A stretch of DNA of 64,000 bases. It comes from Blastococcus sp. TBT05-19. GTDB taxonomy: Bacteria; Actinomycetota; Actinomycetes; Mycobacteriales; Geodermatophilaceae. Numbering within the stretch: the stretch's first letter is position 1; every line of letters starts with the position of its first letter. The stretch lies in assembly GCF_003319095.1 (NCBI RefSeq), contig NZ_QOHI01000006.1, forward strand, positions 186,001 to 250,000, in the 5' to 3' direction. Position numbers and translations under genes: made by a program. A model generated the notes under the pieces. The model was not told the DNA's origin. It made no database searches and was given only the letters and a program-made list of their open reading frames with translations. Of this stretch, positions 1 to 64,000 are shown one piece after another.

Positions 1-149
1 GTCAGGTCCGCCGCGAGGCAGGCCATCTCCCCGCGGGTGATCCCGGGGTCGACGAGCAGCGCGCCGGCCGCGCCCAGCACGACGACCGTGTTGTTCCGGA
101 GCAGCTCGCTCCGGTGGACCAGCACGCCCTCGGCGATCTGCGTCAGCAC
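1..149 (-). CDS. MBL-fold metallo-hydrolase, N-terminal fragment
   Basis: Only the first 49 codons lie in the window; the gene continues past the left edge. The start is a GTG at 149 preceded by a GGAGGA ribosome-binding site. The peptide begins VLTQIAEGVLVHRSELL and continues through an NNTVVVLG strand and a LLVDPGIT segment. This two-strand opening with an Asp in the second strand is typical of metallo-beta-lactamase-fold hydrolases. The zinc-ligand HxHxDH motif would lie beyond the edge, so the family is inferred from the N-terminus alone. The MFS transporter gene upstream ends 79 bases before this start on the same strand, so the two may be co-transcribed. Confidence 0.65.
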   Translation of the reverse strand, partial: MLTQIAEGVLVHRSELLRNNTVVVLGAAGALLVDPGITRGEMACLAADL

Positions 150-228
150 GGGTTCCTCCGCTCGTGGTCCGTCACCTGAGGGGCAGACGGCCGGGCGGCC
201 GGGAACTCATCGGCCCGCGGAGCCCTGC

Positions 229-1560
229 TCAGCCGTGGGCCTGGTCGGCGGCCGCCACCACCCGGTCGGTCGGCAGGGCCGTCCCCGGCGTGACCGGAGG
301 GTTGCGGCGGATCGCGATCGACATCGCCGCGGCGGCCATGCACAGCCCGCCGGCGAGGTACCAGGCCAGGTCGTAGGAGCCGGTGACGTCGCGGATCACG
401 CCGCCGCCGAACGCGGCGAACGCCGACCCCAGCTGGTGCGAGGCGAACACCCAGCCGAAGACCACCGGGGCGCGGGCACCGAAGTGCTCCCGGCACAGGG
501 CCAGCGTCGGCGGCACGGTGGCCACCCAGTCCAGGCCGTAGAAGACGATGAACGCGATCATGCTGACGTGCAGGTCCGGCCCGAACAGCGGCGGCAGCAG
601 GAACAGCGAGAACCCGCGCAGCCCGTAGTAGGCCAGCAGCAGCACGCGGGGGTCGACCCGGTCGGTGAGCCAGCCCGACAGCACGGTGCCGGCGATGTCG
701 AAGATGCCGACGACGGCGAGCAGCCCGGCGGCCGTGGTCACCGGCATCCCGTGGTCGTGCGCGGCCGGGATGAAGTGCGGCTGCACGAGCCCGTTGGTCG
801 ACAGCCCGCAGATGAAGAACCCACCGGCGAGCAGCCAGAAGGGACGACGGCGCGCGGCCTCGGCCAGGCCGCGCAGCGCGGTGCGGGCCGCACCGGCGCG
901 CACCGGCTCGACGTCGTCTGCCGCCGTGCCGCCGTACGGGGTCACTCCGAGGTCGCGCGGCCGGTCGCGCAGCAGCCACGCCACCAGCGGGACGACGGCC
1001 AGCGCCGCCGCCGTGGTGCCCAGCGACGCCGAGCGCCAGCCGTGGTTCTGGTCGGCCCACGCCACGAGCGGGAGGAACACCAGCTGCCCGGTCGCGCCGC
1101 CGGCGGTGAGGACGCCCGAGACCAGGCCGCGGCGGGCCACGAACCAGCGGCCGGTCACCGTGGCCACCAGCGACAGCGCCATGGAGCCGGTGCCCAGACC
1201 GACCGCGAAGCCCCACAGCAGGATCAGCTGCCAGCTCGCCGTCATGAAGACCGTGAGCCCGCTGCCCACCGCGGTGAGCAGCAGCGCCGCGACCACCACG
1301 CGCCGGATGCCGAAGCTCTCCATCAGCGCCGCCGCGAACGGGGCGGTCAGCCCGTAGAGGGCCATGTTGACCGCGACCGCCGCCGAGATGGTCGACACCG
1401 ACCAGCCGAACTCGTCGCGCAGCGGATCGATCAGCACGCCGGGGACCGCCCGGAAGGCGGCCGCTCCGACGAGGGCCAGGAACGTCACCCCGGCGACCCA
1501 CCAGGCGGGGTGGATGCGGCGCGTCGACGAGGCGGCGGGGGCGGTCACGCCGGACAGCAT
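229..1560 (-). CDS. MFS transporter
   Basis: A 443-residue integral membrane protein with about twelve hydrophobic helices in two halves, split by a charged central loop near residues 200-235 (DRPRDLGVTPYGG). This is the usual size and layout of the major facilitator superfamily. The segment FVARRGLVSGVLTAGGATGQ is the helix 4-5 region common in monocarboxylate-porter-like members. The substrate cannot be read from the sequence. It is transcribed away from the AraC-type regulator that starts 60 bases to the right, so that regulator may control it. The metallo-hydrolase gene follows downstream. Confidence 0.85.
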   Translation of the reverse strand: MLSGVTAPAASSTRRIHPAWWVAGVTFLALVGAAAFRAVPGVLIDPLRDEFGWSVSTISAAVAVNMALYGLTAPFAAALMESFGIRRVVVAALLLTAVGSGLTVFMTASWQLILLWGFAVGLGTGSMALSLVATVTGRWFVARRGLVSGVLTAGGATGQLVFLPLVAWADQNHGWRSASLGTTAAALAVVPLVAWLLRDRPRDLGVTPYGGTAADDVEPVRAGAARTALRGLAEAARRRPFWLLAGGFFICGLSTNGLVQPHFIPAAHDHGMPVTTAAGLLAVVGIFDIAGTVLSGWLTDRVDPRVLLLAYYGLRGFSLFLLPPLFGPDLHVSMIAFIVFYGLDWVATVPPTLALCREHFGARAPVVFGWVFASHQLGSAFAAFGGGVIRDVTGSYDLAWYLAGGLCMAAAAMSIAIRRNPPVTPGTALPTDRVVAAADQAHG

Positions 1561-1620
1561 GGCCCACCCGCCTCACGCGGAACGAGTGGCCGGGCGGCCA
1601 ACATGTGCAAAGATCCGGCC

Positions 1621-2613
1621 ATGCCCACCGCCCGGCCGCCGCGGCACGAGGTCGTCGTCCTCGCGCTGCCGGAGTCCATGGCCTACGAGGTCGGGCTCCC
1701 GCACCAGTTCCTGGGCGGCGCGACCGACGCCGAAGGCAACCGGCTCTACCGGGTGCGCGTGGCCAGCCTCGACGGCGGACCGGTGCGCACCTCGGCGGGG
1801 TACTCGCTGCTGCCCGAGCACGACGCCTCGATCCTGGACGGCGCGCAGACCGTCGTCGTCCCCGGCGTGCACGGCACCGCGGCGATGACCGACGGGACGG
1901 TGCCCGAGGAGCTGGCCGCGCTCCTGCGCCGGGTGGCGGGCACCGCCCGCCTGGTCAGCATCTGCACCGGCGCCTTCGTGCTCGCCGCGGCAGGTCTGCT
2001 CGACGGCCGGCCGGCGACGACGCACTGGGTGCACAGCCCCGCGTTCGCCCGGCTGTTCCCCGAGGTGCGGCTCGACCCGGACGTGCTCTTCGTCGACGAC
2101 GGCGACGTCCTCACCTCCGCCGGGAACGCCGCCGGCATCGATCTCCTCCTGCACCTGGTCCGCCGCGACCACGGCAGCGAGGTGGCCGGCCGCGTCGCCC
2201 GCCGCAGCGTCGTCGCCCCGTGGCGCGAGGGCGGGCAGTCGCAGTTCATCGACCGGCCGGTGCCCGAGCCCGGCGACTCGGGAGTGGCGACGACCCGGGC
2301 CTGGGCGCTGGAGCGGCTGGGCGAGCCGCTCACCCTGGCCGAGCTCGCCGCCCACGCGCGGATGAGCGTGCGCACCTTCACCCGCCGCTTCCGGGAGGAG
2401 ACCGGGGTGTCGGCCACGCGCTGGCTGGTGCAGCAGCGGGTGGCACTGGCCCGCCGGCTGCTGGAGTCCACCGACGTGCCGGTCGAGCAGGTCGCCGAGG
2501 CGGCGGGGTTCGGCACGACGGCGTCGATGCGCCAGCACCTGCACGCCGCGATCGGGGTGGCGCCGCTGGCCTACCGCCGCACGTTCCGCGGTCCCGCGAC
2601 TCACCCGATGTGA
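1621..2613 (+). CDS. GlxA-family AraC-type transcriptional regulator
   Basis: A 330-residue two-domain regulator. The N-terminal half is a DJ-1/PfpI (type 1 glutamine amidotransferase-like) domain: it opens with VVVLALPESMAYEVGLPHQF and holds the nucleophile-elbow-like SICTGAFVLAAAGLL. The C-terminal 100 residues form an AraC helix-turn-helix: TLAELAAHARMSVRTFTRRF followed by VAEAAGFGTTASMRQHLHAA. These proteins act as cytoplasmic DNA-binding regulators. An ATG at 1603 in the same frame is an alternative start; neither has a clear Shine-Dalgarno sequence. The gene is divergent from the MFS transporter, which it may regulate (inference). Confidence 0.88.
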   Translation: MPTARPPRHEVVVLALPESMAYEVGLPHQFLGGATDAEGNRLYRVRVASLDGGPVRTSAGYSLLPEHDASILDGAQTVVVPGVHGTAAMTDGTVPEELAALLRRVAGTARLVSICTGAFVLAAAGLLDGRPATTHWVHSPAFARLFPEVRLDPDVLFVDDGDVLTSAGNAAGIDLLLHLVRRDHGSEVAGRVARRSVVAPWREGGQSQFIDRPVPEPGDSGVATTRAWALERLGEPLTLAELAAHARMSVRTFTRRFREETGVSATRWLVQQRVALARRLLESTDVPVEQVAEAAGFGTTASMRQHLHAAIGVAPLAYRRTFRGPATHPM

Positions 2614-2853
2614 CCTGTCACTCCCCCGCAATCGGACCCGCGGCGCTCCCTGTCTGGTTGAGTGGGTCCTACCGGCGCCGCCCTCGCTCATCCGGAGCGG
2701 CAGGAATCGACGTCGGGCCCAGGCTGCGCCACCGAGGCGCGCCAGGCTGACCGACGTCTCGCCGACGATGTGAGCCCGCCCTGCCCGTGCGCAGGAGCGT
2801 CGCGCTCGCCCGCGCCGAGGTGCTCGTGCGGCCACTCGAGTGTCGAGGAACCG

Positions 2854-4473
2854 ATGACTTCGCAGAACACCTCCCCGTCCACCCCGGCCGCCGACGGGCG
2901 ACCGCGCCGTCGCCGCGGGGGCCGCGGCCGGGGCACCGGCGCCCGCCCCGCCGGCGAGCAGCAGTCCACCCCGCAGGCCGCCCAGGCTCCCGCCGCCGCC
3001 GTCCCGGCGCCGGCCGTCGTCCCCGTCGGGGCCGACGCCACCGTGCTGCCCACCGACACCACGTTCGCCGCGCTCGGCGTCCCCGCGCCCCTGGTCGAGG
3101 TGCTCACGGGCAGCGGCATCACCGCGCCGTTCCCGATCCAGGTCGCCACGCTGCCCGACAGCCTCGGCGGGCGCGACGTCCTGGGCCGGGGCCGCACCGG
3201 CTCGGGCAAGACGCTGGCCTTCTCCATCCCGCTGGTCGCCCGGCTGGCCGCCTCCACGAGCAAGCGGCAGCCCAAGCGGCCCCGTTCGCTGATCCTGGTC
3301 CCGACCCGCGAGCTGGCCAACCAGGTCGCCGCCGTCGTCGACCCGATGGCGCGGGCGCTGGGCATGTCGACGACGACGATCTTCGGTGGCGTCGGGCAGA
3401 ACCCGCAGGTCCAGGCGCTGGCCTCGGGCGTCGACGTCGTCATCGCCTGCCCCGGCCGGCTCGAGGACCTCATCGGCCAGGGCCACTGCGACCTCGGCGC
3501 CGTCGAGATCACCATCCTGGACGAGGCCGACCACATGGCCGACCTGGGCTTCCTGCCCGGCGTCAAGCGGATCATGGACCGGACGCCGAAGACCGGCCAG
3601 CGGCTGCTCTTCTCGGCCACCCTGGACAACGGCGTCGACGTGCTGGTCAAGCGCTACCTGTCGAACCCGATCACGCACTCGGTCGACCCGGCCGTCGCCC
3701 CGGTCAGCACCATGACGCACCACGTGTTCCGCGTCGACGCCGCCGACAAGGCCCGCATCGTCCAGGAGCTGGCCTCCGGGCTCGGCCGCAGCGTGCTCTT
3801 CACCCGCACCAAGCACCAGGCCAAGAAGCTGGCCAAGCAACTGACGGCGGCCGGCGTCCCCGCCGTCGACCTGCACGGCAACCTCAGCCAGAACGCGCGC
3901 GAGCGCAACCTCGAGGCGTTCACCAACGGTGGGACGCGCGTGCTGTGCGCCACCGACATCGCCGCGCGCGGCATCCACGTCGACGACGTCGCGCTCGTCG
4001 TGCACGTCGACCCGCCGGCCGAGCACAAGGCCTACCTGCACCGCTCCGGCCGCACGGCCCGCGCGGGCGCCGAAGGTGCCGTCGTCACGATCGCCACGCC
4101 CGACCAGGCCGGCGAGGTGCGCACGCTCGCCCGCCAGGCCGGGATCACCCCCGAGGTGTCGGCCGTCAAGCCCGGCGCCCGCGAGATCGAGGCGCTGACC
4201 GGCCCGGCCGCGCCGTACGTGGAGCCGGCCCCGGTGGTCGAGCAGCCGCAGGGCGGCGGTGGCGGCGGTCGTCGTCGCAGCGGCGGTGGCGGCTCGGGCC
4301 GCGGCTCGTCCGGTGGCGGCGCGGCCAAGGCGGCGTCCTCCGGCGGCAGCCGGGGCGGCTCGGGCTCGGCCCGCGCCGCCGGTCCGGCCCGCACCCGCGC
4401 CGAGCTGGCCGCCCGGGCCGGGACGTCGTCGGCCGCCTCCTTCAGCGCCCGCTCGCGCCGCGGCAGCCGCTGA
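2854..4473 (+). CDS. DEAD-box ATP-dependent RNA helicase
   Basis: A 539-residue RNA helicase of the RhlE/DeaD type. Visible motifs: upstream Phe and Q-motif (FAALG ... FPIQ, Gln about 96), motif I GRTGSGKT (Lys about 119), PTRELA, DEAD at about 223-226, SAT at about 254, then ATDIAARGIHVDD and HRSGRTARAG in the second RecA lobe. The first 65 residues are basic and disordered (RRRRGGRGRG). The tail after residue 455 is a Gly/Arg/Ser-rich RNA-binding extension with GGGGGGRRRSGGGG runs. The ATG at 2854 follows GAGGAA and is the best start; the frame is open further upstream. It is followed by a strong palindromic terminator. Likely role: ribosome assembly or RNA turnover. Confidence 0.93.
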   Translation: MTSQNTSPSTPAADGRPRRRRGGRGRGTGARPAGEQQSTPQAAQAPAAAVPAPAVVPVGADATVLPTDTTFAALGVPAPLVEVLTGSGITAPFPIQVATLPDSLGGRDVLGRGRTGSGKTLAFSIPLVARLAASTSKRQPKRPRSLILVPTRELANQVAAVVDPMARALGMSTTTIFGGVGQNPQVQALASGVDVVIACPGRLEDLIGQGHCDLGAVEITILDEADHMADLGFLPGVKRIMDRTPKTGQRLLFSATLDNGVDVLVKRYLSNPITHSVDPAVAPVSTMTHHVFRVDAADKARIVQELASGLGRSVLFTRTKHQAKKLAKQLTAAGVPAVDLHGNLSQNARERNLEAFTNGGTRVLCATDIAARGIHVDDVALVVHVDPPAEHKAYLHRSGRTARAGAEGAVVTIATPDQAGEVRTLARQAGITPEVSAVKPGAREIEALTGPAAPYVEPAPVVEQPQGGGGGGRRRSGGGGSGRGSSGGGAAKAASSGGSRGGSGSARAAGPARTRAELAARAGTSSAASFSARSRRGSR

Positions 4474-4491
4474 CCGTCCTCCCTCAGCAAA

Positions 4492-4531
4492 AGGGGTCCT
4501 ACCTCACGGTCGACCGTGAGGTAGGACCCCT
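4492..4531. terminator. 40-bp perfect palindrome, bidirectional terminator
   Basis: The left arm at 4492-4511 is AGGGGTCCTACCTCACGGTC and the right arm at 4512-4531 is its exact complement, with no intervening loop bases. A second hairpin follows at once: 11-base arms at 4531-4541 and 4545-4555 around AGA. The structure lies between the stop codons of the convergent helicase gene and the isomerase gene, so it should stop transcription from both sides. There is no T-run, as is usual in actinobacteria. Confidence 0.85.
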
Positions 4532-4561
4532 GATGATCAGGAGACCTGATCATCAGCGCGC

Positions 4562-5569
<1,008 letters not shown>

Positions 5570-5580
5570 CAGGGAGCTCC

Positions 5581-6747
5581 TCAGATCTCGGTGAAGGACG
5601 AGTTGTTCGCTGCACTGCGCTCGACGGCGTCGAGCACCCGCTGCACCTGCAGCCCGTCGGCGAAGGACGGCGTCGGGTCCTCCCCCTTGGCGATGGCGGT
5701 CACCAGGTCCACGACCTGGTGGGTGAAGCCGTGCTCGTAGCCCAGCCCGTGCCCGGCCGGCCACCAGTTGCCGACGTAGGGGTGGCCGGGCTCGGTGACG
5801 ACGATGCGCCGGAAGCCGGCGGTCTCGGCGGGCTCGTCGCCGTCGAAGAAGTGCAGGACGTTCATGTCCTCGAAGTCGAATGCGAGGCTGCCGCTGGACC
5901 CGTTGATCTCGATCCGGATGGCGTTCTTGCGGCCGAGGGCGAACCGGGTGGCCTCGAAGGTGGCGACCGCGCCACCGGCGAACCGCCCCAGGAAGACCGC
6001 CGCGTCGTCGACGGTGACCGTGCCGGTCCCCTCCCCGCCGACGCCGGACAGCGAGCCGGCCGAGGCGGGCAGCGGCCGCTCCTTGACGAAGGTCTCCAGC
6101 ATCGCGCTGACGCCGGTGAGCGCCTGCCCGGTGATGTGCTGCGTCAGGTCGACGATGTGCGCGCCGATGTCACCGAGCGCCCCCGAGCCGGCCTTCTGCT
6201 TGTCCAGCCGCCACGACATCGGCGCGGCCGGGTCGGCGATCCAGTCCTGCAGGTACTGGGCCCGCACGTGCCGGATGGTGCCGAGCCGTCCCTCCGCGAC
6301 CAGCTGCCGGGCCAGCCCGATGGCCGGCACGCGCCGGTAGGTGAAGCCCACCATGGACCGGACGCCGTTGCGCGCAGCGCGAGCGGCGGCCTCGGCCATC
6401 GCCTCGGCCTCGGCGACCGTGTTGGCCAGCGGCTTCTCGCAGAGCACGTGCTTGCCGGCCTCGAGCGCGGCGATCGCGATCTCGGCGTGGGTGTCACCGG
6501 GGGTGCAGACGTCGACCAGGTCGACGTCGTCCCGCGCGATCACCGCCCGCCAGTCGGTCTCGGTCGCCTCCCAGCCCAGCCGCTGCGCGGCGTCGGCCAC
6601 GCGGGCGGGGTCACGGCCGGCGAGGACCGACAGACGCGGGTGCAGCGGCAGGTCGAAGAAGTGGGGGGCGGTGCGCCAGGCCTGCGAGTGCGCTGCGCCC
6701 ATGAACGCGTAGCCGATCAGGCCGACGCCGAGCGAGGGGGAGGTCAT
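5581..6747 (-). CDS. Gfo/Idh/MocA family oxidoreductase
   Basis: A 388-residue NAD(P)-dependent sugar or inositol dehydrogenase-like enzyme. The N-terminal Rossmann fold opens with [18 protein letters not shown], the family's modified GxGxxG. The family signature CEKPLANT lies near residue 100, with the conserved Lys. [11 protein letters not shown] segment follows in the C-terminal substrate domain, including the conserved His used as catalytic residue in relatives. Start ATG at 6747 follows GAGGAGCC. It sits between the binding-protein gene and the isomerase gene in the sugar operon. It is therefore likely to oxidise the imported sugar or its glycoside (inference). Confidence 0.9.
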
Positions 6748-6766
6748 ACGGGCTCCTCGGGAGGGC

Positions 6767-6803
6767 GGGGACGCCGGGTGCGACGTGCGCACCCGGCGTC
6801 CCC
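6767..6803 (-). terminator. Intercistronic stem-loop downstream of the binding-protein gene
   Basis: Perfect 16-bp stem (GGGGACGCCGGGTGCG at 6767-6782, complement at 6788-6803) with the five-base loop ACGTG. It falls between the binding-protein stop codon and the dehydrogenase start, inside what otherwise looks like one operon. It could terminate part of the transcripts, or protect the upstream mRNA 3' end so that the binding protein is made in excess. That pattern is well known for binding-protein-dependent transport operons. Confidence 0.7.
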
Positions 6804-6814
6804 GGGCCGATCGA

Positions 6815-7867
6815 TCAGGACTCGAACGCGGCGTCGATGAAGTCCTCGACGTTCTCGGAGGTGACCACCGGGGCGTTGAGCACGATCGTGCGCGGCACAC
6901 CCTGCGAGTTCAGGTCGGCCACGCTCTTGCTCTGCGCGACGAGCCGGGCGAGCCGGACGCCGTCGGCCGCCTGGGTGTGCGGGTAGATGACGGTCGCCTG
7001 CAGGACCGAGTCGCCCTCCTGGATGGCCCGCATGGCGTTGGCCGAGCCCGCGCCACCGACCATGAAGAACTCGTCGCGGCCGGCGTTCTCGATGGCGGCC
7101 AGGACGCCGACGCCCTGGTCGTCGTCGTGGTTCCAGATGGCGTCGATCTGCGGGGCGGCCTGGAGCAGGTTGGCCGCCGCCTCCTCGCCGCCCTCGACCG
7201 TGAAGTCGGCGGCGACGCGGTTGCTGACCTCGAGCCCGCAGTCCGACAGCGCGTCGGCGAAGCCCTGGCTGCGGTCCTGGGTCAGCGGCAGCGAGTCGAT
7301 GCCGGCGATCTCGGCGACGACGGCGTCGGGCTGGTCGCCCAGCTGCTCGCAGACGTAGGTGCCGGCCGAGACGCCCATCCCGTAGTTGTCGCCCAGGATG
7401 GTGGCGCGGGCGGCGAACGGGCTGTCGAACTCGCGGTCGACGTTGATGACCGGGATGCCGGCCTCCATCGCCTGCAGCGCGACCGGCGTCATGGCGGCGC
7501 CGTCGAAGGGCAGCAGCACGATGGCGTCCACGCCGTCGTTGATGAAGGTCTCGACCTGGCTGATCTGGGTGCTGACGTCGTTGGTGCCCTCGGCGACGCG
7601 GAGCTCGATGTCCTCGTACTCCTCGTCGACCGCACGCGCGGCCTCGGTGATGCCAGCCATCCAGCCGTGGTCGGCGGCCGGGGCCGAGAAGCCGATGACG
7701 ACGGTGTCGCCCTGCTCGTCGTTGTCGCTGGCGGCGTTGTTGCCGCCGCCGCCACCCGAGCTCTCCGGCGTGTTCCCGGTGCAGCCGGCGAGAAGCGCGC
7801 CGGCGCCGATGAACGCGACCGCGGTGGTGGTCACGCGGCGGTAGCCGCGCTGCCTCGTTGCAGACAT
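6815..7867 (-). CDS. Sugar ABC transporter substrate-binding lipoprotein
   Basis: A 350-residue periplasmic-binding-protein-like (type 1, RbsB/XylF fold) lipoprotein. The signal peptide ends in the lipobox GALLAGC, which places the acylated Cys at residue 29, followed by a Gly/Asn-rich linker. The mature domain shows the family pattern: VVIGFSAPAADHGW, the VETFINDGVDAIVLLPFD sugar-binding region, GIPVINVDREF and the hinge-side NHDDDQGVGVLAAIENAG. Start ATG at 7867 follows GAGGAG. It lies in the transport operon after the permease gene and before the dehydrogenase gene. The ligand is probably a pentose, hexose or cyclitol; the sequence alone does not decide. Confidence 0.93.
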   Translation of the reverse strand: MSATRQRGYRRVTTTAVAFIGAGALLAGCTGNTPESSGGGGGNNAASDNDEQGDTVVIGFSAPAADHGWMAGITEAARAVDEEYEDIELRVAEGTNDVSTQISQVETFINDGVDAIVLLPFDGAAMTPVALQAMEAGIPVINVDREFDSPFAARATILGDNYGMGVSAGTYVCEQLGDQPDAVVAEIAGIDSLPLTQDRSQGFADALSDCGLEVSNRVAADFTVEGGEEAAANLLQAAPQIDAIWNHDDDQGVGVLAAIENAGRDEFFMVGGAGSANAMRAIQEGDSVLQATVIYPHTQAADGVRLARLVAQSKSVADLNSQGVPRTIVLNAPVVTSENVEDFIDAAFES

Positions 7868-7980
7868 GGGTCTCTCCTCGCTCTGCCTGCCTGGCGCCGT
7901 CGCCAGGTGGTCGGTGCTGCTGTGCGGTGGTGCGACCGGGGGCCGGGCGGCCCGCCGGGTGGTGCTGACCCGGGAGCGGG

Positions 7981-9117
7981 TCAGGTCGTGGGCTCGCTCG
8001 CGCCGCCCGGGAGGGCGCCGGCGGGTGAACCGGGCACGCCGGAGGCGCCGCTGGCGACGCCTCCCGGTCCGCCGGGGGTCCTCGCCTTCCGGCTGCGGCC
8101 CTGGCCGCCGGCCAGGCGCATCTGCAGGAGGACGGCGAGCACGATGATCACGCCCTGGGCCACGGCCTGGGCGCTGCTCGTGAGGTTGTTCAGCGTGAAC
8201 ACGTTGCCGAGCGTCGTGAGCAGCAGCGTGCCGAGGACGGTGCCGACGATCGTGCCGCGCCCGCCGATCAGCAGGGTGCCGCCGATGACGACCCCGGCGA
8301 TGGCGAGGAGCTCGTAGAGCGTGCCGTGCGTCGAGCTGCCGGTCGTCGTGCGCGCCATGATCATCACGCCGGCGATGCCGCAGCAGACGCCGGAGAGCAC
8401 GTACAGCAGGACGGTGTGCCGCTGCACGCGGATGCCGGCCAGGCGGGCGGCCTCGGCGTTCCCGCCGACGGCGAAGGTGCGGCGGCCGAAGGTCGTGCGG
8501 TTGAGCAGGACCCAGCCCGCGGCCGACACCAGCGCCCAGATGATGACCAGGGTCGGGATGCCGAGGACGTCGCCGGAGAAGAAGGAGAGGAAGTCGCGGT
8601 CCTGGACGATCTGGGTGCGCCGGTTGGCGATGATCTCGGCCAGTCCGCGGGCGGAGACGAGCATGGCCAGGGTCGCGATGAAGGCGACCAGCTTCCCGTA
8701 GGCGATGACGACGCCGTTGACCAGCCCCGCGCCGGCGCCGACCAGGATCGCGGTGAGCACCATGACGATCCAGTGGACGTCCTCGGCCAGCGCCTGGGTG
8801 GCGAGGGTGGTGGCCCACACCGAGGACAGCGCCACCAGCGCGCCGACCGACAGGTCGATGCCGCCGCCGATGATCACGAACGTCATCCCGATGCTGACGA
8901 CGCCGATGACCGAGGCCAGCCGGAGGATGGTGAGCAGGTTGTTGACGTCGGCGAACCGGTCACCGGCGGTCGCCACGCCCACGGCGCACAGGATCGCCAG
9001 GGCGATGACCAGGCCCAGGTTGCGCCCGACGGGCCCGGCCATGAAGCCGGGGCCACCTCCACCCGGCGCCGCTGCGGCCCCGCTCTCCCGCTTCGTCGCG
9101 GTCGCCGTCTCGCTCAT
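7981..9117 (-). CDS. Sugar ABC transporter permease (RbsC-like)
   Basis: A 378-residue inner-membrane permease of the ribose/xylose/galactose class (BPD_transp_2). About ten hydrophobic helices are visible, including MTFVIIGGGIDLSVGALVALSS, a conserved motif of RbsC-type permeases, and NAEAARLAGIRVQRH, the cytoplasmic coupling loop. The C-terminal tail after about residue 335 is polar and rich in Gly/Pro/Ala. The gene overlaps the ATPase gene upstream by four bases (ATGA), so translation is coupled. Confidence 0.93.
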   Translation of the reverse strand: MSETATATKRESGAAAAPGGGGPGFMAGPVGRNLGLVIALAILCAVGVATAGDRFADVNNLLTILRLASVIGVVSIGMTFVIIGGGIDLSVGALVALSSVWATTLATQALAEDVHWIVMVLTAILVGAGAGLVNGVVIAYGKLVAFIATLAMLVSARGLAEIIANRRTQIVQDRDFLSFFSGDVLGIPTLVIIWALVSAAGWVLLNRTTFGRRTFAVGGNAEAARLAGIRVQRHTVLLYVLSGVCCGIAGVMIMARTTTGSSTHGTLYELLAIAGVVIGGTLLIGGRGTIVGTVLGTLLLTTLGNVFTLNNLTSSAQAVAQGVIIVLAVLLQMRLAGGQGRSRKARTPGGPGGVASGASGVPGSPAGALPGGASEPTT

Positions 9118-10673
9118 GCCACTTCCCCTTCGTGCGGTGCGGTGCCGGTGTGCGCCGTGCCTTCCATGACCAGGTCGAGCACGCGGTGCTCGTCGAGCGC
9201 GTCCGCCGGCGCCTCGGCGACGACGGCGCCGTCGGCGATGACGAGGACGCGGTCGGCCAGCCCCAGGACCTCGGGGATCTCGCTGGAGACCACCAGGACG
9301 GCCACCCCCTGGTCGGCGAGGTCGCGGACCAGCGTGTAGATCTCCGAGCGGGCGCCGACGTCGACGCCTCGCGTGGGCTCGTCCAGGAGCAGCACGCGGC
9401 AGTCGCGCAGCAGCCAGCGGGCCAGCACGACCTTCTGCTGGTTGCCGCCGGACAGGGTGCGGGCGATGCGGGTCTCGTCGGAGGGCCGGACGTCGAGGGC
9501 CTGCACCTGCTCGCGGGCAGCGGTGCGCTCGGCCCGGCCGGAGAGCAGCCCGATCCGGGCGAAGCGGTTCAAGCTCGAGACGGTGATGTTCCGGTAGACG
9601 GAGTCGTCGAGGAGCAGCGCCTGGCTCTTGCGCTCCTCGGGCGCGAGCCCGATGCCGGCGGCCACCGCCGCACCGACGTCGCCGGGGCGCAGCTGCTTCC
9701 CACCCAGCCGGACGCTGCCGCTGGTGGGGCGACGGGCCCCGTAGATCGTCTCGAGGATCTCCGAGCGCCCGGAGCCCACGAGCCCGGCCAGCCCGACGAT
9801 CTCGCCCGGTCGGAGGGTGAGGTCGACGCCCTCGAAGGAGCCGCGCAGCCCCAGGTCCTGCACCTCGAGCAGCGGGGCCGCCCCGCGGTCGACGGCGGCG
9901 CGCCGCTCGGGGAAGACGTACTCGATCGTGCGGCCGGTCATCAGCGTGATGACCTCACGGGTGGGGGTCTCGCGGGCCGGGAGCCCGGTGGCCACGGTGC
10001 GCCCGTCCTTGAGGACGGTGATCCGGTCGCCGACCTCGCGGATCTCCTCCAGCCGGTGGGAGATGTAGACGACGGCGACGTCCTGCGCGGCGAGCTCGCG
10101 GATCACGCCGAAGAGCCGCTCGACCTCTTCGTTGTCCAGGACGGCCGAGGGCTCGTCCATGATGATCAGCTTCGCGTCCTGGGACAGCGCCCGCGCCATG
10201 CTGATCATCTGCTGCTGCGCGGCCGACAGGGCGCCGACCTCGGTCGCCGGCCGGATCTCGGGGTGGCCGAGGCGGGTCAGGAGCTCCGCCGCGACCCGGT
10301 TCGCGGCCGCCGGCCGGGTGATCCCGAACCGCGACGTCTCCCGGCCCAGGAAGATGTTGTCCGCGACCGTCAGCCCCGGCACCAGGTCCAGCTCCTGGTA
10401 GATCGTGGCGATGCCCAGGCGCAGCGCGGCCTGCGGATCGGTCAGCGCGACCTGCTCACCGGCCCAGGTGATCGTGCCCTCGTCGGGCTGGTGGGCACCG
10501 GCGAGCACCTTGATCAGGGTCGACTTGCCCGCGCCGTTCTGGCCCAGCAGGCAGTGCACCTCACCGGCACGGACGTCGAGGTCCACACCGCCGAGCGCAC
10601 GCACGCCGGGGAACGTCTTGACGATCCCGCGCATCTCCAGCAGCGGACCCGTCGACCGCGGTTCCTCGTTCAC
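9114..10673 (-). CDS. Sugar ABC transporter ATP-binding protein (RbsA-like, two cassettes)
   Basis: A 519-residue protein with two ATP-binding cassettes, the architecture of RbsA/XylG/MglA. In the first cassette, Walker A is GQNGAGKST (Lys about 50), the signature loop is the degenerate LSAAQQQM, and Walker B is LIIMDEPSAVLD. In the second, the P-loop is the usual degenerate LVGSGRSEIL, the signature loop is canonical LSGGNQQKV, and Walker B is VLLLDEPTRGVDVG. It is the first gene of the leftward operon. It starts at ATG 10673, about 45 bases downstream of a predicted transcription start. It energises uptake through the adjoining permease. Confidence 0.94.
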   Translation of the reverse strand: MNEEPRSTGPLLEMRGIVKTFPGVRALGGVDLDVRAGEVHCLLGQNGAGKSTLIKVLAGAHQPDEGTITWAGEQVALTDPQAALRLGIATIYQELDLVPGLTVADNIFLGRETSRFGITRPAAANRVAAELLTRLGHPEIRPATEVGALSAAQQQMISMARALSQDAKLIIMDEPSAVLDNEEVERLFGVIRELAAQDVAVVYISHRLEEIREVGDRITVLKDGRTVATGLPARETPTREVITLMTGRTIEYVFPERRAAVDRGAAPLLEVQDLGLRGSFEGVDLTLRPGEIVGLAGLVGSGRSEILETIYGARRPTSGSVRLGGKQLRPGDVGAAVAAGIGLAPEERKSQALLLDDSVYRNITVSSLNRFARIGLLSGRAERTAAREQVQALDVRPSDETRIARTLSGGNQQKVVLARWLLRDCRVLLLDEPTRGVDVGARSEIYTLVRDLADQGVAVLVVSSEIPEVLGLADRVLVIADGAVVAEAPADALDEHRVLDLVMEGTAHTGTAPHEGEVA

Positions 10674-10692
10674 GCCACCACCCGGACTTTTG

Positions 10693-10719
10693 CTCAGTTC
10701 TGATCATTAGTCTGCTGAG
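10693..10719. promoter_or_regulatory. Possible operator at the sugar operon start
   Basis: Short inverted repeat CTCAG (10693-10697) / CTGAG (10715-10719) within an A+T-rich patch that also contains TGATCA. It covers the predicted transcription start of the sugar ABC operon, where a repressor such as the ROK protein encoded just upstream could bind. The arms are only five bases long, so this is tentative. Confidence 0.4.
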
Positions 10720-10724
10720 GCGAG

Positions 10725-10753
10725 AACATATGTGCTGGGTCACAGGGGGTCAA
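10725..10753 (-). promoter_or_regulatory. Predicted sigma-70-type promoter of the sugar ABC operon
   Basis: On the minus strand, -35 TTGACC (10753-10748), a 17-base spacer and -10 TATGTT (10730-10725). Both hexamers and the spacing are close to the housekeeping consensus, and the region is unusually A+T-rich for this DNA. The predicted start near 10718 leaves a leader of about 45 bases before the ATPase gene. Confidence 0.65.
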
Positions 10754-10802
10754 GGCTCTGGCGCGGAGTTACCGAACCGAGACGAACCGCATGTCCCCGC
10801 CA

Positions 10803-10892
10803 TGACATCGCGGTCCTCCGGACCGCACCGTCGTGACATCGCGGTCCTCCGGACCGCACCGTCGTGACATCGCGGTCCTCCGGACCGCACCG
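10803..10892. repeat. Three tandem 31-bp hairpin-forming repeats
   Basis: Two full units (10803-10833 and 10834-10864) and a third, 28-base unit (10865-10892) repeat without mismatch. Each contains GCGGTCC-TCC-GGACCGC, a 7-bp stem with a 3-base loop. They sit in the 324-base gap between the ROK gene and the sugar operon promoter. They could form a terminator array for the ROK gene, a protein-binding array (31 bp is about three helical turns) or a REP-like element. The rest of the gap (10754-10802, 10893-10997) shows nothing recognisable. Confidence 0.85.
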
Positions 10893-10997
10893 CGATCAAG
10901 TGCCGTCCCGGCCTGCGCGGAGCCGCTTCGTCGTCCCTGCGCGGACCCTCCGGGCCCACTCGGGACGACTGAACGGGCTGACGCCGGGCTGCCCTGC

Positions 10998-12161
10998 CTA
11001 CCTGGCGAGGGACTGGACGGAGTCCTCGTCGAGGAACTCCTCGATCGCCATGAGGGCGGCGCCGACCCGGCCCGAGCGCTCGGGCGCATCGCTGACGGTG
11101 ATCTCCAGGGCCCGGGCGGCCAGCGGCATCGACCGGCCGTAGACGGCCTCCCGGATGCCCGCGAGCAGCGGGGCGCCGGCCTGGGCGACACCCCCGGTCA
11201 TGACGATGCGGTGCGGGTTGAAGAAGTTGACCAGCGCGGCGAGCACCGTGCCGATGGTCCGGCCGGCGTCCCGCACAAGCTCCAGCGCGGAGCCGTCCCC
11301 CTGGACGGCGAGCTCGACGACCTCCCGGGTGGTCGCGACGTCAAGGCCCGCGGCGACGGCGTCGCGGAGCAGGGCTCCCCCGCCGGCGATCGCCTCGAGG
11401 CAGTTCTCGTTGCCGCAGCGGCAGACGACCGTGCGCCCGTCCGGCGGGTGCACGGAGATGTGCCCGATGTCGCCGGCGCTGCCCTGGGCACCGCGGTAGA
11501 CGCGCCCCTCGACGATCACGCCGCAGCCGATGCCGGTGCCAACCTTGACCACGAGCAGGTCCTGGACCGATCCCTCGACGCCGATCTCGCCCAGCGCCAT
11601 CACGTTCACGTCGTTGTCCACGTAGACCGGGCACTCGTACCGGGCGAACGCGCTCGGGATCGGGTGGTCGTGCCAGCCCGGCATGATCGGCGGGTGCGAG
11701 GGCCGGCCGGTCGAGAACTCCACCGGCCCGGGCACGCCGACCCCCACCGCGCAGACGTCGCCCGGCGTGAGCCCCGCCTCGGCGAGCACCTCCTGGGCCA
11801 GCCGGTCCACCTCGGTCAGGACGGGACCGGGCCCGTCGGCGATGTCGATCGGGTGCCCGACCGTGGCGAGGATGCGGGCGGAGAGGTCGGTGACGGCGAC
11901 GTCGACGCTGGTGACGCCGAGGTCGACGGCGAGCACGCACCCGGCCCCGCTGTTGAACTGCAGGATCGTCGGCGGCCGGCCGCCGGTGCTCCAGCCGCGC
12001 CCACCCTCCTCCAGGAGCCTGGCCGCGATCAGCTGGTCGACCTTGGCGCTGACCGTGTTCCGGGAGGCCCCGGTGAGCGCCACCAGGTCGGCCCGGCTGC
12101 GGGCGCGACCGGTCCGCACGTGCCGGAGCAGCGCGCCGGCCGAGGCAGAGGTGTGCGCCAC
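10998..12161 (-). CDS. ROK-family transcriptional repressor
   Basis: A 387-residue NagC/XylR-like regulator. The N-terminal winged helix-turn-helix (RADLVALTGASRNTVSAKVDQLIAARLL) is followed by a sugar-kinase-like ROK domain with DLGVTSVDVAVTDLS and the zinc motif CRCGNENCLEAIAGGG. Members bind a sugar effector and release DNA. The start is probably the GTG at 12161 (VAHTSASAG); the frame stays open 21 codons further to an ATG, but that stretch does not look like the family. The gene lies directly upstream of the sugar ABC operon in the same direction, and is therefore its likely regulator. Confidence 0.88.
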   Translation of the reverse strand: MAHTSASAGALLRHVRTGRARSRADLVALTGASRNTVSAKVDQLIAARLLEEGGRGWSTGGRPPTILQFNSGAGCVLAVDLGVTSVDVAVTDLSARILATVGHPIDIADGPGPVLTEVDRLAQEVLAEAGLTPGDVCAVGVGVPGPVEFSTGRPSHPPIMPGWHDHPIPSAFARYECPVYVDNDVNVMALGEIGVEGSVQDLLVVKVGTGIGCGVIVEGRVYRGAQGSAGDIGHISVHPPDGRTVVCRCGNENCLEAIAGGGALLRDAVAAGLDVATTREVVELAVQGDGSALELVRDAGRTIGTVLAALVNFFNPHRIVMTGGVAQAGAPLLAGIREAVYGRSMPLAARALEITVSDAPERSGRVGAALMAIEEFLDEDSVQSLAR

Positions 12162-12313
12162 GCGGTCATAGTGGCACGCCGCGCGACCACCGAGCGGCGA
12201 CTGCCGTCGACCTCCCACCTGCACGGGGGACGCGGTTGGGCGCCCGGCGCGTGGGCACTGAGCGGAGGACCGTCCTGGTTGAGCACTGGACGAACGACAC
12301 GAGCGAGGTACTC

Positions 12314-12814
12314 ATGGGCCTGCCCATCACCCTGTCCGAGATCGCGCCCCGGATCTCGGCCGGCGCCTTCATCCTCAACAGCGGCCTCGGCAAGCGTGGC
12401 GCGGACGAGGAGGCGGCGGCCGGCATGCACGGCTTCGCCACCGGGACCTACCCGTTCCTGGCCAGCGTGCCGCCGCAGCAGTTCGCGAAGGGCCTGGCCA
12501 CCGCGGAGATCGCCATCGGCGCCGCGCTGCTCACCCCCGTCGTCCCGACCGCCGTCGCCGGCGCCGCGCTGACCGCCTTCTCCGGCGGCCTGCTGGGCCT
12601 GTACCTGAAGACGCCGGGCATGCGGAAGGAAGGCAGCCTGGCTCCCACCGAGCAGGGCCTGGCCATCGCCAAGGACAGCTGGCTGCTGGGCATCGGCATC
12701 GGTCTGCTGGTGCGCGGCACCGTCGACCGCGAGCCCCGCCGGGTGCGCAAGGCCGCGAAGGTGCTGGCCAAGGCGAACAAGAAGGCCGCGAAGGCCCGCG
12801 ACCGGTTCAGCTGA
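12314..12814 (+). CDS. DoxX-like integral membrane protein
   Basis: A 166-residue membrane protein. It opens with LSEIAPRISAGAFILNSGLGKR, has three or four hydrophobic stretches (AIGAALLTPVVPTAVAGAALTAF, SGGLLGLYLKTPG, LLGIGIGLLV) and a basic Lys/Arg-rich tail. The arrangement resembles DoxX-family proteins of actinobacteria, whose role is poorly defined. The ATG at 12314 follows GAGCGAGG at a fair distance; upstream in-frame codons look non-coding. It is convergent with the winged-helix regulator, overlapping its 3' end by eight bases. Confidence 0.72.
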   Translation: MGLPITLSEIAPRISAGAFILNSGLGKRGADEEAAAGMHGFATGTYPFLASVPPQQFAKGLATAEIAIGAALLTPVVPTAVAGAALTAFSGGLLGLYLKTPGMRKEGSLAPTEQGLAIAKDSWLLGIGIGLLVRGTVDREPRRVRKAAKVLAKANKKAAKARDRFS

Positions 12815-13352
12815 GCCCGACGGGGGGCTCCTCCCCCGGCAGGTGCACCGTGGTCACCAGGCGGCGCCGCCGGCCCTCGACGGGCCGGTGGTCCGCCCGC
12901 GCCAGCAGCACGGCGCGGAGGTCGCGCACCAGATCGGCGAACTCGGCGTCGTCCAACCACAGGCCGATCTGCCGGTAGCCCACCCCGTCACGCGCCAGGT
13001 CGGGCTCGCCCCGGTCCAGGTACCGGTCGAAGTCGGCCAGCAACGCGGCGACGAACGTCGTGAACGCCCGGCGGTGGTCCTCGGTCGTCATGGCGGCCAG
13101 GTCCTCGGCCGAGACGCCCGCGGCCTCGACCACCAGCCGGTAGCTGCGCTCGGCCGCACCGCGGACCTTCCGCTCGCCGGCGACGACGAGGACGCCGGCG
13201 TCGGCCAGCACCCCCACGTGGCGGTACAGCGTCGCCGCCGGGACGTCGGGGAGCTCGGCGCGCAGCTGCCCGGTGGTCAGCGCGCGGTCGCCGAGGAACG
13301 CCTGCACCACCCGGAGGCGGACCGGGTGCAGGAGCAGATCGACCGTGCTCAC
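12807..13352 (-). CDS. Winged-helix (ArsR-like) transcriptional regulator
   Basis: A 181-residue regulator. The N-terminal 80 residues form a winged helix: LLLHPVRLRVVQAFLG, TTGQLRAELPDVPAATLYRHVGVLADAGVLV, then the wing region ERKVRGAAERSYRL. The C-terminal part is a helical effector or dimerisation domain with no obvious metal ligands. The GTG at 13352 has a GGTGAG upstream. It is divergent from a small gene and a hydrolase gene, and a 9-bp inverted repeat lies between them, so it probably represses that unit and itself. Confidence 0.82.
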   Translation of the reverse strand: MSTVDLLLHPVRLRVVQAFLGDRALTTGQLRAELPDVPAATLYRHVGVLADAGVLVVAGERKVRGAAERSYRLVVEAAGVSAEDLAAMTTEDHRRAFTTFVAALLADFDRYLDRGEPDLARDGVGYRQIGLWLDDAEFADLVRDLRAVLLARADHRPVEGRRRRLVTTVHLPGEEPPVGLS

Positions 13353-13361
13353 GCGCTCACC

Positions 13362-13400
13362 ATTCTCATCCTTGACAACGTTCTCACAGATGAGAATATT
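13362..13400. promoter_or_regulatory. Divergent operator with predicted rightward promoter
   Basis: A perfect 9-bp inverted repeat, ATTCTCATC (13362-13370) and GATGAGAAT (13389-13397), lies between divergent genes. Within it, TTGACA (13372-13377) and AATATT (13395-13400) are 17 bases apart and could be the -35 and -10 of the rightward unit. The ATG at 13407 would then sit at or next to the transcription start, giving a leaderless mRNA. Confidence 0.6.
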
Positions 13401-13406
13401 GGTGCC

Positions 13407-13748
13407 ATGGCCACCGTGCAACTGACCCCCCGCTCCCTCGCCGTCCACCTCACCCGCGGGGAGAAGATCGCGGGCCTCCTGGGCGACCTCGAGGTCGCCC
13501 GCGACTCGGTCGCAGCGGTCGACGTGGTGACCGACCCGCTACCGGCCGCCCGCGGCCTGCGCGCCCCCGGGCTCGCGCTGCCGGGGCGACGCAAGGTCGG
13601 CACCTGGCGGCGGCCCGGCGAGCGCACCTTCGTCTCCGTGCGCAGGGGGCAGCCGGCCCTCCGGGTGCGGCTGACCGGTGAGCGCTACGACACGCTCCTC
13701 GTCGGCACCGACGACGCCGACCGCCTCGCCGCCGAGCTCACCCGCTGA
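13407..13748 (+). CDS. Small uncharacterised protein
   Basis: A 113-residue soluble protein, predicted beta-rich with Arg-rich turns, containing VDVVTDPLPAARGLRAPGLALPG, GTWRRPGERTFVSVRRG and RVRLTGERYDTLLVGTDD. The pattern could be a small PH-like or lipocalin-like barrel, but I do not recognise the family. There is no signal peptide. It is the first gene of a unit with the hydrolase gene, whose GTG begins one base after this gene's stop. It is probably controlled by the divergent winged-helix regulator. Confidence 0.7.
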   Translation: MATVQLTPRSLAVHLTRGEKIAGLLGDLEVARDSVAAVDVVTDPLPAARGLRAPGLALPGRRKVGTWRRPGERTFVSVRRGQPALRVRLTGERYDTLLVGTDDADRLAAELTR

Positions 13749-13749
13749 C

Positions 13750-14688
13750 GTGCGCGAGGTCCCGCTCCAGGTGCCCGGCCCGCACCCGCTCGCCGGCACG
13801 CTGTGCCTCCCCGACACCCCGCTGCCGGTGCCGGCGGTGCTGCTCGCATCGGGGTCCGGCCCGCTCGACCGCGACAGCAACCACCGGCGTGCCCGGTTCG
13901 ACGTCGCCCGGCAGCTCGCGCACGCCCTCGCCGGCGGCGGCATCGCGTCGCTGCGCTACGACAAGCGCGGGGTCGGCGGGAGCCCGGGCGACTGGCGCGC
14001 CGCCGGTCTGCACGACGGCACCGACGACCTCGGCCGCGCGCTGGGGACGCTCCGCGCCAGGCCCGAGATCGACGCCGGGCGCATCGCGCTGGCCGGGCAC
14101 AGCGAGGGCGCGATCCTGGCCGCGGCGCTCGCCGCCCGGGGCGCCCCCGTGGCAGGGGTGGTGCTGCTCGCGATGAGCGCGACGCCGGGCGAGGAGCTGC
14201 TCCGCTGGCAGGCTCGGCAGATCGCGCCCACGCTCCCGGCCCCCGTGCGCGGGCTGCTGCGCCTGCTGCGCGTGGACCTGGAGCGGAAGGTGGCCGCCAA
14301 CCACGACCGGATCCGGAGGACGACCACCGACGTCGCCCGCATCGGCGGCGCCCGCATCAACGCCCGCTGGACGAGGGAGTTCATGGCGCACGACCCGCGC
14401 GAGGACCTGCGCCGGATCACGGACCCGGTGCTGGCGATCACCGGCGGCAAGGACCTGCAGGTCCCGCCGGAGGACGTGGACGCCATCGCCTCCTGCGTCT
14501 TAGGGCCGGCGGACACCCGGGTGGTCCCCGACCTCACCCACACCCTCCGCCGCCAGCCGGGCGCGGCGTCCCTGAGCGCCTACAAGGAGGAGCTGCGCCG
14601 CCCCCTCGACTCGGAGCTCCTCGCCGCCGTCGTCGAGTGGTGCGGCGGGGTCACCCATCCGACCCGGCCCCGGCGTGCGAACACCTGA
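13750..14688 (+). CDS. Alpha/beta hydrolase
   Basis: A 312-residue cytoplasmic hydrolase of the alpha/beta fold. The nucleophile elbow is AGHSEGA (Ser). GSGPLDRD forms the oxyanion region after the first strands, the likely acid lies in ITGGKDLQVP (Asp), and the catalytic His is in PDLTHTLRR. The hydrolase-with-cap relatives are esterases or lipases of unknown substrate. The GTG at 13750 starts one base after the preceding gene, which suggests translational coupling. Confidence 0.85.
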   Translation: MREVPLQVPGPHPLAGTLCLPDTPLPVPAVLLASGSGPLDRDSNHRRARFDVARQLAHALAGGGIASLRYDKRGVGGSPGDWRAAGLHDGTDDLGRALGTLRARPEIDAGRIALAGHSEGAILAAALAARGAPVAGVVLLAMSATPGEELLRWQARQIAPTLPAPVRGLLRLLRVDLERKVAANHDRIRRTTTDVARIGGARINARWTREFMAHDPREDLRRITDPVLAITGGKDLQVPPEDVDAIASCVLGPADTRVVPDLTHTLRRQPGAASLSAYKEELRRPLDSELLAAVVEWCGGVTHPTRPRRANT

Positions 14689-14775
14689 CGTCCCCGGGAG
14701 CCGGACCGGTCACCCGGGATGCGCGGGGCCCGCGTGCACCCTGGCGGGCGGGCCCGCCTACCCGAGGAGTGCTCC

Positions 14776-15252
14776 ATGTCCCGCACCTCCCACCGGAACG
14801 TCGGTCGTCCCCGCCGCATCGCCGCAGCCGCACTGCTGACCGGCGCGCTCGCGGCGCTCTCCGCCTGCAGCGGCGGCATGGACGACGCCGCCCAGCCGTC
14901 GTCCGAGGGGTCGACGTCCTCGTCGTCCTCGGCGGCGCCCTCGTCGTCGGCGTCGGACGGCCCGGAGAGCGGGGTCCAGACCATCACCGCGACCGAGGAC
15001 GACTTCAGCATCGCCCTGGAGTCGCAGGAGCTGACCGCCGGCAGCTACGAGATCGAGGTCGTCAACGACGGCGGGGCGACCCACGACCTGGTCGTCGAGC
15101 GGGACGGCGAGGACGTCGCGGCGTCCGACACGATCGGGCCCGGCGAGTCGGCCACCGTGACCGTCGACCTGGAGCCCGGCGAGTACGTCTTCTACTGCTC
15201 CATCGGCGCGCACCGCTCGATGGGCATGGAGATCACCGTCCAGGTCAGCTGA
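14776..15252 (+). CDS. Secreted cupredoxin-domain lipoprotein
   Basis: A 158-residue exported protein. A signal peptide with lipobox LSAC (Cys about 32) is followed by a Ser/Asp-rich linker and a plastocyanin-like domain. Type 1 copper ligands are visible: His in GATHDLVV, then Cys, His and Met in FYCSIGAHRSMGM. It probably carries electrons or binds copper at the outer face of the membrane. The start ATG follows GAGGAG. It is coupled to the next membrane-protein gene by TGATG overlap, which suggests the two act together. Confidence 0.88.
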   Translation: MSRTSHRNVGRPRRIAAAALLTGALAALSACSGGMDDAAQPSSEGSTSSSSSAAPSSSASDGPESGVQTITATEDDFSIALESQELTAGSYEIEVVNDGGATHDLVVERDGEDVAASDTIGPGESATVTVDLEPGEYVFYCSIGAHRSMGMEITVQVS

Positions 15253-15632
15253 TGACCCTCGTGTGGCCGCTGCGCGTGGTCGGCGCGCTGCTGCTGGGCG
15301 CGATGGCGTGGATCCACGTCGACCTGTGGCGGGTCGGGTACCGGTCCATCGAGGTCATCGGGCCCGGGTTCCTCGCCAACGCCGTCGCCGGCTTCGTGCT
15401 CGCGGCGCTCCTGCTCGTCCCCGTCCGGGGCCTGCTGCGGTGGGTCGCCGTCGCCGGCGCGCTGACCGCCGCCGGCAGCCTGGCCGCGCTCGTGCTCTCG
15501 ACCACCGTGGGGCTGTTCGGGTTCGTGGAGACGACCGCGGCACCGCTGTGGTGGGAGACGTTCTGGATCGAGGCCGGCGCGGTCGTCGTCCTCACCGCCC
15601 TGGCCGTCGTCGCCTCCCGGCGGCGGGCCTGA
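15252..15632 (+). CDS. Four-helix membrane protein coupled to the cupredoxin
   Basis: A 126-residue protein with four predicted transmembrane helices (near residues 5-22, 38-56, 64-85 and 100-122) and a short polar loop, HVDLWRVGYRSIEVIGPG, after the first helix. I do not recognise a named family. Its start codon overlaps the stop of the cupredoxin gene (TGATG), so the two are translated together. It may anchor the cupredoxin or receive electrons from it (inference). A strong terminator follows at once. Confidence 0.78.
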   Translation: MTLVWPLRVVGALLLGAMAWIHVDLWRVGYRSIEVIGPGFLANAVAGFVLAALLLVPVRGLLRWVAVAGALTAAGSLAALVLSTTVGLFGFVETTAAPLWWETFWIEAGAVVVLTALAVVASRRRA

Positions 15633-15669
15633 CCGGAGCGGGTGGGGACGAGGTCCCCACCCGCTCCGG
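15633..15669. terminator. Bidirectional terminator hairpin
   Basis: Perfect 17-bp stem (15633-15649 and 15653-15669) closed by a GAG loop, located between the convergent membrane-protein gene and xylA. It begins directly after the stop codon at 15632. Its inner sequence GAC-GAG-GTC is the same as in the terminator at 45461-45497. Confidence 0.88.
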
Positions 15670-15675
15670 CAGGGC

Positions 15676-16839
15676 TCAGCGGACGCCGAGCAGGTGCTCC
15701 ATCGCGAGCTGGTCGAGCCGCTCGAACTGCAGGCCACGGGCACCGAGGGTCTCGGGGTCGTGGGCCTCGGCGCGCAGCGCGTCCAGCGACTCGCCCTCGG
15801 CCAGGGTCGGGACGGCGAGCTCGGCCACGCGAGCGGCCTCGAGCGCCTCGGCGACCTCGGGGTCGGCGCGGAACGCCTGAGCCTTCTCCTTGAGGATCAG
15901 GTAGTTGCGCATGCAGGCGCGCGCGGTCTCCCAGACGCCGTCGATGTCCTCGGTCCGCGGCGGCTTGTAGTCGAAGTGCAGGTAGCCGTCGTAGGCCTTG
16001 CCCGACCCGGCACCCAGCAGGGTGTCGACGGTCCAGAAGGCGCCGCGCAGGTTGCCCGCGCCGAAGCGCAGGTCCTGGTCGAAGCGCGGCCCGTGCTGAC
16101 CGTTGAGGTCGACGTGGAAGAGCTTGTCGTGCCACAGCGCCTGGGCGATGCCCTGGGCGAAGTTCAGCCCGGCCATCTCCTCGTGCCCGACCTCGGGGTT
16201 GAGGCCGACACGGGTCGGCTCCTCGAGGGAGTTGATGAAGGCGATGGCGTGCCCGATCGTCGGCAGCAGGATGTCGCCACGGGGCTCGTTCGGCTTGGGC
16301 TCGAGGGCGAAGCGCATGTTGTAGCCCTTCTCCCGCACGTAGGAGCAGAGGACGTCGAGGCCCTCCTTGTAGCGGTCGAGCGCGGCCGAGACGTCCTTGC
16401 TGCCACCGGACTCCGCACCTTCGCGGCCGCCCCACAGCACGTAGGTCTTCGCACCCAGCTCGGCGGCCAGGTCGACGTTGCGCAGCACCTTGGCGATCGC
16501 GTACCGGCGGACCGCGCGGTCGTTCGCGGTGAACCCGCCGTCCTTGAAGACCGGGGCGCCGAAGAGGTTGGTGGTGGCCATCTCCACGCCGATGCCGGTC
16601 TCGGCCAGCGCCTTCTTGAAGCGCTCGAGGGTGGCGTCGCGGGTGGCGTCGTCGGGCACCAGGTCGTCGTCGTGGAAGGTGACGGCGGCCGCGCCGAGCT
16701 CGGCGAGGCGGTGCACCGACTCGACCGGGTCCAGCGCGGGGCGCACCGCGCCACCGAAGACGTCGACGCCCTGCCAGCCGACGGTCCAGAGCCCGAAGCT
16801 GAACTTGTCGTCCTTGGTGGGCGTGTAGCGGTCGCTCAT
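15676..16839 (-). CDS. xylA: Xylose isomerase
   Basis: A 387-residue enzyme converting D-xylose to D-xylulose; the length and sequence fit the actinomycete class I type. Active-site blocks are visible: FHDDDL (His about 56), [16 protein letters not shown] (the Lys that opens or polarises the substrate), NPEVGHE and the metal-site segment HVDLNGQ. It follows the ROK regulator gene with a 4-base ATGA overlap, so both come from one transcript. The xylulokinase gene is divergent on the other side of the regulator. Confidence 0.97.
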
Positions 16840-18134
16840 GCGGGTTCTCTTTCCGGATCGGACGTGGGCACCAGGTCGTCGTCGACCTGGTGGACGAGCG
16901 TGGGGTCGTCGAAGACCGACTCCAGGGCGATGTGCGCTCCGCCCCGGACGGCGGCGGTGAAGCCGAGGGTGGAGAGGACGACGCGGGCACCGGCCATGCC
17001 CGGGCCGAGCACGCGGGACTCCAGCTCGGCGAGCAGCGGCTCCATGAGGAAGCGGCCCAGGACGGCGAAGTAGCCGCCGAGCAGCACCACCCGGGGGTTG
17101 AAGACGTTGATCAGCACGGCCGCGCCGGTGCCGAGCGAGGTGCCGACCTGGCGCAGCGCGTCGAGGGTGCGCTGGTCGCCGAACTCTGCCCGCCGGGCCA
17201 CCTCGGCCAGCCGGGTCTCCAGGTCGCGCCCGGGGTCGCGCACCGGGTCGCCGGGGTCGGCCGCGGCGCGCAGCAGCGCGGCCAGGCCGACGACGGTCTC
17301 CCAGCAGCCGCGCCGGCCGCAGCCGCAGACGACGTCGGGATCGCCCAGCGACGTGTGGCCGACCTCGCCGGACAGCCCGCCGGCGCCCCGCAGCAGCCGG
17401 CCCGCCACGATCACCCCGCCGCCGACACCGACCTCACCGGTCAGGTAGACGAGGTCGGGTGTGCGCGCCTCGGCGCCCATGGCCCACTCGGCGATGGCCG
17501 AGAGGTTGGCGTCGTTCTCGACCCGGATCGGGAAGTCGGCGTCGAGCCGGGAGCGCAGCCCGTCGAGCACCGCGACGTCGCGCCAGCCGATGTTGGGCGC
17601 CAGGGTGACGACGCCGTCGACGCTGCGCACCAGGCCGGCGACCGCGACGGTCACCCCGGCCGGGCGTGCGCCGGCCTCCGCGGCCGCGGCGACCGCCTCG
17701 GTGACCGCGGCGGCCACCGCGTCGAGGGTCTCCTCGGCGCCGAGCGCGGGGATGTCGAGGGCGTGCCGGCGTTCGAAGAGGACCTCGCCGCGCAGGTCGA
17801 GCACGAGGACGGCGACGTAGTCGACGTTGAGCTCCACCCCGATCCCGCAGACGCACCGGCCGTCGAGGTGCACGATCAGGCCCGGGCGCCCCACCGAGCC
17901 CGCCCGGTCGACCTCGCCGGCGCTGACCAGCCGCCGCTCGGCGAGCTCGGCCACCAGGCTGGACACCGTGGCCTTGTTCAGCCCGGTCTCCTGGGCGATT
18001 CGGGCGCGGGAGCGGGCGCCGTGGTCGCGCAGGTGGCGCAGCACCAGCCCGAGGTTGGTGCGCCGGACCGTGGCCTGGTCGGCGGGGGCACGGCGCTCGG
18101 ACGAGCCGTCGTAGAGCGGCGGTTCCTCGGACAT
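16836..18134 (-). CDS. xylR: ROK-family xylose repressor (XylR-like)
   Basis: A 432-residue ROK regulator. The N-terminal winged helix ([28 protein letters not shown]) precedes a kinase-like domain with [31 protein letters not shown] and the zinc motif [10 protein letters not shown]. Xylose or xylulose is the expected effector. The ATG at 18134 follows GAGGAGGTG. It lies between xylA (overlapping) and divergent xylB, and an inverted-repeat operator lies just upstream, so it very likely represses both directions. Confidence 0.9.
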
Positions 18135-18162
18135 GCCCACCTCCTCCCGGTCCTGGTCCGAT

Positions 18163-18185
18163 ATTTGTCGGATCGGCAAACAAAT
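18163..18185. promoter_or_regulatory. Probable XylR operator
   Basis: Inverted repeat ATTTGT (18163-18168), 11 bases, ACAAAT (18180-18185), in an A+T-rich patch directly upstream of xylR. The spaced TTTGT/ACAAA pattern resembles known operators of ROK-family xylose repressors. It should cover the xylR-xylA promoter and may also affect divergent xylB. Confidence 0.65.
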
Positions 18186-18260
18186 TAGGGGCGCCGTCGC
18201 GGGTGGTCAAGACGAGTCGCTCTCGCGGGCGGCACGGCAGCCGCCTAAGGTCCCGGACCC

Positions 18261-18296
18261 ATGACCTCCATGCAGCTCCCCGGCTCCGCCCGATGA
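18261..18296 (+). CDS. Possible 11-codon leader peptide upstream of xylB
   Basis: The frame reads [11 protein letters not shown] and its TGA (18294-18296) overlaps the xylB ATG (18293-18295). A TAAGGT element at 18246-18251 fits an actinobacterial -10 and would start RNA near 18258-18261, making the peptide leaderless. xylB itself has no Shine-Dalgarno sequence, so terminating ribosomes could be what starts xylB. There is no comparative support from this window alone. Confidence 0.35.
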
Positions 18297-19711
18297 CCCT
18301 CGTCGCGGGCGTCGACACGTCCACCCAGGCATGCAAGGTCGTGGTGCGCGACGCCGACACCGGCGAGCTCGTCCGGTCCGGCCGCGCCGCCCACCCGGCC
18401 GGCACCGAGGTGGCCCCGGCGGCGTGGGAGGACGCGTTCCGGGCGGCCGCCGCCCAGGCCGGCGGGCTCGACGACGTCGAGGCGCTGTCCGTCGGCGGTC
18501 AGCAGCACGGCATGGTGTGCCTGGACGCCGACAGCGAGGTCGTCCGCGACGCGCTGCTGTGGAACGACGTCCGCTCGGCGCCCGCGGCAGCCGAGCTGAT
18601 CCGCGAGCTCGGCGACGGCGACGAGGCGGCCGGGCGCCGCGCGTGGGCCGACGCCGTGGGCCTGGTCCCGGTGGCCTCGTTCACCGCGACGAAGCTGCGC
18701 TGGCTGGCCGACGCCGAGCCCGCCAACGCCGACCGCACCGCCGCCGTCTGCCTCCCCCACGACTGGCTGACCTGGCGTCTCTCGGCCGACCGGAGCGTGA
18801 GCACCCTGGCCACCGACCGCGGCGACGCCAGCGGCACCGCCTACTGGTCGGCGCGCACCGGCGAGTACCGCCTGGACCTGCTGGAGCGGGCGATGCGCGG
18901 TCGCCTCCCCGCCGTCCCGCGGGTCGCCGGCCCGGCCGAGCGGGTCGGGACGCTGGCCGGCGGCACCGCGCTGCTCGGCCCCGGTACCGGCGACAACGCC
19001 GCTGCGGCGCTCGGCCTGGCCGCGCGACCGGGCGACGTCGTCGTCTCGATCGGCACCTCCGGGGTCGTGTCGGCGGTGACCCCCACCGCCGTCGCCGACG
19101 TGACCGGCACCGTGGCCGGGTTCGCCGACGCCACCGGCAACCACCTGCCGCTGGTGGCCACCATGAACGCCGCGCGGGTGCTCGACGCGGCGGCGACGCT
19201 GCTCGGCGTGGACCACGCGACGCTCTCGGAGCTGGCGCTGCAGGCCCCCTCCGGCGCCGACGGCCTGGTGCTCGTGCCCTACCTGGAGGGCGAGCGGACG
19301 CCGAACCTGCCGAGCGCCACCGGCTCGGTGCACGGGCTCACGCTGCGGTCCTCCACGCCCGCGCACTGGGCCCGGGCCGCGATCGAGGGCCTGCTCTGCG
19401 GGCTGGCCGACGGCATCGAGGCCGTCGTCGCCCAGGGGGTCACCGTGGAGCGGGTGCTGCTGATCGGCGGCGCCGCCCGCTCCCCCGCCGTCCAGCAGCT
19501 GGCCCCGGGCATCTTCGGCCGGCCGGTGCTGGTCCCCCCGCCGGGCGAGTACGTGGCCGACGGCGCCGCGCGGCAGGCCGCGTGGGTGCTGTCCGGGGCG
19601 GACGCGGCACCGGAGTGGGCCCAGCCGGGCCTGCAGGAGTTCGACGCGGCGCCGGCCACGCACGTGCGCGAGCGCTACGCGGAGGTGCGCGGCCGCACCG
19701 ACGGCCAGTAG
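18293..19711 (+). CDS. xylB: Xylulokinase
   Basis: A 472-residue FGGY-family kinase that phosphorylates D-xylulose, the step after XylA. Visible blocks: the N-terminal phosphate loop [15 protein letters not shown], the substrate region [13 protein letters not shown] with [18 protein letters not shown], the ATP-domain [13 protein letters not shown] (catalytic Asp), and [24 protein letters not shown]. The chosen ATG overlaps the stop of a short upstream frame and has no Shine-Dalgarno sequence of its own. It is divergent from xylR-xylA and ends in a terminator hairpin. Confidence 0.94.
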
Positions 19712-19716
19712 AAGGA

Positions 19717-19768
19717 CCCCGCTGCTCCCCGGCACTCGCTGCGCTCGCACCGGGTCCCTGCAGCGGGG
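19717..19768. terminator. Terminator between xylB and the convergent hydrolase gene
   Basis: Outer arms CCCCGCTGC (19717-19725) and GCAGCGGGG (19760-19768) enclose a smaller self-complementary region. The structure lies a few bases after the xylB stop codon and before the 3' end of the leftward hydrolase gene. Confidence 0.7.
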
Positions 19769-19811
19769 CCGTTCCAGCACGTCACCGCGGGTCGACCCGC
19801 GCGGCCGGCGG

Positions 19812-20447
19812 TCAGAGGAGGGTGCGCACCAGGTCGGCGACGGCCTCGGGATGGGTCTGGACCGTCATGTGCGCCGCGCCGGGCAGTTCGACGAGCTGCC
19901 CGCGCGGCGCCGCGGCCGCCACCCGACGCGCCCAGCCGGCCGGGCAGAGCGCGTCCCGGGTGCCGCGCAGGACGACGACGGGCACCGGCAGCCCGGCCAG
20001 GTCCTCCTCGATCCGCTCGGGCGCGGCCGTCCGCCACAGCGCGGTCATCGCCCGCGGCCCGGTGTGCCACCACTGGGCCAGCACCAGCGGCACCTGCCAC
20101 CACGGTTCGGCGACGGCGGTCCGGAGCCAGCGCCGTGCCAGCACCCGCAGCGGGCGCATCCGCGGATCTGTCGTGGGGCCGCACAGGACGACGCCGGCCA
20201 CCCGGGGGTCGCGTGCGGCCCGGGCGACGACCTGGCAGCTCTGCGAGTGGCCGACCAGCACGACCGGCCCGTCGGGGAGCCCGGCCCGCAGCGCCGCGGC
20301 GAGCCCGTCGAGCGGCGGGACCGGCTCCGCCCGCCCCATCCCGGGCAGGCGCACCACGACGCCGTGGACGAATTCGCGCAACCGGCGCGAGGAACGTTCA
20401 TCCAGGCCCAGACCGGGAACCAGCACGAGGGACACCGGAGTGGGCAC
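19812..20447 (-). CDS. Alpha/beta hydrolase
   Basis: A compact 211-residue alpha/beta-fold hydrolase. It opens with LVLVPGLGLDERSS (oxyanion loop). The nucleophile is in VGHSQSCQ, the acid in LRGTRDALCP and the histidine in PGAAHMTVQTHP. No signal peptide is seen, so it is probably cytoplasmic. The substrate is unknown; esterase or lactonase activities are common in relatives. It is divergent from ndh and probably transcribed alone. Confidence 0.85.
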   Translation of the reverse strand: MPTPVSLVLVPGLGLDERSSRRLREFVHGVVVRLPGMGRAEPVPPLDGLAAALRAGLPDGPVVLVGHSQSCQVVARAARDPRVAGVVLCGPTTDPRMRPLRVLARRWLRTAVAEPWWQVPLVLAQWWHTGPRAMTALWRTAAPERIEEDLAGLPVPVVVLRGTRDALCPAGWARRVAAAAPRGQLVELPGAAHMTVQTHPEAVADLVRTLL

Positions 20448-20563
20448 CCCGAGGGTCTACCGGCCCGGCGCCGTGCACGCGAGCCCAGTCGCACGCGGTG
20501 TGAGCTGCATCTCGCCGGGGTGCGCGGGCCGCTCCGCGCCCGAGTGGGAGGATGGGAAACATC

Positions 20564-21994
20564 ATGACGACATCACCAGCGCAGGCAGACGTCCGGAGCG
20601 ACTCGACCGGCGGCCGGCCGCGCGTGGTCGTCATCGGCAGCGGGTTCGGCGGCCTGTTCGCCGCCAAGGCGCTCGCCAAGGCCCCGGTCGACATCACCCT
20701 GATCGGGAAGACCGCCCAGCACCTCTTCCAGCCGCTGCTCTACCAGGTGGCGACCGGCATCCTCTCCGAGGGCGAGATCGCCCCCGCCACCCGCGAGGTC
20801 CTCCGCCGGCAGAAGAACGCCCGGGTGGTGCTCGGCGAGGTCACGCACATCGACGTCGAGGCCCGCACGGTCACCTCGGAGATCCTCGGCCGCCGCTCGG
20901 TCTTCCCCTACGACGAGCTGATCGTCGCCGCCGGTGCGGGCCAGTCGTACTTCGGCAACGACCAGTTCGCCGAGTTCGCCCCCGGCATGAAGAGCATCGA
21001 CGACGCCCTCGAGCTGCGCGGCCGCATCTTCGGCGCCTTCGAGCTGGCCGAGCTCGCCGAGGACCAGGCCGAGATCGACCGGCTGCTCACCTTCGTCGTC
21101 GTCGGCGCCGGCCCCACCGGTGTGGAGATGGCCGGGCAGATCGCCGAGCTCGCCCGCCGCACGCTGCGCCGCGACTTCCGCCGGATCAACCCCGGCAGCG
21201 CGCGGATCATCCTGCTCGACGCCGCCCCGCTCGTGCTCCCGTCCTTCGGCCAGAAGCTCGGCGACAGCGCCCGTCGGCAGCTCAACCGGATCGGCGTCGA
21301 GGTCCAGCTGGGCGCCATGGTGACCAACGTCGACGCCGACGGCCTCGAGGTGAAGGACGGCGACGGCCTGGTGCGCCGCATCCCGGCCGCCACCAAGATC
21401 TGGGCGGCCGGCGTGCAGGCCAGCCCCCTGGGCAAGCTCCTCGGCGAGCAGACGGGCGCCGAGGTCGACCGCGCCGGCCGCATCTCGGTCGAGCCGGACC
21501 TCACCCTCCCCGGCCACCCGGAGATCCACGTCGTCGGCGACATGATGGCGCTGAGCAAGCTGCCGGGGGTCGCCCAGGTGGCGATCCAGGGCGGCCGCTA
21601 CGCCGCCGACACGATCAAGCGGCGGGCGACCGGCAAGGCCCCGCAGGAGAAGCCCTTCCACTACTTCGACAAGGGCTCGATGGCCACCATCTCGCGGTTC
21701 TCCGCGGTGGCCGACATCGGCAAGCTGAAGTTCGAGGGCTTCCTCGCCTGGGTGCTGTGGCTGGTCATCCACCTGATGTACATCGTCGGGTTCAAGAGCC
21801 GCCTGACCACGGTGCTGCACTGGATGGTCAGCTTCCTCGGCCGCGGCCGGTCGGAGCGGGTCGCGACCCAGCAGCAGGTCTACGGCCGGCTGGCGCTGGA
21901 GCAGCTCGGCGCGGGCTGGGAGGTCTCCAAGACCGGTGGCCCCAAGGACGACCTCTCCCCCGACCAGGACATGACCCAGCGCGACTCCGCCTGA
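20564..21994 (+). CDS. ndh: Type II NADH dehydrogenase (NDH-2)
   Basis: A 476-residue single-subunit, non-proton-pumping NADH:menaquinone oxidoreductase. The FAD-binding Rossmann motif is VVVIGSGFGGLFAAKAL, the NADH-binding motif is VVVGAGPTGVEMAGQIAELA, and the FAD-contacting segment is HVVGDMMAL. The C-terminal part has the hydrophobic membrane-anchor region WVLWLVIHLMYIVGFKSR. GGGAGG at 20546-20551 suits the ATG at 20564 (12 bases) better than the in-frame ATG at 20552, which it abuts. It feeds electrons from NADH into the respiratory chain at the inner membrane face. Confidence 0.93.
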   Translation: MTTSPAQADVRSDSTGGRPRVVVIGSGFGGLFAAKALAKAPVDITLIGKTAQHLFQPLLYQVATGILSEGEIAPATREVLRRQKNARVVLGEVTHIDVEARTVTSEILGRRSVFPYDELIVAAGAGQSYFGNDQFAEFAPGMKSIDDALELRGRIFGAFELAELAEDQAEIDRLLTFVVVGAGPTGVEMAGQIAELARRTLRRDFRRINPGSARIILLDAAPLVLPSFGQKLGDSARRQLNRIGVEVQLGAMVTNVDADGLEVKDGDGLVRRIPAATKIWAAGVQASPLGKLLGEQTGAEVDRAGRISVEPDLTLPGHPEIHVVGDMMALSKLPGVAQVAIQGGRYAADTIKRRATGKAPQEKPFHYFDKGSMATISRFSAVADIGKLKFEGFLAWVLWLVIHLMYIVGFKSRLTTVLHWMVSFLGRGRSERVATQQQVYGRLALEQLGAGWEVSKTGGPKDDLSPDQDMTQRDSA

Positions 21995-22000
21995 GTCCCC

Positions 22001-22033
22001 GGCTGGGCCCGCCCGCTCAGGCCGGGCCCAGCC
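22001..22033. terminator. Terminator after ndh, overlapping the convergent gene
   Basis: 11-bp stem GGCTGGGCCCG (22001-22011) and its complement (22023-22033) with an 11-base loop. The hairpin runs into the last codons of the leftward hydrolase gene, which stops at 22017, so one structure serves both convergent genes. Confidence 0.72.
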
Positions 22034-22691
22034 ACCAGTCCAGGGCCGCCACGACCCCCTCCGGGCGCACCACGTGGCCGCCGTCGAACTCGTCGTAGGT
22101 GACGTCGTGCCCGGCGGCGGTGAACGCCGCCGCCACCCGACGGCCGCACCGGTCGACGGGGAGCACGCGGTCCCCCGTGCCGTGCGTGATCCACACCCGC
22201 GGGCGGCCGACCCGCACCGGCGGGGCGGCGAAGCCGGGCGAGAACGCCAGCGCCGCCTCGAACAGGTCGCCGTTCGCCGCACCGAGCGACAACGCGTACG
22301 AGGCGCCGTCGGAGAAGCCGGCCACGGCGCAGCGGCTCACCGGCAGCCGCTCGGCCACCTGCGCGAGCGCCGCGTCCAGGACGGCGACGTCACGCCCCAC
22401 GCGGCCCGCGATCAGATCCCAGGTGGACGATCCCGACCGCGGCGCCAGCACAGCCGTTCCCCGCGCGGTCGCGGCACCGGCCACCGCCGCCAGGCTCTGC
22501 CGCGGTTCGCCACCGGCCCCGTGGAAGAAGACCAGCAGCGGGCGCGGCGCCGGCTCCCCCGGCGGGACGGCGAGCAGCACCTCGGCGCCGCCGCCCAGAT
22601 CCAGGGCGGAGACGCCGGCCGGCCACGGAGCGCCCGGCGGATCGGGCACCGGCCGGACGCCGAGCCGGCCGTGGGCGTGGTCCTCAGGCAC
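22017..22691 (-). CDS. Alpha/beta hydrolase (phospholipase/carboxylesterase-like)
   Basis: A 224-residue serine hydrolase related to PHB-depolymerase or phospholipase/carboxylesterase types. Visible: PLLVFFHGAGGEP (oxyanion loop), nucleophile GFSDGASYAL, acid region THGTGDRVLP and the histidine in FDGGHVVRPEG. The GTG at 22691 overlaps the end of the carboxylate-amine ligase gene by eight bases, which suggests coupled translation, though a functional link is not obvious. Confidence 0.82.
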   Translation of the reverse strand: MPEDHAHGRLGVRPVPDPPGAPWPAGVSALDLGGGAEVLLAVPPGEPAPRPLLVFFHGAGGEPRQSLAAVAGAATARGTAVLAPRSGSSTWDLIAGRVGRDVAVLDAALAQVAERLPVSRCAVAGFSDGASYALSLGAANGDLFEAALAFSPGFAAPPVRVGRPRVWITHGTGDRVLPVDRCGRRVAAAFTAAGHDVTYDEFDGGHVVRPEGVVAALDWWLGPA

Positions 22692-23811
22692 CGCTCCCCT
22701 CCCGCACCACGGCGGCGGCGACCGCCCGCAGGTCCCCCGTCTCGCGCCACACCGCACGCTGCCGGGTCGCCGAGGTACCCCGGGCGAACAGCCGGTCCAC
22801 CAGGTGCCGCACCTCGTCCTCCTCGCCCCGGTCGGCCAGGTCGTCGGACAGCTCCCCCACCAGCCGCTCGACCGCCGTGCGCGCGTCCAGCAGTTCCCCG
22901 GCCACCGGGTCGAACAGCTGCCCGCCGATGCCGTCGCGCGCGGCCCGCCACCGCGCCGCTCGGAGCATCTCCACCCGGGGCTCCGGGACCGGCTCGCCCC
23001 GCTCGGCCCGCGCCGCGAGCACCCGCACGAGGGAGCGGACGAGGGCGGCGTGCAGCACGACGTCGTCCAGGTCGGTGCACACGTCGGCCAGCCGGAACTC
23101 CACGGTGGGCAGGTGCGACGACGGGCGCACGTCCCAGTAGAGGTGCGAGGCGTCCCCGACGACGCCGGCGGCGACCAGCCCGTCGACCACCTCGCGGTAG
23201 CGGGCCGCCGTGCCCAGCCGCTCGGGGATGCCGGTGTGCGGCCAGCGCCCCCACCAGAGGGTCCGGTAGCTCTGGTAGCCGGTGTCCGCGCCGTCGTGGA
23301 ACGGGGAGCTGCCGGTCATCGCCAGCAGGACCGGCAGATAGGGGCGGGCGCGGTCGAGCACTGCGACCGCCGTCTCCAGGTCCGGCACACCCACGTGCAC
23401 GTGGCAGCCGGCGATGTCCTGCCGCTGGGCGAGCCCGGCCCACCGGTGCACCATGGCCTCGTACCGCGGGTCGGGGGTGATCACCTGCTCGCGCCAGCCG
23501 GCGAACGGGTGGGTCGAGGCCGCGAGCAGGACCACCCCCGCGCCGGCGGCGGCCGCCCGGGCCTGGGCGCGGGCGGCGACCATCTCCGCGCGCAGGTCGG
23601 CGAGCGACCGGCAGATCGCGGTGGCCGTCTCCACCTGGGTCGTGGTGATCTCGGCATGGACCCGCTCGCCGAACTCGTGCCGCACGGCCGCGGCAGCCAG
23701 CCCGGGGCTCGGCGTGAGCGCGGAGGTCGCGGGATCGACGAGGTGGAACTCCTCCTCCACCCCGACGGTGGCACCCACGTCGGAGGTCGCGCGACGGGCG
23801 GTGGACTCCAT
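22684..23811 (-). CDS. Carboxylate-amine ligase (GCS2 family, YbdK-like)
   Basis: A 375-residue member of the glutamate-cysteine ligase 2 family. The ATP/Mg signature VGVEEEFHLVDP lies at the N-terminus, then EITTTQVETATAIC, the HVHVGVPD block, SSPFHDGADTGYQSYRTLWW and STVEFRLADVCTD-like SHLPTVEFR. Family members form a gamma-glutamyl or other amide bond with weak Glu-Cys ligase activity; mycothiol-producing actinobacteria keep paralogues of unclear role. Start ATG at 23811 follows GGGAGC. Confidence 0.9.
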   Translation of the reverse strand: MESTARRATSDVGATVGVEEEFHLVDPATSALTPSPGLAAAAVRHEFGERVHAEITTTQVETATAICRSLADLRAEMVAARAQARAAAAGAGVVLLAASTHPFAGWREQVITPDPRYEAMVHRWAGLAQRQDIAGCHVHVGVPDLETAVAVLDRARPYLPVLLAMTGSSPFHDGADTGYQSYRTLWWGRWPHTGIPERLGTAARYREVVDGLVAAGVVGDASHLYWDVRPSSHLPTVEFRLADVCTDLDDVVLHAALVRSLVRVLAARAERGEPVPEPRVEMLRAARWRAARDGIGGQLFDPVAGELLDARTAVERLVGELSDDLADRGEEDEVRHLVDRLFARGTSATRQRAVWRETGDLRAVAAAVVREGSGA

Positions 23812-24010
23812 GCGTGCTCCCGGTGCAGGGCATGCCCCCTGCGGCGCCTTCGGGTGCCCCGTGGTCCGGGGGCGACCGAGGGCCGGCCGCACCGGAACGG
23901 TACGAGCCCCCGACGGCGCACGCACCCCCATCGGGGGGCTCCACCGGGGGGCGCCGCGCCGGCAGCTCCGCCGACCAGCAGGATGGGCACCCACGGGGAA
24001 GGGGAACGGC

Positions 24011-24940
24011 GTGCGGACAGGGCACCGGACGGCGACGACGCTGCTGGCGACGCTGTACTCCGTGAGCGGCGCGCTCTGCTGGGTGGGCGCCGCCCTCCCG
24101 ATGGACCGGGCCACCCCGGTCGGCCTGCTGTGGCTGTTCGGCGCCGTCGGCCTCGGCGTCGGCGGCGCGCTGTGGTGGTCGGCCCGCACCGTGGGCACCT
24201 GGGTCCTGCACGCCGCCGTCGCGCTCGGCTCGGTGCTGGTCGGGGTGCTGGCCTGGCGCTCCGCGACCGCGGTGGGCATCGTCGGTCTCGGTCCGGCGCT
24301 GATCGCCCTCGGGTTGTTCGCGGCGCACTTCCTGCCGCTGCCCGCAGCGCGGGCGCACGCCGGGTTCGCCCTGCTCTCCGGCAGCGCCGGCGCGTGGGCC
24401 GCCGCCCCCTCGGGGTTCCTGTCCCCCTGGATCACGCTGCTCGCGGCGACCGTCGTCCTGGTGGAGGTGCAGGCTCGGCTGGCCCGGCAGCTGCGGACGG
24501 CGGCGGGCACCGATCCGCTCACCGGCGTCGCCAACCGCCGGGCCTGGGAGGAGCAGGCCTCCCGGCACCTCGCGCGGGCTGCCCGCAACGGTGAGCCGCT
24601 GAGCTTCGCGGTCCTCGACCTCGACGACTTCAAGGAGGTCAACGACCGGGACGGCCACGGCGCCGGCGACGACCTCCTCCGCGCGCTCACCGCCGGCTGG
24701 AGCCTGCGGCTGCGCCACGCCGACCTGCTCGGCCGCTACGGGGGCGACGAGTTCGTGCTGTGCCTGCCGGACACCGACGAGGCGGCGGCGAGCGAGCTGC
24801 TGGCGCAGCTGGCCGCGACCCACCCGTTCACCTGGACCGGCGGGGTCGCCACGGCCCGGCCCGGCGACACGCTGGCGGAGGTGCTGGTCCGTGCCGACGA
24901 GCAGCTCTACCGGCGCAAGCGCAGCGGCCGGACCACCTGA
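24011..24940 (+). CDS. Membrane-bound diguanylate cyclase (GGDEF)
   Basis: A 309-residue inner-membrane protein. About six transmembrane helices occupy the first 150 residues (a MASE-like sensor region), followed by a GGDEF domain that makes cyclic di-GMP from two GTP. The active-site GGDEF is intact at residues 244-248, with DPLTGVANRRAW at the domain start. RHAD lies five residues before GGDEF, matching the RxxD inhibitory site, so product feedback is expected. The start is a GTG after GGGGAAGGGGAA; the frame continues upstream without protein-like sequence. Confidence 0.9.
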   Translation: MRTGHRTATTLLATLYSVSGALCWVGAALPMDRATPVGLLWLFGAVGLGVGGALWWSARTVGTWVLHAAVALGSVLVGVLAWRSATAVGIVGLGPALIALGLFAAHFLPLPAARAHAGFALLSGSAGAWAAAPSGFLSPWITLLAATVVLVEVQARLARQLRTAAGTDPLTGVANRRAWEEQASRHLARAARNGEPLSFAVLDLDDFKEVNDRDGHGAGDDLLRALTAGWSLRLRHADLLGRYGGDEFVLCLPDTDEAAASELLAQLAATHPFTWTGGVATARPGDTLAEVLVRADEQLYRRKRSGRTT

Positions 24941-25025
24941 GGCCGGTCACCGCGGCGCGTCGTCGGGCGCGGTGACCCGGAACACCGCGTCGGCCCCGGC
25001 CTCGACGCGGACCTCGACGCCACCC

Positions 25026-25976
25026 CTACCCGTCGGCGTCGTCCGCGGAGAGCTGGGCGACGCGGACGAGGGCGGCGTCGCGCGCCTCGGCCGCCTCCGC
25101 CGCCTGCCGCTCCGCCCCGGCGCGGCGGCGCTCCTCGCGCTTGAGCGCGGTGGCCGCCTCGGCCGCGTCCCGCTCGGCCTCGGCGAGCTGGTCGGCCAGC
25201 TCCTCCACCCGGGCCTGCAGCTCCTCCCGCCGGGAGGCCAGCTCCGCGGTCGCCCGGCGGTGCTCCTCGAGGACGGCCTCCGCCTCCTGGGCCGCCGCCG
25301 TCGCCTCGTCGGCCTCCTCCTGCGCCGCCGCCAGCTCCCGGCGGCGCTTCTCCTCCGCGGCGCGGCGGCGTTCCTCCTGCTCCCGGCGCCGGCGGTCGGC
25401 GGCGGGCTCCTCGTCGTTCCCCGTCGCCTTCCGCGCCGGGGTCCGCTCCCGCCTCGCGGCCGGCTCGGGCGACGGCACCAGACGCAGCTTCGGGCGGCCG
25501 GTGGCCTCGCCCATGCCGCTGTAGGACATCGGGCTGGTGAGCCGGCCGGTGAGCAGGTCCTCCCCCGCGCCCGGATCGGACATCGCGGCGCGCAGCGTCT
25601 CCTCCACCTGGGTGGCGACGGCGGTGCTGACCGGGTGGCCGCGCTCGGAGGCGACGGCCCGGGCCTGGCGGGTGAGGGCCGCCAGCAGCTGCCGGCGCTG
25701 GACGTCGAGCGCCTTGAGCTGGTCGCCGGCGAGATTCTGCTGGGCGTCGCGGAGCAGGTCGCCGAGCTCCACCAGCCCCTCGATCTCCTCGCGGTGGGCG
25801 CGGACGAGCAGGTTGCACACCCACGCCGCGGTCGAGGGCTTGGGCAGCGCCCCGATCGCCTTGGCCAGCGCCTTGTCACCCTCGGCCTTGGCCTCGTCCT
25901 GGCGCGCCGTGCGCGCGGCGACGAACTCCTCCGGCGGCACCTCGTACAGCTCGTCGGCGACGTCCTCCAGGTCCAC
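25026..25976 (-). CDS. Coiled-coil protein of unknown function
   Basis: A 316-residue protein. Residues 1-150 are helical and globular (MDLEDVADELYEVPPEEFVAARTAR at the start, then KALAKAIGALPKPSTAAWVCNLL). A basic linker follows near 175-200. From about 200 to 310 there is a long Ala/Glu/Arg-rich coiled coil (REQEERRRAAEEKRRRELAAAQ). Such proteins are common in high-GC actinobacteria but have no assigned function. No signal peptide or membrane segment. About 80 bases beyond the stop, another frame reads like a protein tail (see findings). Confidence 0.78.
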   Translation of the reverse strand: MDLEDVADELYEVPPEEFVAARTARQDEAKAEGDKALAKAIGALPKPSTAAWVCNLLVRAHREEIEGLVELGDLLRDAQQNLAGDQLKALDVQRRQLLAALTRQARAVASERGHPVSTAVATQVEETLRAAMSDPGAGEDLLTGRLTSPMSYSGMGEATGRPKLRLVPSPEPAARRERTPARKATGNDEEPAADRRRREQEERRRAAEEKRRRELAAAQEEADEATAAAQEAEAVLEEHRRATAELASRREELQARVEELADQLAEAERDAAEAATALKREERRRAGAERQAAEAAEARDAALVRVAQLSADDADG

Positions 25977-26005
25977 GCCCCCACCTTGCCCGAACCCTGC
26001 GACGT

Positions 26006-26032
26006 CGTGGCGACCGAGCGCTGGTCGCCACG
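26006..26032. terminator. Terminator hairpin after arsI
   Basis: 10-bp stem CGTGGCGACC (26006-26015) / complement (26023-26032) with a 7-base loop, located 18 bases beyond the arsI stop codon on the minus strand. Confidence 0.7.
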
Positions 26033-26049
26033 CGTTCGTGGTGCTCTGG

Positions 26050-26469
26050 TCAGCAGCAGGCCGGCGCGCGCTCCTCCGACGTCACGCCCTCGAGGTCGGG
26101 GCGAGCGTCGGCGGTGACGGTGTAGACCTCCCAGCGCTCCGCCCCCGGGCCGGTCACCCAGACCTTGTCCTGGACGGCGTAGCAGCAGGTCGTCCCCGCC
26201 TCCTCCAGGGTGGCCAGCCCGGCGCCGGCCAATCGGGTGGTGGCTGCGGTGACCTCCTCGGTCGAGGCGACCTCCACGCCGAGGTGGTCGAGGCGGGTCG
26301 CCTCTCCCTGCTCCCCCTCGAGGAGCACCAGCTTCAGCGGCGGCTCGACGACGGCGAAGTTGGCGTAGCCGGGACGGCGCTTGGCGGGCTCGGTGCCGAA
26401 GAGTCGCGAGTAGAAGTGCACCGCCGCCTCGAGGTCGGCGACGCGGAGGGCGAGTTGGATGCGCGACAT
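26050..26469 (-). CDS. arsI: ArsI/CadI-family VOC protein, likely C-As lyase
   Basis: A 139-residue vicinal-oxygen-chelate protein. Candidate Fe(II) ligands match the positions known for ArsI: Gln5, His62 (LDHLG) and Glu114 (WEVYT). The paired cysteines Cys95-Cys96 (TTCCYAVQDKVWV), which bind trivalent organoarsenicals in ArsI, are present, and a CC pair ends the protein. ArsI cleaves the carbon-arsenic bond of methylarsenite; related CadI proteins are cadmium-induced and uncharacterised. Here it is divergent from arsR-channel-arsC, with two operator-like repeats between, which favours an arsenic role. Confidence 0.88.
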   Translation of the reverse strand: MSRIQLALRVADLEAAVHFYSRLFGTEPAKRRPGYANFAVVEPPLKLVLLEGEQGEATRLDHLGVEVASTEEVTAATTRLAGAGLATLEEAGTTCCYAVQDKVWVTGPGAERWEVYTVTADARPDLEGVTSEERAPACC

Positions 26470-26490
26470 GGGGGTCCTTCCGGTCGGGAC

Positions 26491-26545
26491 ATCGACACTT
26501 GTCGATGCCCCGACGACCGTGCACCAGGCATCGATGCTTGTCAAT
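26491..26545. promoter_or_regulatory. Two ArsR operator-like repeats
   Basis: Site 1 is ATCGACA-CT-TGTCGAT (26491-26506), a perfect 7-bp inverted repeat. Site 2 is ATCGATG-CT-TGTCAAT (26530-26545), the same pattern with mismatches. They are 39 bp apart, in the gap between divergent arsI and arsR, and resemble ArsR/SmtB-family 12-2-type operators. TACGAT elements at 26545-26550 and 26560-26565 could serve as -10 boxes for arsR; the second would give a nearly leaderless mRNA. Confidence 0.72.
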
Positions 26546-26573
26546 ACGATGGATGTCGCTACGATGGGCGACG

Positions 26574-26930
26574 ATGTCCCGGAACCCGACGCCGACGAGC
26601 GACCCGTGCTGCACCCCGCTGACCGGCGCCGCCATGTCCGCCGGCGAGGCCGAGCGGATCGCCCCGCTGCTCAAGGCGCTCGCCGACCCGGTGCGGCTGC
26701 GCCTGGTCAGCCTGATCGCTGCAGGAGGGGCCGGCGAGGCCTGCGTCTGCGATCTCAACGAGGCCTTCGACCTCACCCAGGCCACCATCAGCCACCACCT
26801 CAAGGTGCTGCACACCGCCGGGGTGCTCGACCGGGAGAAGCGCGGCGTGTGGGTCTACTACGCCGTCCGCCCCGAGGCCCTGCGGTCGGTGGCGACGCTC
26901 TTCGGCACCGCCGCCCTCACGCCGGCGTGA
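26574..26930 (+). CDS. arsR: ArsR-family arsenic-responsive repressor
   Basis: A 118-residue winged-helix repressor. The DNA-recognition helix lies in FDLTQATISHHLKVLHTAGVL and the wing in REKRGVWVYYAV. Candidate As(III)-binding cysteines are Cys12-Cys13 near the N-terminus and Cys57/Cys59 in EACVCDLNEA, the ArsR-type metal box. The ATG at 26574 is favoured because upstream in-frame sequence contains the operator. Its last bases overlap the channel gene (GTGA), so arsR, the channel gene and arsC form one operon under its own control. Confidence 0.92.
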   Translation: MSRNPTPTSDPCCTPLTGAAMSAGEAERIAPLLKALADPVRLRLVSLIAAGGAGEACVCDLNEAFDLTQATISHHLKVLHTAGVLDREKRGVWVYYAVRPEALRSVATLFGTAALTPA

Positions 26931-27658
26931 CCGGCACCCAGGCACTGCGGCTCACCCGGCCCGCCCGGCAGGCCCTCGCCGAGTTCCTCGGCTCGGCCGG
27001 GCTGGTCACGGTCGTCATCGGTTCGGGCATCGCCGCCTCGCGGCTCTCGCCGGACGACGTCGGGCTCCAGCTGCTGGAGAACGCCCTCGCCACCGGCGCC
27101 GGCCTGGTCGCGCTCATCCTGGCGTTCGGCCCCGTCTCCGGCGGCCACTTCAACCCGGTGGTGACGCTGGCCGACCGGCTCCTCGGCGGCGTGACCGACC
27201 GCCAGGTCGCGGTCTACCTGCCGGCCCAGCTGGCCGGGGGTGCGCTCGGCGCCGTGGTCGCCAACCTGATGTTCGACCTGCCTGCGGTGTCGGTCGCCAC
27301 CACCGAGCGCACCGGCGCCGGGCAGTGGCTGTCCGAGGCGGTGGCCACGTTCGGCCTCGTCGTGCTGGTGTTCGCGCTGGCCCGAGCCGGCCGGGCCGCG
27401 GCCGCGCCCTTCGCCGTCGGCGCGTACATCGCCGCCGCGTACTGGTGGTCGTCGTCGACCAGCTTCGCCAACCCGATGGTCGACGTCGCCCGCATGCTGT
27501 CCGACACCTTCGCGGGCATCGCGCCGTCCTCGGTCCCGATGTTCCTGCTCGCGCAGCTCGTCGGTGGTGGGGCGGGAGTCGCCGTCGTCGCCCTGCTGTA
27601 CCCCGGCGTCCAGGAGGTCGCCGGTGACGTCGTCGTCCCCGAGGAGGCAGCCCCGTGA
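26927..27658 (+). CDS. Aquaporin-like channel of the ars operon (AqpS-like)
   Basis: A 243-residue MIP-family channel with six transmembrane helices. The first half-helix loop is GGHFNPVVTLADRL (NPV in place of NPA) and the second is SFANPMVDVAR (NPM). The Arg that normally follows the second NPA directly is replaced by Val, which would open the selectivity filter. In rhizobial ars operons the aquaglyceroporin AqpS lets arsenite leave the cell after ArsC reduces arsenate. The same arrangement is seen here, with 4-base overlaps to arsR and arsC, and no Acr3 or ArsB gene is present. Confidence 0.88.
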   Translation: MTGTQALRLTRPARQALAEFLGSAGLVTVVIGSGIAASRLSPDDVGLQLLENALATGAGLVALILAFGPVSGGHFNPVVTLADRLLGGVTDRQVAVYLPAQLAGGALGAVVANLMFDLPAVSVATTERTGAGQWLSEAVATFGLVVLVFALARAGRAAAAPFAVGAYIAAAYWWSSSTSFANPMVDVARMLSDTFAGIAPSSVPMFLLAQLVGGGAGVAVVALLYPGVQEVAGDVVVPEEAAP

Positions 27659-28050
27659 CCCCGTCGGTCCTGTTCGTCTGCGTGCACAACGCCGGCCGCT
27701 CCCAGATGGCCGCCGGCTGGCTGCGGCACCTCGGCGGGGACGCCGTCGAGGTGCGGTCGGCGGGCTCGCTGCCCGGCGACCAGATCAACCCGTCGGCCGT
27801 GCAGGCGATGACCGAGGTCGGCATCGACATCTCCGACCAGCGCCCCAAGGTGCTGACGACCGACGCGGTCGAGTCCTCCGACGTCGTCATCACGATGGGC
27901 TGCGGCGACGCCTGCCCGGTCTTCCCCGGGAAGCGCTACCTCGACTGGCCGCTCGACGACCCCGCGGGCCAGGGCGTCGAGGCGGTTCGGCCGATCCGCG
28001 ACGAGATCGAGCGGCGGGTGCGCGGACTGCTGGCGGAGCTCCTGCCCTGA
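27655..28050 (+). CDS. arsC: Arsenate reductase, low-molecular-weight phosphatase type
   Basis: A 131-residue enzyme reducing arsenate to arsenite. The P-loop is Cys9-VHNAG-Arg15-Ser (CX5RS). Two further cysteines, Cys83 and Cys87 in MGCGDACPVFPG, fit the disulphide relay of this class, which is regenerated by thioredoxin or mycothiol/mycoredoxin. The general-acid Asp lies in DWPLDDP. The GTG start overlaps the channel gene's stop. The convergent gene's stop lies four bases downstream. Confidence 0.93.
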   Translation: MTPSVLFVCVHNAGRSQMAAGWLRHLGGDAVEVRSAGSLPGDQINPSAVQAMTEVGIDISDQRPKVLTTDAVESSDVVITMGCGDACPVFPGKRYLDWPLDDPAGQGVEAVRPIRDEIERRVRGLLAELLP

Positions 28051-28054
28051 GCCG

Positions 28055-28618
28055 TCACTCGCGGTGCAGGACGAAGAAGAACGGGTCCGGCAGGCCTCGC
28101 AGGTCCATGAGGCCCAGCACCATCCGGGCGCTCACCCGGCGGAAGACGTCGATGATGGGCAACGCGTCGTAGACCATGGCTGCGGTGATCACGCCGCGGT
28201 GCTCGATCTCGCGGAGCCGGGCGCGTGGCCGCGCCGTCGTCAGCAGCGGTCGGACGGCACCGAACGCCGTCCGGGCCGCGCGCGAGTGCGCGAGCCCCGG
28301 CCGGTCGCGCAGCACGGCCATGGGGATCAGCGCCGGGTCCACCGGACGGGGCCCCGAGCGGGTGCGGAACAGCAGCGGGTGCACCGTCTCGGCGTCGACG
28401 AACTCCTTGCCGTACCAGCCGTAGGCCTCCAGCAGGCCGTCCAGCGGCGATCCGGTGGGCAGCCCGCTCCCCCGCCACCGGCCGATCATCTCGGCCGCCG
28501 GCACCGGCCGGAAGGCGTCGAACAGCGCGAGCGCCTGGTCGACCGGCATGCCCGCGGAGTGCTCGGCGGCCCAGCTCTCGTCGTCGGAGCGCACGAGGCG
28601 GAGGACCTCCGGGGTCAT
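28055..28618 (-). CDS. GXWXG/DUF4334-like protein
   Basis: A 187-residue soluble protein. It contains MIGRWRGSGLPTGSPLDGLLEAYGWYGKEF, which fits the GXWXG domain, and a C-terminal DUF4334-like half with HRGVITAAMVYDALPIIDVFRRV and LMDLRGLPDPFFFVLHR. The function is unknown; such proteins are widespread in actinobacteria. The ATG at 28618 overlaps the end of the DUF4177 gene by four bases (ATGA), so they are co-translated. Confidence 0.85.
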   Translation of the reverse strand: MTPEVLRLVRSDDESWAAEHSAGMPVDQALALFDAFRPVPAAEMIGRWRGSGLPTGSPLDGLLEAYGWYGKEFVDAETVHPLLFRTRSGPRPVDPALIPMAVLRDRPGLAHSRAARTAFGAVRPLLTTARPRARLREIEHRGVITAAMVYDALPIIDVFRRVSARMVLGLMDLRGLPDPFFFVLHRE

Positions 28619-28824
28619 GCGACCGGGCGCTCGAAGGTGACCAGCACACCGTCCACCCCGCCGGGACCGATCCGGCCCTTCACCTCGACGGAGGTGATCG
28701 CCTTGAGCTGCCACCCCTCGCGGGCGTGCTGGTTGAGCACCTTCTCCAGCTTGCCGCCGGACATCTTGCCGCCCACGAGCCCCTCGCGGAGCTCCTCGAC
28801 CTTGTACTCGTACCGGGCCGCCAT
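28615..28824 (-). CDS. DUF4177-type small protein
   Basis: A 69-residue protein with the pattern RYEYKVEELREG ... GGKLEKVLNQHAREGWQLKAITSVEV ... GPGGVDGVLVTFERP. The NxxxxEGWQL core is the hallmark of the DUF4177 family, whose role is unknown. The ATG at 28824 follows GAGGAGGC. It precedes the DUF4334-like gene with a 4-base overlap and follows the acyltransferase gene by 16 bases, so three genes may form one operon. Confidence 0.85.
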   Translation of the reverse strand: MAARYEYKVEELREGLVGGKMSGGKLEKVLNQHAREGWQLKAITSVEVKGRIGPGGVDGVLVTFERPVA

Positions 28825-28840
28825 GCCGTGCCTCCTCGAA

Positions 28841-29716
28841 TCAGCCGAGCACCGGCAGCGTCCGCTTGGCCGCGAGCCGGTCCATGCCGGCCTGGATGAC
28901 CGACTCCACCTCGTCGTAGATCTTCTGCACGTAGGCCTCGTCCTCGGCGCGCTCCGGGTCGGTGTCGACCTCGATCGGGTCGAGCAGCTCGGTGCGGATC
29001 TTGGCCGGGAGCGGCACGTGCGCCGGCAGGATCTCCACCGCGATCGGGAACGGGAAGCCGGCGATGATCGGCAGGTTCGCGCCGCGCAGCGTCTTCTTCA
29101 GACCGGTGAGCTTGTCGACGGCGTTGGCCAGCCACTTGCCCTCGGAGAGCACGAAGACGGTGTCGTGCCCGCCGACGGTGGCCACCGGCAGGATCGGGAC
29201 GCCGGAGCGGATCGCCTGCTTCACGAAGCCCTTGCGCCCACCGAGGGTGGCGACGTCGCGCTTCCACCAGCTGCGCATCGCGTCCACCTCCCCACCGGGC
29301 CAGACGACGACGTCCTCGCCCGCGGCCAGCGTCGCGCCCACGGTGTCGCGGTTGGCGGCGATGACGCCGACCGCCCGGAAGTAGTCACCGAGCCCGGGGG
29401 CGGCCATGAGCACGTCGTGCGCCGTGCCGTGCAGGAACCGCTTGCCCTCGAAGTGGCGCTGCCAGGCGTTGACCAGGGACCAGGCGTCCATCGTCAGGGC
29501 GCCGCCGGAGTGCACCCCGATGACCAGGCAGGTGCGGTCGGGCACCCGCTCCCAGCCCTCGACCTCGACCCGGAAGTAGTACTTCTCGACGAGGTCCACG
29601 AGCGGCTGCTGCAGCTTCATGAACGTCTCGTTCGGCGGGTTGGGCTCCGCCGCGCTGCCCACCCGCCACTGGATGAGGCGCTGGAGGATGTTCGGCTGGT
29701 CCTGGTCGTCGGCCAC
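28841..29716 (-). CDS. Lysophospholipid acyltransferase family protein
   Basis: A 291-residue acyltransferase of the PlsC/DAGAT-like group. The catalytic His is probably in IGVHSGGALTMDAW, an HSGG variant of the HX4D motif. WPGGEVDAMR matches the FPGG/EG phosphate-binding block, and GVPILPVATVGGHDTVFVL the third block. It should transfer an acyl group to a glycerolipid or related alcohol at the inner membrane face. The GTG at 29716 follows GGGAGAACC. It heads the short operon with the DUF4177 and DUF4334-like genes. Confidence 0.85.
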   Translation of the reverse strand: MADDQDQPNILQRLIQWRVGSAAEPNPPNETFMKLQQPLVDLVEKYYFRVEVEGWERVPDRTCLVIGVHSGGALTMDAWSLVNAWQRHFEGKRFLHGTAHDVLMAAPGLGDYFRAVGVIAANRDTVGATLAAGEDVVVWPGGEVDAMRSWWKRDVATLGGRKGFVKQAIRSGVPILPVATVGGHDTVFVLSEGKWLANAVDKLTGLKKTLRGANLPIIAGFPFPIAVEILPAHVPLPAKIRTELLDPIEVDTDPERAEDEAYVQKIYDEVESVIQAGMDRLAAKRTLPVLG

Positions 29717-29897
29717 GGTTCTCCCTCGTCTCTGAAGGACTCGCGCGCCGGGAGGGCGCGTCGGTAGGCACCAACGGCCCCGCCGTCCGGTGGTCACGCC
29801 GAGGACCGGACTTTCTGCGGCGGGAACGGTGCCGCGGCCATGATCGTGGCACGGATCACGGCCGCGCACCGGCCGGGCGGTGCCGCGAACGCGCGGG

Positions 29898-30929
29898 TCA
29901 GGCCGTGCGCGGGGCCTCCCAGAGGTCGATGCCGCTGTCCACGGCGTGCTGGTCGATCGCGGCCAGCTCCTCGGCGGAGAACTCGAGGTTCGCCAGCGCG
30001 CCGACGTTCTGCTCCAGCTGCCCGACGCTGCTGGCACCCACCAGGACCGTGGTCACCCGCTCGTCCCGCAGCGCCCAGGCCAGGGCCATCTGCGCCAGGC
30101 TCTGACCGCGGCCCCGCGCGAGGTCGTCCAGCGCCCGGACGTGGCCCAGCGCCTCGTCGGTCAGGAAGTCGGTGGACAGCGACTTGCCCTGGCTGGCCCG
30201 CGAGCCCTCGGGCACACCACCGAGGTACTTGTCGGTGAGCATCCCCTGCGCCAGCGGCGAGAAGGCGATGCAGCCGGCGCCGACGTCGGCGAGGGTGTCC
30301 AGCAGTCCCTCGGTCTCGATCCAGCGGTTGAGCATGGAGTACGAGGGCTGGTGGATCAGCAGCGGCGTGCCGAGGTCGGCCAGGATCGCCGCGGCCTTCG
30401 CGGTGTCCGCCGGCGAGTAGGAGGAGATGCCGGCGTAGAGCGCCTTGCCCGAGCGGACGGCGGTGTCGAGCGCCCCCATCGTCTCCTCGAGCGGCGTGGT
30501 CGGGTCGGGGCGGTGGGAGTAGAAGATGTCGACGTGCTCCAGGCCCATCCGGCCCAGCGACCGGTCCAGGCTGGACAGCAGGTACTTCCGCGAGCCCCCG
30601 CCCTGGCCGTAGGGGCCGGGCCACATGTCGTAGCCGGCCTTGGTGCTGATCACCAGCTCGTCGCGGTAGGGGCGGAAGTCGTCGGCCAGGTGCCGGCCGA
30701 AGTTGGTCTCGGCACTGCCGTAGGGCGGTCCGTAGTTGTTGGCCAGGTCGAAGTGCGTGATGCCGAGGTCGAAGGCCCGCCGCAGGATGGCGCGCTGCCG
30801 GTCGAGCGGGACGTCGTCCCCGAAGTTGTGCCACAGGCCCAGGCTGATCACCGGCAGGTCCAGGCCGCTGCGGCCGGTGCGGCGGTAGGTCATGGAGTCG
30901 TAGCGGTCGTCGGCTGCGGAGTACGGCAT
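29898..30929 (-). CDS. mgrA: Aldo/keto reductase (L-glyceraldehyde 3-phosphate reductase-like)
   Basis: A 343-residue NADPH-dependent aldo/keto reductase of the YghZ/MgrA (AKR14) type. The catalytic set is visible: Asp and Tyr in FDLANNYGPPYGSAE, Lys in ISTKAGYDMWPGPYG and His in IFYSHRPD. The cofactor-binding end has VLVGASSVGQLEQN. The GPPYGSAE and MWPGPYGQGGGSRKY segments are typical of MgrA, which detoxifies methylglyoxal-related aldehydes. The family match picks ATG 30929; the frame stays open beyond it. Confidence 0.92.
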   Translation of the reverse strand: MPYSAADDRYDSMTYRRTGRSGLDLPVISLGLWHNFGDDVPLDRQRAILRRAFDLGITHFDLANNYGPPYGSAETNFGRHLADDFRPYRDELVISTKAGYDMWPGPYGQGGGSRKYLLSSLDRSLGRMGLEHVDIFYSHRPDPTTPLEETMGALDTAVRSGKALYAGISSYSPADTAKAAAILADLGTPLLIHQPSYSMLNRWIETEGLLDTLADVGAGCIAFSPLAQGMLTDKYLGGVPEGSRASQGKSLSTDFLTDEALGHVRALDDLARGRGQSLAQMALAWALRDERVTTVLVGASSVGQLEQNVGALANLEFSAEELAAIDQHAVDSGIDLWEAPRTA

Positions 30930-31045
30930 GGCGTCGATCCTCGTCGCCGGGGGAGGTCGGCGCAGTACCTGTGTCGAGGGGTGACCCGATCCTCCCCGGC
31001 TCGTTGGAGCACGGCACAGCCCGCCCTCCCCGTCGAGGAGTCCGC

Positions 31046-32575
31046 ATGCGCCGCCCCCTCCCCCGTGCCGCACTCGCCCTCGGCGCCGCCGTCGCCGTCG
31101 TCCTCGGCGGGGCTCCGACGGCGACCGCCGCACCCGGCGACCCCGCCCCCGGGACACCGGAGTACCTGGCGCGCGACGCGCAGAACATCGCCGACGCCTA
31201 CGGCCGGCAGACCGCCCCCGACGGGCAGCTCTCCCCCGCCTACGGGCTCGCCTCGCTGGCGCACATCAACCCGTTGTTCGCCGGCGACCTGCTCGCCCAG
31301 GCGGCGCGTCCGAACCGCCCGGCGCTCACGCCCGGTCAGCTCGTGCCCGGCTGGAACAGCGGCAACCCCTACCGCACGGACTGGGACGGCACCCGCGGCG
31401 AGATCACGCCGGTGCAGTTCACCAACCGGTACGGCGCGCTCGTCCAGGGCGACGTCTTCTCCCCGCTCCCCGGCTCGGTCGACCCCTACACCGGCGAGCC
31501 CCTGCAGGGCCCCTTCCCCGGCGTCGTCCTCACCACCGGATCGGTGCAGGGCAGCGAGCGGATGTACTGGTGGCTGGCGCAGGACCTCGCCGAGCGCGGC
31601 TACGTCGTGCTCACCTACGACGTGCAGGGCCAGGGCCGCAGCGAGACCTTCCCTCACCAGGGCGACCCGGCCGACCTGCCCTACTGCTCGCTCGCCGCGG
31701 CGCCCCTGGCCGGCGAGGAGACCGGCTGCCCCGGCGTGCCGTCCCAGCAGACGTCGAACTTCGTCCACGGCACCCAGGACGCCATCGACTTCTTCCTCTC
31801 CACGCCCGAGGCGCCCTACGCCAACCCGTCGGCCGGCAGCGCGCCGGTCGACGGCTTCAACCCGCTGCACGCCCCCTTCGACCGCTCACCGGATCCCGAC
31901 ACGGTGACGCCGGGCCGCACCACCCGGCTGGCTGTCGTCGGCCACTCGCTCGGGGCGGTGGCGGTGTCCTACCTGCAGGGCGTCGACGAGCGGATCCAGA
32001 CCGTCGTCGCCCTGGACAAGCTGCCGACGACGGCGTCGGTCCGCGGCGAGGACTCCTTCGACGCCCTCGGCGCGTCCGAGCCCGAGGTGCCGGCGCTCGG
32101 GCTCCAGTCGGAGTACGGCTTCACCGTGGCGCCGTACTTCGCCAACTCGGGGCTGTTCGACCCCGCCGGCGCCGGCTCCCCGTCGGAGGAGCCCGATCCG
32201 CGCCGCGAGCTGGCCACCGGCTACGACGGGTGGACCGCGGCCGGCGTCGACTCGATGGTGATCGTGCCGCGCGCCTCGACCCACCTCGAGTACACCGACA
32301 TCCCCTACGTGCTCCCGGCGTCGCGGTACGGGCAGGCAGTCTCCAGCGTCTACACCCAGGCCTGGCTGGCGAAGTACCTGCAGCACGACGAGACCGCCGA
32401 CGAGGTGCTGCTCGGCACGCGGCTGGAGTACCTGGAGCCCGACGCGACCGGCACCTGGCGGCCGCTCGCCCTGGACCGCGATGAGAACCTGTCCTTCTAC
32501 TTCTGCTCCGGGTACTCGGTGACCACCGCCGACGGCGCCGTCCGGGACGACGACCTCACCGGGGTCGGCTGCTGA
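31046..32575 (+). CDS. Secreted alpha/beta hydrolase
   Basis: A 509-residue exported enzyme. The N-terminal 28 residues form a signal peptide (RRPLPRAALALGAAVAVVLGG, cleavage after ATA). The catalytic domain shows VVLTTGSVQGSERMYWWLAQDLAERGY, nucleophile VVGHSLGAVAVS and the likely histidine in PRASTHLEY. Six cysteines suggest disulphides outside the cell. The substrate is unknown; relatives include lipases and depolymerases. Start ATG at 31046 follows GAGGAG. It is divergent from the aldo/keto reductase gene. Confidence 0.88.
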   Translation: MRRPLPRAALALGAAVAVVLGGAPTATAAPGDPAPGTPEYLARDAQNIADAYGRQTAPDGQLSPAYGLASLAHINPLFAGDLLAQAARPNRPALTPGQLVPGWNSGNPYRTDWDGTRGEITPVQFTNRYGALVQGDVFSPLPGSVDPYTGEPLQGPFPGVVLTTGSVQGSERMYWWLAQDLAERGYVVLTYDVQGQGRSETFPHQGDPADLPYCSLAAAPLAGEETGCPGVPSQQTSNFVHGTQDAIDFFLSTPEAPYANPSAGSAPVDGFNPLHAPFDRSPDPDTVTPGRTTRLAVVGHSLGAVAVSYLQGVDERIQTVVALDKLPTTASVRGEDSFDALGASEPEVPALGLQSEYGFTVAPYFANSGLFDPAGAGSPSEEPDPRRELATGYDGWTAAGVDSMVIVPRASTHLEYTDIPYVLPASRYGQAVSSVYTQAWLAKYLQHDETADEVLLGTRLEYLEPDATGTWRPLALDRDENLSFYFCSGYSVTTADGAVRDDDLTGVGC

Positions 32576-32595
32576 CGCAGGCCTACGGTGGAGCC

Positions 32596-32766
32596 ATGCT
32601 TCGCCTGATCGGACTCCTGCTCGTCGTCTGGCTCGCCATCACCGTCCTCGGCGCCGTGGTGGAGGGGCTGTTCTGGCTGGCCGTGGTCGGGGCGCTGTTC
32701 TTCGTCGCCACCGCCGCGATCGGCTGGACCAAGCGGAACGACCAGGCCCTGCCCCCGGGCCGGTGA
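32596..32766 (+). CDS. Small membrane protein, 56 residues
   Basis: It reads MLRLIGLLLVVWLAITVLGA and continues through VVEGLFWLAVVGALFFVATAA to a polar tail ending LPPGR, giving two closely spaced transmembrane helices. GGTGGAG precedes the ATG. Its TGA overlaps the GTG of the serine hydrolase gene (GTGA), the same coupling seen in real operons across the window, which supports it being a gene. Function unknown. Confidence 0.72.
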   Translation: MLRLIGLLLVVWLAITVLGAVVEGLFWLAVVGALFFVATAAIGWTKRNDQALPPGR

Positions 32767-34223
32767 CGACCGAGCGCCTCGTGACGCAGACGGCGACCGT
32801 CCGCGCCGCGGCCGGCTACCTCCGCTCCTGGGTGGCGGCGCAGGCCGCGCACCGCCGGGTGCCCGGCGTGCAGGTGGCGATCCGCTCCGGCGGCGAGCTG
32901 GTGCTGTCGGCCGCGGTCGGGGTGGCCGACGTGGTCACCGGCGCGCCGCTCACCACCGAGCACCTGTTCCGCATCGCCTCGCACTCCAAGACCTTCACCG
33001 CGACCGCCGTCCTGCAGCTGGTCGAGGCGGGCCGGATGCGGCTGGACGACCCGATCGCCGAGCACGTGCCGGACCTGGCCGGGTCGCCGGTCGGCCGGGT
33101 CACGGTGCGCGAGCTGCTCGGGCACCAGTCCGGGGTGATCCGCGACGGCGAGGACGCCGACTTCTGGCAGCTCGGCATCCCGTTCCCCGACCGGGCCGCG
33201 CTGGTCGACCTGGTGCTCCGGGCCGGCGCGGTGCACGCGCGCAACGAGCACTTCAAGTACTCCAACGTGGGCTACGGGTTGCTCGGCCTGGTCATCGAGG
33301 CGGTCACCGGCACCTCGTTCGCCGAGCACTGCCGGACGGCGGTGCTCGAGCCGCTGGGCCTGACCCGGACCGGGCCCGAGCTCGACCCGGGGCGGGCGGA
33401 CGAGTACGCCGCCGGGCACACCGGGCTGCTCCTGGGCGAGGACACCCGGGAGACCATCGAGCACGTCGACACCCGGGCGATGGCCGCCGCCACCGGGTTC
33501 TTCTCCACCGCCGAGGAGCTCTCCGCGTACGCCGCCGCGCACGCCCTGGGGGACGAGCGGCTGCTGACCGACGACTCGAAGCGGCTGATGCAGCGGCTGG
33601 AGTCGGTGGTCACCGCCTACGGCACCGAGGTCGGCCGCTACGGCCTCGGCATGGAGCTGCTGACCGTCGGCGACCGGCAGCTGGTCGGGCACAGCGGCGG
33701 CTACCCCGGGCACATCACCCTGACGCTGGTCGACCCGGTCGCGCAGCTGGTGGTCAGCGTGCTGACCAACGCGATCGACGGCCCCGCCCACGACCTCGCG
33801 GTCGGCCTGGTGAAGCTGGTCGACGTCGCCCTGGCGCCGCGCGCGGAGCTGCCGCCGGCACCGACCGGGGTGCGCCCGGCGTCCTTCACCGGCCGGTTCG
33901 CGAGCCTCTGGGGGCTGCTCGACGTCGCCGAGCTCGGCGGGCGGCTGGTGCTGCTGCGGCCCACCGCGCCGGACCCGCTGCCCACGGTCGAGGAGCTGCA
34001 GGTCCTCGACGAGAGCACCCTGCGCGTGGCGCCGCAGCCCGGCTTCGGCGCCTCGGGCGAGCGGGTGCCCGTGCAGCGGGACGCGTCCGGTCGCGTGCTG
34101 ACGCTGCGGCTGGCGGGGGTGACCAGCGTGCCGGTCGAGGAGTTCCGTCGTCGCCGGCCGGCGATGACGCGGGCCGGCTGGGCTCAGTCGCCGTCGGCGT
34201 CGCCGCCCCCGCCGTCCGCGTAG
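32763..34223 (+). CDS. Serine hydrolase (class C beta-lactamase family)
   Basis: A 486-residue member of the beta-lactamase/D-aminopeptidase/esterase family. The nucleophile and general base are Ser73 and Lys76 in IASHSKTFTA, the second motif is Tyr166-Ser-Asn (KYSNVGYG), and HSGG near residue 311 is the third. A C-terminal beta-rich region after about residue 365 resembles the extra domain of such hydrolases. There is no signal peptide, so a cytoplasmic esterase or peptidase is more likely than a secreted beta-lactamase. It is coupled to the small membrane protein. The 3' end overlaps a convergent small gene. Confidence 0.88.
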   Translation: MTTERLVTQTATVRAAAGYLRSWVAAQAAHRRVPGVQVAIRSGGELVLSAAVGVADVVTGAPLTTEHLFRIASHSKTFTATAVLQLVEAGRMRLDDPIAEHVPDLAGSPVGRVTVRELLGHQSGVIRDGEDADFWQLGIPFPDRAALVDLVLRAGAVHARNEHFKYSNVGYGLLGLVIEAVTGTSFAEHCRTAVLEPLGLTRTGPELDPGRADEYAAGHTGLLLGEDTRETIEHVDTRAMAAATGFFSTAEELSAYAAAHALGDERLLTDDSKRLMQRLESVVTAYGTEVGRYGLGMELLTVGDRQLVGHSGGYPGHITLTLVDPVAQLVVSVLTNAIDGPAHDLAVGLVKLVDVALAPRAELPPAPTGVRPASFTGRFASLWGLLDVAELGGRLVLLRPTAPDPLPTVEELQVLDESTLRVAPQPGFGASGERVPVQRDASGRVLTLRLAGVTSVPVEEFRRRRPAMTRAGWAQSPSASPPPPSA

Positions 34224-34348
34224 CGCTGCGGGTCCCCCGACCACCGGGTCGCCGGAACCTCCGGCAGCGACTGCATCTCCACCTGGTCGACCGCGGCGAC
34301 CGGCGTCAGCAGGTCCTCGGCCGGGATCGCGTACGGGCTCTCGCTCAT
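34184..34348 (-). CDS. Small hypothetical protein
   Basis: A 54-residue acidic protein starting MSESPYAIPAEDLLTPVAAV and ending in a Gly/Asp-rich tail. No family is recognised and no Shine-Dalgarno sequence precedes the ATG. It overlaps the 3' end of the convergent serine hydrolase gene by 40 bases and lies downstream of the lipase gene on the same strand. Its codon pattern is plausible but support is modest. Confidence 0.45.
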   Translation of the reverse strand: MSESPYAIPAEDLLTPVAAVDQVEMQSLPEVPATRWSGDPQRYADGGGGDADGD

Positions 34349-34389
34349 GGCCGGAGGGTGACCGCCCCCGGCACGGTTGTCCAGGCCGG

Positions 34390-35262
34390 TCAGCGCGGCG
34401 GGACCACCCGGTCCAGCCAGGCGAGCAGGTCGGCGACGACCTCGGCCCGGTTGGTCTCGTTGAAGACCTCGTGGCGGGCACCCTCGTAGGCCTTGAGCGT
34501 CACGTCGTCCAGCCCGGTCTCCTGCAGCCGCTGGACCAGTGCGTGCACGAGCGCGAGCTGCCCGTTGAGCGGGTCGGCATCGCCCACGACCACGTAGACC
34601 GGCAGGTCGGTGCGCACCCGGCGCAGCCGCTCGGGATCGGCGACCTGGCGGGCGGAGACGAACATCTGCTTGTTGTCGGGGGCCGACAGGCCGAAGCCGC
34701 AGCGCGGGTCGGCGACGTAGGCGTCGACCTGCGCCTCGTCGCGGGAGAGCCAGTCGTAGTCGGTGCGGGCCGGCGCGAACGGGGCGTTGAACGCCGACAG
34801 GTCGGTCGGCCCGTCGAGGTCGAGGGCCGGCTCCAGCAGGTCGAGCGTGGTGGTGCCGCTGAGCACCAGCCCGGCGAGCCCCTCGCTGGCGTCGAGGACG
34901 TACTGCTGGGCGGCGAAGGAGCCCATGCTGTGGCCCAGCAGCACCAGCGGCAGGTCGGGGTGGTCGGCGCGGACCAGCTCGGTGACCCGCCCGATGTCGC
35001 GCACCAGCTCGTCCCACCCACCGGCACCGAGCTCGCCCTGCCGACCCTCCTCAGCGGTGGCACCGTGCCCGCGGTGGTCCTGGCCGACGACGACGAAGCC
35101 GGCGCCGGTCAGGTTCGCCGCCAGCGGCTCGTAGCGCAGCAGGTGCTCCCCCATCCCGTGGGTCAGCTGCACGATGCCGCGCGGCGGGCCGGCCGGGTCC
35201 CACCGGTACACGGTGACCGGGACGTCGTGCGCGGAACGGACCTCGAGGATCTGCGGCGGCAT
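34390..35262 (-). CDS. Monoacylglycerol lipase-like alpha/beta hydrolase
   Basis: A 290-residue hydrolase of the serine aminopeptidase S33/monoglyceride lipase type. The oxyanion motif is LTHGMGEHLLRY, the nucleophile is in LGHSMGSFAAQQY, the acid in VVVGDADPLNG and the histidine in EGARHEVFNE; HG-GEH and GHSMGS are typical of monoacylglycerol lipases. It probably frees fatty acids from monoacylglycerols in the cytoplasm. No operon partner is evident apart from a possible small gene downstream. Confidence 0.9.
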   Translation of the reverse strand: MPPQILEVRSAHDVPVTVYRWDPAGPPRGIVQLTHGMGEHLLRYEPLAANLTGAGFVVVGQDHRGHGATAEEGRQGELGAGGWDELVRDIGRVTELVRADHPDLPLVLLGHSMGSFAAQQYVLDASEGLAGLVLSGTTTLDLLEPALDLDGPTDLSAFNAPFAPARTDYDWLSRDEAQVDAYVADPRCGFGLSAPDNKQMFVSARQVADPERLRRVRTDLPVYVVVGDADPLNGQLALVHALVQRLQETGLDDVTLKAYEGARHEVFNETNRAEVVADLLAWLDRVVPPR

Positions 35263-35326
35263 GCGCGGAGGCTACGACGGACCGGGGCGGCACCGCCCTC
35301 CGGAGGGGACGGCGCCGCCTCGCCGG

Positions 35327-35869
35327 TCAGTCGCCGCGCGGACCGTGCCCGCCGCCGCGCACCGGGTCGTCGCTGGTCACCCGCTCGGTCACCCGCTCCT
35401 CGAGGTCGGCCAACCGCTCGTCGGCCTCGTCCTGGGTCAGCCGGCCGTCCTCGACGGCCTGCGCGATGCGCTCCTCCTGGGCCTCGACCAGCGCCTCGAC
35501 GAGGTCGTCGACCGGCACGCCCTGGTCCTCGGCCACCTGCGCGAGCGTGGTGCCCTCCGGCTCGAGCGCGGTGCGCAGCTCGTCCTCGGTCATCCCGAGC
35601 GCCGTCGCGGCGGCGTCCAGGCCCGGCCTCACGCCGCCACCGTGGCCGTGGCCGCCGCGACCGACCCCGGCCTCGCTCAGCGTCGTCGCCACCTCGTCGG
35701 CCTGCTCCTGGGTGATCGACCCGTCGTCCACGAGTCCCGACAGCGCGTCGGTGATGCGCTGCACCGCGGGTCCCGTGCCGCCGGGATCCGCGAGAGCGGG
35801 CACCGCGACGGCGAGGCCGGAGAGCCCCAGGACGCCGGCGGTGGTGGCGATGATCAGTCTTCTGCGCAC
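35327..35869 (-). CDS. Exported helical protein of unknown function
   Basis: A 180-residue protein with a signal peptide (RRRLIIATTAGVLGLSGLAVAVPALA, cleavage after ALA). Repeated helical modules follow: SGLVDDGSITQEQADEVATTL near the start and VEDGRLTQDEADERLADLEERV near the end, with a His/Gly-rich stretch (GRGGHGHGGG) between. The D-G-x-[IL]-T-x-[ED]-Q/E-A-D motif is common in exported actinobacterial proteins with no known job. The GTG at 35869 lies about six bases from GGAGGAG. Confidence 0.78.
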   Translation of the reverse strand: MRRRLIIATTAGVLGLSGLAVAVPALADPGGTGPAVQRITDALSGLVDDGSITQEQADEVATTLSEAGVGRGGHGHGGGVRPGLDAAATALGMTEDELRTALEPEGTTLAQVAEDQGVPVDDLVEALVEAQEERIAQAVEDGRLTQDEADERLADLEERVTERVTSDDPVRGGGHGPRGD

Positions 35870-36043
35870 GTGCACTCCTCCGGGCGGGCCGGAGGTCCTC
35901 CTCCGGCATGGGGGTCGAGGGTCGGTCGCCCGCCTGTGACGGCGCTGTGCCGCGCCGGTGGAGCGGCTGTGCATCGGCCGGCGCGACGACCCGCACCAGA
36001 GGACGCCGCGGCACCACGCCCCCCGGGCGGCGACACTGGGCCG

Positions 36044-36616
36044 GTGCTGACCAGCCGGTTGCCCGTCGTCCTGGAGCCCGTGCCGGTGGAGGTGGACCGC
36101 TCCCCGTCACCGGAGCTGCTGCCCAGCGACAGCTGGGGCGGACCCACCGGGGTCTGGTGGGCCGGCGCGGTCCCGGACCGGAACGTGCGGGCGGTGCACG
36201 GCCCGGCCGGCCGGCTGGAGGTGCGCGGAGCAGGCCGGCTGCGGAAGGCCGACGACCTCTTCTACCCGGCGCCGCACGGGGAACGGCAGCCGGTGACCGG
36301 CCTCGTCGAGGGCGTGCAGGTCACGGGCTGCGCCGACCAGCCGGGAGCCCGCGGCTTCCTGAAGCAGCTCACGGCGGTGTCCCGCGAGCGGCGGCGGATG
36401 CGGATGGTCCTGGACGACGGCCGCGAGTGGTGGCTGCGGGCCGCCGGCGCGATGGGCCTCGAGGTGCGCGACGGCGAGCGGAGGGTGGTCGGCCGGCGGC
36501 ACGCCCGCCGGGTGGAGCTGGCGGCCGGCACCGACGCGCGGGCCCAGCTCGCCGCGGTGCTGCTGCTCACCGCCTTCGACCGGGACGGCCTGCTGGTCTT
36601 CGGCAGGGTGGGCTGA
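36044..36616 (+). CDS. Hypothetical protein
   Basis: A 190-residue soluble protein that I do not recognise. It has a Trp-rich early segment (LPSDSWGGPTGVWWAGAVPDRNVRAV), a basic middle (GARGFLKQLTAVSRERRRMRMVLDDGREWWL) and a hydrophobic C-terminal helix (AQLAAVLLLTAFDRDGLLVFG). The predicted make-up is mainly beta with a final helix. The GTG at 36044 is the first start codon after plausible coding sequence begins. It is convergent with the PQ-loop gene. Confidence 0.62.
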   Translation: MLTSRLPVVLEPVPVEVDRSPSPELLPSDSWGGPTGVWWAGAVPDRNVRAVHGPAGRLEVRGAGRLRKADDLFYPAPHGERQPVTGLVEGVQVTGCADQPGARGFLKQLTAVSRERRRMRMVLDDGREWWLRAAGAMGLEVRDGERRVVGRRHARRVELAAGTDARAQLAAVLLLTAFDRDGLLVFGRVG

Positions 36617-36630
36617 GCGCCCGCCTCCGC

Positions 36631-37305
36631 TCAGGCCGCGACGGCGCGCAGGCGCGCGGGGGCGAGCGACGCGGGGACCGCCACGCGCAGCCGCGGACCG
36701 AGCAGCACACCGCACACGACCCCGGCGGCGGCCAGGCCCACGGCGGCCGACAACCACACCGCCGGCTGGCCGAGCGCCAGCCCGTAGGCCGTCCACGCGG
36801 CGCAGGCCCCGGCGCCCAGCACCCAGCGGGCCGGCGACAGCCCGGAGACGTCCTGGTCGCGGTTGCGCAGCAGGCTCAGCGGCTGCGGCAGGCAGGCCGC
36901 CGCACCGACCAGGGAGGCGGTGGCGCCGAGCGGGCCGGCCAGCGCGGCCGGATCGGCACCGAGGACGACGACCACGGCGGCGCTGCCGGTGGCGAAGGCG
37001 ACCAGGCAGAGCGCGCCCGAGGCGGTGCGCAGCAGCACTCCCCGCGCACGCAGCCGCGGCTGGGTGACCAGCAGCGCCAGCAGCAGCGCGGTGTTGGCGG
37101 CCCCGACGACGGTGTTGGTCACGATCTGCGCAGGGTCTGCGGTGAGCACCCCGAAGGTGAGCCAGCAGTAGTTGAGGGCGACGGCGAGCCAGGTGCCGGT
37201 CGGGGACATCCCGAGGGTGCGGCGGTGCCGGCAGGAGAGCCAGACCTGGGGCCAGACGAGGGCGATGCTGAGGAAGGACGCTAGGACGCCGAGCGCGGCG
37301 GACAT
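36631..37305 (-). CDS. PQ-loop repeat membrane protein (SWEET/SemiSWEET-like)
   Basis: A 224-residue protein with about seven transmembrane helices and two PQ-loop repeats: ALVWPQVWLSCRHRRTLGMSPTG in helix 1 and AACLPQPLSLLRNRDQDVSGLSP in the second bundle. Each repeat ends in the G-x-S motif of the family. Bacterial relatives (SemiSWEET) have only one repeat per chain, so this is a duplicated form like eukaryotic SWEETs. The substrate is unknown; sugar or amino acid transport is possible. Confidence 0.82.
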   Translation of the reverse strand: MSAALGVLASFLSIALVWPQVWLSCRHRRTLGMSPTGTWLAVALNYCWLTFGVLTADPAQIVTNTVVGAANTALLLALLVTQPRLRARGVLLRTASGALCLVAFATGSAAVVVVLGADPAALAGPLGATASLVGAAACLPQPLSLLRNRDQDVSGLSPARWVLGAGACAAWTAYGLALGQPAVWLSAAVGLAAAGVVCGVLLGPRLRVAVPASLAPARLRAVAA

Positions 37306-37572
37306 GGTGGAGCGATGTTCCGTTCGGGGAGGGTCAGCAGGTGGTCACGGCCACCGGCAGCGGGACCGGCCGAACTCGGAACGCTCGTCACTGAGCGGAG
37401 CGGTTTGGGTACTGCGTGTGGCCTCAGACAGCATCGGCGTTATGCCCTCGTGACCTGAGCACCTCGGGCTGTGACGTCGGTCGCCCGGGCGCCGCGGGAA
37501 CGACCGCGTGACCTCCGGCCGACGTCGTCGTTGGGTCAGCACACGACGACCCCGCCAGGACCGGAGACACGC

Positions 37573-39663
37573 ATGCTGCCTCGATCCCTCCGCCGCCGAG
37601 CCGCGTTCTTCGCGGCCGCCAGCGCCGTGCTCCTCGCCGTCACCACGGCCGGGCCGACCACCCCGGCCGCCGCCGACGAGGAGTTCCGACCGCAGCTGGT
37701 CACGGTCGACACCCCGACCCGCGCCGACAAGGCGCTGCTGCAGACCCTCGGCCTCGACCTCACCGAGCACGCCGGCCACGACTACGTCGAGGTGGTGCTG
37801 CACACCCCGGCCGACCTCGCCGCCCTGCTCGGCGCCGGCCTCGGCTTCGACGTCCGCATCCCGGACCTGGTGGCACGCGACGCCGAGAACGACCGGGTCA
37901 ACGCCGCGTACGCCGCAGCCACGACGACCTCTCCCCTGCCGTCGGGCCGCGACGCCTACCGCACGCTGGCCGACTACAACGCCGACATGGCGGCGCTGGA
38001 GAGCGACCACCCCGACCTGGTCGAGCGCTTCGCGCTGCCGCACCGGTCCCTCGACGGGCGCGAGATCTTCGGCGTCGAGATCGGCAAGGACGTGCGCGGA
38101 CCCGACCGCGGCCTGCCGACCTTCGTGATGCTCGGCGTCCACCACGCGCGGGAGTGGCCCTCCGGTGAGCACGCGATGGAGTTCGCGGTGGACCTGGTGG
38201 AGAACTACGGCAGCGACCCCCGCATCACCGACCTGGTGGACCGGTCGCGCGTCGTCGTCGTGCCGGTCGTCAACGTCGACGGGTTCGAGCTCTCCCGCAC
38301 CGACGGGAGCCTGGTCGACATCCGGGAGGTGGACGGCGGTGGCACCGCGACGATCCTCGGCAACCCGGGGAACGCCTACAAGCGCAAGAACTGCCGCCTC
38401 GTCGACGGGCAGGACACCCCCGACGGCACCTGCCGGCTGGGCAGCCCCACCAGCCCGGGCGGCTACGGGACCGGCGTGGACCTCAACCGCAACTACGGCG
38501 GCTACTGGGGCGGCCCCGGGGCCTCGGACCTGTTCGCCGACCCGACCTACCGCGGCCCGGCGGCGTTCTCCGAGCCCGAGACGCAGAACATCCGGGAGCT
38601 GGTCAGCGGCCGGCACGTGACCACGCTGATCACCAACCACACGTTCTCGAACCTGGTGCTGCGGCCCAGCGGCGTGGCACCGGACCAGGTCGCCCCCAGC
38701 GAGGGCATCCCGCTCGGCAACCCCTTCGACGAGGCCGCGCTCAAGGAGCTCGGCGACGCGATGGCCGCGCAGAACGGGTACAAGAGCCAGCACGCGTGGG
38801 AGCTCTACGACACCACCGGCTCCACCGAGGACTGGTCCTACAACGCCACCGGCGGGTTCGGCTACACCTTCGAGATCGGTCCCGACGAGTTCCACCCGCC
38901 GTTCCCCGAGGTGATCGACGAGTACCTCGGCGCCGGACCGCACGCCGGCAAGGGCAACCGCGAGGCCTACCTGCTGGCCCTGCAGAACGCCGTCGACCCG
39001 GAGACGCACTCGGTGCTGACCGGCAAGGCCCCCGCCGGTGCGACCCTGCGGCTGGAGAAGACCGTCGCCACGCCCACCTGGGAGAGCTCGATCCAGGACA
39101 CCCTCGAGACGACCATGACCGTGGGGCCGGACGGCCGCTACACCTGGCACGTCAACCCCTCGACCCGGCCGGTGGTCAAGGCCCGCCAGGTCGAGACGGT
39201 GTCCGGGGAGCCGGTCGCCGAGCAGTCCTGGACGGGGACGACGGCGCCGCTGCAGTCCACCGACCAGGAGTTCACCGTCGACCGCGACGCCGACCTGCTC
39301 GAGATCACCCTCGACTGGCCGACGCCCGACGACCTGGACCTCGAGGTCTACCGGAAGAACGCCGACGGCTCGCTCACCCAGGCCGGCAGCTCGGGCAACT
39401 CGGTGGCGGAGAAGGAGCGGGTGCTGCTGCAGGACCCGGCGCAGGGCACCTACGTCCTGCGGGTCGTCAACTTCGCCTCGCTGACCCCCAGCTGGACGCT
39501 GGACGCCGCGCTGTTCGAGGCGGAGAGCTCGACCGTGCCCGGCCTGGTCGAGAACTGGACCCTCAGCTGCGAGCGCGACGGCCGGGTGCTGGAGCAGGTG
39601 CCCGTCGTCGTCGACCGCGGCCAGCAGCTGCGGGTGGACCTCAAGGCCTGCGGCCGCCGCTGA
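37573..39663 (+). CDS. Secreted M14 zinc carboxypeptidase
   Basis: A 696-residue exported metallopeptidase. A signal peptide (residues 1-34, ends AAADE) precedes a propeptide-like region to about 120 and an M14 catalytic domain. Zinc ligands are His191 and Glu194 (GVHHAREW) and His356 (TNHTFSN). The substrate-binding Arg lies in VDLNRNYGGYWGG and the catalytic Glu434 in YTFEIGPDEF. From about 470 to the end there are beta-sandwich modules with a PPC-like (bacterial prepeptidase C-terminal) fold, LLEITLDWPTPDDLDLEVYRK. The protein is much longer than classical carboxypeptidases. It is likely a scavenging enzyme acting outside the cell. Confidence 0.92.
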   Translation: MLPRSLRRRAAFFAAASAVLLAVTTAGPTTPAAADEEFRPQLVTVDTPTRADKALLQTLGLDLTEHAGHDYVEVVLHTPADLAALLGAGLGFDVRIPDLVARDAENDRVNAAYAAATTTSPLPSGRDAYRTLADYNADMAALESDHPDLVERFALPHRSLDGREIFGVEIGKDVRGPDRGLPTFVMLGVHHAREWPSGEHAMEFAVDLVENYGSDPRITDLVDRSRVVVVPVVNVDGFELSRTDGSLVDIREVDGGGTATILGNPGNAYKRKNCRLVDGQDTPDGTCRLGSPTSPGGYGTGVDLNRNYGGYWGGPGASDLFADPTYRGPAAFSEPETQNIRELVSGRHVTTLITNHTFSNLVLRPSGVAPDQVAPSEGIPLGNPFDEAALKELGDAMAAQNGYKSQHAWELYDTTGSTEDWSYNATGGFGYTFEIGPDEFHPPFPEVIDEYLGAGPHAGKGNREAYLLALQNAVDPETHSVLTGKAPAGATLRLEKTVATPTWESSIQDTLETTMTVGPDGRYTWHVNPSTRPVVKARQVETVSGEPVAEQSWTGTTAPLQSTDQEFTVDRDADLLEITLDWPTPDDLDLEVYRKNADGSLTQAGSSGNSVAEKERVLLQDPAQGTYVLRVVNFASLTPSWTLDAALFEAESSTVPGLVENWTLSCERDGRVLEQVPVVVDRGQQLRVDLKACGRR

Positions 39664-39800
39664 CCAGGCACGCAGCGGGACGCCGGACCACGGGGCCGGC
39701 GTCCCGCTGACGTGCGCCGTGGCGCCGGACGAGTAGCGGGCGCCGCCCCGATGACCCATGTTCTGTGGAAGTCTCCGTCCCTGGGAAGAGGTGGGCAGGC

Positions 39801-42056
39801 ATGACCGGAGTGCAGGTGCCCGACGGCGCCGATCTGATCGTGCTGGTCGACGTCGGCAGCGAGACGGAGCGGAAGCTGGTGCAGGCGACCCTCACGGACC
39901 TCGCCGACCGGCCCGTCGCGGTCGCGCCCCTCCGCGGGGACGCCCTCGCCGAGCCGCTCACCGACGCGGACCCCGACACCGTGGTGACCGCCGTCCGCGT
40001 CGCCTGGGCGCCGCGCCGTCCGGCCGGGCACGAGGAGGAGCCCCCGCGCCGGGGGCGCTGGTCGCGCGCGGCCCCCTCGCTGCGCCGCCGTCCTCCCGGG
40101 CTCCTGCAGAAGAGGGCGCTGCACCGGGACCCCGACCGTGCGCAGGTGGTGCTGGCCGCGCCCGCGACGGTCGCCGAGCTGGCCGGCCGGTGGGACGGCA
40201 CCGGGGAGCTGGCGGACTTCGTCGCGCAGCAGGCGGCCCTGGCCCTCGACCGGGCCGAGCGGGGCGTCGTCGGCGAGCGGGTCAAGGTGCCGCGGCACGT
40301 CGTCGAGGCGATCGAGGCCAGCCCCGACTTCGGCCGCGAGCTCGCCTCGCTCGCCGCGCGGATGGAGTGCCCCGAGGAGGAGCTGCGGGCCCGCGCCAGC
40401 GCCGCGCTCGACGGGCTGGTCGCCGCCGTCGACCCCGCGGCGGTCGAGGTGTTCACCGGCATGTTCCGGCCGCTGCACTCCCGCGCCTGGGACGTGCAGG
40501 CCGACACCGCCGGACTGGCACGCCTGCGCGAGCTCAACCGCCGGCACCCGCTGGTGTTCCTGCCCAGCCACCGGTCCTACGTCGACCCGCTGGTCCTCGC
40601 CGACGTGCTGTCGGCCCACGACTTCCCCCGCAACCACGTGCTGGGCGGCGACAACCTCTCCTTCTGGCCGGTCGGCCCGCTGGCCAAGCGCGCCGGCATC
40701 GTGTTCATCCGGCGCAGCTTCGGCGACGACCAGGTCTACAAGCTCGCCGTCCGGGAGTACTTCGCGTTCCTGCTGTCCAAGCGGTTCAACCTCGAGTGGT
40801 ACATGGAGGGCGGCCGCTCGCGCACGGGCAAGCTGCGCCCGCCGCGCCACGGGCTGCTGCGCTACGTCGCCGACGCCGTGGAGCGCCGCCGGGTCGACGA
40901 CGTCCTCCTCGTGCCGGTGTCCATCACCTACGACCAGCTCCGCGAGGTGTCGCTGATGGCGGCCGAGCAGGGCGGCGCGGCCAAGCGCGGCGAGGGTCTG
41001 TCCTGGCTGGCCTCCTACGCCCGCGAGCAGGTGAGCACGCCGCTGGGCACCGTGCACGTCGCCTTCGCCGAGCCGCTGTCGCTCGCGGCGGCGCTGGAGG
41101 CCGGGGCCGACCCCGCCGACCCCGATGCCCGCCGGCTGACGCTGCAGAAGGTGGCCTTCCAGGTCGCCGTCGGCATCAACTCGGTGACCCCCGCGACGGC
41201 GACGGCGCTGGTCACCCTGGCGCTGCTCGGCGTCCGGGACCGGGCCCTGACCCTCGGCCAGGTGCGGCGGGTGGTCGAGCCGCTGCTGGCCTACCTCGAC
41301 GAGCGGGAGCTGCCGCACTCGGGGGCGTCGCTGCGGACCTTCCGGGGCGTGCGCCAGGTGCTCGGCACGCTGGCCGGGCAGGGCGTCGTCACGGTCTACG
41401 ACGGCGGGGAGGAGCCGGTGCACGCGATCGAGCGCGGCCAGCACCTGGTGGCGGCGTTCTACCGCAACAGCGCCATCCACCACTTCGTCGACCGGGCGAT
41501 CGCCGAGCTCGTCATGCTGGCCGACCCGGCGGACCGCTGGGACGAGGCGCTGCGCCTGCGCGACCAGCTGAAGTTCGAGTTCTTCTTCCCCGAGCGCGAC
41601 GCCTACCGCGAGCGGATCGGCGCGGAGCTGCGGCGGCTGGACCCCGAGTGGGAGACCGCCGACGGCCGCGAGGTGCTGTGCCGGGTGCCCCTGCTGGTGG
41701 CCCACCGGGTGCTGCGGTCCTTCGTCGACGCCCAGCTGGTGGTGGCCGAGCGGCTCGCGGCGCGGGATCCGCGCACGCCGGTGGTGGACAGCGAGTTCCT
41801 CGCCGAGTGCGGCGGGATGGGCCAGCAGATGCTGCTGCAGGGCCGGCTGCACGGACCCGAGTCGCTCTCGCGCGAGCTGTTCGCGACCGCCCTGCAGCTG
41901 GCCGGGAACCTCGACCTGGTGGACCCCGGCCGCGAGGAGCTGGCCCGCCGCCGGCAGGAGTGGGCGGCGCAGGTGCGGGACGTGGTGTGCCGCGTGGTGG
42001 TCATCGACGAGCTGGACGCCGCGGCGCGGCGGGAGAGCGTGGGAGTGGAGCCGTGA
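39801..42056 (+). CDS. plsB: Glycerol-3-phosphate 1-O-acyltransferase (PlsB type)
   Basis: A 751-residue membrane-associated enzyme for the first step of glycerolipid synthesis. Acyltransferase motif I is HRSYVD (His257, Asp262) and the substrate Arg-containing motif II is VFIRRSF. Motif III is EGGRSRTGKL (Glu336) and motif IV is LVPVSITYD. The length and C-terminal helical domain fit the PlsB/PlsB2 family. The ATG at 39801 is preferred (AGAGG upstream) over an in-frame GTG at 39765. The 3' end overlaps the HAD-PlsC-DGAT fusion gene by four bases, so both proteins are made from one mRNA. Confidence 0.93.
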   Translation: MTGVQVPDGADLIVLVDVGSETERKLVQATLTDLADRPVAVAPLRGDALAEPLTDADPDTVVTAVRVAWAPRRPAGHEEEPPRRGRWSRAAPSLRRRPPGLLQKRALHRDPDRAQVVLAAPATVAELAGRWDGTGELADFVAQQAALALDRAERGVVGERVKVPRHVVEAIEASPDFGRELASLAARMECPEEELRARASAALDGLVAAVDPAAVEVFTGMFRPLHSRAWDVQADTAGLARLRELNRRHPLVFLPSHRSYVDPLVLADVLSAHDFPRNHVLGGDNLSFWPVGPLAKRAGIVFIRRSFGDDQVYKLAVREYFAFLLSKRFNLEWYMEGGRSRTGKLRPPRHGLLRYVADAVERRRVDDVLLVPVSITYDQLREVSLMAAEQGGAAKRGEGLSWLASYAREQVSTPLGTVHVAFAEPLSLAAALEAGADPADPDARRLTLQKVAFQVAVGINSVTPATATALVTLALLGVRDRALTLGQVRRVVEPLLAYLDERELPHSGASLRTFRGVRQVLGTLAGQGVVTVYDGGEEPVHAIERGQHLVAAFYRNSAIHHFVDRAIAELVMLADPADRWDEALRLRDQLKFEFFFPERDAYRERIGAELRRLDPEWETADGREVLCRVPLLVAHRVLRSFVDAQLVVAERLAARDPRTPVVDSEFLAECGGMGQQMLLQGRLHGPESLSRELFATALQLAGNLDLVDPGREELARRRQEWAAQVRDVVCRVVVIDELDAAARRESVGVEP

Positions 42057-44995
42057 GCCAGCAGGAGGACGTCGCCTCGACCGCCCGGGCGGGCGAGTGG
42101 TCCGAGGAGCAGCTGCTCGCCGACGTCGAGGCGGCGCCGAAGGGCCCGCGGATCGGCGCGTTCTTCGACTTCGACGGCACCGTGATCGACGGCTACTCGC
42201 TGGCCGCGTTCGCCCGGCACCACCTGCGGTCGCTGCACGTGACCCCGGCCGACCTCGGACAGCTGCTGCTCACCGGCCTGCGCGGCGTCACGACCGAGGA
42301 GGACTTCGAGAAGTTCACCGTCGCCGGCATGAAGGCCTGGGCCGGGCGCAGCGAGGACGAGCTGGTCGAGCTCGGCGAGCGCCTGTTCGTCCAGGGCATC
42401 GCCGGCTCGCTCTACCCCGAGGCGTGGCGGCTGGTGACCGCCCACCTGCGGGCCGGGCACACCGTCGTCCTCGCCTCGTCTGCCACCCGCTTCCAGGTGG
42501 AGCCGGCGGCCCGGGCCATGGGCGTGGAGCACATCCTGGTGTCGCCGGTCGAGATCACCGACGGGATCTGCACCGGCCGGCCCGGCGGCCCGCTGCTCTG
42601 GCGGGCCGGGAAGGCCGGTGCGGTCCGGAGCTTCGCCGAGGAGCACGGCATCGACCTGGCGCGCAGCTTCGCCTACTCCAACGGCGACGAGGACGTGCCG
42701 TTCCTGCGCACCGTGGGCCGGGCGCGGGCGCTCAACCCCGGCAGCGGCCTTGCGACCGCGGCCCGCCACTACTCGTGGCCGATCGCGCGGTTCCGGTCGC
42801 GCGGCCGCGGCGGTCCCACGGAGCTGCTGCGCACGGCAGCCGGCATCGGCGGGCTGCTCGGCGGCTTCGCCGCGGGGGTCGCCCTCGGTGCGCTCAACGG
42901 CTCCCGCCGGGAGGCCGTCGACCTCGGCATCACCCTCGGCGGTGAGCTGGGCAGCGCCCTGGCCGGCGTGCGGCTGGACGTCCAGGGCGCCGAGCACCTG
43001 GCCAACCGGCCGGCGGTCTACCTGTTCAACCACCAGAGCCAGCTCGACGTGCTGGTGCTGGCCAAGCTGCTGCGCGGTGGCTTCACGGCCGTGGCGAAGA
43101 AGGAGCTCGCGAACACCCCCGGCTTCGGGTTGGCGTTCCGGCTGGCCGACGTCGCGTTCATCGACCGCGGCGACCCGGCCAAGGCCCGCCAGGCGCTGGA
43201 ACCGGCCGTGCAGCGGCTGCGGGAAGGGATCTCGCTCGTCATCGCGCCCGAGGGCACCCGCTCGGCCACGCCCAACCTCGGCCCGTTCAAGAAGGGCGCC
43301 TTCCACGTGGCCATGCAGGCGGGGGTGCCGATCGTGCCGATCGTCATCCGCAACGCCGGCGAGCTCATGTGGCGGGGCGCGTCCACCATCCAGTCCGGGA
43401 CCGTGCAGGTGCGCGTGCTGCCGCCGGTGTCGACCGAGGGCTGGACCCTCCCCCAGCTCGGCGCGAAGGTCGAGGAGGTCCGGGGGCTGTACCTGGACGC
43501 GCTGGCCGACTGGTCCGGGCGCAGCACCCGGCCGGTCGAGGTCACCGAGGCCGATGCCGACGACGAGGGCGCCGCTCCCCCGGCCACGGCGCTGGACTGG
43601 GGCATCTCCGCCGAGATGAACCCGCTGGAGACGGCGATGTGGCGGGCGGAGGTCGCCGATCCGCGGTTGCGCAGCAACGTCACCCTGCTGGAGCTGCTCG
43701 AGCCGGCGCCGGACTGGGAGCGGCTGCGCGCCGCGCACGAGTGGGCCTCGCGCATGGTCCCCCGGATGCGCCAGCGGGTCGTGGAGCCGGCCCTCGGCGT
43801 GGGCGCGCCGCGCTGGGTGACCGTCGCGGAGCTCGACCTCGACCGACACCTGCACCGGGTGCGCCTCGAGGAACCGGGCTCGATGCGCCAGCTGCTCGAC
43901 GTCGTGGGCGAGTTCGCCGCCGCACCGCTGGACCGCGACCGCCCCCTCTGGGAGGTGCTCTTCGTCGAGGGGCTGGCCGACGGGCGGGCCGGCTACGTGG
44001 TCAAGACCCACCACAGCACCACCGACGGGCTGGGTGCGGTGCAGCTGATGAGCCTGCTGCACAGCCGGACCGCCGAGCACGACCCCTCGCGCCCCGAGCC
44101 GCCCGTGCCGCTGCCCGACGAGGACGCCTCGCCGGTCGGCGTCCTCCGCGACCAGATCGTCGGGACGGCGAAGTCCGCACCGCTGGCTGCCCTGCGCCGC
44201 GGTGTCGAGGCCCTGAGCAGCCTGCGCCGGCCGTGGGAGGCGGCGACCTCCGCTGTCGAGGCGGCGCGCTCGGCCGGCTCGACGCTGTCACCGCCGAAGG
44301 GCACCGGCTCGGACCTGCTGACGCCGCGGGGCGGCGGCTGGCACTTCGAGGTCGCCGAGGTGCCGCTGGCCGACCTGAAGGCCGGGGCCAAGGCCGCCGG
44401 CGGATCGCTCAACGACGGGTTCCTCGCCGCGGTCGTCGGCGGCTTCCGGCGGTACCACGAGCGGCTCGGGGCGCCGGCGGGAACGCTGACGCTGGGCATC
44501 CCGATCAGCCTCCGGGCGCAGGACGACCCGCAGGGCGGCAACCGGTTCACCGGCGCCCGCCTGCCGGCGTCGCTCGCCGAGCCCGACCCGGGAACCCGGA
44601 TCAAGGCGATCCGCGAGTTCGTCCTGTCGGCGCGCAACGCCAGCGGGTCCGGGGTGCTCGAGGACCTCGTCGGGCCGGTGATCGGTTGGCTGCCGGCCCC
44701 GGTCCTCGGCGCGCTGTCCGGTTCCCTGACCAGCGGGAACGACGTGCAGGTGTCGAACATGCCGGGGGTGTCGCACCCGGTCTACATCGCCGGGTCGCGG
44801 ATCGTGCGGATGTTCCCCTTCGGCCCGCTGCCCGGCTGCGCGGCGATGATCACGCTGCTGTCGCACGAGGACACCTGCTGCATCGGGCTCAACCTCGACG
44901 CCGCCGCCGTCACCGACCCCGCCGGTCTGCTGGCCGACCTGCAGGCGGGGCTGGACGAGGTGGTGGCGCTGGGCCGGGCGGAGAGCACCCGGTGA
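42053..44995 (+). CDS. Fusion protein: HAD phosphatase + acylglycerol-phosphate acyltransferase + WS/DGAT
   Basis: A 980-residue protein with three domains in one frame. Residues 30-260: HAD-IB hydrolase with FFDFDGTVID (Asp39, Asp41), LASSATRF and SNGDEDVPFL. Residues 310-500: PlsC-type acyltransferase with NHQSQLD (His327, Asp332), FIDRGDPAKA, APEGTRSATP (Glu400) and VPIVPIVIRNAGE. Residues 520-975: wax ester synthase/diacylglycerol acyltransferase with KTHHSTTDG (His653-His654, Asp658), PISLRAQDDPQGGNRF and VSNMPG near the C-terminus. HAD-PlsC fusions are known (mycobacterial PlsC) and the WS/DGAT homologue is usually a separate neighbour. There is no stop codon or start signal at the junction near residue 510, only a short acidic linker. 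Confidence 0.9.
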   Translation: MSQQEDVASTARAGEWSEEQLLADVEAAPKGPRIGAFFDFDGTVIDGYSLAAFARHHLRSLHVTPADLGQLLLTGLRGVTTEEDFEKFTVAGMKAWAGRSEDELVELGERLFVQGIAGSLYPEAWRLVTAHLRAGHTVVLASSATRFQVEPAARAMGVEHILVSPVEITDGICTGRPGGPLLWRAGKAGAVRSFAEEHGIDLARSFAYSNGDEDVPFLRTVGRARALNPGSGLATAARHYSWPIARFRSRGRGGPTELLRTAAGIGGLLGGFAAGVALGALNGSRREAVDLGITLGGELGSALAGVRLDVQGAEHLANRPAVYLFNHQSQLDVLVLAKLLRGGFTAVAKKELANTPGFGLAFRLADVAFIDRGDPAKARQALEPAVQRLREGISLVIAPEGTRSATPNLGPFKKGAFHVAMQAGVPIVPIVIRNAGELMWRGASTIQSGTVQVRVLPPVSTEGWTLPQLGAKVEEVRGLYLDALADWSGRSTRPVEVTEADADDEGAAPPATALDWGISAEMNPLETAMWRAEVADPRLRSNVTLLELLEPAPDWERLRAAHEWASRMVPRMRQRVVEPALGVGAPRWVTVAELDLDRHLHRVRLEEPGSMRQLLDVVGEFAAAPLDRDRPLWEVLFVEGLADGRAGYVVKTHHSTTDGLGAVQLMSLLHSRTAEHDPSRPEPPVPLPDEDASPVGVLRDQIVGTAKSAPLAALRRGVEALSSLRRPWEAATSAVEAARSAGSTLSPPKGTGSDLLTPRGGGWHFEVAEVPLADLKAGAKAAGGSLNDGFLAAVVGGFRRYHERLGAPAGTLTLGIPISLRAQDDPQGGNRFTGARLPASLAEPDPGTRIKAIREFVLSARNASGSGVLEDLVGPVIGWLPAPVLGALSGSLTSGNDVQVSNMPGVSHPVYIAGSRIVRMFPFGPLPGCAAMITLLSHEDTCCIGLNLDAAAVTDPAGLLADLQAGLDEVVALGRAESTR

Positions 44996-45456
44996 CCGGA
45001 CCCACGAGCGTCACCTTCGAGACGACGGTGACCGCCGTCGGGAACAACACCGGTATCGAGGTGCCCGAGGAGGTGCTCGAGCAGCTGGGCGCCGGGAAGC
45101 GGCCGGCGGTGCTCGTCGACCTCGACGGTTACGAGTACCGCACCACCGCCGGCGTCATGGGCGGCCGCTCCATGCTGAGCGTCAGCGCCGCGGTCCGGAA
45201 GGCCACCGGGCTGGCCGGGGGCGACCCGGTCCGGGTGACGCTGACCGTGGCCGACACCCCGCGCGAGGTTGACGTGCCCGACGACCTCGCCGCCGCCCTG
45301 GCCGCCGACGAGCAGGCGGGCACCTTCTTCGCCGGGCTGTCGAACAGCCTGCAGCGGTTCCACGTCGACTCCGTCACCGGCGCGAAGACGCCGGAGACCC
45401 GGCAGCGGCGGATCGACAAGGCGCTGACGCTGTTCCGCGAGGGCAGGAAGCGCTGA
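44992..45456 (+). CDS. DUF1905/YdeI-OmpD-associated domain protein
   Basis: A 154-residue soluble protein. The N-terminal half is a DUF1905 barrel (FETTVTAVGNNTGIEVPEEVLEQLG ... VMGGRSMLSVSAAVRKATG). The C-terminal helices match the YdeI/OmpD-associated region (VPDDLAAALAADEQAGTFFAGLSNSLQRFHVDSV ... TRQRRIDKALTLFREGRK). The function is unknown. The GTG overlaps the end of the lipid fusion gene (GTGA), so it belongs to the plsB operon, and a strong terminator follows. Confidence 0.88.
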   Translation: MTGPTSVTFETTVTAVGNNTGIEVPEEVLEQLGAGKRPAVLVDLDGYEYRTTAGVMGGRSMLSVSAAVRKATGLAGGDPVRVTLTVADTPREVDVPDDLAAALAADEQAGTFFAGLSNSLQRFHVDSVTGAKTPETRQRRIDKALTLFREGRKR

Positions 45457-45460
45457 GACG

Positions 45461-45497
45461 CCGACGGCCCCCGTGACGAGGTCACGGGGGCCGTCGG
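45461..45497. terminator. Bidirectional terminator hairpin
   Basis: Perfect 17-bp stem (CCGACGGCCCCCGTGAC at 45461-45477, complement at 45481-45497) with the loop GAG, between the convergent DUF1905 and BCCT genes, four bases after the former's stop codon. Confidence 0.9.
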
Positions 45498-45507
45498 TGC
45501 TGCTGGA

Positions 45508-47292
45508 CTACGAGCGGTCCTTCGTCCCGTCGTCCTGCGCGGTGGTCACCCGCGTGCCGGCCGGGTCGTCGGTGTCACCGGCGGCCTCCACCACGAGCAC
45601 GAAGTCCTCGCCGTGCTTGGAGATGCCCTCGACCACGGCCTGCTCGACGGCCTCGGTGGCGAAGGTGCGACGCAGGACCATCGGGTCCGACCGCACGTCC
45701 TTGGCCAGCGCGACCGCCAGGCCGACCATGACCAGGGCGAAGGGCAGCGCGGCGATGATCGTCAGGTTCTGCAGCCCCGAGAGGGCCTCGTCCCCACCGA
45801 CCAGCAGCATGACCGCGGCGACCGCGCCCATGACCACGCCCCAGAAGATCACCGTCGGGCGGCTCGGCGCGAGCGTGCCCCGCTCGGACAGCGAGCCCAT
45901 GACGATCGAGGCGGCGTCGGCACCGGAGACGAAGAAGATCGCCACCAGGACCATCACCAGCACGGTCATGAGGGTGGCCAGCGGGAACTGCTCGAGGACC
46001 CCGAAGAGCTGGCCCTCCGACGTCGCCTGGCCGGCGACGTCCACGCCGTCGCGCTGCGCGGCGATCCCGGCCCCGCCGAAGACGGCGAACCACAGGAGCG
46101 TGACCACGCTCGGCACCAGCAGGACGCCGGTGACGAACTGCCGGATGGTGCGGCCGCGGCTGATCCGGGCGATGAAGACGCCGACGAACGGCGTCCAGGA
46201 GACCCACCAGGCCCAGTAGAAGACGGTCCAGCCGCGCAGCCACTCGGCCATGGCGTCGCCGCCGCTGGCCTCGGTGCGGGCGGCCATCGAGGCCAGGTCG
46301 GAGAAGTAGCTGCCGATCGCGCCGGGGATCAGGTTGAGGATCAGCACGGTCGGGCCGACCACGAACACGAACAGGGCCAGCACGACGGCCAGCACCATGT
46401 TGATGTTGGACAGCCACTGGATGCCCTTGGCGATGCCGGACACCGCCGAGGCCACGAAGGCCGCGGTCAGCACGGCGATGATCGCGACCAGCAGGCCGTT
46501 GCCGACGGAGCCGGCCCAGCCGAGGATCTCCAGGCCGCTGCCGATCTGCAGCGCGCCGAGCCCGAGCGAGGCGGCGGAGCCGAACAGCGTGGCGAAGATG
46601 GCCAGGACGTCGATGAGCTTCCCGGCCGGCCCCTCGGTGCGGCGCTTGCCGAACAGCGGCTCGAAGGCCGCGCTGATCAGCTGCCTGCGGCCCCGGCGGA
46701 AGGTGCCGTAGGCGATCGCGAGACCGACGACGGCGTAGATCGCCCACGGGTGCAGGGTCCAGTGGAAGAGCGTCGTGGCCATCGCCGTCTGCATGGCCTC
46801 GGGGGTCTCGGCGGTGACGCTGCGCGGCGGCGGCGAGACGTAGTGGGTCAGCGGCTCCGCGACGCCGTAGAACATCAGGCCGATGCCCATGCCGGCGCTG
46901 AACATCATCGCGATCCAGGAGACGGTCCGGAACTCGGGCGCCTCGTCGTCGCGGCCCAGCGGGATGCGGCCGTACTTGCTGGCCGCGAGCCACAGGACGA
47001 AGACGACGAACGCCGACGCGAGGGTCACGAACAGCCAGCCGAGGTTCTTCTCGACCCAGACGAGAGCGCTGCCGCTGGCCGAGCCCAGGCCGGTCGGCGA
47101 CAGGAAGCCCCAGGCCACGAAGGCCAGCGCGAGCACGGCGGCGATGGCGAAGACCGTGCGGTCGAGGACGCCCCGCTGGTCGGCGGGGGCCGGCGGCGCG
47201 GCGATGGCCGGGTGCTCGTCGGTGCCGGGGCCGGTGCCGGGGAGGGCGGTGGGCGCGGAGCCGTCGCGGCCCGACGGTGCGGTGGGTGTCAT
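45508..47292 (-). CDS. BCCT-family betaine/choline/carnitine transporter
   Basis: A 594-residue secondary transporter with twelve transmembrane helices. Family signatures are GMGIGLMFYGVAEP (glycine-rich unwound helix) and the aromatic box FYWAWWVSWTPFVGVFIARISRGR. The N-terminal tail (about 50 residues) and the C-terminal tail (after about 545, charged) are cytoplasmic; in BetP such tails sense osmotic stress. It probably takes up glycine betaine or a related osmolyte with Na+ or H+. The ATG at 47292 is the first start near the family N-terminus. Confidence 0.93.
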   Translation of the reverse strand: MTPTAPSGRDGSAPTALPGTGPGTDEHPAIAAPPAPADQRGVLDRTVFAIAAVLALAFVAWGFLSPTGLGSASGSALVWVEKNLGWLFVTLASAFVVFVLWLAASKYGRIPLGRDDEAPEFRTVSWIAMMFSAGMGIGLMFYGVAEPLTHYVSPPPRSVTAETPEAMQTAMATTLFHWTLHPWAIYAVVGLAIAYGTFRRGRRQLISAAFEPLFGKRRTEGPAGKLIDVLAIFATLFGSAASLGLGALQIGSGLEILGWAGSVGNGLLVAIIAVLTAAFVASAVSGIAKGIQWLSNINMVLAVVLALFVFVVGPTVLILNLIPGAIGSYFSDLASMAARTEASGGDAMAEWLRGWTVFYWAWWVSWTPFVGVFIARISRGRTIRQFVTGVLLVPSVVTLLWFAVFGGAGIAAQRDGVDVAGQATSEGQLFGVLEQFPLATLMTVLVMVLVAIFFVSGADAASIVMGSLSERGTLAPSRPTVIFWGVVMGAVAAVMLLVGGDEALSGLQNLTIIAALPFALVMVGLAVALAKDVRSDPMVLRRTFATEAVEQAVVEGISKHGEDFVLVVEAAGDTDDPAGTRVTTAQDDGTKDRS

Positions 47293-47499
47293 GGTCACAG
47301 GTGGGTACGGCGCCCGGGGGCGCCCCTCCGATCGTGTCGGTGCGGGCGGGTCCCGCCGGCGTGCGAGCAGGGCTCGCACCGCTGCCGGCCGAAGCCGGTC
47401 GGGGACCGCCGGATGGAGACCCGCGCTCTCGGGTCGGTGTGCTGAATGCTCCTCTGCTCGGCTCGGAAAACCTGCTGTCACCCGCGCGGATGATTCCGT

Positions 47500-47510
47500 G
47501 GGGGGGGGGG
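47500..47510. repeat. Homopolymer tract of 11 G
   Basis: Eleven consecutive G residues lie five bases beyond the stop codon of the FUSC-type gene on its downstream side, and about 210 bases upstream of the BCCT start. Such tracts are prone to slippage and to sequencing error. Confidence 0.9.
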
Positions 47511-47514
47511 CGGA

Positions 47515-48606
47515 TCAGGCCAGGTGGGGCGTCCGTTCGCGGTCGCGCAGCGTGTCCAGTGCGCGGTGCATCCCCACGGTCACGGCGCCGAGGGCGAAGA
47601 AGCCCTCGTCGTCGGCGACGTCGGAGCTCCGCAGGAGCGTCGTCAACCGGTGCAGCGCCTCCTCGGCGGCGTCGATCGCGGCGGCCCGGGCATCGCGGTC
47701 GCCCTCCTGCGTCACCGTGGCGTACGGGTTGCAGACGACGCCGCCGAGGGAGTCGAGGGCGTCGGCCAGCACCCAGCCGGTGCCGCCGTCGATGCGGTCG
47801 AGCCCCCGGCGGTGCGGCTGGAACTCGACCACGAGCGTCGTGAAGTCGTCGACGAGGACGGCGACGCGGTCGAGCGCCCGGGACTGCTCGCGGATCCGCT
47901 CCGCGGTGCCCTCCCACTTCCGGGCGCGCGGGTTGGCCCGCCGGGCCCGGGCCACCACGTTCTCGGCCGCCCGCATGCGGTCCAGGGCCGCGGCGAGCTG
48001 CCTCCCCCGACCCTCCCACTCCCCCGGCGACGGGACCTCGCCCAGCCGGAGCCCGTCGGCCATGCCGCGCAGGTGCTGGGCGAGCAGCGAGCGGGCCGCG
48101 TCGATGCGCCGCACCGCGACGGTGAGCTGCAGCGGCGGGAAGAGCACGGTGGTGACGAGCACGCCGATCGCGGCGCCGAGCAGGGTCAGCCCGGCGTAGT
48201 TGACGGCGTAGGTCGTCGGGTCGGCCGCGCCCACGGTGAACATCAGGACCGCGGCGAAGCTCACCCAACTGGCGTGCTCGCGCAGCACCGGCCACTGCTC
48301 GAACACGACGGCCACCCCGACGACGAGCGCGATGGTGATCGGGGCCGGGACGGCGAGGGTCGCCTCGTGCACCACCACGGCGACGGCGAAGCCCAGCAGG
48401 ATGGCCAGCACCGTGCGCCAGGCGGCGGAGGCCGAGTCCGCGACCGTGGGGTGGACGGCGATGACGGCGCCGAGTGCGGCGTAGTAGGCGTACTGCGACA
48501 TCGGCGCCGGCAGCAGCACGGCCGCCTGCCAGGCCAGCCCCGCCGCGAGCGATGCCCGGACCCCTCGCTGGATCCAGGGTTCGGCCAGCCACTCCCGTGC
48601 ACGCAT
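47515..48606 (-). CDS. FUSC-type (aromatic acid exporter-like) membrane protein
   Basis: A 363-residue protein. The N-terminal half has about six hydrophobic helices (LLPAPMSQYAYYAALGAVIAVHP, VLAILLGFAVAVVV, ITIALVVGVAVVF, LTLLGAAIGVLVTTVLFPPL). The C-terminal half is helical and soluble (RIDAARSLLAQHLRGMADGL onward). This is the layout of the FUSC/ArAE superfamily, linked to efflux of aromatic acids in some bacteria. The substrate is unknown here. The ATG at 48606 has only a weak GGTGGGG. Confidence 0.82.
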   Translation of the reverse strand: MRAREWLAEPWIQRGVRASLAAGLAWQAAVLLPAPMSQYAYYAALGAVIAVHPTVADSASAAWRTVLAILLGFAVAVVVHEATLAVPAPITIALVVGVAVVFEQWPVLREHASWVSFAAVLMFTVGAADPTTYAVNYAGLTLLGAAIGVLVTTVLFPPLQLTVAVRRIDAARSLLAQHLRGMADGLRLGEVPSPGEWEGRGRQLAAALDRMRAAENVVARARRANPRARKWEGTAERIREQSRALDRVAVLVDDFTTLVVEFQPHRRGLDRIDGGTGWVLADALDSLGGVVCNPYATVTQEGDRDARAAAIDAAEEALHRLTTLLRSSDVADDEGFFALGAVTVGMHRALDTLRDRERTPHLA

Positions 48607-48666
48607 CACCCCACCAGCATGAGCACGCACCCCCCGGGGTCGTCCACCGGCCGGGGAGATCTCACA

Positions 48667-49503
48667 TCAGCGCGTCGGGACGGGCTCCTCGGCCCGCGCC
48701 GGCACGGGCCGCCCCTGCCGACCGCCGCGGGTCACGGTGCGGTCCTCCACGGTGCCGTAGAGCCGGCCCTCGTAGGCCTTCACCCCAGCTACCAGCACGA
48801 TGCTGACCACGACCAGCAGCGCCCACGAGCCGAACTTGGCGACGTGGACCAGCGTCCAGACCGACTCCTGGTCCGGGTACTGCCAGGCGCGGAGCAGGGT
48901 GGCCGCGTTCTCGGCGATCCAGAGGAAGAAGCCGATGAGGACGAAGGAGAGCGCCAGCGGCATCGCGTAGCGGCGCTCTCCGACGGTGAAGTGCACCCAC
49001 GTGCGCCAGGTGACCGCGAGCAGCAGGAGCGCCAGCGGGAGCCGGACGTCCACGGTGACGTGGTGGGTGAAGAAGTTCAGGTAGATGAGCGCGGCCACCG
49101 CCGCGGTGCTGCGCACCCGGTAGTTCGTGATCCGCAGGTCGAAGCGGCGCCAGGCCTGGCACACGTAACTGCCGACGGCGGCGTACATGAAGCCGCTGTA
49201 GAGCGGCACCCCGCCGACCGTGGCCCAGCCGGTGTCGAGGTAGGACCACGAGCCCTGCGCGACCTTGTACAGCTCGAGGGCGAGACCGACGAGGTGGAAG
49301 CCGAAGATGACGGCGACCTCGCGCCCGGTCTCCCAGCGGAGCAGCCAGAGGACCAGCGTGACGCCGAGCGACCAGACCAGCAGCGCGTCGGCGGCGTTGA
49401 CCGGCAGCGGGACGACCCGGACGAGGGCGAGCCCGGCGAAGAAGAGGATCGCGAACAGGCAGCACTGCGCCTCGACCCAGGCGAACCGCAGCAGCTGCCT
49501 CAT
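48667..49503 (-). CDS. DUF817 integral membrane protein
   Basis: A 278-residue protein with seven or eight transmembrane helices and the conserved segments VAVIFGFHLVGLALELYKV, GSWSYLDTGWATVGGVPLYSGFMYAAVGSYVCQAWRRFDLR and YLNFFTHHVTVD, all characteristic of DUF817. The polar His/Asp residues in the membrane recall lipid desaturase or carotenoid enzymes, but no activity is assigned. The C-terminal 30 residues are polar. It lies downstream of the quinone-oxidoreductase-like gene on the same strand. Confidence 0.85.
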   Translation of the reverse strand: MRQLLRFAWVEAQCCLFAILFFAGLALVRVVPLPVNAADALLVWSLGVTLVLWLLRWETGREVAVIFGFHLVGLALELYKVAQGSWSYLDTGWATVGGVPLYSGFMYAAVGSYVCQAWRRFDLRITNYRVRSTAAVAALIYLNFFTHHVTVDVRLPLALLLLAVTWRTWVHFTVGERRYAMPLALSFVLIGFFLWIAENAATLLRAWQYPDQESVWTLVHVAKFGSWALLVVVSIVLVAGVKAYEGRLYGTVEDRTVTRGGRQGRPVPARAEEPVPTR

Positions 49504-49603
49504 CGGCCGAACGCTAGGTCAGCAGGCATGCGTCCGGTGCTGTTCCGGCCCCGCGTGTCGAGGCGGTGCCGCGCCGCCCGCTCGAGGCGGGCGGCGCCGA
49601 CCC

Positions 49604-50572
49604 TCAGCTCCGGACCCGTACCAAGACCTTGCCCGTGGCACGGCGCTCGTCGAGCTCCGTGACCGCGGCGGCGGCGTCGGCCAGGTCGTGCACGGTGCCG
49701 AGCACCGGCTCCAGTCGGCCGGCCTCGAGGAGCGGCAGCAGATCGGTCCACTGCTCCTGGACGAAGCCGGGGTCGCCCATCCAGAAGGCGCCCCAACCGA
49801 CGCCGACCACGGAGACGTTGTTGAGCAGCAGCCGGTTGACCTTGACGGTGGGGATCTCGCCGCCGGTGAAGCCGAGCACGAGCAGCCGGCCCTCGCGGCC
49901 GAGGCTGCGCAGCGAGTCGGTGAAGCGGTCTCCACCGACCGGGTCCGCGACGACGTCGACTCCACGGCCACCGGTGAGGTCCTTGACCCGCTCGCGAAAA
50001 CCGTCGGCCAGCACGATCTCGTCGGCGCCGGCCGCGCGCGCCACCTCGCCCTTGTCCTCGCTGGAGACCACGGCCAGCACGCGCGCGCCGTAGCCCTTGG
50101 CCAGCTGGATGCCCGCCGTGCCGAGGCCACCCGCCGCGCCGTGCACCAGCACCGTCTCGCCCTCGCGCAGCCCGCCGCGCCGGCGCAGCGCGAAGTGCAT
50201 CGTCAGGTAGTTCATGGGCAGCGCCGCGCCCTGCTCGAAGGAGACGGCGTCCGGCAGCGGGAATACGAACCCGGAGCCGGCCACGGCCACCTCGGCGAAC
50301 CCGCCGAAGCCGGGGAACGCCGCCACCCGCTGCCCGGGGGTGAGGCCGCTGTCCTCCGGAGCGCTGCGGACCACGCCGGCCACCTCGCTGCCCGGGATGA
50401 ACGGCAGCGGCGGCTTGAGCTGGTACTCCCCTCGGCTGAGCAGCACCTCCGGGTAGGTCACCCCGGCGACGTGGACGTCGATGACGACTTTGCCATCGGC
50501 GTCGGGCTCGGGGACGTCGACGACCGAGATGGCCGATGGGCCGTCGAGGCTGCTGATGTGGGCGGCGCGCAC
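49604..50572 (-). CDS. Zinc-free NADPH:quinone oxidoreductase-like enzyme (MDR family)
   Basis: A 322-residue medium-chain dehydrogenase/reductase. The GroES-like domain shows VAGVTYPEVLLSRGEYQLKP and IPGSEVAGVV, and the cofactor domain VLVHGAAGGLGTAGIQLAKGYGARV. The zinc-ligand cysteines of alcohol dehydrogenases are absent, which fits the quinone oxidoreductase (QOR) subgroup. It should use NADPH to reduce quinones or enones in the cytosol. The frame begins MRAAHIS, typical for the family. Confidence 0.9.
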   Translation of the reverse strand: MRAAHISSLDGPSAISVVDVPEPDADGKVVIDVHVAGVTYPEVLLSRGEYQLKPPLPFIPGSEVAGVVRSAPEDSGLTPGQRVAAFPGFGGFAEVAVAGSGFVFPLPDAVSFEQGAALPMNYLTMHFALRRRGGLREGETVLVHGAAGGLGTAGIQLAKGYGARVLAVVSSEDKGEVARAAGADEIVLADGFRERVKDLTGGRGVDVVADPVGGDRFTDSLRSLGREGRLLVLGFTGGEIPTVKVNRLLLNNVSVVGVGWGAFWMGDPGFVQEQWTDLLPLLEAGRLEPVLGTVHDLADAAAAVTELDERRATGKVLVRVRS

Positions 50573-50698
50573 GGGTCCTCCTGGACGCTGGGGGCGAGGA
50601 TGGCGAGTCTCTCAGCGCGCGGTCGGGCGGACCCGGCAAGGTCCCGCCGCGCGGGTGAGGCCGGTCCCGAGCGCCACCGCCGACCTTCGCACGCAGAA

Positions 50699-50856
50699 CC
50701 GCCCCGACCCTCCGAAAAGGGCCGGGGCGGCTGGGGCAGTGCCCCGATTTCGCACGCACTGCCGGACGTGGCGAAGCACGTCAGTGCCAGTCCCACTGAC
50801 ATGTGAGCGCGCCTGCCGGGACGTCAGGCGAGAAACCCGCTGACATCCCGGCAGGC
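50699..50856. terminator. Hairpins at the end of nrdJ
   Basis: The strongest hairpin is at 50811-50827 / 50840-50856, a 17-bp stem with one mismatch and a 12-base loop, starting just past the nrdJ stop at 50864. Others follow at 50780-50800 (GTCAGTG/CACTGAC), 50733-50745 (GGGGC/GCCCC) and 50699-50731 (CCGCCCCG/CGGGGCGG). The whole gap 50573-50863 contains no gene. Confidence 0.75.
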
Positions 50857-50863
50857 CTCGTGA

Positions 50864-53728
50864 TCAGCTGCAGCCGCTGGTGGAGCCGCAGCCCTCGCAG
50901 ACGTAGCAGCTGCCGGCCGGGCGCATCTTCGTGCCGCAGGTCATGCACAGCGGCGCGTCGGTGGCGGTCCCGGTGACCAGCTCGAGCAGCTCGGCCGAGG
51001 AGTGGGCCTCCTTGACCGACTTCGGGCCCTCGGGGGTGACCTTCTCCTCCACCTTGGCGGTCTCGATCGGCGCGGAGCCACGCAACTGCTCCAGGTCGAC
51101 CTCCTCCTCCTGCACGGCGGCGGTCGAGGCCGACGAGCCGTAGCTGCCCGCGACCTGCGCGGCCCGCTCCTCGGCGGTGAAGATGCCCAGGCCGGCCCGC
51201 TTCTCGACGGGCAGGTGGTCCAGGGCCAGGCGACGGAAGATGTAGTCCATCACCGACTGGGCGATCCGGATGTCCGGGTCGTCGGTCATGCCGGCCGGCT
51301 CGAAGCGCATGTTGGTGAACTTGGAGATGTAGGTCTCCAGCGGCACACCGTGCTGCAGCGCCAGGGAGATGCCGATCGAGAAGGCGTCCATGACACCGGC
51401 CAGGGTCGAGCCCTGCTTGCCGAGCTTGAGGAAGACCTCACCGAGGCTGCCGTCCTCGTACATCCCGGCGGTCATGTAGCCCTCGGCACCGGCGACGCTG
51501 AACGAGGTGGTGACGCTCGTCCGCTTCTTCGGGAGCCGCTTGCGCACCGGGTGCGACAGCGCGGTCGGAGCGGTCTCCTCCACCTTCGCCTCGGCCTTCT
51601 TGGCCTTGGCGTCGGACAGCGGCTGGCCGACCTTGCAGTTGTCGCGGTAGATCGCGAGGGCCTTGAGGCCCATCTTCCAGCCCTGGAAGTAGATGTTCTC
51701 GACCTCTTCGACGGTCGCCGTCTCCGGCATGTTGACCGTCTTGGAGATGGCGCCGGAGATGAACGGCTGCACCGCGGCCATCATGCGGACGTGGCCCATC
51801 GGGGAGATGGCCCGCTCGCCCATGGCGCAGTCGAAGACCTCGTAGTGCTCGGGACGCAGGGTCGGGGCGTCCACGACGTGGCCGTGCTCGGCGATGTACT
51901 CGACGATCGCCTCGATCTGCTCCTCCTGGTAGCCCAGGCTGCGCAGTGCCCGCGGCACCGTCTGGTTGACGATCTGCATCGAGCCGCCGCCGACCAGCTT
52001 CTTGAACTTGACCAGCGAGAAGTCCGGCTCGATGCCGGTCGTGTCGCAGTCCATCATGAAGCCGATGGTGCCGGTGGGGGCCAGCACCGAGGCCTGGGCG
52101 TTGCGCCAGCCGTTCTCGGCACCGATCTCGAGGCACTCCTGCCACTGGGCGGTGGCGGCCTTCAGCACGTCGGCGTCGTCGGCGCCGACCGGGCGGATGG
52201 CGTCGTTGGCCGCGGCGTGCTTGCGCATGACCCGGGCGTGGGCGTCGGCGTTGCGGGCGAAGCCGTCGTACGCGCCGACGATGCCGGCGAGGTCGGCCGA
52301 GCGCCGGTAGGCGGTGCCGGTCATCAGCGAGGTGATGGCCGCGGCCAGGCTCTGGCCGCCGCGCGAGTCGTAGGCGTGGCCCGTCGCCATGAGCAGCGCG
52401 CCCAGGTTGGCGTAGCCGATGCCCAGCTGGCGGTAGGCGCGGGTGGTCTCGCCGATCGGGTCGGTCGGGAAGTCGGCGAAGCAGATCGAGATGTCCATCG
52501 CGGTGATGACCAGCTCAACGGCCTTCACGAAGTTCTTGGAGTCGAAGGTGCCGTCGTCCTTGAGGAACTTCATGAGGTTCAGCGACGCCAGGTTGCACGA
52601 GCTGTTGTCCAGGCTCATGTACTCCGAGCAGGGGTTGGACGCGTTGATGCGGCCGGTCTCGGGGTTGGTGTGCCAGTCGTTGATCGTGTCGTCGTACTGG
52701 ATGCCCGGGTCGGCGCACTCCCACGCGGCCTGGGTGACCTTGCGGAACAGGGCCTTGGCGTCGACGGTCTCGATGACCGAGCCGTCCATGCGGGCGCGCA
52801 GACCGAAGTCACCGGCCTCCTCGACCGCGCGCATGAACTCGTCGGAGACGCGGACGGAGTTGTTGGCGTTCTGGTACTGGACGCTGGTGATGTCCTTGCC
52901 GCCGAGGTCCATGTCGTAGCCGGCGTCGCGCAGGGCGCGGATCTTGTTCTCCTCGCGCGCCTTGGTCTCGATGAACTCCTCGATGTCCGGGTGGTCGATG
53001 TCGAGGACGACCATCTTGGCCGCGCGACGGGTCGCGCCACCGGACTTGATGGTCCCGGCGGAGGCGTCGGCGCCGCGCATGAAGGAGACCGGGCCGGAGG
53101 CGGTCCCACCGGAGGACAGCAGCTCCTTGGAGGAGCGGATGCGGGAGAGGTTCAGGCCGGCACCGGAGCCGCCCTTGAAGATCAGGCCCTCCTCGCGGTA
53201 CCAGTTCAGGATCGAGTCCATCTCGTCGTCGACGGCGAGGATGAAGCAGGCGCTGACCTGCTGCGGGGCGCTCGTGCCGACGTTGAACCAGACGGGGCTG
53301 TTGAAGCTGAAGTACTGGTGCAGCAGCATCCAGGTGAGCTCGTGCTCGAAGATCTCGGCGTCGCCCTCGGTGGCGAAGTAGCCGTGCTCGCGACCGGCCT
53401 CGGTGTAGGTGAGGACCACGCGGTCGATGAGCTGGCGCAGGCTCGTCTCGCGCTGCGGCTGGCCCACGGCGCCGCGGAAGTACTTCGTCGTGACGATGTT
53501 GGTGGCGTTGATGCTCCACTCGGCGGGGAACTCCACGCCGCGCTGCTCGAAGTTGATCGAGCCGTCACGCCAGTTGGTCATGACGACGTCGCGGCGCTCC
53601 CAGCTCACCTCGTCGTACGGGTGCACACCGGCGGTGGTGAAGACGCGCTTGATCTTGAGGCCCTTGCGGCTGGGCGCCTTGCCTGCGCGGCGGGGCCGGG
53701 TGGCCAAGCGGTCGTCGGTCTCGGTCAT
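50864..53728 (-). CDS. nrdJ: Adenosylcobalamin-dependent ribonucleotide reductase (class II)
   Basis: A 954-residue enzyme that makes deoxynucleotides using vitamin B12. The large catalytic barrel shows INASNPCSEYMSLDNSSCNLASLNL (active-site NPCSE), the substrate loop FKGGSGAGLNLSRIR, and LAPTGTIGFMMDCDTTGIEPD. A linker near 780-800 (KKRTSVTTSFSVAG) leads to a second conserved part with GCPLE-like HGVPLETYISKF. The C-terminus carries paired CxxC motifs (CMTCG ... CYVCEGCG) that recycle the active-site disulphide and may bind zinc. It lies 144 bases downstream of nrdR on the same strand, as in streptomycetes. Confidence 0.96.
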   Translation of the reverse strand: MTETDDRLATRPRRAGKAPSRKGLKIKRVFTTAGVHPYDEVSWERRDVVMTNWRDGSINFEQRGVEFPAEWSINATNIVTTKYFRGAVGQPQRETSLRQLIDRVVLTYTEAGREHGYFATEGDAEIFEHELTWMLLHQYFSFNSPVWFNVGTSAPQQVSACFILAVDDEMDSILNWYREEGLIFKGGSGAGLNLSRIRSSKELLSSGGTASGPVSFMRGADASAGTIKSGGATRRAAKMVVLDIDHPDIEEFIETKAREENKIRALRDAGYDMDLGGKDITSVQYQNANNSVRVSDEFMRAVEEAGDFGLRARMDGSVIETVDAKALFRKVTQAAWECADPGIQYDDTINDWHTNPETGRINASNPCSEYMSLDNSSCNLASLNLMKFLKDDGTFDSKNFVKAVELVITAMDISICFADFPTDPIGETTRAYRQLGIGYANLGALLMATGHAYDSRGGQSLAAAITSLMTGTAYRRSADLAGIVGAYDGFARNADAHARVMRKHAAANDAIRPVGADDADVLKAATAQWQECLEIGAENGWRNAQASVLAPTGTIGFMMDCDTTGIEPDFSLVKFKKLVGGGSMQIVNQTVPRALRSLGYQEEQIEAIVEYIAEHGHVVDAPTLRPEHYEVFDCAMGERAISPMGHVRMMAAVQPFISGAISKTVNMPETATVEEVENIYFQGWKMGLKALAIYRDNCKVGQPLSDAKAKKAEAKVEETAPTALSHPVRKRLPKKRTSVTTSFSVAGAEGYMTAGMYEDGSLGEVFLKLGKQGSTLAGVMDAFSIGISLALQHGVPLETYISKFTNMRFEPAGMTDDPDIRIAQSVMDYIFRRLALDHLPVEKRAGLGIFTAEERAAQVAGSYGSSASTAAVQEEEVDLEQLRGSAPIETAKVEEKVTPEGPKSVKEAHSSAELLELVTGTATDAPLCMTCGTKMRPAGSCYVCEGCGSTSGCS

Positions 53729-53872
53729 GGTGTGGAGCTCTCCCTGGTCGTGTGTCGCGTGGTGCGTCGCGGGGCTGCGCGGTGCTGCTGCGCGGTGGTG
53801 GATCGGGGGCTGGGGAAGAGCCGCGATCGGTAACTGCTCGAACTGCTGTCTATCGGTCGGCACTGACAGTTC

Positions 53873-54382
53873 TCAGCCGCCGGACGGGACGGGGTCCCGC
53901 GGCGCCGGTGCGGCCTGGTCGGCCGGTGGCGAGGCGGCCTCCCGGGCCTTGAGCTCGGCGATCTCCCGCTCGAAGTCCGCCACCGAGGTGAAGGAGCGGT
54001 AGACGCTGGCGAAGCGGAGGTAGGCCACCTCGTCCAGCTCCCGGAGCGGGCCCAGGATGGCCAGGCCCACCTCGTTGCTGGGGACCTCGGCCGCGCCGGT
54101 GGCGCGGATGGCGTCCTCGACCTGCTGGGCCAGGAGCTTCAGCTGGCCCTCGTCGACCGGCCGGCCCTGGCAGGCCCGCCGGACGCCGGCGACCACCTTG
54201 CTGCGGTTGAAGGGCTCGCTGACGCCGTTGCGCTTGACGACGGCGAGCACCGCCTCCTCGACGGTGGTGAACCGCCGCCCGCACTTCGGGCAGTTGCGAC
54301 GACGCCGGGTGGTGGCGCCCTCGTCGGCCTCGCGGGAGTCGATGACCCGGCTGTCGGGGTTGTGGCAGAACGGGCAACGCAC
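53873..54382 (-). CDS. nrdR: Transcriptional repressor NrdR
   Basis: A 169-residue repressor of ribonucleotide reductase genes. The zinc ribbon has CPFC at residues 3-6 and CPKC about 28 residues later, followed by RRFTTVEEA. The ATP-cone domain spans about residues 46-136 ([24 protein letters not shown]) and senses ATP/dATP. The tail is Ala/Pro-rich. The GTG at 54382 has GAGGAGG upstream; an ATG nine codons earlier would disrupt the usual MRCPFC start. It should repress its own operon with nrdJ through the boxes upstream. Confidence 0.96.
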
Positions 54383-54525
54383 GGTGGTCCACCTCCTCTC
54401 CCGGCCCACCGCCGTGGCGGTCCGGCCGATCCGTCACCGGTGTCCTGTGGACCCTCCTGGGGACATCCGGTGGATGCCGCGGGGAGAACCTGAGGATTGG
54501 CCTGTGGACGGGCTTACAGCTCTGT

Positions 54526-54541
54526 AACTACTAGATGTAGG
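54526..54541. promoter_or_regulatory. NrdR box 1
   Basis: AACTACTAGATGTAGG; the core CTACTAGATGTAG is near-palindromic and close to the actinobacterial NrdR box (acaCTAGATGTaGtgt type). It lies upstream of nrdR, exactly 32 bp from box 2, three helical turns, the usual pairing distance. Confidence 0.8.
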
Positions 54542-54557
54542 GGAACCCTAGGCCGGG

Positions 54558-54573
54558 CTCCACAAGATGTGCA
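54558..54573. promoter_or_regulatory. NrdR box 2
   Basis: CTCCACAAGATGTGCA, sharing the AGATGT core and register with box 1. NrdR tetramers or higher oligomers bind such paired boxes; this one is the weaker match on its right side. Confidence 0.72.
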
Positions 54574-54793
54574 AGTGATCGTTTCCTCGGCGTGTTCCGC
54601 CCTGACCCGTTCGTGCGCAGCCGGAACACCCGGCCCCACGAGTCACACGACACGCCGTGCGCGACCCGCCGAACAGGCCGCGACCGCCCCGCGTGGCCCC
54701 GCGCGACGACGGCGCAGCCACACGCGCCGACGGCGCCGGGAGCCCCCTGCGGGGTCCGGCGCCGTCGGCGGGTCGTGCGGGTGCGGAACGGGC

Positions 54794-55513
54794 TCAGTGG
54801 GCCATCAGCCGGGGGCGGCGACCCGAGGAGCTCTCCTCGCCCAGTCGCATCGGACGGGTGAGCAGCTCCTCGGCCGAGCCGCGACGGGCGCCGGACTCCG
54901 CGGGGATCGACTCGACAGCCGGTGCCGGGCGGGCCGTGGGCATCGACCAGGTGGCGGTCGCGAGGAGGTCGTCGCGACGCCGGCGGGAGGAGGGCCTCGG
55001 CTCGTCGGCGATGGCCGAGAACAGCTCCGTGTCGGCGTCGCGGTGCCGCCCGGCGTCCGGGTCCACCGAGGGCGCGCGGTGCCGACCCGGGACGGGCACG
55101 GGGACCGACGACGCGGGGGCGCGCTGCACGTCGGCGTCCTCAGGAGCGCGGCGCCGACCGCCGGAGCGCGGCGGCGTGGCCTCGGAGGTCACGTGGTCCC
55201 TGGCGAGCGGCAGGCTCGCGGTGGTCTCGGCGTCGGCGGCGCGGCGACGGGGCGCGGTCCGGCGGGCCGGCACGTCGTACGCCGTACGGAGGGGCTCGAC
55301 CGCCGCGGGCGCCGGGGCCTCCGGGAGTCGGAGGGCCGACAGCTCGGTCCACCCGGTCTCCTCGGTGCCCTGCACGGTGACGCGGACCCAGACCTGGCAG
55401 GCACCGTCCTCGTCATGGCGCCAGCCCAGGAGCTCGCCCGGCCACCAGACGCCGGAGCGGTACACCTCGACGGCCTGGGACTGGTTGGTGAACACGGCTG
55501 CTCGGTTCTCCAT
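54794..55513 (-). CDS. Hypothetical protein with Tudor/SH3-like N-terminus
   Basis: A 239-residue protein. Residues 1-65 form a small beta-barrel-like domain (VEVYRSGVWWPGELLGWRHDEDGACQVWVRV ... EETGWTELSALRLPE), which resembles Agenet/Tudor/SH3-like folds. The remaining 175 residues are low-complexity, rich in Arg, Ala, Pro and Ser, and probably disordered. No function is assigned. An in-frame GTG at 55525 is an alternative start. It lies in the conserved nrdR-lexA neighbourhood. Confidence 0.68.
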   Translation of the reverse strand: MENRAAVFTNQSQAVEVYRSGVWWPGELLGWRHDEDGACQVWVRVTVQGTEETGWTELSALRLPEAPAPAAVEPLRTAYDVPARRTAPRRRAADAETTASLPLARDHVTSEATPPRSGGRRRAPEDADVQRAPASSVPVPVPGRHRAPSVDPDAGRHRDADTELFSAIADEPRPSSRRRRDDLLATATWSMPTARPAPAVESIPAESGARRGSAEELLTRPMRLGEESSSGRRPRLMAH

Positions 55514-55667
55514 GACGCTCGACACGGGGGGACCGTATGTCGCTGGCCAGCACGGACTGTGAATGTCCAGCCACAGAGGGTTGACGAAGTCGCTCAGCCC
55601 CGTTGTGAACCTCTTGCCGTGGCGGACCGACCGCCGCCGGCACTCGCCCCACTCGGGGCGGCCGGGC

Positions 55668-56117
55668 TCACGGGAGCAGCAGGACCTGCCCCGGCTCGAT
55701 CGCGCCGCCGTCCAGCGCGTTCAGCTCGACGATCTCGTCGATGACCACGCGGACGTCCTCGTCACCGGCCACGGAGCTCGCTATCGCCCAGAGCGTGTCG
55801 CCGCGCTCGACGACCACGCTGCTGGTGCCCATGAGCTCGAGACCGTCCTCGCCGTCGCCGAGGAGCGCGTCGCCGAGCGCGACGACACCCACGCCGACTG
55901 CGAGCGCGAGCACGGCCACCAGCCGACGACCCCGCGCGGTCAACCGCAGGCGCGGCGCCGGCACCGCGGCCGCGAGGCCCGGGCCGCGCCGGCCGGCAGC
56001 GCGCGCCGGGGTCACCGCATAGGCGGCCGGCGGTGGGAGCACCCGCAGGTGCCGCTCGGCACGCACCGCCGCTCCGCGCTCCGGGACCTCGACCACCAGT
56101 GCGGTGTTGCTCGTCAT
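55668..56117 (-). CDS. LysM protein divergent from lexA (SOS cell-division inhibitor-like)
   Basis: A 149-residue membrane protein. A basic cytoplasmic N-terminus precedes one transmembrane helix near residues 70-90 (LVAVLALAVGVGVVALGDALL). A C-terminal LysM domain (SSVVVERGDTLWAIASSVAGDEDVRVVIDEIVELNALDGGAIEPGQVLLLP) should bind peptidoglycan. The order nrdR, LysM gene, divergent lexA is the same as in mycobacteria, where the LysM protein ChiZ is induced by DNA damage and blocks division. A perfect SOS box lies 38 bases upstream of the start. No separate hydrolase motif is seen. Confidence 0.85.
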   Translation of the reverse strand: MTSNTALVVEVPERGAAVRAERHLRVLPPPAAYAVTPARAAGRRGPGLAAAVPAPRLRLTARGRRLVAVLALAVGVGVVALGDALLGDGEDGLELMGTSSVVVERGDTLWAIASSVAGDEDVRVVIDEIVELNALDGGAIEPGQVLLLP

Positions 56118-56154
56118 CGCTCTCCGCCTCCCACCTGCCGGTTCGCCACCGGTC

Positions 56155-56170
56155 TCGAACGCCTGTTCGA
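56155..56170. promoter_or_regulatory. SOS box (LexA operator) for the LysM gene
   Basis: TCGAACGCCTGTTCGA, a perfect palindromic match to the actinobacterial LexA operator pattern TCGAAC-N4-GTTCGA. A further half-site TCGAAC follows at 56172-56177. It lies 38 bases upstream of the LysM gene start. Confidence 0.92.
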
Positions 56171-56234
56171 TTCGAACGTCTGCCCGATGTCTACCGGATG
56201 CCGCCGACAGAAGCGACAGGACACGGGGGAATCT

Positions 56235-56250
56235 TCGAACACGTGTTTGA
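56235..56250. promoter_or_regulatory. SOS box (LexA operator) for lexA
   Basis: TCGAACACGTGTTTGA, a match to the LexA operator with one substitution in the right arm. It lies 78 bases upstream of the lexA start codon and should mediate autorepression. Confidence 0.9.
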
Positions 56251-56328
56251 ACTGAGGGCGGTTCGGCGCTACGGTGCTCCTCGACGGACGGACACCCATG
56301 TGCTGCGCCGCAGCCACGAGGAGGACAC

Positions 56329-57075
56329 GTGACGGACTCGAACGGGACTCCGAGCGGCACGCAGGAGGCGGACCCCACCTCGGCCTCCGTGCGGACCTTC
56401 CCCGACCGCGGCACCGACGGCGACGGCCTCACCCAGCGCCAGCGCCGGGTGCTCGAGGTCATCCGGGACTCGATCGACCGGCGCGGCTACCCGCCCTCGG
56501 TGCGCGAGATCGGCGAGGCCGTGGGCCTCTCCTCCGCCTCCTCCGTCGCCCACCAGCTCTCCGTGCTGCAGAAGAAGGGCTGGCTGCGGCGGGACCCCAA
56601 CCGGCCCCGCGCCCTGGACGTGCGCCTGCCCGACGAGAACGGCCGGGTGGCCGCGATGACCAGCGAGCCGCCGGTCATCGCCGACGGCGAGCGGGCCTCG
56701 GCGCCCACCTACGTCCCCCTGGTCGGCCGCATCGCCGCCGGTGGACCCGTCCTCGCCGAGCAGGCGGTGGAGGACGTCTTCCCCCTCCCCCGCGAGCTCG
56801 TCGGCGAGGGCACCGTCTTCATGCTCAAGGTCGCCGGTGACTCCATGGTCGAGGCGGCCATCTGCGACGGCGACTGGGTCGTCGTGCGCCAGCAGCCGAC
56901 GGCGGAGAACGGCGAGATCGTCGCCGCCATGATCGACGGCGAGGCCACCGTGAAGACCTACAAGCGGCGCGACGGGCACATCTGGCTGCTGCCGCACAAC
57001 CCGGCGTACGAGCCGATCCCCGGCGACGAGGCCACCATCCTCGGCCGCGTCGTCTCGGTGCTGCGTCGCGTCTGA
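56329..57075 (+). CDS. lexA: SOS repressor LexA
   Basis: A 248-residue self-cleaving repressor of the DNA-damage response. The winged helix is at about 34-95 ([36 protein letters not shown]). The cleavage site is Ala137-Gly138 (RIAAGGPV), and the catalytic dyad is Ser172 (GDSM) and Lys209 (ATVKTYKR). The N-terminal 30 residues are a disordered extension, as in other high-GC actinobacteria. The GTG at 56329 follows GAGGAGG. It is divergent from the LysM gene, with an SOS box near each start, and ends at a strong hairpin. Confidence 0.97.
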
Positions 57076-57082
57076 CCCGCAC

Positions 57083-57116
57083 ACCGGTGCCGCCGGGACA
57101 CCCCGGCGGCACCGGT
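57083..57116. terminator. Terminator after lexA
   Basis: Perfect 15-bp stem ACCGGTGCCGCCGGG (57083-57097) / complement (57102-57116) with a 4-base loop, between the convergent lexA gene and the exported-protein gene. Confidence 0.87.
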
Positions 57117-57133
57117 CCCAGCGGGGCCGAGGG

Positions 57134-58189
57134 TCAAGGGCGGCGCAGGATCCGGCTGCCCACCCAGACGACGAGCGTCGCCCCCAGGGCGGCGAGCAGG
57201 GCGGCCGGCAGCGGCGAGCCCTCCTCGGTCAGCGCGGCGAGGCCCGGACCCGCCGTCTCGGATGCCGGAGCCGGAGCAGCGGTCGCCTGCCCCGGGACCG
57301 GCACCTCGGTGACGTCGCTGGGCAGACCCTCGCTGGCGACCACGAGCGTGCGCGAGTCGGCGGCGAAGCTGATCGCCTCGCCCTGCGGCGAATCGGGCAA
57401 CGCCACCCGGACCGGCGTGCCGCCGAGGGCGCCGACGACGTCGGAGCCCGAGAGCGGCCACACGTAGGCATCGGTGTAGGTCCGCAGCGCGAGCGCGCTG
57501 CCGTCGCTCGCCACCGCGCCGCCGGTGATCATCAGCTGTCCGGCGCGGCCCACCGGCCCGCCCGGCGTGCCGGTGAGGGTCACGTTGACGGTCGCGACGC
57601 GCTCCAGGGGGACGGTGCCGCCGTCCACCAGCGGTGCGGCCGGCCGGTAGACCCCGCTGCTGCCCAGGACCTCCTTGGTGACCACGTACGGGGTGCCGTC
57701 GGGAGCCATGAGGAGCGCCTCGGCGTCGTGCGCGCCGTCGGGGTAGGTCAGCCGGTAGAGCGCCGCGGCGCCGCCGGGGCGCAGCACGTGCAGGGCGATC
57801 GTCGAGCGCTCGGTGTTGTTGTCACCGGTGTCGGCGACCCAGACCTCGCCGCCGGGCCCGACCCCGAGGTCCTCGGGGTCGAAGGGATCGACCGCAGCGG
57901 TCTGCACGTCGACGACCCGGCAGGCGCTGTCCAGGCCGTGGACGGTGACCTGTGATCCGCCGTCGTTGAGGGCCAGCATCTGGTCGCCCACGACGACGAG
58001 CCCGGAGAGCTCGGCGAGCCGCTCGTCGGTGACCGAGCAGCGGACCGTGGGGGCGGGAGCCGCCGGGGTCCCCTCCTCGGCGGCCGCGGGCGGGGCGGAG
58101 GCGGAGGCGAGTCCACCGGCCAGCGCGGTCGCCACGAGGAGCCGTCGCCCCCAGGCGCGGCTACGCGGTCGGTCGGCCTGCGTCGGCAC
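57134..58189 (-). CDS. Exported beta-propeller-like membrane-anchored protein
   Basis: A 351-residue protein. A signal peptide (RRLLVATALAGGLASASAPPAAA) is followed by repeated beta-strand blades: LSGLVVVGDQMLALNDGGSQVTV, DPEDLGVGPGGEVWVADTGDNN, DAEALLMAPDGTPYVVTKE and DSPQGEAISFAADSRTLVVASEG. It closes with a C-terminal transmembrane helix and a basic tail (LLAALGATLVVWVGSRILRR), so the propeller would sit outside the cell. No enzymatic motif is clear. The GTG at 58189 overlaps the PAP2 gene by 29 bases; an ATG at 58225 is possible. Confidence 0.78.
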   Translation of the reverse strand: MPTQADRPRSRAWGRRLLVATALAGGLASASAPPAAAEEGTPAAPAPTVRCSVTDERLAELSGLVVVGDQMLALNDGGSQVTVHGLDSACRVVDVQTAAVDPFDPEDLGVGPGGEVWVADTGDNNTERSTIALHVLRPGGAAALYRLTYPDGAHDAEALLMAPDGTPYVVTKEVLGSSGVYRPAAPLVDGGTVPLERVATVNVTLTGTPGGPVGRAGQLMITGGAVASDGSALALRTYTDAYVWPLSGSDVVGALGGTPVRVALPDSPQGEAISFAADSRTLVVASEGLPSDVTEVPVPGQATAAPAPASETAGPGLAALTEEGSPLPAALLAALGATLVVWVGSRILRRP

Positions 58190-58883
58190 GCACCCAGCGT
58201 GACAGAACGAACGCGTCCAGTGCATGAACCACGCCCAGCAGCACGATCCCGGCTGCGGCGCCCACCACGGCGTCGGTGACCCAGTGGTAGTCCAGCGACA
58301 CCATCGCGACGCCCGTGCCGACCGGCCCCAGGATGCTCAGCCACCAGAAGGTCCGCTGCACGGCGGCGGGCAGCCCGTAGCTGACCGCCTGCCAGCGGGC
58401 CACGCCCCACATCACCACGGCGTTGGCCACGTGCCCGGACGGGAACGAGGCGCCGTCGTCGTGGAAGAAGTAGGAGCCGGGGAAGGCGGGCGCGGTGCGG
58501 CCGGTGCCGTGCTTGATGGCGTAGATCCCGGCGGTGAGGACGGCGACCGCGATCACCACCCGCAGGGCCGGCACCCACGCGCCGCGCCGCCAGAGCAGGT
58601 AGCCGACCAGTCCGGCCAGGACCACCAGGATCGTGACCCGCCCGCCGAGCTGGGTCACGAGCCAGACCGCCGGATAGGCGTCGGCGTCGCGCAGACCCCA
58701 GTCGCTCACGATCTCCGACACCCGCAGGTCCAGGCGGAGCATGCGCCCATCGGCGAGCAGGTCGGCGGTGATCAGAGCGCCGACCAGGAACGAGACGGCC
58801 ACCAGCCACCAGGGCGGCCGGCCGACCGAGACCACGGCCGGGGAGCCGGAGATCCCGGCCTCCCGCACCGCAAACCTGGTCAC
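58161..58883 (-). CDS. PAP2-family lipid phosphatase
   Basis: A 240-residue membrane phosphatase with about six transmembrane helices. The three PAP2 motifs are present with small changes: KHGTGRTAP for KX6RP, the intact PSGH (FPSGHVAN) and SLDYHWVTDAVVG for SRX5HX3D (His and Asp kept, the Arg after Ser replaced by Leu). It probably removes phosphate from phosphatidate, undecaprenyl pyrophosphate or a related lipid at the outer face. It overlaps the exported beta-propeller-like gene downstream. Confidence 0.9.
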   Translation of the reverse strand: MTRFAVREAGISGSPAVVSVGRPPWWLVAVSFLVGALITADLLADGRMLRLDLRVSEIVSDWGLRDADAYPAVWLVTQLGGRVTILVVLAGLVGYLLWRRGAWVPALRVVIAVAVLTAGIYAIKHGTGRTAPAFPGSYFFHDDGASFPSGHVANAVVMWGVARWQAVSYGLPAAVQRTFWWLSILGPVGTGVAMVSLDYHWVTDAVVGAAAGIVLLGVVHALDAFVLSRWVRADAGRPTA

Positions 58884-58939
58884 GACGTCACCGTACCGGC
58901 CCGTGACCGGACCGTGATCCCGCCGACGGGTGACCCCGC

Positions 58940-60394
58940 TCAGGCGACCGGGACCGCGAACTCCTCGAGCGCGGCGGCCAGGCTGCCGTCCACGCGGGCG
59001 GTGAGCCGGGTGCCGCCGCCTTCGTGCTGCTCGCTCAGCACCTCGCCGTCCCGGTGCACGCGCGAGACGAGGTCGCCCCGGTCGTACGGCACCAGCACGT
59101 CGACGTCGACGTCCGGGTGCGGGAGCCGGTCGGCGATGAGGGCGCGGAGCTCGTCCATGCCCAGTCCGGTGCGGGCCGAGACCCAGACCGCGCCGGGGAG
59201 CGCCTGCCGCAGGGCGAGGATGTCGTCGGCGTCCATGGCGTCGACCTTGTTGACCACGATGACCTCGGGCACCGAGGAGGCGTCGATCTCCTGGAGCACG
59301 ACGTGCACCGCGTTGATCTGGCCGAGCGGGTCGGGGTCCGAGCCGTCGACGACGTGCAGCAGCAGATCCGCCGCGGCGACCTCCTCCAGCGTCGAGCGGA
59401 AGGCGTCGACCAGCTGGTGCGGCAGGTGCCGCACGAAGCCGACGGTGTCGGTGAGCGTGTACTCGCGTCCGTCCGGCCCCTGGGCCCGGCGGACGGTCGG
59501 GTCCAGCGTGGCGAACAGGGCGTTCTCCACCAGCACGCCGGCGCCGGTCAGCTGGTTGAGCAGGCTGGACTTGCCGGCGTTGGTGTACCCGGCGATGGCC
59601 ACGCTCGGGGTGGCGTTGCGGTCGCGGCTGTTGCGCTGGGTGGCGCGGGCGGTCGCCATGCCGGCGATCTCGCGGCGCAGCTTGCTCACCCGCGACCGGA
59701 TGCGCCGTCGGTCGGTCTCGATCTTGGTCTCACCCGGTCCGCGGGTACCGATACCGCCACCACCGGCGACGCGACCACCGGCCTGCCGGGACATCGACTC
59801 ACCCCAGCCACGCAGCCGCGGCAGCATGTACTGCATCTGCGCCAGCTCGACCTGCGCCTTGCCCTCCCGGCTCGTGGCGTGCTGGGCGAAGATGTCCAGG
59901 ATCAGCGCCGTCCGGTCCACGACCTTGACCTTGAGCACCTTCTCCAGCTGGTTGAGCTGGCCGGGGGTCAGCTCACCGTCGCAGATGACGGTGTCGGCGC
60001 CGGTCGCGGCGACGATGTCGCGGATCTCGGCGGCCTTGCCCGAGCCGACGTAGGTGGCGGCGTCGGGCTTGTCGCGCCGCTGGCTGACGGCCTCGAGCAC
60101 CTCGGAGCCGGCCGTCTCGGCCAGCGCGGCGAGCTCGGCCAGCGAGCGGTCGGCGTCGACCTGCGTGCCCTCGGTCCACACGCCGACGAGGACGACGCGC
60201 TCGAGGCGCAGCTGCCGGTACTCGACCTCGGTGACGTCGGCGAGCTCGGTGGAGAGGCCGGCGACCCGTCGCAGCGCGCCACGGGCCTCGAGGGCGTAGG
60301 AGCCGGTCGTGTCGTCGGGCTCGTCCCACTGCTCGGCGGGGCGGTTCGAGGACGCGGCGGGCTTCTCGACGGGGGTCTGCGGGGCGGTCGTCAT
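58940..60394 (-). CDS. hflX: Ribosome-associated GTPase HflX
   Basis: A 484-residue GTPase that splits stalled or stress-damaged ribosomes. The N-terminal HflX domain has VYRQLRL-like VEYRQLRLERVVLVGVW and ATYVGSGKAAEI, with FAQHATSREGKAQVELAQMQYMLPRLRG (HflX signature) and GTRGPGETKIETDRRR. The G domain carries G1 GYTNAGKSSL, G3 DTVGFVRHLPH, G4 NKVD and G5 SARTG. The ATG at 60394 is taken as start; an ATG at 60442 would add 16 residues. Neither has a clear Shine-Dalgarno sequence. Confidence 0.95.
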   Translation of the reverse strand: MTTAPQTPVEKPAASSNRPAEQWDEPDDTTGSYALEARGALRRVAGLSTELADVTEVEYRQLRLERVVLVGVWTEGTQVDADRSLAELAALAETAGSEVLEAVSQRRDKPDAATYVGSGKAAEIRDIVAATGADTVICDGELTPGQLNQLEKVLKVKVVDRTALILDIFAQHATSREGKAQVELAQMQYMLPRLRGWGESMSRQAGGRVAGGGGIGTRGPGETKIETDRRRIRSRVSKLRREIAGMATARATQRNSRDRNATPSVAIAGYTNAGKSSLLNQLTGAGVLVENALFATLDPTVRRAQGPDGREYTLTDTVGFVRHLPHQLVDAFRSTLEEVAAADLLLHVVDGSDPDPLGQINAVHVVLQEIDASSVPEVIVVNKVDAMDADDILALRQALPGAVWVSARTGLGMDELRALIADRLPHPDVDVDVLVPYDRGDLVSRVHRDGEVLSEQHEGGGTRLTARVDGSLAAALEEFAVPVA

Positions 60395-60497
60395 CGGGTC
60401 CAGCGTGGCACGGTCCTGCGCGCGGGTCACCTGAGTTGTCATCGCCGTGTGCAACGCACCGCCCGCCCGGATGCATCCCGGTCGGGACGACCGACCG

Positions 60498-61370
60498 TCA
60501 GCCGGCCAGCCACTCCGCGCACAGCTCGCCGGCCGACACCAGGACGGCGGGGCCGGTGAGCACCGTCGTCCCCGGTCCGACCTGCACCGACAGCCGCCCC
60601 CCGGGGACGTCGACGACGACGGTGCCCTCGGACCGCCCGGCGTCGACCAGCGCCGCGTAGGCGACCGCGCAGGCGCCGGTGCCGCACGAGCGGGTCTCCC
60701 CCACCCCGCGCTCGAAGACCCGCAGCCGCACGTGGGCGCCGGGCTCGAGCACGTTCACCAGCTCGACGTTCACGCCCTCGGGGAACAGCTGCGGGTCGAA
60801 CCGCGGCGCGGCGGTGAGGTCCAGGGTGTCGACGTCGACGTCGGTGATCGCGGCCAGGTGCGGGTTGCCCATGGAGACGGCGAGACCGTCGAAGGTGCGC
60901 CCGTCGAGCTCCGCGCTGCCCCGGCCGAACTCGCGCGCCGGCCCCATGTCCACCCAGTAACCGCTGTCGGGCGCCGTCCCGACCCGGCGCGGGCCCCCGC
61001 GGGTGCCGACGAGCAGGCCGTCGTCGCACGCGCCGCGCGGGACGAGGCCCTCGCTGATCAGGGCGTGCAGGAAGAGCCGGATGCCGTTGCCGCACATCTC
61101 GGCGTACGAGCCGTCGGCGTTGCGGTGGTCCATGAACCACTCGCAGCGGCCCAGGTCCTCGCCGAGCACCGCGGGCGCGTCGGGCACGTGCGCGCTGCGG
61201 ACCAGCCGCAGGACCCCGTCGCCGCCGAGCCCCGCGCGCCGCTCGCAGAGCCGCTGCACGAGCGCCTCGTCCAGCCGGTCCTCGGGCCACACGGTGCCGT
61301 CGGGGTCGGGCAGCACCACGAAGTCGTTCTGGGTGCCGTGCCCGATCAGCACGCGCGGCGAGGAGGTCAC
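60498..61370 (-). CDS. dapF: Diaminopimelate epimerase
   Basis: A 290-residue enzyme converting LL- to meso-diaminopimelate for lysine and peptidoglycan synthesis. The two catalytic cysteines lie in AEMCGNGIRLFLH and ETRSCGTGACAVAYA, each in its full family motif. The opening IGHGTQNDFVVLPD and the middle VSMGNPHLA are also conserved. The GTG at 61370 overlaps the miaA stop (GTGA), so it is translated with the tRNA-modification gene. Confidence 0.96.
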   Translation of the reverse strand: MTSSPRVLIGHGTQNDFVVLPDPDGTVWPEDRLDEALVQRLCERRAGLGGDGVLRLVRSAHVPDAPAVLGEDLGRCEWFMDHRNADGSYAEMCGNGIRLFLHALISEGLVPRGACDDGLLVGTRGGPRRVGTAPDSGYWVDMGPAREFGRGSAELDGRTFDGLAVSMGNPHLAAITDVDVDTLDLTAAPRFDPQLFPEGVNVELVNVLEPGAHVRLRVFERGVGETRSCGTGACAVAYAALVDAGRSEGTVVVDVPGGRLSVQVGPGTTVLTGPAVLVSAGELCAEWLAG

Positions 61371-62323
61371 GGGTCGATCGTAGGCCCGGTGATCACCGTG
61401 ACGGCTGCCTCGGCCAGGTCGGGGCGGGCGGCGTCCAGCCACGTCGTGCCGGCGTCGCGGCGGAACCAGGACCGCTGGCGGCGGACGAACCGGCGGGTGG
61501 CGATCACGGTCCGCTCGCGCGCCTCCTCGGCGGTCAGCGTGCCGTCGAACTGGGCGAGCACCTGCGCGTAGCCGATCGCGCGGGACGCCGTCGGCCCCTC
61601 GCGCAGCCCGAGCGCGTCGAGCGCCGCCACCTCGTCGACGAAGCCGGCCGTCCACATCCGGTCCACGCGCAGCGCGACCCGGTCGTCGAGCTCCCCCGCC
61701 TCGCGGTCCAGGCCGATGGTCACCGCGGGGTAGTGCGGGCGGGGCTCGGGCAGCTCGGCGCGGAAGGGGCCGCCGGTGAGCTCGATGACCTCCAGGGCGC
61801 GCACGATCCGTCGTCCGTTCGCGGGCAGCACGGCGGCCCCGGCCGCCGGGTCCAGCCGGGTCAGGCGGGCGTGCAGCGCCGCGGCCCCGGCGTCGGCGAG
61901 CTCGGCCTCCAGCCGCGCCCGGATCGCCGGGTCGGTGCCGGGGAAGTCCAGCTCGTCGAGCACCGCGCGCACGTAGAGGCCGGAGCCGCCGACGAGGAGC
62001 GGCACCGTCCCCGCCGCGCGCAGCCGGTCGATCTCGGCGCGGGCGCGCAGCCGGTACTCGGCGACCGACGCCGGCTCGCGGACGTCCCACAGGTCGAGCA
62101 GGTGGTGCGGCACCCCGCCCCGCTCGACCTCGTCGGGCTTCGCGGTGCCGATGTCCATGCCGCGGTAGAGCTGCATCGAGTCGGCGTTGACCACCTCGCC
62201 GCCGAGCCGCTGGGCGAGGGCGACGGCCAGCGCCGTCTTCCCGGTCGCGGTCGGCCCGACGACGGCGACCACCGGTGGCGGCGTCACGTCCGATGGTTCG
62301 CTCCCGCGGGGCGCTCCGCTCAC
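61367..62323 (-). CDS. miaA: tRNA dimethylallyltransferase
   Basis: A 318-residue enzyme that adds a dimethylallyl group to A37 of tRNAs reading U-starting codons. The P-loop is VVGPTATGKTALAVALAQ; DSMQLYRGMDIGTAKP, VGGSGLYVRAVLD and the DMAPP/tRNA-binding region RRFVRRQRSWFRRD follow. The GTG at 62323 overlaps the stop of the dioxygenase-like gene; a GTG at 62287 just before the conserved core is an alternative start. It lies in an overlapping run with dapF downstream. Confidence 0.96.
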   Translation of the reverse strand: MSGAPRGSEPSDVTPPPVVAVVGPTATGKTALAVALAQRLGGEVVNADSMQLYRGMDIGTAKPDEVERGGVPHHLLDLWDVREPASVAEYRLRARAEIDRLRAAGTVPLLVGGSGLYVRAVLDELDFPGTDPAIRARLEAELADAGAAALHARLTRLDPAAGAAVLPANGRRIVRALEVIELTGGPFRAELPEPRPHYPAVTIGLDREAGELDDRVALRVDRMWTAGFVDEVAALDALGLREGPTASRAIGYAQVLAQFDGTLTAEEARERTVIATRRFVRRQRSWFRRDAGTTWLDAARPDLAEAAVTVITGPTIDP

Positions 62324-63045
62324 GTCACCACCCAGTCGGCGACGAGGTAGCCCACCCCGAACGGGGCCGCGTCCAGGTGCAGCCGCGCTGTCACGTGCCG
62401 GCCCGCGAACGCCGCGCCGACCGCCCGCCAGGTGGGCACACCGGCGGCCAGCAGCCGCTCCCCCTCCTCGGGGTCCAGCGCCGCGAGGGCTGCGGCGTCC
62501 CCGGCGGCCAGGGCCGTGGCGACGGCGGCGTCGAACGGGCCGGCCGCCGGGTCGAGGTAGCCGGGCGCCTTGACGGTGCGACGCGCCGAGCCGTCGCCCA
62601 TCGCGAGCACGCCGACGGGTGCGGGCAGGTCGCGGAGCAGCTGCGCCAGGTCGGCGGGTCCGACCCCCACCCGGGTGCCGGCGAAGCAGGCCTGGTCCAG
62701 CAGCCACCCGCCGACGGTGTGCGCCGTCGGCAGCCGGGAGCCGCCCGGCCGCACGCGGCCGTCGAACGGCAGCGTCGCGTCGACGCCGTAGCCGCGCAGG
62801 TCGCCGTGGTCGCCGGCGCCGAACCGCTCCCCCGACGGCACCCCGTCGCCGACGACGACCACCACCTCGGGACGCGACTCGAGCAGCCCGGTCACCGCGT
62901 CGGCGCAGGCGGCCCGGAGCGCCACCGTCCCGCCGTCGGCACGCCCCTCGACGACGGGGAGCAGCAGCGGAGGGCTCGGGCAGAAGGCGACGACGGCCGA
63001 CGGCGGGGCCGTCCGGGCGGGCCGGTCGCCGGGGAGCGTGGTCAC
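62320..63045 (-). CDS. Class III extradiol dioxygenase-like protein
   Basis: A 241-residue protein with the fold pattern of the LigB/class III extradiol dioxygenase group: VVAFCPSPPLLLPVV, ESRPEVVVVVGDGV, LAMGDGSARRTVKAPGYLDP, DAAVATALAAGD. Several metal-ligand histidines of true dioxygenases are missing, for instance the N-terminal His motif reads PSPPLLLP. A catalytic role is therefore doubtful. This gene is a regular neighbour of miaA in actinobacteria. It overlaps miaA by four bases and may serve tRNA or cell-wall metabolism (unknown). Confidence 0.82.
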   Translation of the reverse strand: MTTLPGDRPARTAPPSAVVAFCPSPPLLLPVVEGRADGGTVALRAACADAVTGLLESRPEVVVVVGDGVPSGERFGAGDHGDLRGYGVDATLPFDGRVRPGGSRLPTAHTVGGWLLDQACFAGTRVGVGPADLAQLLRDLPAPVGVLAMGDGSARRTVKAPGYLDPAAGPFDAAVATALAAGDAAALAALDPEEGERLLAAGVPTWRAVGAAFAGRHVTARLHLDAAPFGVGYLVADWVVT

Positions 63046-63085
63046 CGCAGCAGTGTCTCCGATGCGACGTGGGACACTGCCGGAC

Positions 63086-64000
63086 GTGTCGAGCACGGAC
63101 AACCCCGGCCCCGGGGTGCAGCAGGACTCTCCGCCGGTTGCGGAGACCCCAGAGACGACCGTCCCCGAGGCGGCGCCCGAGACCGGGAGCCCCGACGCGG
63201 TGACCCCCGCGGCCGGGACGCCGGAGGCGCCGACCCCCGCGGACGCCGCCCTCGCCGACCCCACGGAGGACGCGCCGGGAACCGCGGCTGCGGAAGGGGA
63301 TGCGGCGGCCCCGACCCCGGCCCCCGCCCCGGTCCCGGCCCCCGCGCCGGTCCCGGCTCCCGGACCCGGCCCGCGGCCGAAGGGGAAGGCCCCCACTCCC
63401 GCCGCCCCCACGCCGCCGGTCGAGGCCGTCGTGAGCGACCCCACGCTGTGGGGCCGGGTCGACGACGAGGGCACCGTCTACGTCCGCACCGCCGAGGGCG
63501 AGCGGGCCGTGGGTTCCTGGCAGGCCGGCGACGCCGAGGCGGGGCTGGCCCACTACGGCCGCCGCTACGACGACATCGCCACCGAGGTCGCGCTGCTGGA
63601 GGCGCGTCTCAAGGCGCACACCGGCAACCCCGGCGAGATCAAGACCAAGGCCCAGCAGCTGGCCGAGTCGATCCCCACCGCCGCCGCCGTCGGCGACCTC
63701 GACGGGCTCGCCGCCCGGGCGCGCGCCATGGTCGAGACCGCGGAGTCGGCCACCGCCGAGTTCCGCGCGGAGAAGGCCGCCGCCCGTGCCGCGCAGATCG
63801 CGCGCAAGGAGGCGCTGGCCGCCGAGGCGGAGCAGATCGCCGCGGAGTCGACGTCCTGGAAGGCCGCCGGCGACCGCCTCAAGGCCATCGTCGAGGAGTG
63901 GAAGACGATCCGCGGGATCGACCGCAAGACCGACGAGGCGCTGTGGACGCGGTTCGCCGCCGCCCGCGACGCCTTCGGTCGCCGCCGCGGCACCCACTTC
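63086..64000 (+). CDS. DUF349 domain protein, C-terminally truncated by the window edge
   Basis: 305 codons are visible and the frame runs off the right end. The first 120 residues are Pro/Ala/Glu-rich and disordered. A short domain follows (LWGRVDDEGTVYVRTAEGERAVGSW). From about 190, helical DUF349 repeats begin (WKAAGDRLKAIVEEWKTI ... DEALWTRFAAARDAFGRRR); in this domain Trp-containing helices recur about every 70 residues. It is read away from the dioxygenase-like gene, 40 bases apart. DUF349 proteins of actinobacteria have no settled function. Confidence 0.88.
   Translation, partial: MSSTDNPGPGVQQDSPPVAETPETTVPEAAPETGSPDAVTPAAGTPEAPTPADAALADPTEDAPGTAAAEGDAAAPTPAPAPVPAPAPVPAPGPGPRPKGKAPTPAAPTPPVEAVVSDPTLWGRVDDEGTVYVRTAEGERAVGSWQAGDAEAGLAHYGRRYDDIATEVALLEARLKAHTGNPGEIKTKAQQLAESIPTAAAVGDLDGLAARARAMVETAESATAEFRAEKAAARAAQIARKEALAAEAEQIAAESTSWKAAGDRLKAIVEEWKTIRGIDRKTDEALWTRFAAARDAFGRRRGTHF

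Follow-up and report, generated by a model that had tools for sequence, protein, structure and literature searches.

A conserved actinobacterial protein joining HAD-IB, PlsC-type, and WS/DGAT domains, encoded beside PlsB, as a candidate route to triacylglycerol

The DNA used in this study, referred to below as the window, is a stretch of 64,000 nucleotides from Blastococcus sp. TBT05-19 (assembly GCF_003319095.1, contig NZ_QOHI01000006.1, positions 186,001–250,000 of the forward strand). It contains a frame of 980 codons that runs from a GTG start to a TGA stop without internal stops, in which Pfam places, in order, HAD, Acyltransferase, WS_DGAT_cat, and WS_DGAT_C domains, all above cut-off (Table 1). 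An earlier note on this DNA had described three lipid-enzyme domains in one uninterrupted frame, and the frame, the Pfam domains, and the conserved copies in other genomes bear this out. The solved structures nearest to the protein in sequence are 6chj (WS/DGAT), 5kym (PlsC), 7nxg (wax synthase), and 3fvv (HAD-type). Upstream lies plsB, whose TGA stop shares nucleotides with the GTG start of the fusion; the plsB product scores 807.5 bits against the equivalog model NF002886 (cut-off 721). The downstream gene, which encodes a DUF1905/YdeI protein (44992–45456), overlaps the stop of the fusion gene in the same way.

Table 1. Genes, domains, and other features of the plsB-fusion locus, in window coordinates
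Feature	Position	Strand	Basis and details
PlsB-type glycerol-3-phosphate acyltransferase, 763 aa	39765..42056	+	NCBIfam NF002886, Pfam GPAT_C and Acyltransferase
HAD / PlsC / WS-DGAT fusion gene, 980 aa	42053..44995	+	Pfam domains and family alignment
HAD-IB phosphatase-like domain, residues 36–219	42158..42709	+	Pfam PF12710, NCBIfam TIGR01490; D39, D41, S142, K187, N210-x-x-E213-D214
Hydrophobic stretch between HAD and PlsC, residues 263–281, possible membrane helix	42839..42895	+	Kyte-Doolittle, model
PlsC-type 1-acylglycerol-3-phosphate acyltransferase domain, residues 307–432	42971..43348	+	Pfam PF01553, NCBIfam TIGR00530
Variable junction linker, residues 488–513, predicted disordered	43514..43591	+	AlphaFold pLDDT, codon alignment
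WS/DGAT domain, residues 522–969	43616..44959	+	Pfam PF03007 and PF06974, NCBIfam TIGR02946

The AlphaFold model of the fusion protein, calculated from an alignment of 53 rows that holds proteins from the window and the named loci only, comprises three confident domains (mean pLDDT 87.5), and pLDDT falls below 50 only at residues 1–11 and 489–510. Confidence in how the domains are arranged relative to one another is given by the pTM alone, 0.56. The 19-residue Kyte-Doolittle mean has its maximum in the protein, 1.73, at residues 263–281, where the model has a helix (residues 255–280); this stretch could anchor the HAD and PlsC domains at the membrane.

In the 23 complete copies that were aligned, the linker (residues 488–513, approximately) varies in sequence and in length, in whole codons, and contains no stops. 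Its third codon positions are the most variable, and its first and second positions are also far more variable than those within the domains, the pattern expected if the linker is translated and loosely constrained. Within residues 484–525 of the window protein, Met522 is the sole start codon in frame, and the split WS/DGAT proteins of other genomes appear to start upstream of the place that matches it. The uninterrupted relatives, the whole-codon changes in the linker, the position of Met522, and the domains of the AlphaFold model therefore exclude, as far as can be judged at the level of sequence, the hidden stop that the earlier note had named as a possible sequencing error; no stop is present in the intact copies. 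It is very improbable that the fusion is an artefact, either an assembly error that joined two genes or a frame that yields two proteins in the cell. A GC content of 74% favors long chance frames, and one related genome (G067) has a frame that is broken in the WS/DGAT half, but the agreement across 14 Geodermatophilaceae and 11 Pseudonocardia genomes, together with the linker features just described, argues for a single protein.

Among 112 Geodermatophilaceae genomes, 14, including that of the window, contain the unbroken fusion, and these copies span four genera. Over the aligned length, the other 13 share 79–92% identity with the window protein. The genome with the broken frame is the 15th in the family with a fusion, and two more (G030 and G032) have a HAD-PlsC protein with a stop soon after PlsC. 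Contigs were also scanned with two peptide patterns, both from the N-terminal part of the protein, which gave at least 595 pattern matches and 256 relatives, with 80 named loci kept. At least 18 of the named loci are fused (one from Blastococcus, six from Geodermatophilus, and 11 from Pseudonocardia), the seven from Geodermatophilaceae being genomes already counted within the 14; two of the Pseudonocardia loci end at contig ends and nine are complete. The unbroken frame is present in at least 25 distinct genomes and is full length in 23 of these, a lower bound because the scan used only two N-terminal patterns and its 595 matches are themselves a minimum. No unbroken three-part match was found outside Geodermatophilaceae in a sample of 397 genomes of the order, 89 of which had a match at 1e-90, or in a sample of 394 genomes of the class, 23 of which had a match at 1e-130. 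In both samples, few candidates were scored per genome, and stops were read out only for the near cases named below and for loci L087–L090. Such samples miss members, since the Pseudonocardia fusions came from the named scan only.

Several apparent fusions were rejected. A match over residues 18–974 (G259) is interrupted by a TAG in frame where the parts meet, a listed frame of 1361 residues (G356) has stops and about 1 kb separating them, and in G473 there is a TAG and the WS/DGAT part lies farther off. The parts are likewise split by stops in Spongiibacter (L111) and Woeseiaceae (L124). Loci L115, L119, and L120, scored as fused by a length rule, owe their extra length to a Lys/Ala-rich tail rather than to a WS/DGAT domain. 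An apparent joining of PlsB to HAD-PlsC in L127 was discarded because in that record PlsB is followed by a run of N and a stop.

Elsewhere, PlsB and HAD-PlsC are usually encoded by neighboring genes, accompanied in many loci, though not in all, by a WS/DGAT gene; both the order and the orientation of the genes differ between loci. In the tree of the HAD-PlsC part, obtained by a quick method, 22 fused rows (a count that leaves out L115, L119, and L120) form one clade with an SH-aLRT value of 99, and in the WS/DGAT tree 20 fused rows form one clade with a bootstrap value of 100 and an SH-aLRT value of 99. The grouping of the fused proteins in the trees of both halves suggests that a single fusion event is likely. 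A split HAD-PlsC group from Actinomycetospora stands beside the fused clade (SH-aLRT 90); it groups with the fused halves and has PlsB upstream but differs in that none of the nine loci of this clade (L113, L116, L126, L131–L133, L135, L136, and L088) has a WS/DGAT match at E 1e-10. The fusion would have arisen once, when the HAD-plsC gene of the plsB / HAD-plsC / atf cluster known from actinobacteria was joined to the WS/DGAT gene of that cluster, and would then have been inherited or passed among Geodermatophilaceae and Pseudonocardia. The sharing between these two groups may reflect exchange or common descent, and the trees fit both.

The plsB-fusion pair is present in only one of 23 genomes of the genus of the window, and for this reason its lateral arrival was considered. 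The carboxypeptidase gene that precedes plsB adjoins plsB also in two genomes of another genus (G060 and G067). Two congeners (G006 and G007) lack the pair and have its flanking genes near each other, and in G006 a degraded fragment of the DUF1905/YdeI gene remains at the gap, which points to loss in that genome. From the shared carboxypeptidase gene and this remnant, loss in the congeners is at least as likely as lateral arrival, and recombinational exchange may also have played a part. No PlsB was found in the 22 congeners and no PlsY (PF02660) in any of the 23 genomes; among 14 control genomes, eight have a PlsY match. A mycobacterial PlsM-like enzyme can acylate glycerol-3-phosphate, according to the available part of PMC10593935, and such an enzyme is a candidate for starting glycerolipid synthesis in the 22 congeners.

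PlsB is encoded directly upstream of the fusion in the 14 intact family copies, in G067, and in the fused named loci, of which there are at least 18. In the 14 intact copies and G067, a GTG overlapping the end of plsB could serve as the start codon of the fusion, though 11 of these 15 have one or more later possible starts before the HAD domain as well. GPAT_C/PlsB is present in 16 of the 112 Geodermatophilaceae genomes, namely the 15 with the fusion, G067 included, and G032, in which PlsB is beside a split HAD-PlsC; within the family, PlsB and the fusion therefore go together. Because the upstream gene, which the earlier note had not remarked on, encodes a PlsB-type glycerol-3-phosphate acyltransferase, the two proteins may account for every step between glycerol-3-phosphate and triacylglycerol, and the pair is a candidate for the complete route.

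The PlsC domain is recognized by PF01553 (E 2.9e-34) and by TIGR00530 (108.1 bits, cut-off 102.95), and it matches 5kym by sequence (E 1.3e-23). A Foldseek search had no PlsC among the best 50 of 834 matches. The domain has the HX4D sequence at residues 327–332 (HQSQLD), FxxR at 369–372, and EGTR at 400–403, and His327, Asp332, Arg372, Glu400, Arg403, and Pro429 are present in all of 106 HAD-PlsC frames that were compared. We take the HX4D, FxxR, EGTR, and P blocks to be the conserved blocks of PlsC. Of the 106 frames, 98 are distinct, some genomes having been entered twice.

The WS/DGAT domain matches WS_DGAT_cat (PF03007) at residues 522–788 (E 7.1e-50, 170.7 bits, cut-off 23.6) and WS_DGAT_C (PF06974) at residues 829–969 (E 7.6e-17), and its part of the AlphaFold model resembles 6chj with a TM score of 0.72. 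The HHxxxDG motif, HHSTTDG at residues 653–659, and all the other WS/DGAT positions checked, which were of our own choosing, are invariant in the 14 Geodermatophilaceae copies. It is unlikely, in our judgment, that this domain makes wax esters, acylates another alcohol, or is being lost, with membrane phosphatidate as the main product of the protein. Consistent with such a role, the TIGR02946 score, 310.4 bits, is only narrowly above its cut-off of 309.95, and several WS/DGAT residues that do not vary in Geodermatophilaceae are replaced in four of the nine complete Pseudonocardia copies (L103, L104, L106, and L107), while their HAD and PlsC parts are 76–80% identical to those of the window protein; L102 has one change, and in L107 the motif is HQxxxDE. 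In addition, since there is no PlsY match in the genus of the window, PlsB could feed phospholipids. On the other hand, the invariance in Geodermatophilaceae and an intact HHxxxDG in eight of the nine complete Pseudonocardia copies argue against this reading. The earlier note had named a loss of activity in one domain as evidence against its proposal; judged by motif, such a loss is seen for WS/DGAT in some Pseudonocardia and not in the window or the other Geodermatophilaceae.

The HAD domain is identified by PF12710 (E 1.8e-33) and TIGR01490 (131.5 bits, cut-off 98.3), and this part of the AlphaFold model resembles 3fvv with a TM score of 0.86 by target length. Motif I is the DFDGT sequence at residues 39–43; motifs II and IV were placed by alignment with 3fvv and the SerB structures 3p96 and 5is2. 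Asp39, Asp41, Gly42, Thr43, and Lys187, the Lys of motif III, are present in all 106 HAD-PlsC frames, the column of Ser142 is Ser or Thr in all 106, and Asp214 is conserved in 105. In this alignment, however, the first Asp of motif IV is absent from the fusion protein, where it is replaced by Asn210, with Glu213 preceding the second Asp. The statement of the earlier note that each active-site motif is intact thus applies to DFDGT, HX4D, EGTR, and HHSTTDG but not to motif IV of the HAD domain, and this change is the chief reason to question the phosphatase step. Asn occupies the first position in 102 of the 106 frames, and 101 have N-x-x-E-D rather than the canonical D-x-x-N-D. The exceptions are D-x-x-E-D in G042 and G178, N-x-x-E-A in G030, D-x-x-A-D in G259, and D-x-x-D-D in L124; G042, which retains Asp, is the only representative among the 106 frames of the genus (g19) most common in the order scan. 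Of 12 stand-alone HAD-IB paralogues, picked by hand from the listing, all have Asp at this position, 11 have D-x-x-N-D, and none has N-x-x-E-D. Because N-x-x-E-D predominates in the fused and HAD-PlsC frames and D-x-x-N-D in the stand-alone paralogues, the Asn together with a Glu three residues on looks like an exchange of the acidic position that would keep a working metal site, not like decay.

The deposited SerB chains 5it4 and 5it0 have Asn at the same position of motif IV. In the sections of PMC4270767 available, the D341N mutant of MtSerB2 had a Vmax of 2062 as compared with 14250, and the double mutant in which the second Asp was also replaced was inactive. Those sections also cite work on other enzymes: in human PSP, haloacid dehalogenase, and Ca-ATPase, substitution by residues other than Glu abolished activity almost completely, and in human PSP and Ca-ATPase the phosphoenzyme was lost as well. 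The residual activity of MtSerB2, the near-complete loss cited for the other enzymes, and the Asn in nearly all the frames would fit a HAD domain that is weak or non-catalytic and has a structural or regulatory role, leaving the protein as a PlsC and DGAT enzyme. The conservation of the other catalytic positions and the pairing of the Asn with Glu make this quite unlikely.

A second alternative is that the HAD domain is a phosphatase for some other small or lipid phosphate, that diacylglycerol is supplied by PAP2 enzymes, and that the fusion serves co-localization rather than a chain of three steps. The named HAD-IB relatives are phosphoserine and histidinol phosphatases, and the genome has seven PAP2-type matches. 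We regard this reading as rather unlikely, however, because HAD is joined to PlsC in both Actinomycetota and Gammaproteobacteria with Asp39, Asp41, Thr43, and Lys187 unchanged in the 106 frames, and HAD-PlsC mostly has PlsB nearby and often WS/DGAT genes too. The alternative readings considered here overlap, and the likelihoods we attach to them do not sum to one.

In the reading that we prefer, to which we give an even chance, the locus is a two-gene triacylglycerol module with a single origin of the fusion. PlsB would convert glycerol-3-phosphate to lysophosphatidate, which the PlsC domain of the fusion would acylate to phosphatidate; the HAD-IB domain would then dephosphorylate phosphatidate to diacylglycerol, and the WS/DGAT domain would acylate this to triacylglycerol, all the steps being placed at the membrane face. 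This path from lysophosphatidate, which the earlier note had set out, is the likeliest. The sequences establish the fusion, its conservation and single clade, its link to plsB, and the PlsC and WS/DGAT motifs; each enzyme activity, the acyl-CoA donor, and the hand-over of lipids are inferred, and so above all is the role of the HAD domain as a phosphatidate phosphatase, which is suggested by its gene partners only and which the earlier note had treated with the same caution. Triacylglycerol may also be made by other routes, because the genome has, besides the PAP2 matches, two further WS/DGAT genes. A stronger form of the proposal, which we put forward tentatively and with less than even confidence, is that one polypeptide catalyzes three consecutive reactions of the Kennedy pathway with hand-over of lipid from domain to domain and that its HAD-IB domain with N-x-x-E-D represents a phosphatidate phosphatase class of its own, so far undescribed, and supplies the phosphatase step that the widespread actinobacterial cluster has seemed to lack.

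The same three proteins and the same proposed pathway are known from Rhodococcus jostii RHA1, in which, according to the accessible portions of PMC4850399, atf9, plsB, and plsC form an operon and plsC encodes an AGPAT-HAD fusion; there, the WS/DGAT protein of atf9 is encoded by a separate gene. The authors of that report (2016) suggested that the HAD part may be a phosphatase, in which case the operon would encode all the enzymes of triacylglycerol synthesis, for vegetative growth, and called for more work. Their proposal would predict the occurrence of HAD-PlsC fused to a DGAT. Expression of the RHA1 operon falls when nitrogen is limiting, and the main DGAT in that strain is Atf8, not Atf9 (PMC4850399, same portions); for this reason the module may not be a route to storage fat. 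In mycobacteria, the corresponding proteins Rv2482c, Rv2483c (plsC), and Rv2484c (triacylglycerol synthase) are encoded by separate neighboring genes in the part of PMC10699116 at hand, which calls Rv2483c bifunctional, includes Rv2483c and Rv2484c in a lipid-inclusion set, and refers to earlier reports of both in the conversion of lysophosphatidate to phosphatidate and in triacylglycerol synthesis. These two partial sources and our comparison of loci agree with the earlier note that elsewhere HAD-PlsC has a separate adjoining WS/DGAT gene. AGPAT-HAD genes are also neighbors of WS/DGAT genes, rather than fused to them, in sediment Actinomycetota and Proteobacteria, and the function of AGPAT-HAD is yet to be elucidated, as stated in the excerpted text of PMC10351704. 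Similarly, Rv2483c is described in the available part of PMC10593935 as a PlsC homologue conserved in mycobacteria whose role is still open. The portions at hand of PMC4850399, PMC10351704, PMC10699116, and PMC10593935 contain no report of HAD activity for the HAD-PlsC family. The window protein shares with the RHA1 PlsC and Rv2483c type an N-terminal HAD domain joined to PlsC and a gene beside plsB, but that type ends after PlsC, whereas the window protein continues into WS/DGAT and is therefore a variant of it. Our searches of open-license papers turned up no description of a fusion of all three domains, which is weak evidence of absence, and the word "acyltransferase" does not occur in PMC9686282, which concerns Geodermatophilaceae.

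Taken at the level of sequence, the protein is a real and conserved fusion of already known enzymes. The joining of the HAD domain to the acyltransferases that would act before and after it provides a Rosetta-stone argument for the HAD phosphatase proposal, and one harmless protein would allow all three steps to be assayed and each of them to be disabled separately. Should it work as proposed, the plsB-fusion pair would be a compact two-gene tool for triacylglycerol production, and in the bacteria that have it two overlapping genes would suffice to convert glycerol-3-phosphate and acyl-CoA to fat.

The pair formed by the plsB-type GPAT gene and the fusion gene directly downstream of it is absent between the same flanking genes in two congeners of the window genome, G006 and G007 (loci L179 and L180, compared with window positions 39660–45574). 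A decayed DUF1905/YdeI fragment is retained in G006; in the window, a DUF1905/YdeI gene comes after the pair. The stop codon of the fusion gene is overlapped by this DUF1905/OmdA gene (GTGA), and the two may therefore be cotranscribed. No match to it at E 1e-10 was obtained in the fused loci tested (L034, L035, L073–L076, L099, L105, and L106). Among the 23 genomes of the window's genus, PlsY was found in none and a PlsB-type GPAT had no match in 22, leaving 22 genomes with a match to neither enzyme. The same window has a PAP2-type match ~13 kb from the fusion gene.

Coordinates of features in the window and in comparison loci
Feature	Location	Strand	Remarks
DUF1905/OmdA (YdeI-like) gene	window 44992-45456	+	overlaps stop of fusion gene
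Class II B12-dependent ribonucleotide reductase	window 50864-53863	-	ordinary neighbour
PAP2-type phosphatase match	window 58221-58562	-	PF01569, 46.1 bits
HAD-PlsC with histone-like tail	L115 6010-8010		Actinomycetales MAG
HAD-PlsC with histone-like tail	L119 6010-7956		Intrasporangiaceae
HAD-PlsC with histone-like tail	L120 6010-7848		Intrasporangiaceae

HAD-PlsC also occurs in other architectures. In a second gene order, found in Nocardia (L125, L140, and L152), Mycobacterium (L142 and L160), and others, HAD-PlsC is followed by PlsB, and the WS/DGAT gene is on the opposite strand. The HAD-PlsC proteins of L115, L119, and L120 have, in place of WS/DGAT, a long C-terminal tail that is histone-like and rich in Lys, Ala, and Thr.

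The frame of the fusion in L075, from the one-contig genome of another genus of the family (G067), is broken within the WS/DGAT half, which may represent either an error or a real loss. In the three-domain fusions of four Pseudonocardia loci (L103, L104, L106, and L107), several positions are altered in the WS/DGAT half, and the HAD and PlsC domains are still conserved.
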